Source: Sphingomonadales bacterium
Lineage (GTDB): Bacteria; Pseudomonadota; Alphaproteobacteria; Sphingomonadales; Kordiimonadaceae
Assembly: GCA_011088215.1 (NCBI GenBank)
Contig: JAALKD010000002.1
Coordinates: 62,001 to 126,000, forward strand
Reading direction: 5' to 3'
DNA length: 64,000 nucleotides
Shown here: positions 1 to 64,000 of the stretch, one piece after another
How positions within the stretch are numbered: the stretch's first letter is position 1
Layout of the letters: every line of letters begins with the position of its first letter
Program-made: the position numbers and the translations under genes
Notes under the pieces: generated by a model
The model's input: only the letters and a program-made list of their open reading frames with translations
Database searches by the model: none
What the model was told of the DNA's origin: nothing

Positions 1-1
1 C

Positions 2-388
2 ACACCAAGCCATCACCGGGTGCATCATGCTAACAATCCGCGCTATCTTGATGCCAATTATGCTGGCGTATTCATGGCGTGGGACCGTATGTTCGGATCG
101 TTCATCCCAGAACGAAAAGACGAAGCCTGCCGTTATGGATTAGTAACTGACTTGGGGACCTTCAACCCGCTTAGGGTGGCAGTTCATGAGTGGCTTGGAA
201 TTTTCAAAGATATCTGGTCGGCGAAAGACTGGAAACACAAGGTCCTGTTTTTACTGGCCCCACCTGGCTGGACACCGGACGGCAGCCGAATGACCAGTGA
301 TATGATCCGGGCAGCCTGGCTGGAACGTGAAGCTATCAAGAAATCCGGCAAAGTGACAGGCGACAAAAACACAATCGCTGCGGAATAA
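2..388 (+). CDS. Sterol desaturase / fatty acid hydroxylase family protein, C-terminal part (5' end outside window)
   Basis: Frame open from base 2; HHRVHHANNPRYLDANYAGVFMAWDRMFGSF matches the C-terminal His-motif region of the family. Confidence 0.85.
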   Translation, partial: TPSHHRVHHANNPRYLDANYAGVFMAWDRMFGSFIPERKDEACRYGLVTDLGTFNPLRVAVHEWLGIFKDIWSAKDWKHKVLFLLAPPGWTPDGSRMTSDMIRAAWLEREAIKKSGKVTGDKNTIAAE

Positions 389-424
389 GCGCTAAAAAAC
401 TTCCGGAACGAACCTGAGAAAAGC

Positions 425-595
425 CTAACTCTTTTTTTGGCTATTCCGTCGATCGATTAGAAAGCCAATAAGACCACCAAGAACGCCGCCCGCGAGAGCC
501 TCCAAACTTGGGATATACGGTAACCAAAGACCGCCAACAACACCGCCGAGCAGCCCCAAGAATACCATCACCCCGGTTACGGTTGGTTTTTTGTT
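425..595 (-). CDS. Small hypothetical membrane protein
   Basis: ORF MNKKPTVTGVMVFLGLLGGVVGGLWLPYIPSLEALAGGVLGGLIGFLIDRRNSQKKS; two hydrophobic Gly-rich segments; start uncertain. Confidence 0.5.
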   Translation of the reverse strand, partial: NKKPTVTGVMVFLGLLGGVVGGLWLPYIPSLEALAGGVLGGLIGFLIDRRNSQKKS

Positions 596-770
596 CATAT
601 TCTGCCTCTCAATCGCGCCATTTATAGCTGCCATGCATTTTTGGTCAATCAAATAACACTTGCGAAACTACAGTATTTTGGCCATTGTCCCGGCAAATTC
701 TGACGCCCTTTCCAAGGGCCTAACATCTGCGGCTTGCCTCCCCGCGCCGCGCACCAGTTGGAGCACACAT

Positions 771-1952
771 ATGTCTCAAGAAAAAATCGTAATCGTTGGC
801 ATGGCACGCACACCAATGGGCGGCTTGCTCGGTGATTTATCATCTGTTTCTGCCTCTGATTTAGGCGCAACGGCGATCACGGCCGCACTGAAAAATGCTA
901 AGGTCGACAGCGAAACAGTCGACGAAACTATAATGGGTTGTGTATTACCCGCCGGACAAGGCCAGGCGCCTGCTCGTCAAGCCAGCATCAAAGCAGGCAT
1001 TCCCAATTCAACTGGTGCGGTAACGGTTAATAAAATGTGCGGCTCAGGCATGAAAGCAATGATGCAAGCCCATGACAGTATTCTTGCCGGCACCAATGAC
1101 GTGGTTGTCGCAGGCGGTATGGAAAGCATGTCGTTGGCGCCGCACATGATGCCGAACGCCCGCACCGGCATCAAATACGGTAATGCCCAAATCATTGACC
1201 ATATGGCCCTGGACGGCCTCACCGACGCTTATGCTGGCGGTCCCATGGGCGTTTTCGCTGAACTGTGCGCTGAGCATTACCAGTTCACCCGCGAAGCGCA
1301 GGACGCCTATGCAATCGAGTCGCTCAAACGCGCTCAAAAGGCCATTGAAAATGGATCTTTTGAGGGAGAAGTAACGCCTGTTACCGTCAAAAGCCGGCGC
1401 GGTGACGTTGAGGTCAACCAAGACGAGCAACCGATGAAGGCTCGGTTCGACAAAATCCCCACGCTGCGCCCTGCTTTCAAGAAAGACGGCACAGTAACTG
1501 CGGCTAACGCCAGCTCCATTTCAGACGGTGCGGCTGCGCTGGTTATGATGACAGCCAAAGAGGCCGAGACGCGCGGTCTGACACCACTTGCCACAATTAA
1601 AGCGCATGCGAATTTCGCTCACGAACCGGAATGGTTCACCACAGCGCCAGTTACAGCGGTAAAAAGCGTGATGGAAAAAGCTGGGTGGACAGCCGACGAT
1701 GTAGACTTGTTTGAAATCAACGAAGCCTTCGCGGTTGTGCCGATGGCGGCAATGCAAGAACTTGGCCTTGATCATGCCAAAGTCAACGTAAACGGGGGCG
1801 CTTGCGCGCTTGGACACCCAATCGGTGCCTCCGGCGCACGCATCTGTGTTACGTTAATCAACGCACTGAAGAAACGCGACCTGAAAACTGGTGTCGCGAG
1901 CTTGTGCATTGGCGGCGGCGAAGCAACAGCGATCGCGATAGAATTGGCTTAA
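771..1952 (+). CDS. Acetyl-CoA C-acyltransferase (thiolase)
   Basis: MSQEKIVIVGMARTPMGG, NKMCGSGMKA, NEAFAV, GGACALGHPIGASGAR, CIGGGEATA motifs; internal ATG at 771 preferred over 660. Confidence 0.95.
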   Translation: MSQEKIVIVGMARTPMGGLLGDLSSVSASDLGATAITAALKNAKVDSETVDETIMGCVLPAGQGQAPARQASIKAGIPNSTGAVTVNKMCGSGMKAMMQAHDSILAGTNDVVVAGGMESMSLAPHMMPNARTGIKYGNAQIIDHMALDGLTDAYAGGPMGVFAELCAEHYQFTREAQDAYAIESLKRAQKAIENGSFEGEVTPVTVKSRRGDVEVNQDEQPMKARFDKIPTLRPAFKKDGTVTAANASSISDGAAALVMMTAKEAETRGLTPLATIKAHANFAHEPEWFTTAPVTAVKSVMEKAGWTADDVDLFEINEAFAVVPMAAMQELGLDHAKVNVNGGACALGHPIGASGARICVTLINALKKRDLKTGVASLCIGGGEATAIAIELA

Positions 1953-1985
1953 CAGACGCACACCAAAATTGGATAGGACCAAGTC

Positions 1986-3119
1986 ATGATGCTTTCTGAA
2001 GAACAACGCATGGTTCAGGACATGGCGCGCGCTTTCGCCCGGGACGAGATAGCGCCGAGAGCTGGTGATTGGGAAAAGTCTGGCGAAATTCCTGCAGAAT
2101 TTCTACGCGAAATGGGCGCACTTGGTCTTATGGGTATGACAGTGCCCGAGGAATGGGACGGTGCGGAAACGGACTATACATCCTACGCGCTTGCGCTGGT
2201 TGAAATTGCAGCCGGTGACGGTGGCCTTTCCACACTCATGAGCGTCAATAACGCACCCGTGTGTGCCGCTATCTTGGCGAACGGCAGCACCGAGCAAAAA
2301 GAGCGCTTTCTCAAACCCCTCGCCCGGGGCGACATGATCGGTGCCTTTTGCCTGACCGAACCGCAAGCTGGGTCTGACGCTTCACAGTTAAAAACAAAAG
2401 CTGAACGGACTAACAGCGGTTGGAAACTGAATGGTACCAAGCAATTTATCACGTCGGGCAAAATCGCGGGCGTCGCGATTGTGTTTGCGGTCACCGATCC
2501 AGCTGCTGGCAAGCGCGGACTGTCTGCCTTTTTAGTGCCAACCGACACACCGGGTTATCGAGTTGCCAGCGTTGAGCATAAGCTGGGCCAGAAGTCGTCG
2601 GACACCTGCCAAATCACCTTCGAAGACATGGAAGTGCCAACAGATTGTCTGATGGGCACCGAAGGTGACGGCTACAAAATTGCGCTTTCCAACTTGGAAA
2701 CCGGACGCATTGGTATCGCGGCCCAATCCGTGGGCATGGCGAAAGCGGCTTATGAATATGCCCTTGGATACGCCAAAGAACGCGAAACTTTCGGCAAACC
2801 TATCGTTGACCACCAAGCCGTTGGTTTTCGGTTGGCAGATATGGCAACAGAGCTACAAGCCGCGGAACTAATGGTTTTGAATGCTGCATCCAAAAAAGAC
2901 GCTGGCCAACCCTGCCTCAAGGAAGCATGCATGGCTAAATTATTTGCCAGCGAAATGGCAGAAAAAATCTGTTCAGCAGCCATTCAAACCCTTGGTGGCT
3001 ACGGTTACTTGTCAGAATATCCCGTCGAACGTATCTACCGCGATGTGAAGGTGTGCCAAATTTACGAAGGCACATCAGACATTCAGCGCATGGTAATCAA
3101 CCGCGAAATTAAGAAATAG
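1986..3119 (+). CDS. Acyl-CoA dehydrogenase
   Basis: AFCLTEPQAGSDAS, QFITSGKIA, QTLGGYGYLSEYPVERIYRDVKVCQIYEGTSDIQR motifs. Confidence 0.95.
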   Translation: MMLSEEQRMVQDMARAFARDEIAPRAGDWEKSGEIPAEFLREMGALGLMGMTVPEEWDGAETDYTSYALALVEIAAGDGGLSTLMSVNNAPVCAAILANGSTEQKERFLKPLARGDMIGAFCLTEPQAGSDASQLKTKAERTNSGWKLNGTKQFITSGKIAGVAIVFAVTDPAAGKRGLSAFLVPTDTPGYRVASVEHKLGQKSSDTCQITFEDMEVPTDCLMGTEGDGYKIALSNLETGRIGIAAQSVGMAKAAYEYALGYAKERETFGKPIVDHQAVGFRLADMATELQAAELMVLNAASKKDAGQPCLKEACMAKLFASEMAEKICSAAIQTLGGYGYLSEYPVERIYRDVKVCQIYEGTSDIQRMVINREIKK

Positions 3120-3145
3120 CGCTCCCAAGGGAACGCTATTTTTGT
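3114..3145 (+). terminator. Rho-independent terminator after acyl-CoA dehydrogenase
   Basis: AAATAGCG-ctcccaagggaa-CGCTATTT followed by TTG TT. Confidence 0.6.
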
Positions 3146-3696
3146 TAGAAACTGAAAAGCAGACCTGCACCAACCGTGGTTATATCAGCGTCATCGCTAG
3201 CGGCATGATATTGCCCGCGCAAGCGTAGTCCGAACCAGCTGGTTGGCATGTATTCGACACCGGCCTCAAACACAATACCGTCGGCCGACCCGCCTGTTTG
3301 CTGCTCGTTGGCTACGTCAATGGAGGTGTAACCGGCGCCGCCGTACCACATAACCTTATTGTTGGGCGTATAGCCGACTTTGGCTATGATACTGGCATAG
3401 CCATCTAGGATATCGAAGCCAATTGCGGTGCTTTCATTAGTATCAATCAACGCTGCAGTACCCTCGATGCCATAAACCAGGCCACTATCTGTTTGCTGGC
3501 GTAATCCAGCGAAAAAGTCGATATACCCGCCGTCGCCACCAGAGCTATAGTCGCCGAAACCGCCGCCCAATCCACCATAAAGACCAGAAAAGCGTTTTTC
3601 CTCGTTTGCCCCGCTATCGTCTTGTCGGGCCTGCGCTGCAGTACCTATCATCGCAGCGAACATCAGTCCGCCTATGATCAACATAGTCTTTTTCAT
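3145..3696 (-). CDS. Outer membrane beta-barrel protein
   Basis: Signal peptide MKKTMLIIGGLMFAAMIGTAAQA; alternating aromatic/Gly pattern; C-terminal LLFSF. Confidence 0.7.
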   Translation of the reverse strand: MKKTMLIIGGLMFAAMIGTAAQARQDDSGANEEKRFSGLYGGLGGGFGDYSSGGDGGYIDFFAGLRQQTDSGLVYGIEGTAALIDTNESTAIGFDILDGYASIIAKVGYTPNNKVMWYGGAGYTSIDVANEQQTGGSADGIVFEAGVEYMPTSWFGLRLRGQYHAASDDADITTVGAGLLFSF

Positions 3697-3793
3697 AAAT
3701 TTCCCAATCGTTGCTAAACTGTTGTTTTACATATACTTGTAACTGCAGTTACGCATCCTACGTGTAAATATGACTAAAATTGGGCAAGATAGA

Positions 3794-4606
3794 CTAGTCT
3801 CGGGCAAGCATGCTCTCTATTTCGGTGAGCATGTCATATGCTGCTTTTTTCCCCAAAGCGATCAGCTCATCCGCTTTAGTAAAATCTGCCATGTCGATAT
3901 GACCAATGCGCGGCGAAATCAAAACATCGGGACGATCACTTCTTAAGTTGGCTTGACTAAGCGCCCGCAGTGCAAGCGACCAACCAGCTCGCGCTGACTT
4001 CATCGCCGCCAACGCTGGCTTGTCACCGTTCGGGTCAAACCCCAGCCTACGCGAACGACCCGGATAGTCACCCTGCAGGTCCACGGCAATGATTTTATCC
4101 GCACCCAAGTCCCTTGCGGCTTGCACGGGTATTGGGTCGGCGACGCCACCGTCCACCAACAACAATCGGGCCGTTTGTATCGGTGGCAACATCCCAGGTA
4201 TCGCTGACGATGCCCTCAGCGCGGTAACCACATCACCCTCATCCAGCACGACCTTTTCGCCCGAATATAAATCAGCGGCAACAGCCGCGAATGGTTTAGC
4301 AAGTTGTTCGATGGTCTGGTGGCCAAAATGGCCACGCAAGCGCTGCTCAATTTTTCCGGCACCAAGCAAACTGCCTTTACTGAAGCCAAACTCACCCATG
4401 GATAGCATGTCGCGCAACGATATTTCACGGGCCACATCTTCCAATTCGTCGACAATATCAGCGGCGATGCATGCACCAACTATGGCACCGATGCTGGTTC
4501 CGGCCACCACATCAATAGGCACGCCTTCAGCTTCCAGAACCCGCACAACACCTATGTGCGCCCACCCAAGACCAGCGCCGCCGCCGAGAGCTAACCCTAT
4601 TGCCAT
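3794..4606 (-). CDS. Patatin-like phospholipase (RssA-like)
   Basis: LGGGAGLGWAHIGVVRVLEAEGVPIDVVAGTSIGAIVGA and VDGGVADPIPV (Ser-Asp dyad motifs). Confidence 0.9.
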   Translation of the reverse strand: MAIGLALGGGAGLGWAHIGVVRVLEAEGVPIDVVAGTSIGAIVGACIAADIVDELEDVAREISLRDMLSMGEFGFSKGSLLGAGKIEQRLRGHFGHQTIEQLAKPFAAVAADLYSGEKVVLDEGDVVTALRASSAIPGMLPPIQTARLLLVDGGVADPIPVQAARDLGADKIIAVDLQGDYPGRSRRLGFDPNGDKPALAAMKSARAGWSLALRALSQANLRSDRPDVLISPRIGHIDMADFTKADELIALGKKAAYDMLTEIESMLARD

Positions 4607-4680
4607 CGCTTCACTCCATTTTCTTTTAGAAATGGGTACCGACCGCAAGGGTTGCAAGTTATTCCAAACAGAATGCCTTG

Positions 4681-5979
4681 TTATAGAATGCCGGGATTCT
4701 GCTGCGCATTCATCGTTGCCACGATGGCCGGGTCGTTATAGCGCATTGGAGACAACATAGCCGCATAGCCTGGCAAGTCCTGGTTCAGCATATGCCTAGC
4801 GACCAAATCACCGCTGGCGCAGGCCGCCATGGTGCCAAAGCCAGATAAAGCACCAGCGAGATAAAATCCGTCCACCTCTGTTGGACCGAGCAGCGGCCAG
4901 TTTTCTTTTGTGAGCGTATAATATCCACCGTAATGAACCGTGCTGCGCGGAAATTGATCATCAAATTCGGGCGTAAAGGAAACCGGCACAGAGGCTGAGT
5001 TGTAGGCCCAACCGAGCTTGAGCCAGGTTCCGCGGTCTCCGCCCTCAGGCCGACAGTGTACTGCACCTGGTAGTTCACCTGCGAGCCATGCAAAATCCGG
5101 ATCCTCCGCCAACAACCCCCGCTCATCTTCGTCCCAGTCCAAACATTGCGGGTCTAGATCAATGGCAAACGGCATAGTGCGCGCTATCGTTTTCTTGGTG
5201 TCTTCAAACGCAATTTTTTGCTGAATCCAGTTCTCAACTGGCAGGTCGATACCTAGCATGTTGGCAATTTCGCCGACAAAAGGCCCAGCAGCATTTACAA
5301 TGCGCGTTGCCTGAACGAAGTTGCCAGCACCGGCAAGCCGCACAGAAAAAGCCTCCGCGTGATCAATGTGATCAACCTTACCGGTCAATCGTTTGCCGCC
5401 AGCTTCCTTAAATGCTTGCAGCATATATTGCCCCATTTGCTGGCCGCTGATCATCCCGGCGCGCCGTATATGGATCACCGACCGCACTTCTTTGTCGAAG
5501 TAAGGAAACGTTTTTTCTATCACTGCTTTGTCGGTTATCACATCAACACCGTTCGGCGCACTTTTCCAATCTTCCACGATCGCAGGCCGATAACCGCCAT
5601 TTGCATCGCCAACGTGCATCCGTATCTGATTTTCAGGGCTATCGGTGTAGCCAGCCTCAAGTTCCCTTAGGTGATCATCAATATCGATTTGTCGCGTCGC
5701 CAACACATAGCCCCGCCGGGTCATTTGAAGAATATTGTCACTCTCAAGTGCAATCTCCTCCATCAGGTCGATACTTCTATCGGTGAAGGCGCGCATCATT
5801 GGGTTAGGCCACCAGTTGCGGTAATTTTCACCTGACTGCGCCGATGTGAAGGCCATCGGTTGCCCGCAGTCTACCAAGGTTACATCCAGCGATGGATCAT
5901 GTTTTTTCAAATAATAAGCGACAGCTATGCCCACGCTGCCAGCACCGATCACCAATGTGTCTGTTTGAAGCTTATTCAC
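4681..5979 (-). CDS. FAD-dependent oxidoreductase (DadA/DAO family)
   Basis: VIGAGSVGIAVAYYLKKHDPSLDVTLVD dinucleotide-binding fold; C-terminal GFYLAGALSGFGTMAACASGDLVA. Confidence 0.85.
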   Translation of the reverse strand: MNKLQTDTLVIGAGSVGIAVAYYLKKHDPSLDVTLVDCGQPMAFTSAQSGENYRNWWPNPMMRAFTDRSIDLMEEIALESDNILQMTRRGYVLATRQIDIDDHLRELEAGYTDSPENQIRMHVGDANGGYRPAIVEDWKSAPNGVDVITDKAVIEKTFPYFDKEVRSVIHIRRAGMISGQQMGQYMLQAFKEAGGKRLTGKVDHIDHAEAFSVRLAGAGNFVQATRIVNAAGPFVGEIANMLGIDLPVENWIQQKIAFEDTKKTIARTMPFAIDLDPQCLDWDEDERGLLAEDPDFAWLAGELPGAVHCRPEGGDRGTWLKLGWAYNSASVPVSFTPEFDDQFPRSTVHYGGYYTLTKENWPLLGPTEVDGFYLAGALSGFGTMAACASGDLVARHMLNQDLPGYAAMLSPMRYNDPAIVATMNAQQNPGIL

Positions 5980-6568
5980 GGCCTTTCGCCCCTAATAAAA
6001 TTTGCTTAGCTTTTTCAATATCTTCGGCTGTGTTGACATTAAAAAACTGTTCGTAGCCAACCGCCTCGAATGAAACCTCTTGCACCTGCAACAAGTCCAG
6101 CATCCGGTTTACAGTGCGTACATCTCCATCTGTGTGGGCACGGGCGAATGTTGGCAGACAAGCCAACGGCCACAAGGTGCATAAACCGTGCCGCCGGCCA
6201 TCTTCAACCGCACATGTTGGCCGTTGCCCATCACTATGCGCCGATAATTGCGCGACGATGTCATGGGGGAAAAACGGTACATCGATCGGCATGGTTAGCA
6301 ACATATTTGCGCTAATAGATTGTGCCCACTCAAGACCGAGCAAGACACCAGCCAATGGACCAGCTCGCGCACCCTCTGGTTCATGAAGTACCGTAATTTT
6401 TTCGCGTGAATAACCTCGCGGCAAATTCACCGCAATCGAGCCAACTTGCGGCGCCAAGTGCGCAGCGACATGGTCCAGCAAAGGCCGGTCGCCCAAAAGC
6501 GTTTGAAATTTATGTACGCCCAACCGGTGGGATCGTCCACCCGCTAAAATCAGCCCTGCAGTATTCAT
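5972..6568 (-). CDS. mobA: Molybdenum cofactor guanylyltransferase
   Basis: AGLILAGGRSHRLGVHKFQTLLGDRPLLDHV nucleotidyltransferase motif; PIDVPFFP; VNTAEDIEKA. Confidence 0.85.
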   Translation of the reverse strand: MNTAGLILAGGRSHRLGVHKFQTLLGDRPLLDHVAAHLAPQVGSIAVNLPRGYSREKITVLHEPEGARAGPLAGVLLGLEWAQSISANMLLTMPIDVPFFPHDIVAQLSAHSDGQRPTCAVEDGRRHGLCTLWPLACLPTFARAHTDGDVRTVNRMLDLLQVQEVSFEAVGYEQFFNVNTAEDIEKAKQILLGAKGRE

Positions 6569-6667
6569 TTTTGAAGCTGCGCCATTTGTGGTGTATAAAA
6601 ATTGTCAGTTACGACACTCTGTTTCGCCCAAAGAAACACTAGGCAAACTACTATCGGGGATCACTAT

Positions 6668-8869
6668 ATGACCATCAACGCCAAAACCAAGCCACTTGTT
6701 GTCGGTGGTGGCGTAAAAAAGGTGCTTTATACCCTCAGTACTGTGCGCAAGATGGGAGTAAAAAAAGCCGCCAAGGCGTTAAATTCCCATAACACCTACA
6801 AGGCCTGCGCACTAGGAATGGGTGGTCAACTGGGCGGCATGACCAACGAATCCGGGGAATTCCCTTCGGTATGCAACAAAAGTGTTCAGGCACAGTCCAG
6901 CGACGTACAGGCGGCAATACCCGTTGAAATATTCAAACACACACTCGATGAACTACAGGAGCTTGACGGGCGCGAGATGGAGCGGTTGGGCCGCCTAAAC
7001 ACGCCGCTGCACAAACGCACAGGCGCTGACAAATTCACCCCTATCAGCTGGGGTCGTGCAATGGAGATTGCTGTCAACAGATTCGGAAAAACAGATCCAG
7101 CGCGCAGCTTTTTTTATTCCTCCGGCCGCTCCTCCAACGAGGCAGCCTTTATTTTCCAGCTTTTTGCCCGCCTATACGGCACCAACAATGTCAACAATTG
7201 CAGTTATTACTGCCATCAAGCCACCAGTGTTGCGCTTGGATCAACGGTTGGAACCGGCACATCAACCATAGAATTGGAAGATTTGGATGGGTGCGACCTG
7301 ATTTTCGTGGTCGGCGCTAATCCCTCGTCTAACCACCCGCGTTTTATCCATAAGCTGAAAACCTGCCGAGAAAGAGGTGGCTCCGTCGTGGTAATAAACC
7401 CCGCAAAAGAGCCTGGATTGGTGAAATTTGCGGTGCCTAAAAGCCCCAAATCAATGCTTGCCGGTGGCAGCGAAATCGCTTCTGACTATCTACAACCCAA
7501 TATTGGCAGCGATGTTGCAGTTTTTACCGGACTGGCGAAAGCAGTGGTTGAACAAGGCGGAACCAACGATGCTTTTATTGACCAATTCACCGATGATTAT
7601 GATGACTTTTTAGCGTCACTTGACGAAGCAGACTGGCAAACTCTGTGTGCCACAACAGGATTGAACAAAGATGATTTCGATCGCGTCGCCGCGCTTTACG
7701 TGAAATCAAAAAAGACCATTTTTGCCTGGGGTATGGGCCTGACACATCATATCAACGGTGTAGCCAATATAGAAAGCCTGGTTAATTTGGCGTTGCTGCG
7801 CGGCATGATTGGCACGCAGCACGCGGGCTTGTTACCACTGCGCGGGCATTCAAACGTACAGGGCATAGGCACCATAGGAGTAAAGCCGCTATTGCAAGAC
7901 GATGTTATGGCCCGAATGGAAAGCGCCTTTGACATCACCCTACCCCGCACCGACGGCATGGACACCATGGCATGCATGAATGCCGCCCATCGCGGTGACA
8001 TTGACACCGCAATGATCATGGGCGGTAACCTTTTAGCCGCCAATCCTAACACCAGTTGGGCGACCAAAGCCCTTGATAACATTGGTTTTAAAATGTTTTT
8101 GACCACCACCCTCAACAAAGGCCATGTAAACGGCGTAGGCGCAGGGGAAAGCCTGATTTTACCAGTAACGGCCCGCGACGAAGAGTGGAGCCCGACCACC
8201 CAGGAAAGCATGTTCAATTTTGTTCGCCTAAGTGACGGAGGCATCACTCGCCATGACTGTGTGCGCCCTGAAAGTGTTATTTTGAGTGACTTGGCTGACA
8301 GCCTGCTTCCTGACTTGCCGTTCAAGTTTAGCGACTTTAAAAACCATCAAAACACCCGACAGGCGATTGCGGAGATTGTTCCGGGGTTAGAAGCCCTGGC
8401 TGACATCGACGTTGCGCGACAAGAATTCCATATCAGCGGACGCCTGATCCATACGCCAAAATTTAAAACCCCATCGGGCAAAGCGCGGTTCCAGACATGC
8501 GCCATGCCGCCACCAATTGTTGGCAAAACCAAGTATCCTTTCAGGCTTGCCACGCTACGCAGCGAAGGCCAATTCAATTCGATTATCTATGAAAACCATG
8601 ACAGTTACCGACAAACCGACGACCGCTGGTGTGTAATGATGAACCAAGACGACATTAATGCATTGGGATTAAGCCGCGGCGATAAAGTTTCTTTAAAGTC
8701 GGCGTTTGGTGAAATGCTGGCGGTGAAAATTTTTGCGTTCGATGTGCCACGGGGCAATTTACTTTGTTATTACCCTGAGGCGAATGCGCTAACCGGTACA
8801 GCGATTGATGAACGCAGCAGAACGCCCTCGTTTAAAAACACGGCTGTCGCAATTGAAACTACGACCTAG
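6668..8869 (+). CDS. Molybdopterin-dependent oxidoreductase, FdhF/YdeP-like family
   Basis: FTPISWGRAMEIAVNRFG, VVGANPSSNHPRF, GLLPLRGHSNVQGIGTIGVKP, MIMGGNLLAANPN motifs; start at ATG 6668. Confidence 0.88.
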   Translation: MTINAKTKPLVVGGGVKKVLYTLSTVRKMGVKKAAKALNSHNTYKACALGMGGQLGGMTNESGEFPSVCNKSVQAQSSDVQAAIPVEIFKHTLDELQELDGREMERLGRLNTPLHKRTGADKFTPISWGRAMEIAVNRFGKTDPARSFFYSSGRSSNEAAFIFQLFARLYGTNNVNNCSYYCHQATSVALGSTVGTGTSTIELEDLDGCDLIFVVGANPSSNHPRFIHKLKTCRERGGSVVVINPAKEPGLVKFAVPKSPKSMLAGGSEIASDYLQPNIGSDVAVFTGLAKAVVEQGGTNDAFIDQFTDDYDDFLASLDEADWQTLCATTGLNKDDFDRVAALYVKSKKTIFAWGMGLTHHINGVANIESLVNLALLRGMIGTQHAGLLPLRGHSNVQGIGTIGVKPLLQDDVMARMESAFDITLPRTDGMDTMACMNAAHRGDIDTAMIMGGNLLAANPNTSWATKALDNIGFKMFLTTTLNKGHVNGVGAGESLILPVTARDEEWSPTTQESMFNFVRLSDGGITRHDCVRPESVILSDLADSLLPDLPFKFSDFKNHQNTRQAIAEIVPGLEALADIDVARQEFHISGRLIHTPKFKTPSGKARFQTCAMPPPIVGKTKYPFRLATLRSEGQFNSIIYENHDSYRQTDDRWCVMMNQDDINALGLSRGDKVSLKSAFGEMLAVKIFAFDVPRGNLLCYYPEANALTGTAIDERSRTPSFKNTAVAIETTT

Positions 8870-9018
8870 GTTTCGCATACCACACTGCCAAACGGCGCTA
8901 TCTTCGATTATTTTGTCCCATTGGGTACTACACCTGTCCCGCAAGCAACATCATCCGTTTGCCGACCTATCCTCCTGTTAACAATAGTGGCAATTCACAG
9001 TTCGAACAGGAATCATTC

Positions 9019-9543
9019 ATGAAAAAGCTTGTTATCAGCCTTATGCTTGCGGCCATGTCGCATTCACTCGCCGCGCAAGAAAACATCCCGACTCAATCTG
9101 CAATACCTCATACAGAAATGCAGAAGTTATCTTCGATGGTTGGCAATTGGTCGTTATCGATGGAGTATTCGCCAGATGACGGCGCCTCGTGGCAAAAAGC
9201 ACCACAGTCTCAGGTGGAGTTTTCCTATCAACTGAAGCAGCTGGTCATTGGGGAAAGGCCAACGGACGATGCAGGCGTTACATTTCAAACGGCGTCTTTT
9301 TACAGTTATGACCAGTATCGCAAAACCTACCGTATCGCAGTCATGGACGATACATGGGGGCTGATGGATATATATGAAGGCAATGTTACAGACGGCGTTC
9401 TGGTGGCAACCAATTTAAATTCGGGTACAGTTTTCCCAATAGACGAAAAAACGTCTCGAGCCTTTCGCCTCAAAATAAACCTTTCAAATTCACAGGAACG
9501 CCTAGTGGAAATTGACAAATCAGATGACGGCGGCAAATCCTGA
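9019..9543 (+). CDS. Secreted DUF1579-like protein, apparently truncated by an in-frame TGA
   Basis: Signal peptide MKKLVISLMLAAMSHSLAAQ; frame stays open past TGA as QPNFKLKYVKK to TAA at 9577-9579. Confidence 0.6.
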   Translation: MKKLVISLMLAAMSHSLAAQENIPTQSAIPHTEMQKLSSMVGNWSLSMEYSPDDGASWQKAPQSQVEFSYQLKQLVIGERPTDDAGVTFQTASFYSYDQYRKTYRIAVMDDTWGLMDIYEGNVTDGVLVATNLNSGTVFPIDEKTSRAFRLKINLSNSQERLVEIDKSDDGGKS

Positions 9544-9653
9544 CAACCGAATTTCAAATTGAAATATGTTAAAAAATAACGATAACAACATATTATATAT
9601 ATTTATCTAGTGTAAAACCTTAAGAAAAAAGCAGTCGCATGTGAAACGAATAA

Positions 9654-11477
9654 CTAAGGCTTAGCCGGACTGGTCAACTTTTCAACCACTTCCCGAAGAA
9701 CTGCAATATCGATAGGTTTCCCAACGATAGCGTCAAACCCGGCTTGCCTATATTCCAGTGTATCTTCCGACAAAGTATTGGCCGTTAGCGCTATTATTGG
9801 GGGCGGAGAGGTAATTTCGGTTTTTATGATTTTAAGTGCGGACAGTCCGTCCAGCACCGGCATTTGAATATCCATCAAAACAATATCAAAACCCTTTGCA
9901 TTTGCTTTGAGGGTATCAATTGCTTCCTGACCATTAATCACTGCTGTACCATGCCAGCCCTCGCGCCGGATGAAACGACGTATCAACTCGCGGTTAATAT
10001 GATTGTCTTCGGCAAATAAAATTCGAATACTGGAGGCAGTAACATCTTCTGAAGGAAGCGGCGGTGTTTCGGGGTCAACCAATTCGGTATATTCTGACGG
10101 TTTAACCTGCTGGTAGCGCATATCCAGCACGGATGTGGATTCAGGCGATAAGTCCTGTTCACGGGCAGTAGGCAATTGAAGCTCAAACCAAAATTCAGAA
10201 CCTTGTCCAACCACACTATTTACACCGGCGTCGCCATTCATTAGCTCGACCAGGTCGTTGACAATTGCCAAACCAAGGCCGGTACCAGAGGCTGCGCGTG
10301 TTCTACTGGAATCGACCTGTTGAAAGCGGTCGAACAACATAGGCAAACGGTCTTTTTCTATGCCCGGACCCGTGTCGCGAACCCGCCAAATCAACTTCGT
10401 ACTGGTCAATGCAACCTTTGCCTCAAGCGCTATCGCAATTGTGCCCTCGGTGGTGAACTTGAGCGCGTTCTCGAGCAAATTAAGCAATATTTGACTGATG
10501 CGTATGCTATCACCCATCACCGGCAAGCTTTGATCATCAGGCAACCGCAAGACCAGTTTCAAACCCTTTTGCTTGACGCGCATGTCAAATAATGAAGCAA
10601 TATCGCCAGAAAGAGTAACCGCATCCATCGGCGCGGCGTTGATGACAAGTTTGCCTGCCTCCAGTTTAGCCATATCCAGTATATCATTGATTACAGTCAG
10701 TAAATAGCGACTGCTTTTGCGGGTAGTCGACAAATAATATTGTTGCAAATCAGTTAGTTCGGTGTCTGCCATCAAGTCAATCATACCGATTACACCGGTT
10801 AGCGGTGTCCGCAATTCATGGGTCATGTTCGCGAGGAATTGGTCCTTGGCTTTATTGGAAAGTGTCAGTTTTTCAGCAATGGAAGACTGCACAACTTCGA
10901 GTTCCGTAAGCTTGCGGATCGCAGGCATACGGACAAAATAGGCAACGGTCGAAAGTACGCCGCCGCCAATTAATGCCGCCACATAAGGGGGCACTTTGGC
11001 GGGCTCCAAAATGAACAACGACCACAGATATGCGACGGTAAATGGCACAACGAAAACCAACCATGTGGCAAAAGTTGGCGCGACCAGTCCCAGGGCAGCA
11101 AGCAACAAAGTTGCGAAGAAAAATTGGTTCAAATTACCGGTGGTGTGCAAAATGAAAAACACATTGAATGTAACAAGTGTAACAAGCAGCATTGTGATCG
11201 GTCTAATGGCCGCGACTTTCAATTGGCCAAGTTTATCCGCCAGCAAAATACCAGACGACAACAAAATACTAATGCTCAACGGCACCACAACAGTCAGCGC
11301 TTCTTCGATAGGAATAACGAAAAAAGACGCAACAGCCCGCACAGTAAAAAGAATGCCCACCGCCAGCGCCAAAACCCGCAAAGTTGATTTTTCAAAGGCT
11401 GCCAACTTTTCGTGAATCTGGTTTTGGACCGCCTCGTTGTCTACCCCGACCGGCAATTTATTTTGCGCGCTTGCCAC
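9654..11477 (-). CDS. Hybrid sensor histidine kinase/response regulator with N-terminal multi-TM region
   Basis: FLANMTHELRTPLTGVIGMIDLM (H-box), DTGPGIEKDRLPMLFDRFQQVDSS, GTGLGLAIV, receiver domain LFAEDNHINRELI...DIVLMDIQMPVLDGL. Confidence 0.95.
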   Translation of the reverse strand: MASAQNKLPVGVDNEAVQNQIHEKLAAFEKSTLRVLALAVGILFTVRAVASFFVIPIEEALTVVVPLSISILLSSGILLADKLGQLKVAAIRPITMLLVTLVTFNVFFILHTTGNLNQFFFATLLLAALGLVAPTFATWLVFVVPFTVAYLWSLFILEPAKVPPYVAALIGGGVLSTVAYFVRMPAIRKLTELEVVQSSIAEKLTLSNKAKDQFLANMTHELRTPLTGVIGMIDLMADTELTDLQQYYLSTTRKSSRYLLTVINDILDMAKLEAGKLVINAAPMDAVTLSGDIASLFDMRVKQKGLKLVLRLPDDQSLPVMGDSIRISQILLNLLENALKFTTEGTIAIALEAKVALTSTKLIWRVRDTGPGIEKDRLPMLFDRFQQVDSSRTRAASGTGLGLAIVNDLVELMNGDAGVNSVVGQGSEFWFELQLPTAREQDLSPESTSVLDMRYQQVKPSEYTELVDPETPPLPSEDVTASSIRILFAEDNHINRELIRRFIRREGWHGTAVINGQEAIDTLKANAKGFDIVLMDIQMPVLDGLSALKIIKTEITSPPPIIALTANTLSEDTLEYRQAGFDAIVGKPIDIAVLREVVEKLTSPAKP

Positions 11478-11739
11478 TCATCTAACCCCAATTTAGTGCA
11501 GCATTGCCTACCACCATGCAGTAGCTTTCTGGTGACACAAAGAAAATTCTGCTTCGCATACATGTATCACCTAGCGAGATTACCATTATGATGCATCACC
11601 AAATTCACACCTGTGGTAAGTGAAATGGCACCGAGGCACAGTCCAATCTCTTGACAGAAAGCCACTACTATCGCGGGAAGGTCGTACTAACAGGTTTTTG
11701 GTGATTATTTGGCCGGTAAGCCATTGCAAACACGTAGCG

Positions 11740-12690
11740 TTAAGCGCGCGCCGCCTGCCCCCCGGCACGTTTGTAGCTGCCCGGCCCTATCCCTATGTGC
11801 TTCTTGAAAACCTTGCTAAAAGCAGCCAACGATTGATACCCCACCTGATCAGCAACAGCCTCCGTTGTCAAAACGCCGGCATCTAAATGGTGACAGGCTT
11901 TCTGCATTCGCCACATGGTGACGTATTGCATGGGAGTCAGCCCAACCATTTCTCGAAATTGATTTGCAAAAACCGAACGCGACAAGCCTGCCTCGTTGGC
12001 CAGCATCTGAATTGTCCAACGTTCTTCCAGTTTTCCATGAAACACTTGCAGGCTTCTGCCGATATTTTTGTCGGCCACCGCGTTAACAAACCCACTCTTT
12101 TCGCCTAATGATACATTCCAGACCCGAACGGCATGGATAAATAATATCTCGGCCAAACGCTTGGTAATCGCCTGGTTGCCCATATTCCCAGTTTGCGTTT
12201 CATATGACATAAATTTCATGGCGTTATCGAACCATGAAAAATCGATCGCTTGTCTTCCAGTGATCAATATATAGTCCGGCAACTCGGCAAGAATTGGGTG
12301 GTAATGCATCTCGTTAAATTCAAGGTGACCACAAACAAGGTTGCCACGAGCGTCCCCTTGCCCACCATGAACAAAATAACCACCACCATCATAACCACTT
12401 TGTTCCAACACCTGATCAAGCTCAATGGATTGTGTGTCCGGATGGTCTTTCAAAGTATGGCTTTTACCGTGAGGGATTAAAATCATGTCACCAGCATTAA
12501 GGCGAACCGGTTCAAGCTGACCTTCAATTTCAACCCAGCACTCACCTCCTACCGCCAGATGAAAACGCGCCACATTTTGATAAGCAGGGACAGTTATGCC
12601 CCACGGGGCGGTCAAATCGGTTCTAAAATACAGCACGCCTTTGAATTTCAATAAATCCAGAACGTCACTTAATACATCCATTTGGCACAT
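11740..12690 (-). CDS. AraC family transcriptional regulator with N-terminal cupin
   Basis: Cupin LRLNAGDMILIPHGKSHTL-like segment; C-terminal HTH MLANEAGLSRSVFANQFREMVGLTPMQYVTMWRM...VADQVGYQSLAAFSKVFKKHIGIGPGSYKR. Confidence 0.9.
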   Translation of the reverse strand: MCQMDVLSDVLDLLKFKGVLYFRTDLTAPWGITVPAYQNVARFHLAVGGECWVEIEGQLEPVRLNAGDMILIPHGKSHTLKDHPDTQSIELDQVLEQSGYDGGGYFVHGGQGDARGNLVCGHLEFNEMHYHPILAELPDYILITGRQAIDFSWFDNAMKFMSYETQTGNMGNQAITKRLAEILFIHAVRVWNVSLGEKSGFVNAVADKNIGRSLQVFHGKLEERWTIQMLANEAGLSRSVFANQFREMVGLTPMQYVTMWRMQKACHHLDAGVLTTEAVADQVGYQSLAAFSKVFKKHIGIGPGSYKRAGGQAARA

Positions 12691-12840
12691 CCCAACAGCT
12701 AACTAATCCGGCGCATTATGCCTAATCGACTTATCACAGCAACACATAGAGACGATTGCGCTAAAAATACATACTTTTGATCATTGTTAATACAGCCGTT
12801 GCTCTTAGTTTCTTCGTTGTCACGATTTAGGAGCATACAT

Positions 12841-13221
12841 ATGATTGATCATCTTAGCGTTGGTGTTGATGACATCAAATCCGCGAAAAAATTTTACGAT
12901 TCAATATTTAAAACGATTGGAATAAGCCGTCTCGCCGAAATGGATGGGTTGTTGGCTTATGGCATTGAAGCCATTCAATTTTTAGCAATGTACCCCCATG
13001 ATGGAAACGGCAGCAGTGCGGGCAATGGTACGCATATCGCGTTTTCCGCGAAAACACCGGATGAGGTCGATCGATTTCACGCAAGCGCCCTTTCAATTGG
13101 TGGAACGTGTGAAGGAGCACCTGGGCCGCGCGTCTATCCTCATGCCGAAGTTTACGCGGCTTATGTGCGCGACCCGTTTGGCAACAAACTTGAAGTACTA
13201 ACCAATGGCTTTACCGGCTAA
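12841..13221 (+). CDS. VOC family (glyoxalase-like) protein
   Basis: MIDHLSVGVDDIKSAKKFYDSIF...YVRDPFGNKLEVL. Confidence 0.85.
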   Translation: MIDHLSVGVDDIKSAKKFYDSIFKTIGISRLAEMDGLLAYGIEAIQFLAMYPHDGNGSSAGNGTHIAFSAKTPDEVDRFHASALSIGGTCEGAPGPRVYPHAEVYAAYVRDPFGNKLEVLTNGFTG

Positions 13222-13241
13222 TACCTTAAAAGGAAATACTC

Positions 13242-13658
13242 ATGGAAACGGCACTATATTATCTTGGCCTAAGCGGCATTCTGACAATACTACTCTGGAC
13301 CCCTTACATTACAGCTCGCCTTTTTGAATGGGGCCTGCCAACATTTCTCAATAACTACCCCGAAGGCTTCCCCAAAACCCAGCCGGAACAAGCACCATGG
13401 GCCATGCGGGCACAACGCGCCCATCTGAATATGGTTGAAACAATGCCAGCATTTATCGCAGTTGTCGTCGCCGCCGTATTTTTAGGCAAAGGCAACCCTG
13501 AAATGGGCCAAACCGCCGGCATGTGGGCAGAGATATTCTTTTTCGCCCGTATAGGTCATGCCATTGTTTACATTCTAGCGGTGCCATTTCTGAGAACGCC
13601 AGTCTATCTGGTATCATGGCTTGCAGTATTGATGATTGGTTTTACTGCCATCAGTTGA
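13242..13658 (+). CDS. MAPEG family membrane protein
   Basis: Four hydrophobic segments; AQRAHLNMVETMPAFIAVVV and FFARIGHAIVYILAVPFLRT motifs. Confidence 0.85.
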   Translation: METALYYLGLSGILTILLWTPYITARLFEWGLPTFLNNYPEGFPKTQPEQAPWAMRAQRAHLNMVETMPAFIAVVVAAVFLGKGNPEMGQTAGMWAEIFFFARIGHAIVYILAVPFLRTPVYLVSWLAVLMIGFTAIS

Positions 13659-13675
13659 CCAAATACCGGACATGC

Positions 13676-13712
13676 AAAAAGGCGTGGAGCCTGGCGGCTC
13701 TCGCGCCTTTTC
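13676..13712 (+). terminator. Rho-independent terminator
   Basis: AAAAAGGCGtgGAGCC-tggc-GGCTCtcgCGCCTTTT. Confidence 0.65.
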
Positions 13713-13820
13713 GCATCGAATAACCGGAATAAAATCGCATCACCTCCATTAGCTGCGTTGACGTGAATTGATTTCATCGCACACTCATGTCACCTTTCCA
13801 GTTCACCGTAAGGCAATTTT

Positions 13821-14405
13821 ATGGCACCAAAAAATTTACGCTCGCTAGTCAGCGACATCCGAAGTTGTACACTCTGCGCAGCTTCGTTGCCGTGTGAACC
13901 CAGACCCATTGTGCAGGTCAGCGAAAACGCCAAAATTCTTATCGTCGGCCAAGCACCAGGGCGGCGAGTGCAGGAAAGCGGTATTCCTTTCGACGATCCC
14001 AGCGGAGACCGTTTGCGCCACTGGATGGGTGTTGACCGCGACACATTTTACGACGCAGAGAAAATTGCCATCATACCTATGGGGTTTTGCTATCCCGGTA
14101 CCGGCAAGTCAGGCGATCTGCCCCCACGTACGGAATGTGCCGAAGCATGGCGCAAACCTTTGATGGCATTGATACCGCAGGTGGAAATGACCCTTGTGAT
14201 TGGCCAATATGCCATCGCTTGGCATCTGCCTGATGAGCGCAAAAACACTCTCACTAAAACCGTGCAAAACTGGCGCACCCATTGGCCTTCGAAGCTGGTG
14301 CTGCCACATCCAAGCCCGCGCAATAATATCTGGCTGAAGAAAAACCCGTGGTTCGAAGGAGAATTACTGCCCCCGCTGAAAGAGCGTGTTAACGCGTTGA
14401 TATAG
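13821..14405 (+). CDS. Uracil-DNA glycosylase family protein
   Basis: ILIVGQAPGRRVQESGIPFDDPSGDRLRHWMG; LVIGQYAIAWHL; LPHPSPRN motif. Confidence 0.85.
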   Translation: MAPKNLRSLVSDIRSCTLCAASLPCEPRPIVQVSENAKILIVGQAPGRRVQESGIPFDDPSGDRLRHWMGVDRDTFYDAEKIAIIPMGFCYPGTGKSGDLPPRTECAEAWRKPLMALIPQVEMTLVIGQYAIAWHLPDERKNTLTKTVQNWRTHWPSKLVLPHPSPRNNIWLKKNPWFEGELLPPLKERVNALI

Positions 14406-14468
14406 TTTGATTAGGTAAAGGCGAGAAATCAAGCATCTAACAAAAGCCTAGCATCACCCGACATCGAG

Positions 14469-15617
14469 TTATGCCAAACGCCGACGATACAGCGGCAATG
14501 CAACAAGTATCGTGATTCCCATAAAAAGGGCAATGGGCCAAATGTGCGCGAACGCTTCACTTATACCGGCCCCCTTAAGCAAAATATCACGAGATAGCCT
14601 GACAAAATGCGTTAGTGGTAGAAAATTACCTATCGTCTGCGCCCATGCAGGCATACCTGTAAATGGGAACATAAATCCTGACAACAGCATCGAGGGTAAA
14701 TAAAAGGCCACAGCGGCCTGTAATGCTTGTAGCTGGCTGGAAACAATTGTTGACAGCGCAAACCCTAAAACCAAATGGGCAGCGGAAAGTAACAAGCCTC
14801 CAAAACCGAAAAGAAACAATGAGCCAAATGTCGGCAACTGAAACAACGCCACACTTACGGCCAAAACCAGTAAAACCTGGATAGCTGCAACAACCAAATA
14901 AGGACCAAGCTTCCCGACTAGCGCATCCAAAGCACTAATAGGCATTACCACAAGGGCTTCCCAGCTTCCCTGTTCGCGCTCTTTAACCAGGGTAAGTGCG
15001 CCCAGCATCAACATACTGATCATCACAATAACCCCCATCAATGCTGGCAGAATTGTCCATGCGGTCAATTTATCTGGATTGTAAAGCCAAGTCGTTCCTC
15101 CGGCTTCATAGCGAGCTAAAAGAGACTCATCCGTTTCGCCTTGCCTTGCCAATTTTTTCCATAGAGCATTCTCTAAAGCAGCCAAAGCGGGCGCAACGGA
15201 GCTCACCTCCGTACCATCTGCATACAATCGTGTAGCTAGTTGATCGTTCTCCTCAGCAACTCCGTCCAATTCGTCAAACAGCGTGCCATCGTCAGGCAGC
15301 TCAACTGCAACCATCACACGGCCATTCTCCAGCGCTTTTCTAGCCTCGCCGGGTACCAAACCATCAATAATTTCCCTGAAATATCCAGTAGTTTCGATGA
15401 GCTCCACTGCCCGAACCTGAGCAGATGGCCCTCCGCCTGCAACAGCGACACTAACCTGCTTGGGATCAAGGTTAACGGCATAACCAAACAAAATGACCTG
15501 AAAAGCAGGCACAACCACAACCAACGAAAAACTGGTCCGGTCCCTGAGAAGCCGAAGCGTTTCGACAAGCGCGATCGCTCGCATCCGCCTATAACTATGC
15601 TTGAAGAAAGAAAACAT
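14469..15617 (-). CDS. ABC-2 type transporter permease
   Basis: N-terminal TM, large extracytoplasmic loop, LMLGALTLVKEREQGSWEALVVMPISALDALVGKLGPY, C-terminal TM bundle. Confidence 0.9.
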   Translation of the reverse strand: MFSFFKHSYRRMRAIALVETLRLLRDRTSFSLVVVVPAFQVILFGYAVNLDPKQVSVAVAGGGPSAQVRAVELIETTGYFREIIDGLVPGEARKALENGRVMVAVELPDDGTLFDELDGVAEENDQLATRLYADGTEVSSVAPALAALENALWKKLARQGETDESLLARYEAGGTTWLYNPDKLTAWTILPALMGVIVMISMLMLGALTLVKEREQGSWEALVVMPISALDALVGKLGPYLVVAAIQVLLVLAVSVALFQLPTFGSLFLFGFGGLLLSAAHLVLGFALSTIVSSQLQALQAAVAFYLPSMLLSGFMFPFTGMPAWAQTIGNFLPLTHFVRLSRDILLKGAGISEAFAHIWPIALFMGITILVALPLYRRRLA

Positions 15618-16555
15618 CAGATAATTGATTTGGCGGTATCGTATACCGCTCGATACAATAATTTGGCACTAGCATCGGTAAGGGTTGCTGAAACTTCCCT
15701 GATCGACGCACCGGACAACTCAGCAGTTTCCCTCAATCCTTTAGCAGTATCCATCGACACAACCAGACGCACCACGTCATTTTCTCGTGTCATTGAATAG
15801 AAGCTATTTTTCTTGGTTACAGTACCTGAAAAACTTGCCAGATTGTCATTTTCGACAATAAACGCCGCACATCCCGCTTCGCGAATGATGTCTTTCGGTG
15901 TGCCCTTCGCCAACAAGCTCCCCTGCGCCAAAAATAACGTGTTTGTACAACGCATCGCTTCATTTAAATCGTGGGTAGACACAACAACTGCAGTATCAGA
16001 AGAAACAAACTTTTCAATATACCGCCATACCTGATGCCGCGCTGCGGCATCCAGTCCACTAGTGGGTTCATCAAGAAGCAACAAACCCGGTTTGTGAATA
16101 ACAGCCGCAGCAAGCTGAAGCATTCGGCCCCACCCACCTGACAGTTTTCCGGCGCGGACGGCGGCATATTTCGATAATTCAAACTCTTCAACTATTTGTT
16201 CAACTGCCCGCTTGGGTTCAGGCAGTTCATAAATAGACGCTCGAAATTTCAGGTTTTCCATCACAGTAAGATCATCATACAGCGCCAAGTTCTGTGCCAT
16301 ATATCCGATGTTTGCACGTATTTCTCGGGCGCCAACAGGCAATTCCCGTCCATGTACGCGAATGGCACCGCCACTTGCGTGAACTGCACCCGCTATCATA
16401 CGTAAGACTGTTGTTTTGCCGCCGCCATTAGCACCGATAAGGCCTAAAATTTCACCTCCATGCACGTCAAAAGTCAAAGGTCGAAGTACCAGTTTTTCGC
16501 CGTATGATTTGCAAATGTTCTTTGCCTGAACAAACATTCTGTTCTCAAATTTCAA
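15617..16555 (-). CDS. ABC transporter ATP-binding protein
   Basis: Walker A GANGGGKTT, signature LSGGWGRMLQLAAAVIHKP, Walker B LLLLDEPTSGLD; stop/start overlap TGATG with the permease. Confidence 0.95.
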   Translation of the reverse strand: MKFENRMFVQAKNICKSYGEKLVLRPLTFDVHGGEILGLIGANGGGKTTVLRMIAGAVHASGGAIRVHGRELPVGAREIRANIGYMAQNLALYDDLTVMENLKFRASIYELPEPKRAVEQIVEEFELSKYAAVRAGKLSGGWGRMLQLAAAVIHKPGLLLLDEPTSGLDAAARHQVWRYIEKFVSSDTAVVVSTHDLNEAMRCTNTLFLAQGSLLAKGTPKDIIREAGCAAFIVENDNLASFSGTVTKKNSFYSMTRENDVVRLVVSMDTAKGLRETAELSGASIREVSATLTDASAKLLYRAVYDTAKSII

Positions 16556-16560
16556 TTGAG

Positions 16561-17709
16561 TTAACCGTGTTGGTAAAGGAAGCCACCAAACATATATTTG
16601 GTCGCCTCTGCACCTAATGTCAAAAGACGCTGACCTTCGGTCATCTGCGTTCTCATTCGTTCAAAAGCCAGCCAAATTGCGGCAGAGCCGGTGTTGCCAA
16701 TTTCATCTGCGTGCACAACGACTTTATCGCGAGGAACACCCAAGTGTTTTTCCATCAATATCCCCATCAACCCATTCGCCTGATGAGGCAATATATAGTC
16801 AACATTATCAGGGGTTAACTCACACTGCGCCGCAGCGCTCAACCCTGCGAGAAACAGCTCAGGGCCGTTCGTACGCACGTCTTCAAACGCGTGAGAAAAT
16901 TCTGGAACTTCGTTTGGAGCCACTGGTTCGTCTGATCCACCGCTGGGTAGGCAAAAACCGGGTTGGCGCCCTTGACCTATCTGCCCGTAAAACTTGTTGC
17001 TAAGCGAACCTTTGCTGCGGCATCCACTTTCATATTTGCTCTCTTTTGGAGCCAATATAACTGCGGCTGCTCCGTCACCCATCTGAACCAGATTGACGAG
17101 TTGCCCTGCATCTTCTTTCAGCCGTGTAGGATCAAAAAACACCGAGCCTGTTCCAGACCCACCAATTGCACCCGGTTTGGCACCGGGTTCCGACAACAGC
17201 CCTTCCGCAACAACAAGAGCATTGGCAAACCCAGTGCAGGCCTGGCGTAACTCCATATACGGACCAGAATATTCCAACTCGTCGGCAACAAAGGCAATGT
17301 TAGAGGGGATCGGCGCAGCTGGTGTCGCCGTGTGTCCAATAAGATAGCCAAGATCATTGGGCTTCAATCCCGCATCATCTAGTGCAGATTTTACTGCGCT
17401 CGCTGCAAGCTCAGGGTTTCTATGACCAGCCCGCGGCCCTTCTGATCTTTCTCGTAGATCCCGGCATAGATGTCGTTGTTTTATATTCAGCTTTTGCGCA
17501 TAAATCTGCCCGCGACGGCCGATATCAAGATCGAAAGTTTTATCTACGTGCTCAAGCAACTCATCAGTAGATACCGGCGAGCCCGGCAAACATTTACCCG
17601 AACCTATAACAGCTAATTCGTTGCTTCCGCGCCAAATCGGCGGCGCTGTTTTGGTATTTATATCGAACATAATCACAGTTTTCCTATTGGTGGTCTGTGA
17701 TTTCACCAA
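16561..17709 (-). CDS. 3-oxoacyl-ACP synthase III-family (FabH-like) enzyme
   Basis: Active-site Cys ELRQACTGFANAL; PHQANG (His) and EIGNTGSAAIW (Asn); QMGDGAAAVIL. Confidence 0.88.
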   Translation of the reverse strand: MVKSQTTNRKTVIMFDINTKTAPPIWRGSNELAVIGSGKCLPGSPVSTDELLEHVDKTFDLDIGRRGQIYAQKLNIKQRHLCRDLRERSEGPRAGHRNPELAASAVKSALDDAGLKPNDLGYLIGHTATPAAPIPSNIAFVADELEYSGPYMELRQACTGFANALVVAEGLLSEPGAKPGAIGGSGTGSVFFDPTRLKEDAGQLVNLVQMGDGAAAVILAPKESKYESGCRSKGSLSNKFYGQIGQGRQPGFCLPSGGSDEPVAPNEVPEFSHAFEDVRTNGPELFLAGLSAAAQCELTPDNVDYILPHQANGLMGILMEKHLGVPRDKVVVHADEIGNTGSAAIWLAFERMRTQMTEGQRLLTLGAEATKYMFGGFLYQHG

Positions 17710-17801
17710 AACAGATTAACCGCTACGACTAAATTAAAGCTGACACAATTGTTTGTGACTATCAGGTTACCTACCTGATCATTTGATTTTATTCGTGGAT
17801 C

Positions 17802-17830
17802 AAAAAAGGCGCAGCCAAAGCCGCGCCTTC
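17802..17830 (-). terminator. Terminator downstream of ssb
   Basis: Minus strand: AAGGCGCGGCTTTGGCTGCGCCTTTTTT hairpin plus T-run. Confidence 0.7.
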
Positions 17831-17860
17831 TTTAATTTGCTGAACATAATTTACTAGAGA

Positions 17861-18358
17861 TCAGAACGGGATTTCGTCGTCCAAGTCGGCTGCGCCGCCA
17901 GCGGGTGCGTTTCCACCTTGTTGACCCCCACCTTGCTGTCCGCCATGAGATTGGCCGCCGCCGTAATTTGACTGGTTGTCGCTAAAGCCACCACCTGCAC
18001 CATCGTTGCGGCTATCCAACATGGTTAGCTCGCCGCGGAAACGCTGTAGAACTACTTCGGTTGAATATTTTTCCGTGCCAGACTGATCAGTCCATTTACG
18101 AGTTTGAAGCTGGCCTTCCACATAAATTTTGGAGCCTTTTTTCAAATAATTTTGCGCAACCTTGGCAAGATTTTCGTTAAAAATCACCACACGGTGCCAC
18201 TCAGTTTTATCGCGGCGCTCACCAGTGTTCTTGTCGCGCCAATTTTCGGACGTCGCAACCGACAGGTTCACCACTGGTGAACCATCCTGCATCGAACGCA
18301 CCTCAGGGTCACGGCCCAGATTACCAACCAAAATTACTTTATTTACACTACCAGCCAT
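17861..18358 (-). CDS. ssb: Single-stranded DNA-binding protein
   Basis: [43 protein letters not shown]...; Gly-rich linker; acidic tip DLDDEIPF; start corrected to 18358. Confidence 0.97.
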
Positions 18359-18480
18359 TAGGGCCCCCTTGTTGAAATATTGAGAGGGTACAGCGTGAAA
18401 CAAACTGCCTCGCTGCCTCCATACCGGAGGGAACATAGACCACAAATGCCCGCCCTTGCAAAAGGTAATTGAGGATTTTT

Positions 18481-18495
18481 GTTCTATTTTTGTTC
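18481..18495 (-). promoter_or_regulatory. SOS (LexA) box upstream of ssb
   Basis: GTTC-TATTTTT-GTTC, perfect alphaproteobacterial GTTC-N7-GTTC, 123 bp upstream of the ssb start. Confidence 0.75.
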
Positions 18496-18625
18496 TTTTA
18501 TAGTCAACTATTGTTTTATTACTCAATTCGCCGATGGTTTCAGGCGGTTCATCGCGCCGATATAGCCAAACCAAAACATGTCGTTAGGCTCAATCTGGGA
18601 ATTTTAGCTGAATGAGGGGAATGTC

Positions 18626-19189
18626 ATGAAATCTATCAAAGCAACTTTTGCTGCTATTGCACTTGCCAGTATATTTGCGTCACCAGTGATCGCTAGACAA
18701 GCAGCCACACCTGCAGCCCCGGCAACGCCCCCGCCCCCACCCTGCACACTGGATGAAAACTTCCGGGCATTCGACTTTTGGGTCGGGGATTGGGAAGTAT
18801 CAACATGGCCCGGCGGCGGTGCCATTGGCGGACACAATAAAATTTCGCCGGTTGAAGGCGGATGTGCGCTGGAAGAACGCTGGACAAACTCACAGGGGGG
18901 CACTGGACGCAGCCTCAATTATTACAACCCCAACACCGGAAAATGGCGGCAGCTATGGGTCGCGGGCGGTTATTCAATCGATATTGTTGGCGGTCTGAAG
19001 GAAGGCGCGATGGCCCTGGAAGGCACCATCTACTATTATACCCAGAAGAATTCAGTTCCGTTTAAAGGCACATGGACCCCACAGCCTGATGGAAGTGTGC
19101 GTCAGTTTTTTGAACAATATAACGCGGAAACCAAAGAATGGGCCGTATGGTTTGATGGCAAATATGTTCGCTATACGCCTGAAGACTGA
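18626..19189 (+). CDS. Secreted hypothetical protein (FDFWVGDWEV-type, DUF1579-like)
   Basis: Signal peptide MKSIKATFAAIALASIFASPVIA; FRAFDFWVGDWEVSTWPGGG. Confidence 0.7.
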   Translation: MKSIKATFAAIALASIFASPVIARQAATPAAPATPPPPPCTLDENFRAFDFWVGDWEVSTWPGGGAIGGHNKISPVEGGCALEERWTNSQGGTGRSLNYYNPNTGKWRQLWVAGGYSIDIVGGLKEGAMALEGTIYYYTQKNSVPFKGTWTPQPDGSVRQFFEQYNAETKEWAVWFDGKYVRYTPED

Positions 19190-19250
19190 GCCGAGAAGCG
19201 GTACCGGAGAGTTAAGTCTATGGTACCCTTCTATTCATCACTAACCGAAA

Positions 19251-19655
19251 TTATTCACTGGAACTGGCTTCATATTGCGGCACACCCGGCAACGCCGCAG
19301 CACCTTCCATCCTGCTACGGGTGAATATTTCGTACGACACTTCGATGTTTGATGTGTCGTCAAGGGTAGCGGTACTAATATCTACCATATCCCTGAGCTT
19401 CAATCCGTCCCATTGCAAAGGCGTGCCGCACTCCACACAAAACCGACGAATAGCTGCCGGACTTGCAGAATACTCGCCGGAAGGTTTGTTGATCCACCTA
19501 AACTGGCTCACTGGCACAAATGTGGATGTCACAAAGGGCGCGCCGGAATTTTTCTGGCAGTCACGACAATGACAGTTTCCAGTTTCGTGGCCAGACAAAT
19601 CAATTTCATACCGCGCTTTACCGCATAAGCAACCACCCTGACGGATATCTGTCAT
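19251..19655 (-). CDS. GFA family protein (Zn-binding, glutathione-dependent formaldehyde-activating enzyme-like)
   Basis: GGCLCGKARYEI...GNCHCRDCQKNSGAPF...FCVECGTPL. Confidence 0.9.
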   Translation of the reverse strand: MTDIRQGGCLCGKARYEIDLSGHETGNCHCRDCQKNSGAPFVTSTFVPVSQFRWINKPSGEYSASPAAIRRFCVECGTPLQWDGLKLRDMVDISTATLDDTSNIEVSYEIFTRSRMEGAAALPGVPQYEASSSE

Positions 19656-19770
19656 TCATTCCTCCCATTGTGGACTTCAGCTGCAGTTAAAGGTGTTAGA
19701 AAGCGTATAAAACCACAATCACGGCAGGTTATCATAATCTTCTCCATATTTTGTCAGGAGTGATAGAATT

Positions 19771-19785
19771 GTTCTTTATTTGTTC
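19771..19785 (+). promoter_or_regulatory. SOS (LexA) box upstream of uvrA
   Basis: GTTC-TTTATTT-GTTC, perfect GTTC-N7-GTTC, ~100 bp upstream of uvrA. Confidence 0.8.
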
Positions 19786-19886
19786 TTTACGGAACATTAT
19801 GGTGATCGCGCTTGACACCGGCGCCATTACGGCCCAATTCATATCATGAAAACTGGTCATAAACCTGGCCCTAGCGAGACACATGT

Positions 19887-22745
19887 ATGCTTACAGAAAT
19901 TTCAGTGCGCGGCGCGCGTGAACATAACCTAAAATCGGTCAATGTTGATATCCCGCGTGACAAGCTGGTTGTTATCACCGGGTTATCGGGCTCGGGCAAG
20001 TCATCGCTCGCGTTTGATACTATTTATGCCGAGGGTCAGCGCCGCTATGTGGAAAGCCTGAGCGCCTACGCCCGGCAGTTCCTGGAAATGATGCAAAAGC
20101 CCGATGTAGACCATATTGAAGGCCTGTCACCGGCTATTTCTATCGAGCAAAAAACAACCAGCAAAAACCCTCGCTCAACCGTGGGCACTGTTACCGAAAT
20201 TTATGATTATATGCGCCTGTTGTGGGCACGCGTGGGCATCCCCTACTCGCCTACGACCGGCCTACCCATTGAAAGCCAAACGGTTAGCCCAATGGTCGAC
20301 CGCATCATGACACTGGAAGAAGGCACACGCATTTATCTGCTCGCACCGATTGTGCGTGGCCGCAAAGGCGAATACCGCAAGGAATTCGGCGAGCTGCAAA
20401 AGCGTGGATTCCAACGCGTGAAGGTGGATGGTGAATTTTACCTGATTGAAGACGTGCCCGCGCTGGACAAAAAATACAAACACGACATTGACGTAGTAGT
20501 TGACCGGCTGGTGGTTAAAAGTGGGTTGGAACAGCGGCTGGCGGACAGCGTGGAAACCGCGCTGGAGCTTACCGAAGGCCTTGTTGCCTATGAACTGGCT
20601 TCCAAAGATGAAACCGAGCAAGAGCGGCACCTGATGTCGGCCAAATTCGCCTGCCCTGAGTCTGGTTTCACTATTGAAGAGATCGAGCCGCGGTTGTTTT
20701 CATTCAACAACCCTTTTGGGGCGTGCCCTGAATGCGATGGATTGGGCAACAAGCTTTATTTCGATCCGAATCTGGCAGTGCCGGACAAGAGCAAAACTGT
20801 TCGCGCCGGTGCACTTGCCCCATGGGCAAACCGGGCCAACAACCCCTCACCTTTTTACTTTCAAGCACTGGATGCGGTTGCAGGTCATTTTGGTGTCTCG
20901 CTTGATGTTCCGTGGAGCGAGCTGCCCGAACAGGCCCAACAAGCGTTCTTATACGGCACAGGCAAAACATCAGTTACCATCGTATATGCAGACGGCAAGC
21001 GCCGGTTTGAGGTCAATAAACCGTTTGAAGGCGTGCTCAACAATGTTGAACGTCGCTGGCGCGAAACCGACAGCAATTGGATGCGCGACGAATTGTCTAA
21101 ATACCAATCGTCGACCACATGTACCAAATGCAAGGGCGCACGCCTAAAGCCCGAGGCATTAGCGGTGAAGATTGACGCTACTCATATCAGTGATGTTACC
21201 GCTATGTCAGTCTCTGCAGCACATGACTGGTTTTCAACCCTGCCAGAACGCTTGACCGAAAAACAACAACAAATTGCTGAAAAGGTGCTGAAGGAAATTC
21301 AAGACCGGCTAGGTTTCCTTAATAATGTAGGACTGCAATATCTGACACTCAGCCGATCGTCTGGCACGCTGTCCGGCGGCGAAAGTCAACGCATCCGTCT
21401 GGCATCACAAATCGGCTCTGGCCTTACCGGCGTATTGTATGTGCTTGATGAGCCTTCAATAGGCCTACATCAACGCGACAATGAGCGATTGTTGGAAACC
21501 CTGAAAAATTTGCGCGATATCGGCAATACAGTATTGGTGGTTGAGCACGACGAAGACGCCATCCGCAGCGCAGACTATGTCATCGACATGGGCCCCGGTG
21601 CCGGCGAACATGGCGGCAAGATTGTCGCAGAGGGCAAACCAGAAAAGGTGTTGCGCAATCCGAAAAGCCTCACCGGTCAATATATGACCGGGGTTCGATC
21701 TGTACCAACACCGGATAGCCGCAGGCCCGGAAAAGGCACGTTCCTGACCGTCAAGGGCGCCACTGCCAATAATCTACGCGGTGTGGACGGCAGCATTCCC
21801 CTGGGCACGCTTACCTGCATCACTGGCGTATCAGGGTCGGGCAAGTCCACCTTCACCATTGAAACGCTTTATAAGGCCGTTGCCAAGCATCTAAACAAAA
21901 ACCGAATGGTTCCGGGACCGCATACATCTATCGAAGGGCTGGAACATCTGGACAAGATCGTAGACATCGATCAAAGCCCCATAGGCCGAACACCGCGCTC
22001 TAACCCCGCCACATACACCGATGCTTTCACTCCGATCCGCGATTGGTTCGCAGGCCTGCCCGAAGCACAGGCGCGTGGTTACAAGCCTGGGCGCTTCTCC
22101 TTCAACGTGAAAGGCGGACGCTGTGAGGCATGTCGCGGCGATGGCATGATCAAAATCGAGATGCATTTCCTGCCCGACGTTTATGTGCAATGCGATCAGT
22201 GCAAGGGCAAACGCTACAACAGAGAAACGTTGGAAATATTATTTAAAAACAAGTCAATATCTGATGTACTTGACATGACAGTTGAAGAAGGTGTTGGCTT
22301 TTTCAAAGCGGTACCCGCCATTCGCAACAAGCTTGAAATGCTGGAAAAAGTAGGCCTCGGCTATATCCGGGTTGGACAGCAAGCCACTACGCTTTCAGGC
22401 GGCGAAGCGCAGCGAGTAAAGCTAGCCAAGGAGCTGTCAAAACGTTCTACCGGCAAAACACTTTATATTCTGGATGAGCCAACCACTGGCCTGCATTTTG
22501 AAGACATCCGTAAACTGATGGAAGTGCTGCAAGCACTAGTGGAACAAGGCAACACCGTTGTGGTGATCGAGCACAACCTGGAAGTGATCAAAACCGCTGA
22601 CTGGATACTTGACCTTGGGCCCGAGGGCGGAGACGGCGGCGGCGAAATTATCGCTGTGGGCACGCCTGAAGATGTGGCCATGTGCGCAGCCAGCTATACC
22701 GGGCAGTATCTGGCCCCTGTTTTGGCACGTCAAGCCGCCGAATAA
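19887..22745 (+). CDS. uvrA: Excinuclease ABC subunit A
   Basis: [56 protein letters not shown]; second ABC domain; Zn-finger CxxC pairs. Confidence 0.98.
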
Positions 22746-22864
22746 AACGCTTCTTAAACGATGAACTTGTAGTTTGTTCACACTGGCTTAAGCTTGGTCG
22801 CGCCAAATTATCGCCATTATACAGTGTTTTGATTACCTGAACCCAAATTACACGGAAGAAAACC

Positions 22865-24499
22865 ATGAAATTCAACCGAGCCCGCTTGTTCTTCGTATTT
22901 TCTATATTGCTAACGGGGTCGTTAGCGCAACCAACATTGGCCGATAATATCAGCGTAGAAGCACCCATAAGTGCCGTCACCATGTACCGCGGCAATGGTG
23001 CCATCGTCACGCGAACCGCAAGCTTCACCCTGCCCGAAGGCAATCACACAGTCATGATCGCAGGGCTGACGGAGGATATGAACGAAGACTACGGTGTGCG
23101 GGCACGCTTCACAAATGTGAGCGCACTGGTATCGCAGGTGCGACTGGAGGAAAAATTCAGCAGTGCAGTGGTTGCCGAAACACAAAAGGCGCTCATTGCA
23201 CAGATTAGAGCGCTTGAAGACCAAAACGCTGCCGATCAGGCAACGCTTGAATCGTTAAGAATACAATTGGCGTTCATCGAGAAAATGAGTTCAAACGCTG
23301 GCAACAAAGCGATGGAGGGCAGCGCTGATCCCGATGTTCTATTTGCAGCACTGCAAAAGTCGCTGGAATTTGTACGCACCAACAGCGGCAGCCTGGTCGC
23401 TGAGCGCACCGCCCTGCGCGCCGCTGTATCGGTCCGGAACACAGAAATTCAAGCGCTTAGGCGCGAGCTTGAACAGACCGGGTCGCAGCGTAAAGCCACG
23501 ATTGACGCCAACATTGCAGTTTCCAATGCTTCAGCGGGCCCTGTGACTCTTGAGCTGACCTATATGGTCGAGGACGCAGAGTGGTCGGTTGAAACCGAGG
23601 CAAGCCTTGATAGCGCGGCTTCATCGACAAGCGTTAGGCTATTTGCCAACGTCAGCCAGCAAACCGGTGAAGACTGGGCAAATGTACCGCTGAAACTATC
23701 AACCACCACGCCCTCTACAGACATAGAAAACTTTAAACCAAACCCCGAATATTGGAATATTACCGATAAAAATCAGCCGCGATTTGAAAGGCTTAAAACC
23801 CAAGATGCGATGCTGCGCGAGATGCCGGACATTGAAGAGGTGGTTGTTACGGCAAGCCGTATCAGATTCAACAATACCAGCTTCGATGCGGAGTTTGTCA
23901 TAGACCAATCTGTCTCGCTTGCCTCTGACGGATCGGAACAGCGGTTTCTGGTGTCAACTTCAACTGCTGATACTACCGTTGTACTTCGCACTACCCCACG
24001 ACAGGACCATACAGCTTATGTATACGGCGACACAGAGCTGGACGGTTTCCCCTATCTAACCGAACCGGCGGTTTCGCTTACACGCGATGGCACCTACGTG
24101 GGTAATGGCACATGGCCTGACCTTCAGCCAAAAACCATGCTGGAACTGCCATTCGGCGCCACCGACCGGGTTAAAATTGAGACAATCACCCTACCCAGTG
24201 AAGACGGCGACAGCGGTGTTTTCAGAAAACGTGTGAACCGTGAAGAGCGGCTACAATTCCGCATTACCAATAATAACAGCGTGCCGATAACGATGGAGGT
24301 GTTTGACCGTATCCCAAACTCAAAGCATGAAGACCTGAAAATTGAAGCGTTGTCTGGTAGCACCAACCCCACCGTCCGCAATGTGGCCGAACAACCAGGC
24401 GTGATCATGTGGCGCAAAACAATAGCCCCTGGCGAGGTCTGGGCGATCAACAACTGGTACAAGATCAGTTATCCAGAAGACAAACGCCTGACCCGCTAA
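22865..24499 (+). CDS. DUF4139 domain-containing (MuiA-like) secreted protein
   Basis: Signal peptide; ISAVTMYRGNGAIVTRTASFTLPEGNHTVMIAGL; C-terminal LRFRITNNNSVPITMEVFDRIPNS...-type region. Confidence 0.8.
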   Translation: MKFNRARLFFVFSILLTGSLAQPTLADNISVEAPISAVTMYRGNGAIVTRTASFTLPEGNHTVMIAGLTEDMNEDYGVRARFTNVSALVSQVRLEEKFSSAVVAETQKALIAQIRALEDQNAADQATLESLRIQLAFIEKMSSNAGNKAMEGSADPDVLFAALQKSLEFVRTNSGSLVAERTALRAAVSVRNTEIQALRRELEQTGSQRKATIDANIAVSNASAGPVTLELTYMVEDAEWSVETEASLDSAASSTSVRLFANVSQQTGEDWANVPLKLSTTTPSTDIENFKPNPEYWNITDKNQPRFERLKTQDAMLREMPDIEEVVVTASRIRFNNTSFDAEFVIDQSVSLASDGSEQRFLVSTSTADTTVVLRTTPRQDHTAYVYGDTELDGFPYLTEPAVSLTRDGTYVGNGTWPDLQPKTMLELPFGATDRVKIETITLPSEDGDSGVFRKRVNREERLQFRITNNNSVPITMEVFDRIPNSKHEDLKIEALSGSTNPTVRNVAEQPGVIMWRKTIAPGEVWAINNWYKISYPEDKRLTR

Positions 24500-24658
24500 C
24501 AAATCTGACCACCACTTTAGTTCAAACGCACTCTCAAGAGGCCAAAGCGCAACCTTTATATGCTTAATTGAAATTTTACCCTGTAACTATATGGTCTTTG
24601 AAAGGACTAAAGATCAAACAGGCTACATAGAAGCCTGTATATGGGAACATAAATATCG

Positions 24659-25519
24659 ATGATATTCGACCGACATAAAACCTGGGGCGTTAACGCCCTG
24701 TTGTTCGCCATCATCCTCACTGCATATAAGCCGTCTACAGCCGATCAGTCCGACACACGCACAGCAGCTAATTTACAACGTCAATCAATATCTGTGGCAA
24801 CTCGCCAGGATATCCAGCCCTACGTGGTAAACCAGGGTTCTGGTGGCTTTGAAATTGAGTTAGTGGAAGCGATATTCAGCCAGACATCTTACATACCTGC
24901 TTTCATTCAGATGCCGCGTGTTCGTATGCTGCAAACATACAATGCAAAAGGCGTTGACGGTATATTGACTTCAAATGTCACCCTCAGCGGGCAAGGTTGC
25001 CTGACCGATTGGTACATCCAGCATCAGAATGTTGGTATTACGCTGGCCGCGCGTGACATTGCGATTTCACGATTGCCGGATATTGCCGACCTTTCGGTCA
25101 TCACTTTTGACGACGCGCGGAATTTTTTGGGGCCCGCATTCACCACCGAGACAGCTAAAAGCCCGCGTTACATGGAATCGCCCGATCAGAAAAAACATAT
25201 TTCGTTGTTATATTTCGGCTATTTCGATGTGGCTATTGGCGACGAATGGATACTCAAAATGGCGCAAGTCGACCACAAGCGCAAATCAGGTACTTACAAA
25301 CCGTTGACAATCCATCGGATATTGCCAACCACCCTATATGGTACACGCTTTCGCGAGCAAGCTGCTTGCGACGCGTTTAATCACGGCTTGAAAACCATAA
25401 GAGCCAACGGCCGATATGAAGCGATTGTTAACAAACATTTTAATCGTATCTCGGCCCACATCGCTGAGTATGAGAAAGAACTGGCTTCGGCCACAAAACC
25501 CGACTCGATTGTTCAGTAA
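24659..25519 (+). CDS. Transporter substrate-binding domain (SBP_bac_3-like) protein
   Basis: Periplasmic binding fold pattern QDIQPYVVNQGSGGFEIELVEAIFSQ; C-terminal RANGRYEAIVNKHF. Confidence 0.7.
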   Translation: MIFDRHKTWGVNALLFAIILTAYKPSTADQSDTRTAANLQRQSISVATRQDIQPYVVNQGSGGFEIELVEAIFSQTSYIPAFIQMPRVRMLQTYNAKGVDGILTSNVTLSGQGCLTDWYIQHQNVGITLAARDIAISRLPDIADLSVITFDDARNFLGPAFTTETAKSPRYMESPDQKKHISLLYFGYFDVAIGDEWILKMAQVDHKRKSGTYKPLTIHRILPTTLYGTRFREQAACDAFNHGLKTIRANGRYEAIVNKHFNRISAHIAEYEKELASATKPDSIVQ

Positions 25520-25542
25520 AACGGCTCAACCAACCGTTAAGC

Positions 25543-26082
25543 CTAAAAGCTACTGCCCGGCTGCTGCAGGAATGTGGCCTCTTCGGCCGTGCTTGTTCGC
25601 CCCAATATCGCATTGCGGTGTGGATAGCGGCCAAAGCGATCAATTATTTTCTTATGGGCATATTCAAACTTCAAATTATCTTCGATGCCTGGCTCATCAA
25701 ATATCTTCACCGCCAGCTCGTGGATTGCCGGGCTTTCGCTGTGCATGAAAGGCATGTAAAGGAAACTGCGCCACGCAGGAAGCCATCCGGTCTGCACTTT
25801 CAGGCAAACCGCTTCCTGCGCCAACACAAGCGCTAATCCATCGCTGGCAAATGCGCGAGCATCATCGCGGTACATATTGCGCGGGAACTGATCGAGAACA
25901 ATCACTTCGGCCAGTCTGCCCCGCCCGCGCGTGCGCCAATGTGACAGCTCCCCGGCATGTGCTGCCGCATGAATACCTTGAAACCGCCGGGTGACCAGCG
26001 CATCAAAAGCATCAGATTTTTTCCACCATGCCTTGGGGCCAGCCTCGAAAAACCAAAAATGAAGTATGTCTTCAGGTGTCAC
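25543..26082 (-). CDS. DUF924 family protein
   Basis: PEDILHFWFFEAGPKAWWKKSDAFDALVTRRF; VIVLDQFPRNMYRDDARAFASD. Confidence 0.92.
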   Translation of the reverse strand: MTPEDILHFWFFEAGPKAWWKKSDAFDALVTRRFQGIHAAAHAGELSHWRTRGRGRLAEVIVLDQFPRNMYRDDARAFASDGLALVLAQEAVCLKVQTGWLPAWRSFLYMPFMHSESPAIHELAVKIFDEPGIEDNLKFEYAHKKIIDRFGRYPHRNAILGRTSTAEEATFLQQPGSSF

Positions 26083-26128
26083 TGTTTATTTTCCTTTGTT
26101 GCTTTCTAGCGCGCCATTGTCAGCGGGT

Positions 26129-27322
26129 TTAAGGCGTCATCCGCACAATTGCTTCAGCAAACTTCGCTGCTACTTCAACACTACGGTGGTCTATTTTTTC
26201 AGCCGTGTCTTCGGGAGTGTGAATAGCGGTCATCTGGTTATAGCGGTCATAGGACGCCAGTGTAATGGCCTGGATGCCATCACGGGCAAACCAAACGCTA
26301 TCAAAGTCTCCCACATGGTGCGTTCCCGGTACTATACCTGCGAAACTTTCGTTAACGTTGCAGATAGTACCCGCCGTTTTGGTTAAGGCATTGACATAGT
26401 CCACCGGTGTAAACCCGCCACTTTTCTCAATATACTTCAGGTTTTGACATCCTACTGTATCCAGGTTGACTACATAGGTGTCGCGCGCTTTCAGCTCATC
26501 GCGGTGAGTTTGCCAATAATGCTGCGCGCCCAGCATGCCTGCCTCCTCGGCGCTAGTGATCACCAACCGAACCTCGGCACTTTCCGGCATATGCCGCCAT
26601 AAGTGACTGGCCGCAGAAACAGCAGCGGACACCCCGGTCAGGTTATCGTTCGCCCCCGGTACATAGCCGAACCGCCAAAAATCAATCGATGCCAGCAGTT
26701 GTGCACCAATGATCAACCCAACAATCACCAGCCGGGTAACGATATCCACATCGCCGCCCAGTCCCGCAATCATCGGCACAATAATACCAAGACTGATCAA
26801 TCCAATGCTCACATATAAGCTCGTGCGAAAGTTGCGAATCTGTCCCGGCCGATAGGCAAATGACGCGGGCGCCGTGTCGAGATGTGCCATCAAGATAAAC
26901 AGGCGCTGTCCCTGACCCTTCGGTCTCTGGCCTTTGCTGGCCACTAAATTGGCAGTTGTTTTCTGTGCGCCCCACCAAATCAGCGAGCTTACCCGCCAGT
27001 CCATAAACAGAAAGAAACTGATAAACCCAAGCGAGCCAAGCAGCATCATAATTGCGGGCATCATGTTGGCGCCCAAAACCGCAGCACAAGCTATCAGCCC
27101 TGTCAGCCAGAAAAATCGAATGTAACTGGATGGTGCGTCAAACCCTTCTTCGCTGATGTCTACTCCAAACTCACCGGTTAGGATTGTTATCAGGGTTTCG
27201 CGGGCTTCCATCTCTTCTTCAGTGCCAACTCCGCGGTGAGGCCACTGGTTCAGTCGGTCGAAAACTGCTTTCGCCTGCAACGGCATAAACTGGATACCCT
27301 TCAAGTTACGACACTCGGCCAT
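26129..27322 (-). CDS. M28-family peptidase, membrane-associated
   Basis: [42 protein letters not shown] metal-ligand motifs; internal TM segments. Confidence 0.8.
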
Positions 27323-27401
27323 ATACTGTTCGTTTTTTTCTTACATTATCGGGCGGCCTCCGGTAAACAGGCGCGATCAAATAAAGGGAACGATTTTCGC
27401 G

Positions 27402-28736
27402 ATGACAAATAACACCAAACCCGTTCATATCATCGGCGGCGGTCTCGCCGGTTCGGAAGCCGCATGGCAGGTGGCCTCACGCGGCGTACCAGCGATAATA
27501 CATGAGATGCGTCCTGTACGAAAAACCGATGCCCACCATACCGATGGGTTGGCAGAACTGGTATGTTCCAACTCATTTCGGTCCGACGACGCGGAAAACA
27601 ACGCAGTTGGCCTGTTGCACGAAGAAATGCGTCGCATGAATTCGTTGATCATTGCTTCCGCGGACAAACACAAAGTACCAGCCGGGTCCGCACTGGCGGT
27701 TGACCGCGACGAATTTTCGGCCGAAGTCACAAAAAAACTGGAAGATCATGCACTTATATCCATCGAACGCGAGGAAATTGTGGGGCTTCCACCCAAAGAA
27801 TGGGACAATGTCATTATCGCCACTGGCCCGCTCACATCGCCGGCGCTGTCGCAGGCAATTCTTGATCTGTGCGGCGAGGAAGGTCTGGCATTTTTCGATG
27901 CCATCGCACCGATTGTCTATAAAGACAGCATTGATTTTGACACCGCGTGGTTCCAAAGCCGCTATGACAAGGGCGAAGGCGCAGACTACATAAACTTGCC
28001 AATGAACAAAGAGCAGTATGACTGTTTCATTGAAGCACTAAACACCGGTGAGAAAGCCGACTTCAAACAATGGGAAAAAGACACCCCCTATTTCGAAGGT
28101 TGTATGCCAATCGAGGTAATGGCTGAACGCGGTCCGGAAACACTGCGATTTGGTCCCATGAAACCTGTAGGCCTGCAAAGCCCACATATGGAAGGCCGGT
28201 GCCATGCCGTTGTGCAATTGCGGCAGGACAACAAGCTGGGCACGCTATACAATATGGTTGGCTTTCAAACCAAGCTGACCTACGGCGAACAAACCCGTAT
28301 ATTCAAGAGTATTCCCGGGCTGGAAAACGCACAGTTTGCCCGACTTGGTGGTCTGCATCGCAATACTTTCATCAACAGCCCAATGGTTCTGGATAATTTG
28401 ATGCGCATGAAAGCCGACCTGCGTCTGCGGTTCGCAGGTCAAATTACTGGCGTTGAAGGCTATGTTGAAAGCGCGGCCATGGGCTTAATGACTGGCGTTA
28501 TGGCGGCGACAGAACGGCTGGGTGGCATGCCCGGCACACCGCCCGAAACAACAGCCTTCGGTGCGCTTATCAACCATATTACCGGCGGAGCCGACGTAAA
28601 AACATTCCAGCCAATGAATGTGAATTTTGGACTATTTCCGGTGATAGAAGGTAAAATGAAGAAAAAAGACCGTAAACCGGCGAAAGCGGCTCGAGCTCTG
28701 TCTGCTCTATCAGAGTGGAAAAACAGCCTGGGTTAG
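27402..28736 (+). CDS. trmFO: Methylenetetrahydrofolate--tRNA-(uracil(54)-C5)-methyltransferase TrmFO
   Basis: [68 protein letters not shown]. Confidence 0.97.
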
Positions 28737-28739
28737 AAA

Positions 28740-29240
28740 CTAGCGACCGTTTTCAGCATTCTTGGCATCCGCTTCGGCTTTTTCAGCTCGGTAGCTATCA
28801 AGCGCGCCGGCAACAGCGTCAAGTGCCTTGCAACCATCCGTACATAGCCGTTCAAGCTTTGCGTGGTTAGCTTCGGCTCGTTCGACCAAATCACGCTTTA
28901 AAAAAGCAACCGCTTGCGCCTCGAGCGCTATATGCTCGTTTGGGTCGATTGCCAACGCTTGCCGGTAATATTTTAATCCACGCCCAACGCGGCCCTGCGC
29001 TTCATGGGTTTTACCCAAACCAATCAATGCCTGAAGATTGGCGGGATCAGCGACCAGCGCGCGTTCGAACAAAATTTGCGCTTCTTCTGCCCTATCAGAT
29101 TTTTGCGCCATAACGGCCTGACTAACCAGCGTTTTCGATACATTTCTATATTTATCGTCTGCCGCAACATGCCCCGAAGTCGCCGCAGAAACCGCAACCA
29201 TTCCAGCCAAAGTTGTCATTTTCAAAAACCGAGCCCGCAT
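28740..29240 (-). CDS. Tetratricopeptide repeat protein
   Basis: TPR pattern AQILFERALVADPANLQALIGLGKTHEAQGRVGRGLKYYRQALAIDPNEHIAL. Confidence 0.85.
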   Translation of the reverse strand: MRARFLKMTTLAGMVAVSAATSGHVAADDKYRNVSKTLVSQAVMAQKSDRAEEAQILFERALVADPANLQALIGLGKTHEAQGRVGRGLKYYRQALAIDPNEHIALEAQAVAFLKRDLVERAEANHAKLERLCTDGCKALDAVAGALDSYRAEKAEADAKNAENGR

Positions 29241-29294
29241 CGACTAACCTCATTAAATTACGCAAAAACAAGCAATCATTATAGCCAGTAATTC

Positions 29295-29753
29295 TTAATT
29301 GTCTGTATCTTTCCTAAAGGAAAAAATCCGCTGGCGTGCTTGTGGTGATAGATGATTATAACCAACAAGCAGTAGACTGGCGATCAGCAAAACGCTGTAT
29401 TCCATACCGTTGCGGCCCAGTCCGACCACAAACCAGCCTTCCGGCATATGCACCATAAACAGGCCTGTCGCATATATACCTACATAAACCGCACATAAAT
29501 GCGGCGTGTATCGCGATCCAAACGCCATTACAATTGTGCCCACAATTTCCAGCAGCGTTATCCCCCAGGCGATCAGAATACCCGCGGGAAACCCATTTCC
29601 ATCCAGATAGGCACCAAATGGTGCCACACCGCCTGCCAGCAACCGTGCCCACCCGTGCGCGGCAAGTATGCCGCACAAAAGCAACCTGAATAATATCAGG
29701 CCCGAAATGCTGTTGTTTATTTCTGAAACGTCTGAATTGCCTGCCATTGTCAA
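29295..29753 (-). CDS. DoxX family membrane protein
   Basis: Four TM segments, LRLLLCGILAAHGWARL, GFPAGILIAWGITLLEIVGTIVMAFG. Confidence 0.75.
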   Translation of the reverse strand: MTMAGNSDVSEINNSISGLILFRLLLCGILAAHGWARLLAGGVAPFGAYLDGNGFPAGILIAWGITLLEIVGTIVMAFGSRYTPHLCAVYVGIYATGLFMVHMPEGWFVVGLGRNGMEYSVLLIASLLLVGYNHLSPQARQRIFSFRKDTDN

Positions 29754-29790
29754 AGTCTACCAGTTTGCGAGCCTACCCTGACCCAGAAAG

Positions 29791-31116
29791 CTAGGTTTTT
29801 TCCAGAATGGCAACAAAAAAGCCGTCAGTATGGTGCAAGTGCGGGACGAGCTGCAGCATAGCCTGGTTTTTGGCTGCGGTTTCGGCGGGTGCGCTGGGCA
29901 AAATACGGTTCCAGATCGACTTGTAATTTACCAATTTCCAATTCTCAGTACCCTGTGCGGCAAAAAACGCGTCAACAACTGCCTCGTTTTCTGCGTGCAG
30001 CAGCGAGCAGGTCATATAGATTAATCTACCACCAGACGCGACCATTTGCGCGCCTTCCGTTAACAGGCCCAACTGCACAGCTGCATATTCGGCAATTTGC
30101 GGTTCAGACAGGCGCCAACGCTGGTCAGGGTTGCGCCGCCATGTGCCAGTACCCGAACAGGGCGCATCAATAATCACCCGGTCAGCTTTGCTCTTCAGTC
30201 CCGACAAAGTCCGCTCGCGGTTGGCTCCAACTTCTGGCACTGCCTTCACTTGAATGTTGCGGCTGCCCGCCCGCTGTGACCGCGCGGCGAGTGCTGACAA
30301 TCTTTTGGAAGATACATCAAATGCAAAAATCTGACCTTTGTTGTTCATCAGGCCAGACAGCAGCAAGCTTTTACCGCCAGCACCTGCGCACAGGTCAACC
30401 ACAGCCATACCCGGCCGTGCATCAACCAGATAACAAGCCAACTGCGCGGCTTCGTCCTGCACTTCGATTTTCCCCAACGTGTACAGATCAGCACCCGTTA
30501 CCCGGGCTTTGCTATCAGAGCGATATCCAATAGGAGAATATTTAACTTTTTCAATATCTTCTGATATTTCCATCAAGTTTTCAGTTAAGTTCTCATGTGG
30601 CTGTAACGGATTAGCCCGAAGGTCCAGCGGCGCCGTTTGGTTGAGCGCGATCATCGCAGTTTCAAAATCGGCACCGAAGCGCTGCCGCAGAACGGGTTCC
30701 AGAAAATCTGGCACTTCAAGCCTAGCTGAAAAAGGCACCTTGCCACTGGATATCGGGGCAGCAAAACCGGTAACGGCTTGTTGCTCGCTCACCGTCAAGG
30801 CCGCCGGACTGTGCGGGGCTGCATCACCGAATAATTGCAAGTCATCAGGCGCCGTGTCCACCAAATGGCTGATCAACAGGTTACGTCCATACATCGGTAA
30901 CTTAGCTCTGGCCACACGCCAAACATGAAACCCTCGGCGGCGAATAACACTGTAAGCCAGGCCCGAGATTGCCCTGCGGTCTTTTGATCCTATAAAACGC
31001 CGCCTTCGACAATAGTCTGCCACAACCCGGTCGGCAGGGACGGCGAGAGTACAAATACCCTCTTCTACCCCGTCAAGGATTTCAATTACCGCTTGAAGGC
31101 GAGCTGCAGGGCGCAT
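29791..31116 (-). CDS. RsmB-type rRNA (cytosine-C5) methyltransferase
   Basis: VVDLCAGAGGKSLLLSGLM, IDAPCSGTGTWRRNPD, YMTCSLLHAENEAVV. Confidence 0.93.
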   Translation of the reverse strand: MRPAARLQAVIEILDGVEEGICTLAVPADRVVADYCRRRRFIGSKDRRAISGLAYSVIRRRGFHVWRVARAKLPMYGRNLLISHLVDTAPDDLQLFGDAAPHSPAALTVSEQQAVTGFAAPISSGKVPFSARLEVPDFLEPVLRQRFGADFETAMIALNQTAPLDLRANPLQPHENLTENLMEISEDIEKVKYSPIGYRSDSKARVTGADLYTLGKIEVQDEAAQLACYLVDARPGMAVVDLCAGAGGKSLLLSGLMNNKGQIFAFDVSSKRLSALAARSQRAGSRNIQVKAVPEVGANRERTLSGLKSKADRVIIDAPCSGTGTWRRNPDQRWRLSEPQIAEYAAVQLGLLTEGAQMVASGGRLIYMTCSLLHAENEAVVDAFFAAQGTENWKLVNYKSIWNRILPSAPAETAAKNQAMLQLVPHLHHTDGFFVAILEKT

Positions 31117-31131
31117 TGGTTAGTCCTGACT

Positions 31132-32601
31132 TTATTTAGCAGGGTAATTGGGAGACTCGCGCGTGATGGTAACATCGTGCACATGACTTTCCTGCAGACC
31201 GGAATTAGTGATGCGTACAAATTCCGCTTTTGTGCGCATGTCATCAATAGTCCGGTTACCTGTGTAGCCCATGCTGGCGCGCAGACCGCCCACCAACTGG
31301 TGCAATACATTGAAGGTGCTGCCTTTGTATGGCACTTGTCCTTCAACGCCTTCTGGTACCAGTTTTAGTGCATCTTTAACATCATCCTGGAAATAGCGAT
31401 CGGCCGAGCCACGCGCCATAGCGCCGACAGAGCCCATGCCGCGGTACGCTTTATAAGACCGACCCTGATACAGGAATACTTCGCCGGGTGCCTCTTCGGT
31501 GCCCGCAAGCAACGAACCAACCATACATAGGTTAGCACCTGCTGCGATGGCTTTGGCTACATCACCTGATGTTCTTAAACCACCGTCTGCAATAATGGGA
31601 ATATCCTGCTTATTCGCGGCCTCAGCCACATCATTAACCGCAGTTAGCTGCGGCACGCCCACGCCTGCAACAATACGGGTTGTGCAAATAGACCCTGGGC
31701 CAATACCTACTTTGAGACCGTCAGCGCCTGCACCGATCAACGCCTTGGCGGCCTCCTCGGTGGCGATATTGCCTGCAATCAGATCCACATTGCCGTAAGC
31801 CTTTTTTATACGTTCCACCTGCTCGACAACCCGAGAAGAATGGCCGTGAGCGGTATCGAGCACAATCAAATCGCATTCTGCATCCACTAACGCACCAACT
31901 CGATCAAAGCCCTTGTCACCAACAGTTGTCGCGGCAGCAACCCGCAGACGGCCCTTGCTGTCTTTACAGGCATTGGGGTGTGCGACTGCTTTTTCCATAT
32001 CTTTGACTGTTACCAGCCCAACACAGCGATATTCATCATCGACAACAATTAGTTTTTCAATGCGGTGGGTGTGAAACAGGCGCTTGGCCTCATCGGATGA
32101 CACCCCCTCTTTAACTGTGATGACCTTTTTCGTCATCAGCTCACTGGCAGGTTGATCCATATGTGTGGCAAAGCGCACGTCACGGTGCGTCAAAATTCCA
32201 ACAAGTTTATTGGCGCCAGTGCCGTCGCCGCGCTCAACAACAGGAATGCCTGATATTTTATGGCGCCCCATCAGCTCCATAGCATCGGCTAGTGTTTGAT
32301 CGGGAAACATAGTGACCGGGTTAACAACCATACCGGATTCGTATTTCTTCACCGAACGCACCATAGCCGCCTGTTCTTCATCGGTCATATTGCGGTGCAA
32401 AACCCCTATGCCGCCGGCTTGCGCCATAGCAATAGCCATGGGCGCTTCGGTTACAGTGTCCATTGCAGCGGACAATAGCGGTATGTTCAGGTTAATTGAC
32501 TTTGTAACGCGGGTTGCCACATTCACTTGAGCGGGCATCACATCACTAGCTGCGGGTAAAAGAAGAACGTCATCAAACGTTAGGCCGAGGCGAATATCCA
32601 T
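31132..32601 (-). CDS. guaB: IMP dehydrogenase
   Basis: [16 protein letters not shown], tandem CBS domains, [24 protein letters not shown], full-length 489 aa. Confidence 0.98.
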
Positions 32602-32617
32602 AATAAGTCCTGCGTTT

Positions 32618-32653
32618 CTAGGGGCTTCGCACCATATGGTGCTGTGGCCCTAG
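32618..32653 (-). promoter_or_regulatory. Hairpin in the guaB leader
   Basis: CTAGGG...GCACCATATGGTGC...CCCTAG: perfect 14-nt palindrome nested in a 6-bp outer stem, about 17 nt upstream of the guaB ATG. Confidence 0.5.
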
Positions 32654-32807
32654 CCTTTCAATCTTATGTGGGAAAGGCGAAATCCACTTGGATCCAGGGT
32701 TTGGATGTTCGCGCTTCAATACCGCGAAGCGGCAGCAAAATGCAACGGGATTCTGCACCTATGGCTTCACATCCGCGCGAGTCTGCAATTCAGACAGCAA
32801 TTTCCGG

Positions 32808-33506
32808 CTATTTTTTACCCTTAAAGCCTTGGGCAAGAACGAACCATTCCTTCGAATCGGCTCTACTGGCTGGCGGCTTGGCGTGCTTTACTGACTTGAA
32901 ATGCTGCTGCATTCTAGTCATCAATGAGGTGTCACTACCGCCCTGCAATACTTTGGCAACAAAAGTACCATCTTCACCCAACACTTTGATTGCGAAATCC
33001 AGCGCCGCATCACACAGCGCCATGGTGCGCATTTGATCAGTTTGTCGATGACCGGTGGCAGAGTTGGCCATATCGGAAACTACCAAATCAACTGGTCCGT
33101 CTAGCGCGGCCATCAGCTTTTCTTCGGCCTCAGCGCCAAGAAAATCCATAACCCACAACTCGGCTCCCTGAATGGGCTCCACTTCTTGTAAGTCAATACC
33201 AATGATCTGAGTACCAGTTGGCAGTTTTTTGGTTAAAATCTGTGTCCAGCCACCCGGTGCGCAGCCCAAGTCAACGACCCTTTTTGCGCCCTTAATGAAA
33301 TCGTAGCGGTCATCCAGCTCCAAAAGCTTGAAGGCTGCACGTGTGCGATAGCCCAAACGGTTGGCCTCCGCCACATAAGGATCATTTAATTGCCGCTGCA
33401 GCCAACGGGTTGACGACGGCTTCCGCCCTCGCGCGGACTTCACCCGCACCTTGGCCCCACGCGCGCGGCTCTTAGTCTGTGACTGCCTGTTCCATCCTTT
33501 TGACAT
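32808..33506 (-). CDS. rlmE: 23S rRNA (uridine-2'-O)-methyltransferase RlmE (FtsJ-like)
   Basis: YRTRAAFKLLELDDRYDFIKGAKRVVDLGCAPGGWTQIL; VVSDMANSATGHRQTD. Confidence 0.93.
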   Translation of the reverse strand: MSKGWNRQSQTKSRARGAKVRVKSARGRKPSSTRWLQRQLNDPYVAEANRLGYRTRAAFKLLELDDRYDFIKGAKRVVDLGCAPGGWTQILTKKLPTGTQIIGIDLQEVEPIQGAELWVMDFLGAEAEEKLMAALDGPVDLVVSDMANSATGHRQTDQMRTMALCDAALDFAIKVLGEDGTFVAKVLQGGSDTSLMTRMQQHFKSVKHAKPPASRADSKEWFVLAQGFKGKK

Positions 33507-34803
33507 TAGACAGCCCGATCCCCGCGATTGTTTTCCAATCGTTCGCTTGTTTGCAGTGCATTTTGATTTGAAGGCTTGATAACATGACGAGGCGGCTCGT
33601 CGATTTGCATCAGGCCCCGCAAAATGCCCTCTCGGATACCACGGTCTGCAACTCGCAAACTGGGCATTGGCCACATGTTTAAAATAGATTCCAAGATGGC
33701 ACAGCCGGCAACGACCAAATCGCACGTTCTTCACCGATGCAAGGCTCTGCAGCGCGTTCCTGCGGCGACATTTCAGCAACCCGACGAGACAACGCGCTGA
33801 CGTCACCTGACCTCATCCAGGCTCCATCCACTTTATCACGAATGTAGTGCGGTAAGCCGAGATGCAAACTGGCAAGCGTAGTAACTGTGCCAGATGTGCC
33901 CAAAAACTGGGTGTCTTGGCCACCAAGTACCGCGCTAAGAGTATGAGCATCTTCAAAAGCCTGCAATTGGCCCGCGATGGTATCAACCATACTTCGGTAT
34001 TGTTGACCCCTATCTTGAATTTGCGATCCGGCATATTCTTCAGTTAAATTCACCACGCCCCAGGGAACAGACATCCAGCCATGAATTTCGTTCACACTGC
34101 CCTTCCGGCATTTAACCCAAATCAATTCCGTGCTGCCGCCGCCGATATCAAACACCAGAACATTTTTCATTTCAGGCGCAATCAGAGATTGGCATCCAAG
34201 AACAGCCAATCGCGCCTCTTCTCCCGCTGAGATAACATCAAGATTAATACCCGTTTCTCGTTTAACGCGGGCTACAAACTCATCAGAGTTATCCGCTATA
34301 CGGCAGGCTTCTGTTGCCACGTGACGCATGCAGTTAACATTGCGACGGGCAAGTTTCTCAGCGCAAACTTTCAAGGCCTCGACTGTTCGGTCCATGGCCT
34401 CATCAGACAAGCGATTGTCCGCCCCGACGCCTTCACCGAGCCGGACAATGCGCGAAAAAGCATCAATCACTCTGAAACCGTTTTTTGACTGTTTTGCTAT
34501 TAAGAGCCGGCAATTATTGGTGCCCAAATCAATGGCGCTATAGACCGCGCCTCGGCGCGGCCTCGCCTTGCCGTTTTCTCTACGTTGTTTTTTTTGCCCC
34601 GAAGTCTGACCAGAACGACCATGTCGAGCCAGCGCCCTTCCACGTTCAGGAATTTGTTCTGCAGTGTCAGCGTACCGTCGACCACGTTTTGGCTTTCGCC
34701 TGTTGCCGGATCTGCTTTTTCCGGGCGTTTCCGCGGCCTCAGCCTCTTCGGACTTGGGGCGCCGACCATCTGCGCTGTTTTCAGCACTGACGTCCAAGGA
34801 CAT
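33506..34803 (-). pseudogene. Ppx/GppA family phosphatase, interrupted by a frameshift near 33713
   Basis: YSAIDLGTNNCRLLIAK...VFDIGGGSTELIWV...; frame breaks at PCIGEERA|IWSLPAV and resumes as LVVAGCAILESILNMWPMPSLRVADRGIREGILRGLM in another frame. Confidence 0.8.
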
Positions 34804-34940
34804 AACAATTCTCATTTACTAATCGCGACTGATATCAATCGCTCACTTACCTCTCCTTTACCACCAAACATGGACATTGCCAATGAAACCACCCATCGCC
34901 TCACGTTTTTATGGCGCAGGATACTATGTTAGGCATATTT

Positions 34941-34955
34941 GTTCTCATTTTGTTC
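34941..34955 (+). promoter_or_regulatory. SOS (LexA) box 1
   Basis: GTTC-TCATTTT-GTTC, perfect GTTC-N7-GTTC. Confidence 0.75.
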
Positions 34956-34982
34956 TTGACCGTTATATTAAATATCTGGTAG

Positions 34983-34997
34983 GAACAAATAAAGAAC
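34983..34997 (-). promoter_or_regulatory. SOS (LexA) box 2
   Basis: GAAC-AAATAAA-GAAC; reverse complement GTTCTTTATTTGTTC is identical to the uvrA box core. Confidence 0.78.
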
Positions 34998-35011
34998 AAA
35001 GGGAAAATACT

Positions 35012-35218
35012 GTGAGTGTAAGTCATTTGATTATCTTGGGAATTTTCATCGCTTTGGGCAGCGCGGGGCTGGCTATGGTGCAATCATCACTTGGGGTGAT
35101 ATGGCGGTCCGTTGCGTGGCGATCATCCAAGCCGGCAGAAAACCACGGTGCAATCAATGGCAAGCTCACCAAGTCTTGCACCATGAGTTTGGGCACTGAT
35201 ACAAATATCATGATCTAG
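35012..35218 (+). CDS. Candidate SOS-induced small single-TM membrane protein (68 aa, GTG start)
   Basis: MSVSHLIILGIFIALGSAGLAMVQSSLGVIWRSVAWRSSKPAENHG...; N-terminal hydrophobic helix then basic stretch; AAAGGGA upstream of GTG; preceded by two perfect SOS boxes. Confidence 0.5.
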   Translation: MSVSHLIILGIFIALGSAGLAMVQSSLGVIWRSVAWRSSKPAENHGAINGKLTKSCTMSLGTDTNIMI

Positions 35219-35313
35219 GCACGCATGTAGGCTCTGCAAACGTACGAATGAATAGTTGAAACGGCTATTTTAATGGTGAGACTTTCGCCTGCGAATGCAG
35301 CGTAAATAAATAA

Positions 35314-35477
35314 GGCGCGGTGCACTGCCGTTAAAAGCAAAAGCACCGCGCCTATTCCGAGCGAAACCCCCAGGTGAGGCCCGGTATCAGATTTGGATAG
35401 ACGGCTGCAAACTAGTGCGCCAAATGACTGGTATCACCTCCCCAAGCTAACCAGCACAATTCCAATCCAACTGATGG
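35314..35477 (-). ncRNA. Candidate structured small RNA
   Basis: Minus-strand TTGACA-N17-TTCGAT promoter (35512-35484); internal complementarity AGGTGA..CAG..ATTTGG / CCAAAT..CTG..TCACCT; 3' hairpin GGCGCGGTGC/GCACCGCGCC then TTATTTATTT. Confidence 0.4.
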
Positions 35478-35665
35478 AATGACATCGAACTGGATTCGCC
35501 GCGCGCTGTCAAGTTTCCTTCATAAAAACTTAACATTCAGATGTTTGGCAACCTAGGACTGTGACTTTTTTGCTGCGAATATACTGTTCTGTCTCGGTTT
35601 TTCAACAAAGGTTGAATGTTGATCGGGGACTCGAGGCAGACAACTGACCCTCACTCATCACACAC

Positions 35666-36478
35666 TCAACCGATGGGTTCGCCCTGATATTCTGAAACGC
35701 GGCAATATTGATCAGCACTGATACGTTTAATACGCGTACATAGGGCATCCGCTTCCTGCTCGCTAATCAACGGACCCGCTACCAACCGCATGAAAGTTCC
35801 TATACCCTCCTGGCTTTGCACATAAAGCAGTGGTGTCAAGCCCTGAAGATCACTGGAATAGGTCTGGGCAAGATTGCTCCAGCCGCTGTTAACCTGATCT
35901 TTGCTGCGGAAGGACGCCAGATGAATCCCAAAAAAAGCTTCTTCGTTTCGTTTCACATTGCTAACCGGGGTTGCGTCTGCCGCGGCCGATTTGTCAACGT
36001 CGGCAGCCGCCTCAGCGCGACCAGTTGGTGCCTTGGCCTTGGCGACAAATGCGGGTTTACTGGTCTCGGCCATCTCAACTGAAAACAATCTATTTTCAAG
36101 CTTCTTCAATTGATCACGAATAACAGATACATCGTTACGAACGCGTCCGACTGATGCCTGAACCTTGGGGTCTTTCTCTACATTGGCGACCTTCTTGTTG
36201 ATACCTGCGAGAACCGCTTCTTGCGCACGCACATGCTGAACAAGTTCCACGTAAAGCCGTTCAAGCGCATTAAACCTATCTCGAAGGGCACGGTGATCTT
36301 CTGAGACAAATCCAACATCCTGTTCCAGCGCCTGCTGCCGTGCCTCAACTAGAACCTCTTCGCCCTGCCACAAATTTTGGCTGGCGCATGCTGGCAAAAC
36401 CAGCAAGCACGCTGTGACTGCGCCTGCACGTATTGTTTTTGCCCTATTGTGCCGTGAATATTTTGATGTCTGTGCCAT
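35666..36478 (-). CDS. SPOR domain-containing lipoprotein
   Basis: Lipobox LLVLPACAS; coiled-coil middle; C-terminal SPOR-like FFGIHLASFRSKDQVNSGWSNLAQTY... Confidence 0.75.
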   Translation of the reverse strand: MAQTSKYSRHNRAKTIRAGAVTACLLVLPACASQNLWQGEEVLVEARQQALEQDVGFVSEDHRALRDRFNALERLYVELVQHVRAQEAVLAGINKKVANVEKDPKVQASVGRVRNDVSVIRDQLKKLENRLFSVEMAETSKPAFVAKAKAPTGRAEAAADVDKSAAADATPVSNVKRNEEAFFGIHLASFRSKDQVNSGWSNLAQTYSSDLQGLTPLLYVQSQEGIGTFMRLVAGPLISEQEADALCTRIKRISADQYCRVSEYQGEPIG

Positions 36479-36694
36479 TTTTGCCGACCTTCCGACTTGG
36501 TATAAACCCTTGTTTTATATGACTTAGAAATCCCAAGGACTTTCACGGTCATCATTTCACGGTTTAATAAGCAAGTTGAATGCCAAACTTTAACGGTTTG
36601 GGGCGACCACGCTTGGGCAAGCGATCAACACATGATTGCGAAAATGGTTAACTTGAACCGAGAGTTTCATTTGATTTTGGATGAGAAACGCGCT

Positions 36695-37444
36695 TCAGGG
36701 GCGCCGTCCACCCTTCGTGGCACTTCTGCGCTTGTAGGCAAAAACCGAAAAAGGCAAACTGGCAATATAGAACACACCGATGCCAACCATCACTGCCCAT
36801 GTTCGCACGAACAGGCCCGCTATTACCATGCCTATAACCAACATAACTGGAACAAATGCAGACCGATAAACCCGAAAAACTTTGAGCGACAATGTAGGAA
36901 TTGTCGATACAATTAGCAAAGCAATTGCCACTGCATAAGCCGCAACAAAAAACGGCAAATCCCGAACGAGGCTTCCAGCGGTTGCCAAATCTATCATCAT
37001 CGGCATCAACAAAAGCCCTGCCCCCATGGGAGCTGGAACACCTGTAAGATAGCCCAGCCGTTTACGAGGCTCTTCTTCATCTTCCATCCGCGCATTAAAG
37101 CGGGCCAAACGCAAGGCCATCGCCGTTGCATAGATAAGGGCTACCGCCCAGCCCAATCGATCAAGGCTCTCTAGTGTCCACAGATATAGTACAACGGCGG
37201 GTGCCACGCCGAAGGAAACCACGTCGGAAAGGCTGTCCAGTTCAGCGCCAAATTTACTGGTACTTTTCAGCAAACGAGCAACAGTACCATCAAGGCCGTC
37301 AAATACACCGGCCAGAGCAATTGACGCGACTGCCAATTCCCATTTGCCTGCCAGTGCAAAGCGAATGGCTGTCACTCCGGCCATGAAGGCGCAGAGCGTC
37401 ACCACGCTGGGTAAGATGATTCTGATCGAAATTGCACGCATCAA
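36695..37444 (-). CDS. pssA: CDP-diacylglycerol--serine O-phosphatidyltransferase
   Basis: CDP-alcohol phosphotransferase motif DGLDGTVARLLKSTSKFGAELDSLSDVVSFGVAPA. Confidence 0.93.
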   Translation of the reverse strand: MMRAISIRIILPSVVTLCAFMAGVTAIRFALAGKWELAVASIALAGVFDGLDGTVARLLKSTSKFGAELDSLSDVVSFGVAPAVVLYLWTLESLDRLGWAVALIYATAMALRLARFNARMEDEEEPRKRLGYLTGVPAPMGAGLLLMPMMIDLATAGSLVRDLPFFVAAYAVAIALLIVSTIPTLSLKVFRVYRSAFVPVMLVIGMVIAGLFVRTWAVMVGIGVFYIASLPFSVFAYKRRSATKGGRRP

Positions 37445-37480
37445 ATCTAACCTTCTGGGTTTAGCTGCTTAATCGACAGA

Positions 37481-38143
37481 TTAAACGCTTCGCGCAATGA
37501 TCGTTTCACCGCCGATCATTGTTTGTCCAACGTCCACAGTCGCCGCCAATTCCTTAGGCAGATAAATATCGGTCCGGCTACCGAAGCGAATTAGGCCAAA
37601 CCGATCACCACGCGCAACTTCATCGCCTTCTTTCAAATCACAAAGAATGCGGCGCGCTACTAAACCGGCGACCTGCGCAAAAGCAACATCGTGACCATCC
37701 TCCGTGGTCATGCGCACAAGCTGGCGCTCATTTTCCTCGCCGGCATTTTCATCAGCAGCACTGAGAAACTTACCGTGCACATAAGCAAGACCGGTGATTT
37801 TACCCGCTGCAGGCACACGATTAACGTGCACATTAAAAACCGACAAGAAAATCGATATCCGCATCAAAGGTTCGTCGCCCATGCCCAGTTCCGCGGGCGG
37901 GTCAACCTCCACAACGGCGCTTACGGTACCGTCTGCAGGACTGACCAGCACACCTTTGGCTGCTGGCACAACCCTTTTGGGGTCGCGGAAGAAATAAATG
38001 CACCATGCGGTTACTAGCAAACCTACCCAACCCAATGTTGGCGCAATAAAATAAAACAACAGCAAAGACACCGCAAAAAATACTGCGATAAACCTGTGGC
38101 CCTCTTTATGGATTGGGGTCAATACAGCGTCTGACGCTTTCAT
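37481..38143 (-). CDS. psd: Phosphatidylserine decarboxylase
   Basis: SPADGTVSAVVEV, ISIFLSVFNVHVNRVPAAGKI, C-terminal LIRFGSRTDIYLP (processing motif GS); adjacent to pssA. Confidence 0.93.
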   Translation of the reverse strand: MKASDAVLTPIHKEGHRFIAVFFAVSLLLFYFIAPTLGWVGLLVTAWCIYFFRDPKRVVPAAKGVLVSPADGTVSAVVEVDPPAELGMGDEPLMRISIFLSVFNVHVNRVPAAGKITGLAYVHGKFLSAADENAGEENERQLVRMTTEDGHDVAFAQVAGLVARRILCDLKEGDEVARGDRFGLIRFGSRTDIYLPKELAATVDVGQTMIGGETIIARSV

Positions 38144-38407
38144 TAATCTACATCCTGTAATTTTTGGCAAATCTTTCGGCTTCAGCCGTTCACCAGATTG
38201 GTCCTAGCATATTCATTCCAGTAGTATGGAATTTTGCCACACACTGGCGATTTTCGCCCCATACGTCAAGAAAACAGGTCAACGAAGAGACATTCGAAAA
38301 GATAAACAAAAATCTATAATGTGCGTTAACGCTTGTTTAAGAGCAAAGAGCCATGCTTAGCAAAGGGGTCGTTGGTTTAGTTTTAAAATGTAGCAGGCCA
38401 AAATCTG

Positions 38408-38815
38408 ATGAAACTTGAACAATCGATCAATCAGGCTGAACAGCGTCTTGCATCTCTCGACAATCAGCAGTTTGACCATATTGCGTTTGATTGGGAGGGC
38501 ATGCGTTTCAAGGCTGTGGCAAAAGAACGGCGCGACGGAACAAACGTTGTACGACTGCAAGCCGTCCTTGGCAGGCTTTATTATACAATTGAAAATGCAA
38601 GTCACCGTGCACAGGCTATCGAACGCCTTTATCTCAACAATCGAAAAATTGATGGTGCCTATTCGATCGACGATAGGGGCGATGTGCATTTTGACAGCTT
38701 GACAGTTACCAAGGAAAGGCTGCGAGGAAATGATCTGCTAGTGGCGCTAACAACAATTTTAATGCATGCAGAATCGCACCTTCGTACCCTCAGGTCTCAC
38801 CTGAAGTCCTGCTAA
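38408..38815 (+). CDS. Hypothetical protein (135 aa)
   Basis: ORF with start MKLEQSINQAEQRLASLDNQQFDHIAFDWEGMRFKAVAKERR; family not recognised. Confidence 0.6.
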   Translation: MKLEQSINQAEQRLASLDNQQFDHIAFDWEGMRFKAVAKERRDGTNVVRLQAVLGRLYYTIENASHRAQAIERLYLNNRKIDGAYSIDDRGDVHFDSLTVTKERLRGNDLLVALTTILMHAESHLRTLRSHLKSC

Positions 38816-38869
38816 AAGTACGAGTGTCAAATTTTAGCTGGGCCGAGTGCGCAACCGTAAAGCCGCCTG

Positions 38870-39880
38870 TTACGGCTTAACCGGCAACTTAAACACCTGG
38901 CCGGGATAAATAAGGTCTGGATCCGCAATTTGTTCGCTGTTTTCACCGAATATCAATGTATAGCGAACGCCTGAGCCATATAGCTGTCGAGCGATTTGCC
39001 ACAACGAATTGCCAGGGCGCACGAAAACACCGCCCTCCGCCAGACTTTGATCTATTGGCTGACCTGTAACAAACGGCTGCTCCACCCGCAACTGAACCTG
39101 CCCGTCACCGACGGTTTGATCAACTCTAATCATATGGTCACCGTCAGTCAGTGACTGGCTCGCAAGCGGAATGGTCCAGCGACCACTATCGTCTGCCCGC
39201 ACACTGTCAATAAACTGACCATCAAGATATAACCGTACCTCTACCCTCGGCAGCGAACGACCGGTAACTATTGAGCCATTTCCAGCGCCATAATCCACCG
39301 TATCGACACTCAGGCTGTCACCAACTTCAGCATATGCCGCAACACCAGGCTTTTGCAGCACGGTACTGGGTCCGTTCCCCTGTTTTGGCGTCAACACCGC
39401 AACAACACCGTTCTGCTGGCTTTCAATGAAACGATCGGTATCGCGTTCAGGTACTGAAACGACCACAACTTGTCTGGCTTCCGACGCGCTCTTGGTTTTT
39501 CTGTCCACCGCCTTAAGATTGAGTTCAACTGACCCAGCTTCTAGAGGCTGATCAAGAATGATCACCCATTCGCCGTCTTCGTTTGCAACAACTTCTGCAA
39601 CTTTAACCCCGTTGGCATAAAGTGCCACATCAGCACCAGCTGCCATGCGTCCGGCTATAACACCGGTTCCACCCCGTGAAATTCTCACAAGATCAAATTC
39701 GGGCACCAGCGCTACTTCTGCAGGCGCAACAGCGTCAACCTCGGTCGGTTGCTGGCCAGCTTCTGTCGCCGCATCAGGTTCACCGGAGAAAACATAATAA
39801 ATCGCTAAGCCAAGGCCAATGGCCACAGCAAGGAAGGCGAAAATATTGTTTTTCCCAGAAGCGTTTGCCAGCAGGGCCAT
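38870..39880 (-). CDS. LysM peptidoglycan-binding domain protein with Ig-like repeats
   Basis: N-terminal TM; C-terminal LysM VRPGNSLWQIARQLYGSGVRYTLIFGENSEQIADPDLIYPGQVFKLP. Confidence 0.88.
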   Translation of the reverse strand: MALLANASGKNNIFAFLAVAIGLGLAIYYVFSGEPDAATEAGQQPTEVDAVAPAEVALVPEFDLVRISRGGTGVIAGRMAAGADVALYANGVKVAEVVANEDGEWVIILDQPLEAGSVELNLKAVDRKTKSASEARQVVVVSVPERDTDRFIESQQNGVVAVLTPKQGNGPSTVLQKPGVAAYAEVGDSLSVDTVDYGAGNGSIVTGRSLPRVEVRLYLDGQFIDSVRADDSGRWTIPLASQSLTDGDHMIRVDQTVGDGQVQLRVEQPFVTGQPIDQSLAEGGVFVRPGNSLWQIARQLYGSGVRYTLIFGENSEQIADPDLIYPGQVFKLPVKP

Positions 39881-40039
39881 ATTCTATCACTACTCACGAA
39901 GGGCGAGCGCTGTCATTAGCTCTATTACCCGGTTTCATATACGTCTTAACAATCCGGACATTATTATTATAGATAATTTTAACATAAACATGTCAAAAGT
40001 TTGTTCACACGATAAAATCCAACTGTCAGGAGCACCCGC

Positions 40040-40618
40040 ATGCAAAAATCGAATCCAATAAAGTCAGTGTGCGTCTACTGCGGATCTCGCCTTGGTAACA
40101 AAGACTTATACCAAAAACAAGCCGAGGAGCTTGGACAACGGATTGCCGCAGCTGAGCTTTCGTTGGTCTACGGTGCTGGCAGTGTTGGCCTTATGGGTGT
40201 AGTGGCCCGCGCCGCACAGAATAACGGCGCCGACGTCGTTGGCATCATTCCCGAGCATTTGGATGACATTGAAATCACCCAGCCCGGACTGGCGGAACTG
40301 CATGTCACCGATGACATGCACCAGCGCAAGAAAATGATGTTTGAGCGCTCAGATGCCTTCATCGTGCTGCCAGGCGGCCTGGGCACATTAGATGAAACGC
40401 TGGAAATGATGACATGGGCCCAACTCAGTTTGCATAGCAAACCAATTATATTGGTAAACACAAATGGTTACTGGTCTCCGCTGGTGGAGCTGGTAAGCCA
40501 CGTAGTCGGGGACGGATTTGCCTCGCCAGAGAATGCAGACCTGTTAACCGTTGTAACCTCCCCAGCAGAAGCTATCGCCTTCCTCGATACACATAACAGG
40601 CAAACCCAAAATCAATAA
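40040..40618 (+). CDS. LOG family / TIGR00730 Rossmann-fold protein
   Basis: VCVYCGSRLGN, VYGAGSVGLMGVVARAA, LPGGLGTLDETLEMMTWAQL (PGGxGTxxE). Confidence 0.93.
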   Translation: MQKSNPIKSVCVYCGSRLGNKDLYQKQAEELGQRIAAAELSLVYGAGSVGLMGVVARAAQNNGADVVGIIPEHLDDIEITQPGLAELHVTDDMHQRKKMMFERSDAFIVLPGGLGTLDETLEMMTWAQLSLHSKPIILVNTNGYWSPLVELVSHVVGDGFASPENADLLTVVTSPAEAIAFLDTHNRQTQNQ

Positions 40619-40777
40619 AGCCATGTAAGCTTGAAAATAAAACGACATGTCTACTTTGCACTTCAAATCAAGGGTTTGAGGTGTTAGTGTTCGCCCAAAT
40701 CGACCCGGGTATCTGGGCTGACATTCGGCGCCTTTGCGCCAATACGGCGCTATCTATTATAAAGAGTTGAGGGACAT

Positions 40778-41992
40778 ATGAGTAAGATAGCAGTAAAAAA
40801 TCCGATCGTTGAAATCGATGGCGATGAGATGACACGCATTATTTGGCAATGGATCCGCGAGCGGCTGATTCAGCCCTATATGGACGTTGATCTGCTATAT
40901 TATGACCTTTCTGTTGAAAAACGTGACGAAACAGATGACCAGATAACCATCGATTCTGCCAATGCTATTAAAGAACACGGTGTGGGTGTTAAATGCGCGA
41001 CGATTACACCAGACGAGCAACGGGTCGAAGAATTTGACCTGAAAAAAATGTGGCGCAGTCCCAACGGTACCATCCGCAACATCCTGGGCGGCACGGTATT
41101 TCGCGAGCCGATTATCATCAAAAATGTACCTCGCCTGGTTCCCGGTTGGACCCAACCAATTGTTATCGGGCGTCACGCTTTCGGCGACCAATACCGCGCC
41201 ACTGATTTTCTTTTGCCGGGAGCAGGTAAACTGACAATGAAGTTTGAACCTTCTGACGGCGGCGAAGCGATCGAAAAAGAAGTTTACGAATTTGCCGATT
41301 CAGGCATTGCCATGGGCATGTATAACCTGGACGAATCAATCCGCGACTTCGGCCGCGCCTGCATGAATTATGGCTTGGCGCGCAAATGGCCTGTTTACCT
41401 ATCCACTAAAAACACCATTCTCAAGGCCTATGATGGCCGTTTCAAAGACCTGTTTGAAGAAGTTTTTGAAGCCGAGTTCAAAGACAAATTCAAAGACGCT
41501 GGCGTGACATACGAACACCGCCTGATAGACGATATGGTGGCCTGCGCGCTGAAATGGTCTGGCGGTTTTGTTTGGGCCTGTAAAAATTACGACGGCGATG
41601 TTCAATCGGATACCGTCGCTCAGGGCTTTGGTTCGCTTGGATTGATGACCTCAGTCCTTATGACGCCTGACGGAAAAACCGTCGAAGCCGAGGCCGCACA
41701 CGGCACCGTTACACGCCACTATCGCCAGCATCAGGAGGGCAAGGAGACGTCGACCAATCCAATTGCATCGATCTTTGCCTGGACACGCGGCCTTAAATAC
41801 CGCGGCATGATGGACAACACACCCGAGGTTACAGCCTTCGGTGAGCTGATCGAAAAAACCTGTATCGAGACCGTTGAAAAAGGATCGATGACTAAAGATT
41901 TAGCCTTGTTGATCGGCCCTAACCAAAGTTGGATGACCACGGGCCAGTTTTTCGACAAGATCGACAGCAACCTGAAAGCCAAAATGTCCTAG
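40778..41992 (+). CDS. icd: NADP-dependent isocitrate dehydrogenase
   Basis: [34 protein letters not shown]-like, [34 protein letters not shown]. Confidence 0.97.
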
Positions 41993-42009
41993 GCTAGTCG
42001 TTCCACAGC

Positions 42010-42043
42010 AAAAAAGCCGCCCTATTTTGGAGCGGCTTTTTTT
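42010..42043. terminator. Bidirectional terminator between icd and a convergent SBP gene
   Basis: AAAAAAGCCGC-cctattttgga-GCGGCTTTTTTT. Confidence 0.8.
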
Positions 42044-42867
42044 ATCTCCCACTCCCAACTATCATAAGGCTGGAGTGGTTCAATCGCGTTGTTCAGCCGT
42101 TGCCAAATTTCATCATCAGTTGTTTTAGAACAAATGAAGCCTACATCACGCGGCGGTGCCATCCCCGAAGGCCTGTAAACAGCCAAGTTAGACGCCGAAT
42201 CCACGTTCTTTATCATGTAGTTAGTCTGATCAGAGTTAATAACCGCAAAATGCACCCTATTTCGAGCCACGAGCAGACCAAGTTCCACATCGGTGCTACC
42301 AATAAGAATATGACGCTCAACTCGCCCTGACCTGACATCTTCGCTAACGCCTATATATTTCGCACCCATAAGAAATGCACCGCGCAGCGATGCATCATTC
42401 ATGATATCCGAGATGGAACCATGCTTATCAAACAAATGGAAATCAGAGGTTCTAATCGCCAATGCAGACCCTGGAAACCACCCAAACGGTTTCGATGCCA
42501 GGACATCATACGAATCTCTATGCCCTTGATGATAACCTGCGGCGCATAGTGGCCCGGAACTTAACTGAACTTCGCGAACCAATCGACGGTAAGCTGTTTG
42601 GCGCCACTTGATAACATACCCGGCGCGGCCAGCAATTTCTGTAGCCAGCGTCGCCACAGTGCCTACAACCTTGCCATTTTTTTTGTAGATGTAGGGTGGA
42701 TAATCTTCATGCAAAAATTGCAGAACCTGAAGAGAACTGCGACCTCCAAGTTCTGCTGTATCGCCCATCCATAACGCTGATGCCGGACCTGGCGTCCAGC
42801 CGAAAAGCAATGAAAAGGCTATCAAATTAAGGCGTGAGAACACTGCATACCTTTGGCAAAAAATCAT
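42022..42867 (-). CDS. Substrate-binding domain (SBP_bac_3-like) protein
   Basis: LQFLHEDYPPYIYKKNGKVVGTVATLATEIAGRAGYVIKWRQTAYRRLVREVQ. Confidence 0.75.
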   Translation of the reverse strand: MIFCQRYAVFSRLNLIAFSLLFGWTPGPASALWMGDTAELGGRSSLQVLQFLHEDYPPYIYKKNGKVVGTVATLATEIAGRAGYVIKWRQTAYRRLVREVQLSSGPLCAAGYHQGHRDSYDVLASKPFGWFPGSALAIRTSDFHLFDKHGSISDIMNDASLRGAFLMGAKYIGVSEDVRSGRVERHILIGSTDVELGLLVARNRVHFAVINSDQTNYMIKNVDSASNLAVYRPSGMAPPRDVGFICSKTTDDEIWQRLNNAIEPLQPYDSWEWEIKKAAPK

Positions 42868-42946
42868 TCACTTGGTAGGTCGTATTTTACCCCAATTCCA
42901 TACTGCCTACAAAAGCTTACCAACATATAAATTTAATATGATTTAC

Positions 42947-44073
42947 CTATTTTTCCAAGATGGCATTGCAATCATTTGCACTAAGAATACCACCGTCAAC
43001 CATCTCTGCGAGCCTGTGTTTTCTATAATCGCCTATTGCATCATTTAACTCCGGGTAAATAGAAACAAGTGTATGGAAATCAGCGCTTTCGAGTCGCATT
43101 ATTTTAGACTGCTGTCGTGCGACGGTAGAAGGTTGCTCACCACCTTCCATTATAATGCCGTATTCGCCGAAATAATCGCCGTTAGTGAGCGGACTGCCCG
43201 GTGATTGAAGAATGCACTTATTTCCCCGGATAAAATACAATACAAACCATTGTGCATATCCATTTTATGGGTAATCACCGTGCCAGGCGCCACATTTAAG
43301 GTGCGTAACCTTGAGGCAAGCTCGGACGCTACTTCAGTGCTCAATTGTTGGAAAATCGGGAAACTATCAACAACCTTTAGCGGTACAACAAATTCGCGCC
43401 TGTGAACCTCGTCGGAAAAGCCTGAGGCAATAATGCCGATAGGAACCGCATAAAAAGCGAAGCCCAACACCATAACCACCCCGCCCAGTAACTTACCCCC
43501 CGCCGTTACCGGCACAACATCGCCGTAGCCAACCGTTGTCAGGGTAGAAAGCGCCCACCACAGCGCCGCTGGAATACTGCCGAAAGCCTGCGGTTGAGCT
43601 GTCCGTTCAATCAAATATGCTAAGGTTGCTGAAAAGAACAGCAGTCCGACCATTATAATAAAGGCTGCAACCAGCGCCCGGCGCTCCATATACAAAACCC
43701 GAGACAGCGAGGCCAATGCCGGTGAATAACGAAAGAGTTTTAGCATCCGCAGCAGCCGGAATATACGCAACCCGCGCAAATCAACAGCGGCAAACATACC
43801 GATGTAAAAAGGTAAAATCGCCAGCAAATCAATGACCGCAAGCGGGGAACACATATAGCGCAGCCGTCGCTTCCAATGCGATTTACCAACAGCACTATCG
43901 CTTTCAGCGCTGGCCCATACGCGCAAAAGATATTCAACGGTAAAAATCAACACTGAAATCAGGTCAAACCAGTAGAATAGCGTTTGATATCGTCGCCAAA
44001 TTGACGGCACTGTTTCAAGGGTGACCGCTGCAACATTCACAGCAATCAAAACAATCATAAAATACTCAAACAA
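42947..44073 (-). pseudogene. Voltage-gated-like K+ channel with cyclic-nucleotide-binding domain, frameshifted within the CNBD
   Basis: Six-TM channel with TLTTVGYGDVVPVT filter; CNBD begins GLYCILSGEISAF in one frame and continues SPLTNGDYFGEYGIIMEGGEQPSTVAR in another. Confidence 0.75.
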
Positions 44074-44199
44074 CGCAGCGCCGCGGCCTCCAAATCGCCC
44101 AAGCTCGAAAAAATCCGAGGTGCGTTTTGCTAGGGAACGAGGCGGATTAGCTGATAATTGAATAATTTGTCTCCATCACCACTGCAGCGTCTGTGTAGT

Positions 44200-46896
44200 T
44201 TATCCGGCAAGCGCTGCTTCAACAGCATCAACAGCTTGTTGTGCACTATCTCCATCGGGTCCGCCAGCTTGTGCCATATCAGCACGCCCGCCGCCGCCCT
44301 TACCACCAACCGCTGCTGCAGCAACACGCACAAGATCAACAGCACTGATAGTATCTGTCAGGTCATCAGTAACCCCAACCAGCACCGCAGCTTTGCCATC
44401 ATTAACCGCAATCAATACCACAACACCGCTACCAATTTTTTTCTTGGTGTCGTCTGCCAGACCGCGCAGATCTTTGGGACTGACACCGGCCAGAACCTGG
44501 CCCAGATATTGTGTACCGTTGACGAGCTTGGTTTCCGGGCCTGTTGCAGACGACCCACCGCCCATCGCCGCCTGTTTGCGTGTTTCGGCCAGCTCTTTTT
44601 CCAGACTTTTCCGCTCAGCTTGAAGCGCAGCAACGCGGTCGCCCAGCTCTTCAGGACTAGACTTAACTATTGCGGCGGCGGCTTTAAGTAATTTCTGTTG
44701 TTTGACAAGGTGCGCATGAGCAGCAGCCCCGGTTAAGGCTTCTATACGCCTAACCCCCGATGAAACGGCACTTTCAGATGTGATGGTGAACAGGCCGATT
44801 TCACCGAGCCGGTCCACATGAGTGCCGCCACATAGCTCGACAGAAAAATCAGCCGCGCCTTCGTTCGCAGCACGCCCCATAGAGACCACGCGCACTTCGT
44901 CGCCGTATTTTTCACCGAACAAAGCCATTGCTCCGGCCTCGACAGCGTCATCAAAACTAAGCAACCGGGTTTGAACGTTGGAGTTATTACGCACCGCGTC
45001 ATTAACAGCAATCTCAATCGCATCCAGTTCAGCGCCCTCAATAGCCTTGGGGTGAGATATGTCAAATCGCAACTTCTCGGGCGCAACCAATGATCCCTTC
45101 TGGGTAACATGTTCGCCCAGTTCGCGGCGTAACACTTCATGAAGTATATGGGTTGCTGAATGATTAGCCCTCAACTGGCGGCGGCGTTCACTATCAACCG
45201 TCATGTCAATTACCTGACCAACTTCAATTGATCCCTCGTCCACACAGCAAACATGCACATGCAATGCGCCTACCTTTTTAGTGGTGTCAGTGACAGTCAC
45301 TTTCGCACCGTCAGCCAGCAGCCATCCAGTGTCGCCCATTTGCCCGCCGGACTCGCCGTAAAAAGGTGTTTGATTCGTGACGATCGCGACCTCGTCGCCT
45401 GCCGCGACTTTATCTACCAGCCCTCCGCCTTTAACCAAGGCTATAACCTGGCCCTCTGCCTGCTGCGACGTATAGCCAACAAACTCCGTCGCGCCGTGCT
45501 CGTCGTGCAGGTCAAACCAAACCGTTTCGGTGGCTGCATCGCCCGAACCTGACCAGGCAGCGCGTGCCTTGGCCCTCTGCTCCTCCATCGAAGTATTGAA
45601 GCCATCAACATCAACTTTGAGATTTTGTGAACGCAGAGCGTCCTGAGTCAAATCGAGCGAAAACCCAAACGTATCATAAAGCTTGAAGGCCACATCGCCC
45701 GCCAGTGTATCACCGGACATTTTTCCGACTTCGTCGTCAAGCAAACGCATGCCTTTTTCAAGCATTTGACGGAATTTAGATTCCTCCAGTTTCAGAGTTT
45801 CCTCGATCAACCGCTCCGCCCTGATCAACTCAGGAAATGCTTGCCCCATCTCGCCGACCAGTGACGGCGTCAACTGGTGCATTACCAGACCCTTCGACCC
45901 CAACAAGTGGGCATGACGCATTGCTCGGCGCATGATACGGCGCAGGACATAGCCACGCCCCTCATTGGACGGCAACACACCGTCAGCAATTAGGAAACTA
46001 CAGGCCCGCAAATGGTCCGCAATAACCCGGTGAGAGCTACGCGTCACATCGGTTTCGTTCGCCCCTGTGGCATCAACGGAGGCGGCAATCAACCGTTTGA
46101 AAGTATCTGTTTCATAGTTGTCATGGGTACCCTGCAGCAAAGCTGCAATACGCTCCAGACCCATACCTGTATCAATACTGGGGCGTGGCAAATTCACACG
46201 GCCAGCGCCGCTGCGCTGTTCATACTGCATGAATACCAGGTTCCATATTTCAACAAAGCGATCACCGTCTTCGTTCGCGCTTCCCGGAGGGCCTCCCCAT
46301 ATATGGTCGCCGTGGTCATAGAAGATTTCAGAGCAAGGACCGCAGGGGCCAACCTCGCCCATGGACCAAAAATTATCATTTGTGGCAATTCGGATAATAC
46401 GTTCTTCCGGCAGGCCAGCAATTTTGCGCCATAGGTCGTAAGCCGCATCATCATCGTGATAAACTGTCACTGTTAACCGATCAGAGTCGATACCATACTC
46501 TTTAGTAATCAGCTCCCACGCCAACGAAATCGCCTGATCCTTGAAATAGTCACCAAAAGAGAAATTACCTAACATCTCAAAAAACGTATGATGCCTGGCT
46601 GTATAGCCCACATTGTCAAGATCGTTGTGTTTGCCGCCCGCACGCACACATTTCTGCGACGAAGTTGCCTGGCTGTAAGGCCGGCTTTCCGCACCGGTGA
46701 ATACGTTCTTAAAGGGTACCATACCAGCGTTGGTGAACATTAGCGTCGGATCGTTGACAGGCACCAACGACGCGGATGGTACAACGCTATGACCATTAGC
46801 CGCAAAAAAATCCAGGAAAGTCTTCCTGATTTCATTGGTGCTCTTATTCGAACCAGAACCTGTAGCAGTCCCTGTTCCCGTCTTAATGCTCGACAT
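44200..46896 (-). CDS. alaS: Alanine--tRNA ligase
   Basis: [52 protein letters not shown]-like [30 protein letters not shown]. Confidence 0.98.
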
Positions 46897-47080
46897 AGTC
46901 AACGCCTCTCCAGCTAACGAAATGTGTACCCCAACAGCGAGCAACACAATTGCAACAGACTATGTATAGAAGGCGCGGTATTTCTCAAGGAAATTATACT
47001 GCTTGAAGCAGCATGCATCGGTAATTTTCGACGATTACTGGTACTCCGGCAACAAAAGGCGTCCCGTTGGCCAAGGCACT

Positions 47081-47110
47081 AAAAAAGGAGTGGAAATCCA
47101 CCCCTTTTTT
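47081..47110 (-). terminator. recA terminator
   Basis: AAAAAAGGaGTGG-aaat-CCACcCCTTTTTT hairpin downstream of recA. Confidence 0.75.
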
Positions 47111-47161
47111 TCTGCTAGACTCGCTGGCCAAAATTCACCAGTTCAAAGACTACATGCTAAA

Positions 47162-48232
47162 TTACCCAGCATCTTCATCTGTCGAGGGCTCAGTCAACAT
47201 GGCTTCATTAACCAACCCCGCATTTTGGCGGATAAGTTGTTCGATCTCCTCTGAAATATCTGAGTTTTCCAAAAGAAAACGCTTGGCATTTTCGCGTCCC
47301 TGCCCAATGCGTTGGCTTGAGTAACTATACCAAGAGCCAGATTTCTCGACCACACCAGCCTTAACGCCCAGGTCGATAATTTCGCCCATTTTGGACACGC
47401 CTTCGCCGTACATAATGTCAAACTCAACCTGTTTAAAAGGTGGTGCAACCTTGTTTTTCACCACCTTCACCCGAGTGGCATTACCAACAATATCGTCTTT
47501 GTCTTTTATCTGGCCAATACGGCGAATATCGAGGCGAACGGACGCATAAAACTTCAGCGCATTGCCGCCTGTTGTGGTCTCGGGACTGCCATACATTACA
47601 CCAATCTTCATCCGAATTTGATTGATGAAAATGACAATGGTATTCGATTTTGAAATTGACGCAGTCAATTTCCTCAGCGCTTGGCTCATCAATCGGGCCT
47701 GCAAGCCAACATGGCTGTCCCCCATCTCGCCTTCCAGTTCCGCGCGCGGCGTCAGGGCCGCTACAGAATCAACCACCAAAATGTCGACGGCACCAGAACG
47801 AACCAGTGTGTCGGTGATCTCAAGCGCCTGTTCACCAGTATCCGGCTGACTGATCAAAAGCTCATTGACATCAACGCCCAGCTTACGGGCATAAATTGGA
47901 TCGAGCGCATGCTCGGCATCAACAAATGCAGCAATACCGCCCGCTTTTTGCGCTTCGGCAACAGCGTGCAGGGCCAGCGTTGTCTTACCCGAACTTTCCG
48001 GTCCGTAAATTTCTATGATTCTGCCTTTGGGCAAACCGCCAATGCCAAGCGCTATGTCCAGATTAAGCGAGCCTGTCGAGATAGCTTCGATCTCAATGCT
48101 GGATTCGCGTTGGCCCAGCTTCATCACCGAGCCCTTACCGAATGCCCGATCAATTTGCCCAAGGGCTGCCTCTAGAGCCTTGCTCTTGTCCATGGATGCT
48201 CCTTTAACCAATTCGAGGTTTGGTAATGCCAT
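47162..48232 (-). CDS. recA: Recombinase RecA (start may be 48193)
   Basis: [69 protein letters not shown]. Confidence 0.98.
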
Positions 48233-48282
48233 TGTTCGGGTTCCTTATTCCATAGCTGTTGTTTGGGTGCAATGGAATGTTT

Positions 48283-48342
48283 GTACACAGTTTGTTCTCA
48301 TTTGCCAAGTGTTAATTTTCACCTTTTGTTCTCATTGGGTTT
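48283..48342 (-). promoter_or_regulatory. Two near-consensus SOS boxes upstream of recA
   Basis: GTAC-ACAGTTT-GTTC (48283-48297) and GTTC-TCATTGG-GTTT (48328-48342), one mismatch each. Confidence 0.5.
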
Positions 48343-48405
48343 TTAATGAAAAACAACAACCGAAGTTCGGTAGTAAACCACCGAAACCTACACACTCTCA
48401 CCTGA

Positions 48406-49530
48406 TTATTCCAATATTGATTTAACGGTTTCCGCCAGTGCTTTCAGCGTAAAGGGCTTGGGCAGGAACTGAAACTCCTCGGCTTCCAGATCCTTGCGGA
48501 ACATGTCTTCCGCGTAACCGGATATGAAAATTACCGGCATATCAGGCCTATCCTTACGGGCGGCATTCACCAATGCAGGGCCATCCATATTAGGCATGAC
48601 AACATCGGTAATAAGCAAATCAATGGTTGTTTTGGTCGTATTGAGCACCTCAAGTCCCGCCTCGCCCGAATCCGCTTCAAGCACATTGTAGCCTTTATTC
48701 TCCAGCGCTCTTCGGGCAAACATTCTTACCGGATCTTCGTCCTCTACGATCAATATAGTGCCTTTGCCGGTCAGGTCTTTCTCCTGAGTTTCAACCTGCT
48801 TGGTACCTTCAGCGGGCTCGTTGTCGTCCACTTCCTGGGCTTTAAGAAGCAGTAGGAAAGTAGTTCCCTTGCCAACTTCCGATTCAACAAACACGAATCC
48901 GCCAGTTTGTTTGACAATGCCGTATACTGTCGCCAACCCAAGCCCAGTGCCCTCACCCACTTCCTTGGTGGTGAAGAAAGGCTCAAATATCTTATTCAGA
49001 TTGCTCTTGGGTATGCCGCAGCCGTTGTCTTCCACTTCGATCAAAATATAATTGTCAGGCACCACTACGTCATATTTGTCCACTAATGGATCATCTGCCC
49101 CAATGAACCGCGTACGCATTTCGAGCTTGCCGCCGCTGCTCATGGCATCACGCGCATTGACCGCCAAGTTTATAATAACCTGCTCCAATTGGCCCTGATC
49201 AACTTTGGTCGGCGGCAGATCTCGCCCATGGACAACTTTCAATTCAATTGTTTCGCCGATCAAACGCCTGATCAAGCTAGATAGATCAGCCAAAACATCT
49301 GTTACCTCGAGTATTTTGGGGCGCAGGGTTTGCTGGCGTGAAAAGGCAAGCAATTGGCGCACAAGATTGGCGGCACGATTGGCATTTTGTTTAATCTGAA
49401 TGATGTCCGAAAACGATTGATCGCCAGCATCATGGCGCACCAGCAACAGGTCACAAAAGCCGATAATCGCGGTTAGAAGGTTGTTAAAGTCATGGGCAAC
49501 ACCACCGGCAAGTTGGCCAACAGCCTGCAT
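48406..49530 (-). CDS. cckA: CckA C-terminal half: histidine kinase plus receiver domain
   Basis: [30 protein letters not shown] (H-box), [42 protein letters not shown]...[14 protein letters not shown]. Confidence 0.9.
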
Positions 49531-50801
49531 TTTCTACGCTTGAACGAATTGCCGTTCAAGCTTTTTTCCTGCGTTGTATCAACCAGATACAAAATTGCGT
49601 ATTTATCGTCACCTTTGGTGATCGACGTTGAGTATACCTGCCCGACCCGCTCCGGCTGCCCGCTATAGGTTACATCCAGCGGCTTGGACGCTGGCCTGCC
49701 GTCGTGGGCAAATTCAATAAGTTCTTTCAGTGCTTCGCGGTCTTCTTCAACAATAAGATCGAAAATACTGGAGCCACTTTCGGTACGCACTCCCGAAGGG
49801 TGAATTTTCAGCGGCTGATTATATTCCTTAACACCACCGTCCCGGTCGACAATGGCAATAGCGATCGGCGCTGCGTCCAAAATTGGGTCGATTAGAAATT
49901 CGCGTTCGATAGAGGCCAGCCCGCCGCGCACCCGGTCCAGGCGACGGATAAACCGAAACTGTCCGATTTTACGCCCTTCTTCGCGGGCACTAAGCGGAAT
50001 GTCGGTAACCTCTACATCAATGCGCTGACGACCACCTACCAACAGCTGCGTATTTTGCGCTTTTAACTGTAGTTTAAGTGGCATCGCGTCCGGTTCTTCA
50101 ATACCCAGCCACAACAGAATTGTTTCATTTGCATACTGAATATGACCACTGGCATCCTCCAGGATGACACCACACTCCAGTTTTTCGAAAATCGGCGCTG
50201 CCCATCCAGACACCATGGTTTTTTCCCGGTCGAGGCGAACACGCTGGTTTTGGCGGGATATCTGCCAAATCAAATGATGCCCCACACGCTTTCCCACCAG
50301 CGTCAGTTCATCATCATCATTTTCGGTCATTTCAATTTGAGCAGCACCGTTACCTGCCTGTCGCACCGTATTCAGCACTGCATTAATTGCCTGACGGCCA
50401 TCTTCGTTGGCAACCATGTCTTGCAGCCGCTGCACTGGCTTTTCATTCAATTTTTCAAAGGCTTGATTGGCTGCAAGTGAGATGCCGTCAAGTTGGGTTA
50501 CGATTAAAGCGCGCCGGTCCACAGCTACCAGGTTTTGCAGTAACTCCCGGTCCATGCGGTCGCCGGCAGTTATTGGTGTGTCAAGATTTCTAAGCGCTTT
50601 AATCAGAATGAAGGCAGTGATCACAAGGGTAAGACCGCCAACACCAATTGCCCCGGCATCGCCCCAGAACAAATAGGTAATAACAGACACACCGCCAGCG
50701 CCCAAAAGGCCCGAAAGGGCCATTGCAAGAAGTTTAAAGCCTGATTTGACCTCATTATTCATGAGAGCATCACGAATAGGTTGTGGCAGTTGGCTTTCCA
50801 T
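49473..50801 (-). CDS. cckA: CckA N-terminal half: TM plus PAS domains; frame diverges near 49556
   Basis: Two TM segments and PAS-like regions; DTTQEKSL is followed by out-of-frame [27 protein letters not shown]; the other frame reads [18 protein letters not shown]. Confidence 0.85.
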
Positions 50802-50928
50802 ATATTATTTTCCTACCTGGCGAGGCCCCAAAAAAAGGCGAAATACTGGCGTGAACTCTAGCCGCCTTCGAATTGACCGCGCAAGAGCCACTTGTGATTT
50901 AAAAAGCGGCGGACTGTTAACTCCGTGA

Positions 50929-52020
50929 TCAACCGGCCACTTTCGCATTCGGCACAAGGCCTGAACGCCGTAACTTCATGATGTAACTGATTACCTCGGC
51001 AACTGCCTTATAGTGATCTGGTGGCACTTCTTCATCCAGTTCAACCGATGCGTATAAAGCCCTGGCAAGCGGCGGGTTTTCTACGATGGGTATGTCGTGG
51101 TCTTTGGCCAAATCGCGAATGCGGAAAGCTACATCATCCAGGCCTTTGGCGATCAAAACAGGCACTTCCATGGAGCCGTGTTTATACTCCAACGCAATCG
51201 CATAGTGGGTTGGGTTGGTGATTACCACATCGGCGCGCGGCACATTCGCCATCATACGCTGGGAATGCCGTTCCATGCGGATTGAGCGCAAACGTTGTTT
51301 AACCTTTGGGTCGCCGTCGGTTTGCTTGCGTTCGTCCTTAACCTCTTGCTTGGTCATCCGCAGTTTTTTGGTGTGCTGGTATTTTTGGTAAGTAAAATCA
51401 ACAGCGGCGATAATTGTCATCAAAATCAATACGCCCAGCATCAACTTAACCACATTAGTTTGAACCAACGATACAATCTCGATCGGCGGTAAAAACATAA
51501 TGGCGGCTAATTGCGCGCGCTCAGGGTAAATGACAATGAATGCGACAAGGCTCAGGGCTGCCAGTTTTCCAATGGCTTTGCCAAAGTCCACGACGATCTT
51601 TGATGAACCGAATTTCTTCAAGCCATTTATAGGGTTTAATTTCTTAAGGTCCGGTTTCAACTTATCAAAGGTAAAAACACCCTTGTGCTGGATTTTCGAA
51701 CCAGCCAGCGCGGCAACGACAAAAATGGCAAACGGCAACAGCAAAATCAAAAAGACATCAAAAACAAGCGTGTTGATAATCTGCAAGCCTGCGGTTCGGT
51801 CGAATTCTATTTCATGCAAATGGCCAATATAGCCAGCAAGAGGCGCCCGTATACCGATAGTTATGAAGCTGCCCGCCGCAGCCACCACAATCGTACCGGC
51901 TGCGAGCATAAACCAAGTCTTCAGTTCCTGGCTTTGGGCAACTTCGCCCTTTTTCCTGGCCTCTTCCAGCTTTTTGGGGGTGGGCTCCTCGGTTTTCTGA
52001 CTGTCGTCTTCGTCGGCCAT
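50929..52020 (-). CDS. flhB: Flagellar biosynthesis protein FlhB
   Basis: MADEDDSQKTEEPTPKKLEEARKKGEVAQSQEL; autocleavage motif NPTHYAIAL. Confidence 0.97.
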   Translation of the reverse strand: MADEDDSQKTEEPTPKKLEEARKKGEVAQSQELKTWFMLAAGTIVVAAAGSFITIGIRAPLAGYIGHLHEIEFDRTAGLQIINTLVFDVFLILLLPFAIFVVAALAGSKIQHKGVFTFDKLKPDLKKLNPINGLKKFGSSKIVVDFGKAIGKLAALSLVAFIVIYPERAQLAAIMFLPPIEIVSLVQTNVVKLMLGVLILMTIIAAVDFTYQKYQHTKKLRMTKQEVKDERKQTDGDPKVKQRLRSIRMERHSQRMMANVPRADVVITNPTHYAIALEYKHGSMEVPVLIAKGLDDVAFRIRDLAKDHDIPIVENPPLARALYASVELDEEVPPDHYKAVAEVISYIMKLRRSGLVPNAKVAG

Positions 52021-52023
52021 TCT

Positions 52024-52782
52024 CTATCCTAAATACGACAACAAATGGGTTTCAAATCGATCAAGAAACAGTTCCATAAACGAGCCTATCAACAGGCTCA
52101 TTAGGAAAAACCCCATGAACAAATTCATCGGCATGCCAATAAAAAACACCTGAAAACCCTGAATCATACGAGCAACAAGGCCAAGGCTGACGTTAAATAT
52201 CAGGCCGTAGACAATGAAGGGTGCCGCCAGTTGAAAGCCAAGGGCAAAAGAATCTGAGACAAAACGAGCGATTAAGGCCGCGAAATCCACATAGGGAATG
52301 GCTTCACCAACCGGGAATTTGATGTAACTGTGTGCGAAGCCCTGGATCATGACGTGATGCAGGTCGGTTACCACAATCATTGTAATCGCAGCCAGCGACA
52401 CAAATGACGCAACAATCACACTTTGGCTACCCTGCGCCGGATCAAATGATTGAGCCGCAGCAAGACCAGTTTGGAACGCAATAACCGTTCCCGCAGTATG
52501 AGTAGCTGACAGCAAAATGCGGGCTGTTAGCGCCAACATGGACCCGATCAACAATTCCTGGATCATCAAAGTAAACAGATTGAATAGTTGCGGTGGCATT
52601 GGCGGAATTTTGTCAGCGTGAATACCGTAGATAATCAATGACAGCGCAAAAGCCAAACCCATGCGCACCCGAGCCGGAATAGACCTGTCGCCGAGCACAG
52701 GCATCAACATAACGAGCGGCCCTAACCGCATGAGGATCAGTGTAAAAACATAGGCTTCAGCGGGTAGAACTTCACCGAGCAT
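52024..52782 (-). CDS. fliR: Flagellar biosynthetic protein FliR
   Basis: FTLILMRLGPLVMLMPVLGDRSIPARVRMGLAFALSL; position between flhB and fliQ. Confidence 0.94.
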   Translation of the reverse strand: MLGEVLPAEAYVFTLILMRLGPLVMLMPVLGDRSIPARVRMGLAFALSLIIYGIHADKIPPMPPQLFNLFTLMIQELLIGSMLALTARILLSATHTAGTVIAFQTGLAAAQSFDPAQGSQSVIVASFVSLAAITMIVVTDLHHVMIQGFAHSYIKFPVGEAIPYVDFAALIARFVSDSFALGFQLAAPFIVYGLIFNVSLGLVARMIQGFQVFFIGMPMNLFMGFFLMSLLIGSFMELFLDRFETHLLSYLG

Positions 52783-52787
52783 CGCGC

Positions 52788-53054
52788 TTATCCACCAGCT
52801 ACGATGCGGTCAGCAATCTGTTGCATCAGGTCGCTCAAGTTACGGCCCATAAAAGGAAACAGCAGCAGCAATGAAATAAAGACAGCAATAATTTTCGGGA
52901 CGAAGGTAAGGGTCATTTCCTGCAGCTGGGTGATGGTTTGAAAAAGCGCAATCGCTAAACCAACAACCAGCGCAACCATCAAAATGGGTAAAGACGTTGT
53001 AATAAGGGTTGTGAGCGCCAATCGTGCCACGTCAAGAACGTCAGGTCCGGTCAT
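52788..53054 (-). CDS. fliQ: Flagellar biosynthetic protein FliQ
   Basis: 88 aa, two TM; LPILMVALVVGLAIALFQTITQLQEMTLTFVPKIIAV. Confidence 0.96.
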   Translation of the reverse strand: MTGPDVLDVARLALTTLITTSLPILMVALVVGLAIALFQTITQLQEMTLTFVPKIIAVFISLLLLFPFMGRNLSDLMQQIADRIVAGG

Positions 53055-53110
53055 TTACTTCTCACGGTTGGACTGCCAGAGGCGACAAAGTTAAGTCGGC
53101 GAAGGCGTTA

Positions 53111-53434
53111 TTAAATTGGCATTTTCAGAATATCGTTATAGGCACCAATCACCTTGTCTCGAACGGTGACAACTGTCTCTACGACCATCTCAGCGTTCGA
53201 AACCGCTGTGACCACATCAACCAGATCAGCCTGGTCCACCAAAGCTTTCGCGCTGGTTGCTTCCATATTCGCAGTTGTGCTTTTAACGTCCCCGAGCGTT
53301 TCGGTAACTAAAGAGGAAAAGGCGGATTCAGCTCCACTGCCCTCACCAGATTCCTTTGCTCCCGAAAGCCCCTGCTGTAATTGTTTAGATGCCTGTGCAT
53401 ACGCATTTACAGCGTCCATTTGTTTGATATTCAT
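53111..53434 (-). CDS. fliE: Flagellar hook-basal body complex protein FliE
   Basis: C-terminal [36 protein letters not shown]. Confidence 0.93.
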
Positions 53435-53476
53435 GCCCCGTCTCCCAACTAGAAGAAATTTTACCCCGAAGTATTC

Positions 53477-53884
53477 TTAGCGCAGTAGCTCAAGCGTCAT
53501 GGTTGCCAACCGGCGGCTGGCTTCCAGTGCGTTGAGGTTTGATTGGTAAGTACGCTGCGCCTGCTTCATATCCATCATTTCAATCAATCCATTTACATTG
53601 GATTGTTTGACATACCCCGCTTTGTCGGCCGCTGGGTTACCCGGATCGTACTTCTGACCAAAAGCCTTCTGGTCGTATGCAATTTTACCCGCCTTAACCA
53701 GTTCAACGCCCTGCGTTTTGTCAAGTTCGGTTTGAAAGGTTACTATCTTGCGACGATAAGGGTCTTCACCCGGCCCGGATGCCACAGAGTTTTGGTTCGC
53801 AATATTTTCAGAAATCACCCGCATCCGGATCGATTGAGCCCGAAGCCCAGATACAGATGCCATCATTGCTTTTTGCAGATCCAT
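53477..53884 (-). CDS. flgC: Flagellar basal-body rod protein FlgC
   Basis: SGLRAQSIRMRVISENIANQNSV; VNGLIEMMDMKQAQRTYQSNLNALEASRRLATMTLELLR. Confidence 0.95.
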   Translation of the reverse strand: MDLQKAMMASVSGLRAQSIRMRVISENIANQNSVASGPGEDPYRRKIVTFQTELDKTQGVELVKAGKIAYDQKAFGQKYDPGNPAADKAGYVKQSNVNGLIEMMDMKQAQRTYQSNLNALEASRRLATMTLELLR

Positions 53885-53937
53885 TGATACCTCAGCTTTG
53901 CAGCCCCACGCTGCTTACCCAATGACACAAGCGCTTT

Positions 53938-54378
53938 CTAGCGCCCGCTGCCTTTACCCATGGCCATTTTCAACAGCCCCATATTCTTTTTGTAGAGATT
54001 GACCACCATGCCGTATTGCATTTGGTTGTCAGCCACCTTCAGCATTTCTTCCTCAAGAACCACGGTGTTGCCGGTCGGCGATTCCTCACGGCCTTTTGCT
54101 TCTTTCACACTGATATCGTCAGCCGCGCCGCCACCTGGACCCATATGGCCTGCTCGGTTAGCCCGCATGCCGTTTGCCGGAGCAGCTCGCATTTTCTTAG
54201 CCCCAGGCGATGATAAATCATCGACCAAGCCAGAAAAATCCTGCTTCTCTAATTCCTGTGATTTGTAACCCGGTGTATCGGCGTTGGCGATGTTTTGGCT
54301 AAGCGCAGTTTGGTTAGCATGCAGCCATTGCATACGCTTTTTCAAAGCGGCCATTAAAGGAATTGACGTTAAGTCCAT
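53938..54378 (-). CDS. flgB: Flagellar basal-body rod protein FlgB
   Basis: MQWLHANQTALSQNIANADTPGYKSQELEKQDF; EEEMLKVADNQMQYGMVVNLYKKNMGLLKMAMGKG. Confidence 0.94.
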   Translation of the reverse strand: MDLTSIPLMAALKKRMQWLHANQTALSQNIANADTPGYKSQELEKQDFSGLVDDLSSPGAKKMRAAPANGMRANRAGHMGPGGGAADDISVKEAKGREESPTGNTVVLEEEMLKVADNQMQYGMVVNLYKKNMGLLKMAMGKGSGR

Positions 54379-54544
54379 ATTTGGTTCTTTCCTCGGTTTT
54401 CCCGAGCATCCGGTAACATTTTGTTAAGCCTACTGTGACACACATATGGTTAACAAGTTGCAAACAAGTTGGCTTAAATTACGTGAAAACAGGTGTTATT
54501 TTGCCGAGCTTCACACCAAATAAGAAATACCGCGCAGTCGTTCT

Positions 54545-54982
54545 ATGACATCACCCAATGACACTCAGCCCCGCACACCAAAAGCGGTCGCTATTAAAGG
54601 CGCAGACCCCGCCCACGACGAGGGAGGTCAAACCCAACCGAAAATTGTCGCCAAAGGATCTGGCGCGCTGGCTGAAAAAATTCTTGATATCGCCTTTGCA
54701 GAAGGCGTGAAGGTTAGGCAGGACAAAGACCTGACCGAGCTTCTTGATGCCTTCGACGTTGAAAGCCCTATCCCGCTGGAAGCCCTGCATGCTGTGTCTT
54801 TGATACTGGAACGGGTTTACGCGGAAAACAACAAAATGATGGACCGCACTGCAGAAGCCACCACCGTTGAAACCCCGCCAGGGTTTACCACCGGAAATCC
54901 GCGCACTTTGGACGGACAGACCGGTGAAATAGCAACCGACGGCGACATTAACAGTGTACCAACACGAGAGGACCGGCCCTGA
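54545..54982 (+). CDS. FlhB C-terminal-domain-like protein (FhlB/YlqH type)
   Basis: KAVAIKG...PKIVAKGSGALAEKILDIAFAEGVKVRQDKDLTELLDAFDVESPIPLEALHAVSLILERVYAEN resembles the FlhB cytoplasmic domain after the NPTH site. Confidence 0.75.
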   Translation: MTSPNDTQPRTPKAVAIKGADPAHDEGGQTQPKIVAKGSGALAEKILDIAFAEGVKVRQDKDLTELLDAFDVESPIPLEALHAVSLILERVYAENNKMMDRTAEATTVETPPGFTTGNPRTLDGQTGEIATDGDINSVPTREDRP

Positions 54983-55296
54983 TGGCTGATGATATTTTCG
55001 GCGCCTTCAGCGCCCTTGTTTTTGTGCTTGGCCTGCTGGGATTATTTGCCTGGGCGATTAAACGTTTTGGTTTTATGCCCGGTCAGCCAAAAATCGGCAC
55101 TAAAAGCAAAGAGCTGGAAATTCTTGAGAGCAAAATGATCGATGCCCGAAACCGGCTGGTTGTGGCGCGGTGGCACGACACAGAATATCTGCTGGCGTTC
55201 GGCGCAGATGGCACCAAAAAAATCGACGCCCGAGCAAACGCTTTAAACCAACAACATTCAAAATCAACCAAGGAGAGTTCCAGCGATGCGGGTTAA
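54982..55296 (+). CDS. fliO: FliO-like flagellar biosynthetic protein
   Basis: Single N-terminal TM, basic cytoplasmic tail, directly upstream of fliP. Confidence 0.65.
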   Translation: MADDIFGAFSALVFVLGLLGLFAWAIKRFGFMPGQPKIGTKSKELEILESKMIDARNRLVVARWHDTEYLLAFGADGTKKIDARANALNQQHSKSTKESSSDAG

Positions 55297-56131
55297 CACT
55301 ATGCAATATCCGTCACTGAAAAATCTGGTCTCCCGCCTCATCGCACACCTGCGCCCCAGCAAGGCCGGAGCATTGAAACTTGGGCTGTTGTTTGTGCCAG
55401 CGGCACTTGCACTTACCATGATGGGCGCTGGCGATGCGCTGGCACAGTCGATCAATCTTGACTTGGGTGAAGACGGAGACTTGTCTGGTCGCGTCGTTCA
55501 GATGATTCTGCTGCTAACGGTGCTCAGCCTCGCGCCCAGCATCCTTATCATGATGACCAGCTTCACTCGCATGGTAATCGTTTTCTCGCTGCTGCGAAGC
55601 GCAATGGGCACTCAGCAAAGCCCGCCCAACATTGTTATTGTGTCGCTGTCCCTGTTTCTGACAGGCTATGTGATGGCCCCGACTCTAACTGCCGCATGGG
55701 AGCAGGGCGTTGAGCCGTTAATTGCCCAGGAAATCGATGAAACCGAAGCCTTCAACCGCGCCTCTGCGCCTATGAAAGACTTTATGCTCACCCATGTGCG
55801 CGACAAAGACTTGGCGCTGTTCATTGACATGGCAGGAGGCGATTCCACCGCTGCAACACCGGAAACCATACCGTTGATGACAGTGGTTCCAGCCTTCATG
55901 ATCAGTGAAATTCGGCGGGCATTTGAAATTGGGTTCCTGCTATATGTGCCCTTCATCGTCATCGATATGGTTGTCGCATCGATCCTGATGTCTATGGGCA
56001 TGATGATGCTGCCACCGGTGATGATAGCCATGCCGTTTAAGCTGATTTTCTTCGTGCTGGTCGACGGCTGGAATTTGGTGGTTGGCTCGCTGGTACAAAG
56101 TTTCGGTACCCCGCCGCCAGGGACGGGGTAA
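55286..56131 (+). CDS. fliP: Flagellar biosynthetic protein FliP
   Basis: LTVLSLAPSILIMMTSFTRMVIVFSLLRSAMGTQQSPPNIVIVSLSLFLTGYVM; PFIVIDMVVASILMSMGMMMLPPVMIAMPFKLIFFVLVDGWNLVVGSLVQSF. Confidence 0.98.
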   Translation: MRVNTMQYPSLKNLVSRLIAHLRPSKAGALKLGLLFVPAALALTMMGAGDALAQSINLDLGEDGDLSGRVVQMILLLTVLSLAPSILIMMTSFTRMVIVFSLLRSAMGTQQSPPNIVIVSLSLFLTGYVMAPTLTAAWEQGVEPLIAQEIDETEAFNRASAPMKDFMLTHVRDKDLALFIDMAGGDSTAATPETIPLMTVVPAFMISEIRRAFEIGFLLYVPFIVIDMVVASILMSMGMMMLPPVMIAMPFKLIFFVLVDGWNLVVGSLVQSFGTPPPGTG

Positions 56132-56136
56132 CTCCT

Positions 56137-57207
56137 TCAATCTCGTTTGCTTTCTAACTTTAATCGCCCAATTTGCGGGGCTTCAAGGCTACCGAGATAT
56201 AGTACATCACCTAACTGCTCCACTGACGTGATCATATAAACATGCTCACCTAAAGGGTCGTGGTACGTTGCAATAACTTCTCCCTGTTCGTTCAAACCAA
56301 CAACAGTACCGCGCTTAATCGCGCCCGGCTGGGTTGACTTGGGCAGCTTTGCAACAATGTTTTTCAGGAACGGATTGGGGTGAATTTCATCCACCTTCGG
56401 GTTACGCGGTGACGGCAGCGCCAGCCAGAATATGCCATTTCGGTTAGACGATATCCCGTCCGGGAATCCCGGCAGATTATCAATGAAAATATCGCTAGTG
56501 CCCGCCTTGTCGCCCTTTAACCAATAACGGGTCACCCGGTAACGACCAGTTTCGTTAACCAGCACAAAGTCTTCGTTCATCGACAAGGCAATGCCGTTAG
56601 CGAAATACAGTTTATCCAAAAGCATGTCTGTCGTGCCGGTGGCCGGGTCATACACCATCAACCGCCCGTGGCCGCGCGCTTCGAACAGGTCATACAAATA
56701 GTCTGGCTGGTTATAGGTATCGCTGGCGTCAGAGAAATAAATCTTGCCGTCAGAAGCGATGTCCAGATCATCAGCAAAGGCAAAGGGCCTGCCGCCGTGC
56801 CCGCTCGTCAGTACCGTAATTTCTCCCTCAGGGTTAATCGACAGAAGGCCTTTCCAAGCATCAGCAACAATCAGGTTACCGCCAGCATCAAAGTGCAAGC
56901 CCAGCGGCCTACCGCCGTCAATGGTTGCAAAAGTTTCCTGGTTTTTGCCATTATTGTCAAAGCGGATGATCCGGCCGTCATGCAAGCCACCGTATATACG
57001 GCCTTGCGCGTCAACCGCTACATCTTCCGGGCCTTCTCCGCCTTCAATCGGGATTAATTCGGCTGCCAACAGATCAGTATTCTCTGCAAAGTCACCAACA
57101 AAACCTTTGTCCACTGGCGGCTGCCACGCAACCGGGTCAATTGGTCCCGGCGCAAACACAAACCACAACGACGCCACCAAAATCAGACCAATGACTATTT
57201 TTTTCAT
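56137..57207 (-). CDS. SMP-30/strictosidine synthase-like beta-propeller protein
   Basis: N-terminal TM; GPEDVAVDAQGRIYGGLHDGRIIRFD; ANGIALSMNEDFVLVNETGRYRVTRYWLKG; LPGFPDGISSNRNGIFWLA. Confidence 0.88.
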   Translation of the reverse strand: MKKIVIGLILVASLWFVFAPGPIDPVAWQPPVDKGFVGDFAENTDLLAAELIPIEGGEGPEDVAVDAQGRIYGGLHDGRIIRFDNNGKNQETFATIDGGRPLGLHFDAGGNLIVADAWKGLLSINPEGEITVLTSGHGGRPFAFADDLDIASDGKIYFSDASDTYNQPDYLYDLFEARGHGRLMVYDPATGTTDMLLDKLYFANGIALSMNEDFVLVNETGRYRVTRYWLKGDKAGTSDIFIDNLPGFPDGISSNRNGIFWLALPSPRNPKVDEIHPNPFLKNIVAKLPKSTQPGAIKRGTVVGLNEQGEVIATYHDPLGEHVYMITSVEQLGDVLYLGSLEAPQIGRLKLESKRD

Positions 57208-57375
57208 AGTATTCCCCTGCCCCAAAACACAAACCATCTGTACGTGACACTTCACTATCCTTACTGGTCATTCTGCATCATACTGAGACAGTTTTGAATA
57301 GTTGGCATGAAGCGTGCGAGCACAAATCAATTGTAACCTAACAATAAATTCTAGAGCTCGATCATAAAAAAACAA

Positions 57376-57714
57376 ATGATATCCTTGATTCTCTTATGTT
57401 TTCTAGCGTTTCCAACGCCAATGGCACATGCTGATGACTTCAGCGCGTTCAACCGTTCGCTGGAAAAAATGTGCCGCAACGAATATGTCACTCTTGAACA
57501 TAGCAAAGCCTGCCAAACCGGTGGCATCATGGCCTACGGTGCACCGCGCTCAACTGCACTCGCGGATTATCTGGTGTTGCTGGACCAGTGTATCGCCACT
57601 TATCAGGATGCCCGCAGCGATTTCGCGCCTGCAATTTCTGCCGCTGAGCTGCGCGCCGCTTGCCAGACAGGTCTGGTTTGGACCAGAACCAAGGTTGCAA
57701 AATCAAAGGGATAG
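57376..57714 (+). CDS. Hypothetical secreted protein
   Basis: Signal peptide MISLILLCFLAFPTPMAHA; conserved Cys residues. Confidence 0.6.
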   Translation: MISLILLCFLAFPTPMAHADDFSAFNRSLEKMCRNEYVTLEHSKACQTGGIMAYGAPRSTALADYLVLLDQCIATYQDARSDFAPAISAAELRAACQTGLVWTRTKVAKSKG

Positions 57715-57746
57715 ATATTCGTGGCGTCGGTTAAGTCTCTATTTGC

Positions 57747-58163
57747 CTAGGCGCCTTCAACCTCGTTAGCTGGGTTGGGACCGACCTGCTCCCACAACTC
57801 CAGTTTGGTGCCGTCCGGGTCAACAATCCAGGCGAACTTGCCGTAGTCGTATTCTTCGCGTGCTTTCACTTCCTTCACACCCGCTGCCAGAAGCCGTTCC
57901 ATCAACGCATCCAGGTTTTGAACCCGCAGGTTAATCATGAAGTCTTTATCAGACGGTTTGAAGTAATCAGTCTCGGCCTTAAACGGGCCCCACACATTGT
58001 AGCCTTCGCTGTCGGGGTCGTCGTGTTCGCGCATGGGAAAGCTGGAGCCATAGCCGTCATAGGGAAATTCCAGCACTTCGCGGTACCATTTTACCAGGGC
58101 TTTAGTATCTTTGCTTTTCACAAAAACACCACCCAACCCGGTTATCTTACCCTCATGGGCCAT
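57747..58163 (-). CDS. VOC family (glyoxalase-like) protein
   Basis: GLGGVFVKSKDTKALVKWYREVLEFP...FAWIVDPDGTKLELWEQVGP. Confidence 0.9.
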   Translation of the reverse strand: MAHEGKITGLGGVFVKSKDTKALVKWYREVLEFPYDGYGSSFPMREHDDPDSEGYNVWGPFKAETDYFKPSDKDFMINLRVQNLDALMERLLAAGVKEVKAREEYDYGKFAWIVDPDGTKLELWEQVGPNPANEVEGA

Positions 58164-58280
58164 ACAATCCTCCTGTATCAATATCGGCAAAACCGTACCA
58201 TGAGCAAAAGCTAAACACATCACCCATTAAGGTGATCTGCACTCGCCTTATATGTCGCAAACCCTTTTGTAAGAACGTTC

Positions 58281-59307
58281 TCACCGCTTCGGGGTCGTCA
58301 TTCGTTCCATAATATAAAACAGACAATCCTGCCGAATGACACCAACATCCAGCGTCGCCATCGATGGCGTCAATGACTGGCGCAGCGTCAATTTACCGTT
58401 GACGACCTCAAACAACGCGGCGCTTACATCTTCGCCGTCATCGTTGGTAACAATAATGGGCATGCCGACATCACCGGTCAGATCAGCCAGTGTTTCCCCA
58501 GCTGCAATTAGTCCAAAGTTCAGCTTGTCCAGATCACCACGGAAACGCACATCCAAATCTTCTCCATCAAAACCGTAGGTAACACCTGGGCGCATTTTTG
58601 CCACCGCAACTGTGCAATATTGAAATATCATGCGAGGCGACCTGCTGGTCCGGCAAATGGTGCAAATGCAGGCATGCGTCCAGAAAGTCGGCGGCATGAG
58701 ACAGAGCGGCATGCTCGCCCGCCTGCCCGCATTCCAGTGTTACAGCTGGGCAGTGCCGCGCCATCGCCAATGATTGCACTCCGACCGGCTGCTTGAAATA
58801 AACAACGGTGCGGGCAAACAATGTTGCCAGCTGTAAATATTGCGGTGCTAACTCGTTCACGCAGCCATAGTGCGGGTTACTGCCGGTGTTATTGTGCAAG
58901 TCAACACTGGCAAACAGCGGTTCGGCGGTTACTGTATCAACAACTTCCCGCATCAGCGCCGCTTCGACAGTCTCAGGGTTGGTTGTGCCAGGCCAAGCCC
59001 GATTATAGTCGCTTTGACTGTCGAGCATACGCTTGCCCTTTGCCGCGCCGCTAACATTTGCAACAAACAGCCACACTGCCCGCGGCAATCCTGTAGCTTG
59101 GTATTTCTCCAAAATCTGCTGGACCGCTTCAAAGCCGGTTGGTTCATTGCCATGCTGCAATACCGTTATGAAAAGTGGCGGTTTTCGCGCGCCATCCAGA
59201 TAAAACAGCGCTGGGCCACCTAATATCTGCTCCAGCTCGATTGAAGTGGCCTTCAGCATTGCCTCTGGCACATGGTCAAAGCGCCTGAGACTAGTCATAA
59301 AGGCCAT
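58281..59307 (-). pseudogene. Succinylglutamate desuccinylase/aspartoacylase-like (M14-related) protein, frameshifted near 58612
   Basis: Frame 1: ITVLQHGNEPTGFEAVQQIL...SVDLHNNTGSNPHYG...VTLECGQAGEHAAL...ASHDISILH; continuation in a second frame TVAVAKMRPGVTYGFDGEDLDVRFRGDLDKLNFGLIAAGETLADL. Confidence 0.75.
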
Positions 59308-60713
59308 TCATGAACAGGCAAGGCTGTTTCCTGTCGCAGCAAATATGCCTCCAGCATTTCGTCCATGCCGACACGTTTTTTCTTAACGAATGACCGCTGC
59401 CAGTTAGCGCCGTTCTGCTTATTTCTGCAACGTGCTTCAATCACGCCCAAGTAACGTCGAATATCAGCCTCATCAATCGCAAGGCTTTGCAAACCTTCCT
59501 CGGCCATGGGTAAAAAGACATCAAGAATCAACTGATCAATCGGCAAATCATCCACATGGTCCCAGCGTATTCGCGCATCCAAACCGTGCTTGGCCGCCTC
59601 GTAGAAATTATCACGGGTAGTAAAAAATTGCGCCCGTTCGTGCGGCGGCATTTCGTGTTCAGCTAAATAGGTCACCAACCCATAATAAAGCGCGGCATTT
59701 GCAATCGAATCCAATACTGTTGGCCCCGCGGGCACCACACGCTGTTCGATCCGGTAATGAGGGGTTCCATCACTATCCCAGCCGATCAAAGGCCGGTTCC
59801 AGCGCCAAATTGTACCGTTTTGCAAGCGTAGGTGATCCAATTTTTCAACCACACGGTCCCGCACTAGCGGCAGCAAAATCGGATAGAGCTGCCGGTTGGC
59901 AAGAAAAACCTCGGACAGGCTATTTTCAATATAACGAACGCCGAATGTTACTCGTTCAGCATAATCCCAATCCCCAACGGAAACTGCTCGTTCAAACAAG
60001 GGAATACGGGTTTCTGCCCACAGATTTTTACCGAAAAGATAAGGTGAATTGGCCGAGACTGCCACCAGCGGAGCAGACACCAGTTTAGATGCGTTATAAT
60101 AATCAACTTCGCGGCCAATAGGCAATTTCAGATGAATTTGAAACGAAGTGGCAGCAGCTTCCAGCATCAGGTCCATATGCTCACTGTCCAGCGTGTCTTC
60201 GCCGTTAATTTTCAGATGAATGGGCCGCCCCTTGCGCAACCGAAACACTTGTTCGTTCAGCGCCTTAAATCGATTGCTTTCGGACATGTTGGCAACGCAA
60301 AGGTCATCGCCTTTTACGGTCGGCAGTATACCAATCATCGCCAAGCGCAGGCCTATGCCGTCAGCCACACCGACCGCGTGGCGCCACAGATCTTCCAGTT
60401 CAGTTTGTAGCTTAGAAAGGCCAACGCCAGTCAGTTGTTGTGGGTCGCCGTTAAATTCGATGTTGAAGCAGGACAGTTCCGGCACGACCACCTCATTATC
60501 AACTGCTGCCAGAAAATCACTATTTTGAGCTGAAGGTCGAGCCTCCCGATCAACAAGCCAGGCTTCAAGTTCAAAACCGGCGGTCGCTGGGCCATTAGAC
60601 AGGTGATCGTCCTGTTCCCATGCCTGAAGCATGTCGGTCTCAGCACGCAGCCGACGGACAAATTCGGCAAAATCGTCATTGCAAAAATTACTGGTTTTTA
60701 GCTCTTCTCCCAT
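59295..60713 (-). CDS. Glutamate--cysteine ligase family protein (GCS2-like)
   Basis: GFELEAWLVD; FNIEFNGDPQQL; FQIHLKLPIGREVDYYNASKLVSAPLVAVSANSPYLFGKNLWAETRIPLFE. Confidence 0.85.
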   Translation of the reverse strand: MGEELKTSNFCNDDFAEFVRRLRAETDMLQAWEQDDHLSNGPATAGFELEAWLVDREARPSAQNSDFLAAVDNEVVVPELSCFNIEFNGDPQQLTGVGLSKLQTELEDLWRHAVGVADGIGLRLAMIGILPTVKGDDLCVANMSESNRFKALNEQVFRLRKGRPIHLKINGEDTLDSEHMDLMLEAAATSFQIHLKLPIGREVDYYNASKLVSAPLVAVSANSPYLFGKNLWAETRIPLFERAVSVGDWDYAERVTFGVRYIENSLSEVFLANRQLYPILLPLVRDRVVEKLDHLRLQNGTIWRWNRPLIGWDSDGTPHYRIEQRVVPAGPTVLDSIANAALYYGLVTYLAEHEMPPHERAQFFTTRDNFYEAAKHGLDARIRWDHVDDLPIDQLILDVFLPMAEEGLQSLAIDEADIRRYLGVIEARCRNKQNGANWQRSFVKKKRVGMDEMLEAYLLRQETALPVHEWPL

Positions 60714-60882
60714 TCACCCCTGCCCCAGTTGCATTGCCATCGACATCACCAATCATGATGATCGCCAGTTCGCGATTGTCAATAGTTGAATGTCTTGGGT
60801 GTGCCGCGCCTTGATTAAGATCAAAACGCTTCGTCTGAGAATTCATGGCTAAAATTGGAATGCCTTTACCATGCAACGTGCT

Positions 60883-62526
60883 CTAGTAAATCTCTTCTTT
60901 TATCTTCAGGAATTTGAGCGTCGGGAAATCGTCTTTTGCCTTGTCCAGATGCCAGCTGTTACGCGCCAGATACACCGGTGCACCCGCATGGTCATTGGCC
61001 ATGGATGCCCGGTTCTGGTCAGTAAATTGTTTTACTTCACGCGCATCTCCCTCGATCCACTCGGCGGTCATCAGGGTAGTTGCCTCGAACTTACAGGGGA
61101 TTTGATATTCAGTACGAATGCGGTCCGATAGAACGTCAAACTGCAAGGGTCCAACAACGCCCACAACCCAGTCACTGCCAAGAAACGGCTTGAACACTCG
61201 CGCTGCGCCCTCTTCGGCCAGTTGCTCCAGCGCACGGCCCAGATGCTTGGCTTTCATTGGATCGTCTGGGCGCACCTTTTGAAGTATCTCCGGCGCAAAT
61301 GACGGCACGCCGGTATAGCGCACAGTGCCACTTTCGGTAAGCGTGTCACCTATGCGCAAGTTGCCGTGGTTGGGAATGCCCATGATGTCACCAGCAAAGG
61401 CTTCTTCGGCGATCTCACGGTCCTGCGCCAAAAATAACTGCGCATTATGGATCGCCATGGTTTTGCCGCTACGCACATGTTTTAGCTTCATGCCCTTTTT
61501 AAATTTGCCAGAAACCAGTCGCAAAAACGCGATCCGGTCGCGGTGTTTGGGGTCCATATTGGCCTGAATTTTAAACACAAAGCCGGAAACATTGCTTTCC
61601 GTGGGCAATACCTGCCGCTCAATCGCCTTGCCGATACGCGGGCTTGGTGCGAACTCGCCCACACCTTTCAAAAGTTCCTGAACCCCGAAATTGTTGACCG
61701 CTGAGCCAAAAAATACTGGGGTTTGATTACCTTCAAGATAAGCTTCCACGTCAAACGCGGGGCAAAGCTCGCGAACCATTTCAATATCTTCGCGCAGTTT
61801 CGCCAAAGCATAATCAGGCAGCAGATCATCCAGTTGCGGGTCGCTCAGGCCTGTGCACTTAATGCCTTCTGCAAGCGCGTCGCCTTTGCCACGATCAAAC
61901 AATATCAACTGATCACGGATAAGGTCATAACAACCGAGGAAGTCACGCCCCATGCCAATAGGCCAGCTAGCCGGCGACACATCAAGCGCCAAAGTTTGTT
62001 CTACCTCGTCGAGCAGTTCAAAGGGATCCTTAGCTTCACGGTCCATCTTGTTGATGAAAGTAGTAATTGGCATATCGCGCAGGCGACAAACCTCAAACAG
62101 TTTGCGGGTTTGGTTCTCAATACCTTTGGCGGCGTCCAGCACCATTACCGCGCTGTCTACAGCTGAAAGCGTGCGGTAAGTATCTTCAGAAAAATCTTCG
62201 TGGCCGGGAGTGTCCAGCAAGTTGAACGTACAGCCCTCATAATCAAAGGTCATAACCGACGACGCCACCGAAATGCCGCGTTCTTGCTCAACCTTCATCC
62301 AGTCAGACCTGGCGCGGCGACGATTACCACGCGCCTTAACCTCGCCCGCAGCCTGAATAGCGCCGCCAAACAGCAACAGTTTTTCTGTCAGCGTGGTTTT
62401 ACCGGCATCCGGGTGTGAGATGATCGCAAAAGTGCGTCTTTTTTCAATTTCCTGCTCAAAAACCATCAGACCCGCTATTCCGTTCATAACCAATTGGCTG
62501 CTTCGGCCAGCCATTCTGCGACACAA
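60883..62526 (-). CDS. prfC: Peptide chain release factor 3
   Basis: RRTFAIISHPDAGKTTLTEKLLLFGGAIQAAGEVKARGNRRRARSDWMKVEQERGISVASSVMTFDYEGCTFNLLDTPGHEDFSEDTYRTL. Confidence 0.97.
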   Translation of the reverse strand: MCRRMAGRSSQLVMNGIAGLMVFEQEIEKRRTFAIISHPDAGKTTLTEKLLLFGGAIQAAGEVKARGNRRRARSDWMKVEQERGISVASSVMTFDYEGCTFNLLDTPGHEDFSEDTYRTLSAVDSAVMVLDAAKGIENQTRKLFEVCRLRDMPITTFINKMDREAKDPFELLDEVEQTLALDVSPASWPIGMGRDFLGCYDLIRDQLILFDRGKGDALAEGIKCTGLSDPQLDDLLPDYALAKLREDIEMVRELCPAFDVEAYLEGNQTPVFFGSAVNNFGVQELLKGVGEFAPSPRIGKAIERQVLPTESNVSGFVFKIQANMDPKHRDRIAFLRLVSGKFKKGMKLKHVRSGKTMAIHNAQLFLAQDREIAEEAFAGDIMGIPNHGNLRIGDTLTESGTVRYTGVPSFAPEILQKVRPDDPMKAKHLGRALEQLAEEGAARVFKPFLGSDWVVGVVGPLQFDVLSDRIRTEYQIPCKFEATTLMTAEWIEGDAREVKQFTDQNRASMANDHAGAPVYLARNSWHLDKAKDDFPTLKFLKIKEEIY

Positions 62527-62598
62527 GTTTGGCGCACCCTAGCGATTTGAGCGCGCTATGGAAGCAAAATTTTAGAAATAGCCATTTGCAAATGAAAA

Positions 62599-62630
62599 GG
62601 GCCGGAACACACATGTTGCGGTTCCGGCCC
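62599..62630 (-). terminator. Terminator hairpin
   Basis: GGGCCGGAAC-acacatgttgcg-GTTCCGGCCC with T-run on the minus strand. Confidence 0.6.
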
Positions 62631-62880
62631 AAAGTATCATGCTTGCCCACCAGCCCGACTTGGGGGAATGGGGGGGGAGTGCCGAGCCAAAAGCGAGCAA
62701 GCAGACCTCTATTCTTCGTCTCTACAAAACTTATATGGGGACGCGGGAGCCAGCTTCAAGGCGAAACCACATAAATTTGGTCAAGATTTACTAACCCATT
62801 TGAAACATTATCTAAATCATGGTGCGACAATCGCGCACACCCATAATTCCAGTTGCGCTTTCTTACCAAATTTGTCGGGC

Positions 62881-63342
62881 CTAAAGGGTATCCTGGTCTT
62901 TAACCGTGGCTGCCCCTTCGCCGCCAAACCGTGTGCATAGATATCCAAACAGCAGGCCGACAACTGCGCCTTCAAAAACAAACCAGAAGGGCGAGGAAAG
63001 CGTACCACCTTCACCGAACATACCAACCATGAAAAGCTTCAAGTCGTCGTAAATAAACAGCGTTAATACGAAATTCAGCCAAGCGCCGATAACAGGCGCA
63101 CGGAACCACCACGGCATTGGTAGCTGCAAAACCGGATGGTAGGTGAACACGCCGTACACGCCGACAATGGCACCAAACGTAATGTACCACAGCAAAATAG
63201 CCCAGCGGAACATGGTGCTGGCATCTGGCATGAACATTGGAACCATTACAAACCCGATCAAACCAACAATGAGGCCCAAACCCTTGCCAATGGCAACACG
63301 GGTCAACATGGACGGATTATCTCCCAGACTTTCAATATTCAT
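62881..63342 (-). CDS. Hypothetical four-TM membrane protein
   Basis: Four hydrophobic segments; family not recognised. Confidence 0.7.
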   Translation of the reverse strand: MNIESLGDNPSMLTRVAIGKGLGLIVGLIGFVMVPMFMPDASTMFRWAILLWYITFGAIVGVYGVFTYHPVLQLPMPWWFRAPVIGAWLNFVLTLFIYDDLKLFMVGMFGEGGTLSSPFWFVFEGAVVGLLFGYLCTRFGGEGAATVKDQDTL

Positions 63343-63554
63343 TTTCTACTCCTATCAAAAACTTTGATGATCCAAGCCGGTAGACACGGCGCATGAATGG
63401 ATGGGCGGCGGCTCTTGATCAGCTCGCGAATTAGGGATTCCGATGCGCCGACGAAGAATATGTGCAGTGCCACCGCCCATGGAAACTATACAAGCCGCCG
63501 CAGGCCCGGTACTTGACCTTGGTCAAAACTCAGCCAGGTCCGCAGTATATTTGT

Positions 63555-63584
63555 AAAAAAAGAGGCACCCAAAGGCGCCCCTTT
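63555..63584 (-). terminator. Terminator of the S9 peptidase gene
   Basis: Minus strand AAAGGGGCGCC-tttg-GGTGCCTCTTTTTT (with G-U pairs). Confidence 0.65.
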
Positions 63585-63607
63585 CCAAATCATTGCTTAA
63601 TGCACTG

Positions 63608-64000
63608 TTACTTCAGCTTACGGTCAAAAAACTCCAGCGTCTGATTCCATAGGAAAGCGCGTGTCTTCTCACCGCAAATACCATGCTTTTTGCCCGGGTA
63701 TGTCATCAGCTGAAACTGCTTACCACTGTTTTGCAAAACCGACAGCAACTTAACTGTGTGATCAAAGAAAACATTGTCGTCTGCCATGCCGTGCATCAAA
63801 AGCAGATTACCGCCCTTAAAGCCGTCCGCATATTTAAACACGCTGGTGTTGGCATATACGTCACCCGATGCATCCGGATGCCCCAGATAGCGCTCTGTAT
63901 AAGCCGTGTCATACAGCCGCCAATCGGTAACCGGCGAAACGGCAACACCAGCCTTGTACACATCAGGTTCCTTGAACATACTCATCAGTGTCATGTAGCC
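63608..64000 (-). CDS. S9 family prolyl oligopeptidase/DPP-IV-like peptidase, C-terminal part (5' end outside window)
   Basis: GYMTLMSMFKEPDVYKAGVAVSPVTDWRLYDTAYTERYLG; NLLLMHGMADDNVFFDHTVKLLSVL; YPGKKHGI catalytic His. Confidence 0.92.
   Translation of the reverse strand, partial: GYMTLMSMFKEPDVYKAGVAVSPVTDWRLYDTAYTERYLGHPDASGDVYANTSVFKYADGFKGGNLLLMHGMADDNVFFDHTVKLLSVLQNSGKQFQLMTYPGKKHGICGEKTRAFLWNQTLEFFDRKLK

Follow-up and report, generated by a model that had tools for sequence, protein, structure and literature searches.

Does the very short open reading frame that follows two LexA-like boxes in this Kordiimonadaceae DNA encode a protein of the SOS response and, if so, what might that protein do? 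The locus lies in a window of 64,000 nucleotides, by which we mean the whole stretch of DNA analysed here, from a marine, Kordiimonas-like alphaproteobacterium. An earlier note, made from the sequence alone, had described a 68-aa GTG-start frame with an N-terminal hydrophobic segment and a basic tail, preceded by two perfect GTTC-N7-GTTC boxes in opposite orientations, and had proposed that it is an undescribed small single-pass membrane protein under SOS (LexA) control. The frame and both boxes are present as described. The features to which the argument refers are:

33679–34815, minus strand: divergent Ppx/GppA-family gene (PF02541, E=1.8e-41), conserved left neighbour, 3′ end frame-disrupted
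34941–34955, plus strand: LexA box 1, GTTCTCATTTTGTTC, perfect
34956–34961, plus strand: −35 element TTGACC, abutting box 1
34980–34985, plus strand: −10-like TAGGAA, a weak match overlapping box 2, placed from the upstream sequences of 44 family members
34983–34997, minus strand: LexA box 2, GTTCTTTATTTGTTC, perfect, inverted, over the expected start site
35000–35003, plus strand: Shine-Dalgarno-like AGGG, 8 nt upstream of the GTG, seen in the sequence; most relatives have a purine-rich stretch in this position
35012–35218, plus strand: gene for a predicted small single-pass membrane protein, 68 aa, GTG start, recognised from its sequence, its relatives and an AlphaFold2 helix
35012–35125, plus strand: conserved core, residues 1–38, a transmembrane (TM) helix with F12, G16, G19 and Q24, delimited by f1 conservation and low N-terminal dN/dS
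35666–36478, minus strand: SPOR-domain putative lipoprotein gene (PF05036, E=9e-07), conserved right neighbour

LexA is present in this genome. A GTTCN7GTTC box lies 46 nt before the lexA start codon and the same box precedes a ComM/YifB-like Mg-chelatase gene; these two positions make the motif a credible operator here, as in Caulobacter, where the same GTTCN7GTTC operator is used (PMC12700426). The window contains six perfect matches against 1.78 expected from shuffles. Both uvrA (from 19887, plus strand; box at 19771) and ssb (17861–18574, minus strand; box at 18481) have one upstream perfect box, so that the small frame, with two, exceeds either, as had been claimed. Because of these paired operators, LexA binding and SOS induction of the small gene are predicted as very probable, and its product would probably be made only after DNA damage. 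A literature search of limited coverage found nothing linking Kordiimonas and the SOS response. Two further loci of this genome were noted. One (L140, G000:C117:420-608) encodes another protein that has a LexA DNA-binding domain, at a locus without a perfect box; at the other (L122:963, G000 contig C58:7262) a perfect AT-rich LexA-like box lies over the start of a 52-aa frame with a C-terminal hydrophobic segment.

The promoter suggested in the earlier note, TTGTTC-N17-TATCTG, has to be replaced. TATCTG is not conserved, the nearest relative (G015) being one example, and the conserved element is a different one, TTGAC abutting box 1, found in 29 of the 40 family members with a recognisable box 1, with TTTAC in six more. 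The −10 element is poorly conserved across the family. From the position of the −35 element and of the weak −10, one LexA dimer would lie against the −35 and the other over the −10 and start site. The operator thus overlaps the promoter and is also conserved in relatives, two properties by which members of a LexA regulon are recognised. In upstream sequences of family members the box starts are mostly 40–43 nt apart, and the start codon generally follows box 2 by 10–19 nt, leaving a very short leader.

Frame-disrupting changes in relatives, which had been named as evidence against a real gene, were sought, and the frame proved open in all 44 members, favouring a real gene. The f1 loci were reached by a protein-first route free of box-based selection; of the 18 examined, 17 keep the perfect pair and the eighteenth has one mismatch. 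Members outside f1 were found via the boxes, or by a box-filtered search around ppx. Across the family box 1 has at most one mismatch in 40 of 44 members, and box 2 is perfect in 44 of 44, a figure partly selected because of the way in which the non-f1 members were found. Some genomes of the clade (G035, G053, G043) show just one recognisable box, which, like the poorly conserved −10, counts against the proposed model.

A protein search of 60 relatives found short open frames in most of the genomes within the genus and in several within the family. When the box pair was used by itself (GTTCN7GTTC, 22–34 nt, GAACN7GAAC), it matched 37 of 151 genomes of the order and a reversed-pattern control matched one; the paired architecture is therefore far beyond chance. 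Just behind the pair, every one of the 37 has an ORF of 34–96 aa with one N-terminal hydrophobic helix, and a comparable single-TM ORF was met at random positions of the same DNA in 1.2% of trials. Among 30 f1 genomes the exact pair occurs in 25 and a one-mismatch pair in two more. In the remaining three (G002, G005, G010) the ppx locus is undetectable as well, and their assemblies therefore probably lack the region. Beyond the order, the pair was found in two of about 380 genomes of the class, neither with a small TM ORF behind it, and the ppx neighbourhood of 40 other genomes of the class and of three f5 genomes has no such gene. A scan of a genome collection with the single protein gave Kordiimonas laminariae as sole match. 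The family profile, run against 289 genomes of the class, returned, apart from the window itself, mostly pieces of large proteins and weak matches attributable to chance, and for this reason we do not claim a wider family.

The conserved part of the protein is its N-terminal helix. Residues 7–23 have a mean Kyte-Doolittle value of 2.45, are free of charges and are followed by a basic tail, in agreement with the original description. Within f1, F12 and G16 are present in 27 of 27 sequences, G19 in 25 and Q24 in 24. N-terminal codon changes between G022 and G029 comprise 7 synonymous and 0 nonsynonymous, and for the N-terminal part of the G000/G015 pair pS is 0.76 and pN 0.26; pairwise codon comparison shows little or no constraint on the C-terminal tail, which drifts. 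By these codon comparisons, purifying selection is acting on the first 38 or so residues. None of the 44 members has a charged residue in the TM core, and insertion of the protein into the membrane is predicted as close to certain. The C-side is more basic than the N-side in 43 of 44, from which an N-out/C-in topology is predicted. A single-sequence AlphaFold2 model has one helix (residues 3–38) and an unstructured tail, at a modest pLDDT of 67. Searches of Pfam, NCBIfam, PHROG and PADLOC with the small protein gave nothing meaningful; in Pfam it matched neither the SulA fold (PF03846) nor the LysM domain.

The gene occurs once per genome, at a chromosomal site. It stands beside ppx in f1, f2, f6 and f7, and in f4 beside other genes, with ppx not adjacent. 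The f8 loci (L022, L024, L026) also carry the small SOS gene away from ppx; at L022 and L024 its neighbour is a chorismate-mutase-like gene, and another conserved gene lies upstream. A profile of f2, f6 and f7 sequences ranked 21 members from f1, f4 and f8 ahead of every one of 123 TM decoys, though many of these members have weak E-values. Members from f1, f2, f4, f6, f7 and f8 are therefore likely to form one family, in which f8 and f4 are placed by weak profile scores together with the shared promoter design. As judged from its sequences, this is a new protein family, real and conserved, which falls within a known functional class and is without a match in the libraries searched. The earlier proposal of an undescribed small single-pass membrane protein under SOS control is upheld by the conserved operators, the selection on the ORF and the lack of a match in four libraries.

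The flanking genes have features of their own. Near its 3′ end (about 33680–33720, minus strand) the Ppx/GppA gene goes out of frame and its C-terminal part, LVVAGCAILESILNMWP..., continues in another; matches in other genomes stop near residue 365–371 of 378, and we regard the break as an assembly error or a recent frameshift. On the other side, those f2 and f6 loci that were examined have a lipoprotein-like gene in the corresponding place. The interval from the small SOS gene to the SPOR gene contains a conserved structured ncRNA (35305–35540, minus strand), with an invariant CTTGACA promoter element, a terminator hairpin and compensatory changes in 18 of 41 predicted pairs among 14 Kordiimonas genomes. 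It has no Rfam match and is not 6S RNA, which was found elsewhere, on contig C147; we consider it a candidate new ncRNA family. In Kordiimonas it is convergent with and downstream of the small ORF, without overlapping it.

What, then, might the protein do? Small SOS-induced single-pass proteins that block FtsW, FtsI or FtsN constitute a well-established class (PMC4211646, PMC13396833), and we consider it about evenly balanced whether the present LexA-repressed family consists of division inhibitors, most likely late-acting ones like SidA or YneA. Such a role is supported by a genome in which no SulA (PF03846) is detectable and by a conserved part that is no more than a helix bearing a G-x2-G face. 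On the other side, a conserved TM helix would also suit other membrane targets (respiration, transport, FtsH or other proteases). SidA, the SOS division inhibitor of Caulobacter crescentus, offers the nearest comparison, being likewise very small, single-pass, alphaproteobacterial and under GTTCN7GTTC LexA control; the present protein, predicted to be SOS-controlled and single-pass, resembles it by description. Outside the order the family profile yields no small-ORF member that convinces. No sequence similarity to known division inhibitors could be shown. About 97% of Caulobacter SOS promoters have a single box (PMC12700426), against two in the present family. DidA of Caulobacter is a small single-pass division inhibitor induced by DNA damage that acts on FtsN (PMC4211646); unlike in the present family, with two LexA boxes over its promoter, induction is through DriD and does not involve LexA. 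YneA, ChiZ and SosA of Gram-positives and mycobacteria are also SOS-induced, single-TM and late-acting in division, the target of YneA at that step being FtsW (PMC13396833). The present family differs from YneA and ChiZ by a tail that is basic, fast evolving and predicted to be cytoplasmic. Both of those proteins have an extracellular LysM domain, which is lacking here.

Alternatively, the protein may be induced by SOS to act as a membrane adaptor or regulator on a target other than the divisome, such as a protease (FtsH, for instance), an envelope-stress sensor, or a respiratory or transport complex. We think this rather unlikely, even if many small membrane proteins do serve as adaptors, the gene here is flanked by those for a Ppx/GppA phosphatase and for a SPOR lipoprotein, and the TM sequences of the deep f8 relatives are quite different. 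The f8 and f4 genes retain their paired boxes away from ppx, which points to a function independent of the neighbours, and the commonest known role of the class is division arrest.

A membrane toxin of the TisB or DinQ kind, acting through depolarisation, dormancy or persistence and restrained by an antisense RNA, appears unlikely, slightly more so than an adaptor. Its appeal is that the peptide is small, hydrophobic and LexA-controlled, like these single-TM toxic peptides of E. coli, and that a conserved ncRNA lies convergent and downstream in Kordiimonas, an arrangement resembling TxpA/RatA. The dinQ promoter, too, is overlapped by two LexA operators (PMC3567139). However, dinQ has a long processed leader and of its transcripts only +44 is translated (PMC3567139), whereas the long structured leader of type I toxins is absent here, with the start mostly 10–19 nt after box 2. 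The TM helix, moreover, is uncharged in all 44 members, the gene is a single chromosomal copy at a conserved locus, and no antisense RNA across the ORF was seen; the ncRNA does not overlap it, and in G026, G030 and G055 the small gene persists where there is no room for this RNA. The earlier note had offered the SidA and TisB analogies as inference, and such they stay; the evidence favours a SidA- or YneA-like role over a TisB- or DinQ-like one. That the boxes serve the divergent ppx, whose start is about 125 nt from box 1, or a non-coding transcript, with the ORF incidental, is highly improbable and is rejected for ppx, since the same-spaced pair precedes the small ORF in f8 and f4 without an adjacent ppx, the TTGAC element is oriented toward the small gene, and the ORF is open throughout the family and under purifying selection.

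On the preferred reading, that of a division inhibitor, LexA dimers would occupy both boxes in undamaged cells and keep the promoter shut. DNA damage would lead RecA to trigger LexA self-cleavage, and the TTGAC promoter would then fire. Its short-leader mRNA would yield a protein of about 60 aa, inserted as one helix, probably N-out/C-in, whose G-x2-G face and conserved Gln at the membrane exit would pack against a membrane partner. This would most likely be a late divisome protein (FtsW, FtsI or FtsN), so that septation would be delayed until repair is done.

To our knowledge, SOS division arrest without SulA is understood in only a few species, and the known small inhibitors are each lineage-specific. 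More tentatively than for the inhibitor role itself, and at a little under even probability, the family may represent an SOS division checkpoint shared by a whole alphaproteobacterial clade, the Kordiimonas group together with four or more other families, in which a bare TM helix would present a G-x2-G...Q face to FtsW, FtsI or FtsN and an unusual two-operator promoter would hold LexA over the −35 flank and the −10. The family would provide a candidate division inhibitor, whose conserved core measures about 38 residues and includes four conserved positions, together with an operator pair, in a clade for which we found no SOS work, as well as a natural two-operator SOS promoter for comparison with the single-box promoters of Caulobacter.
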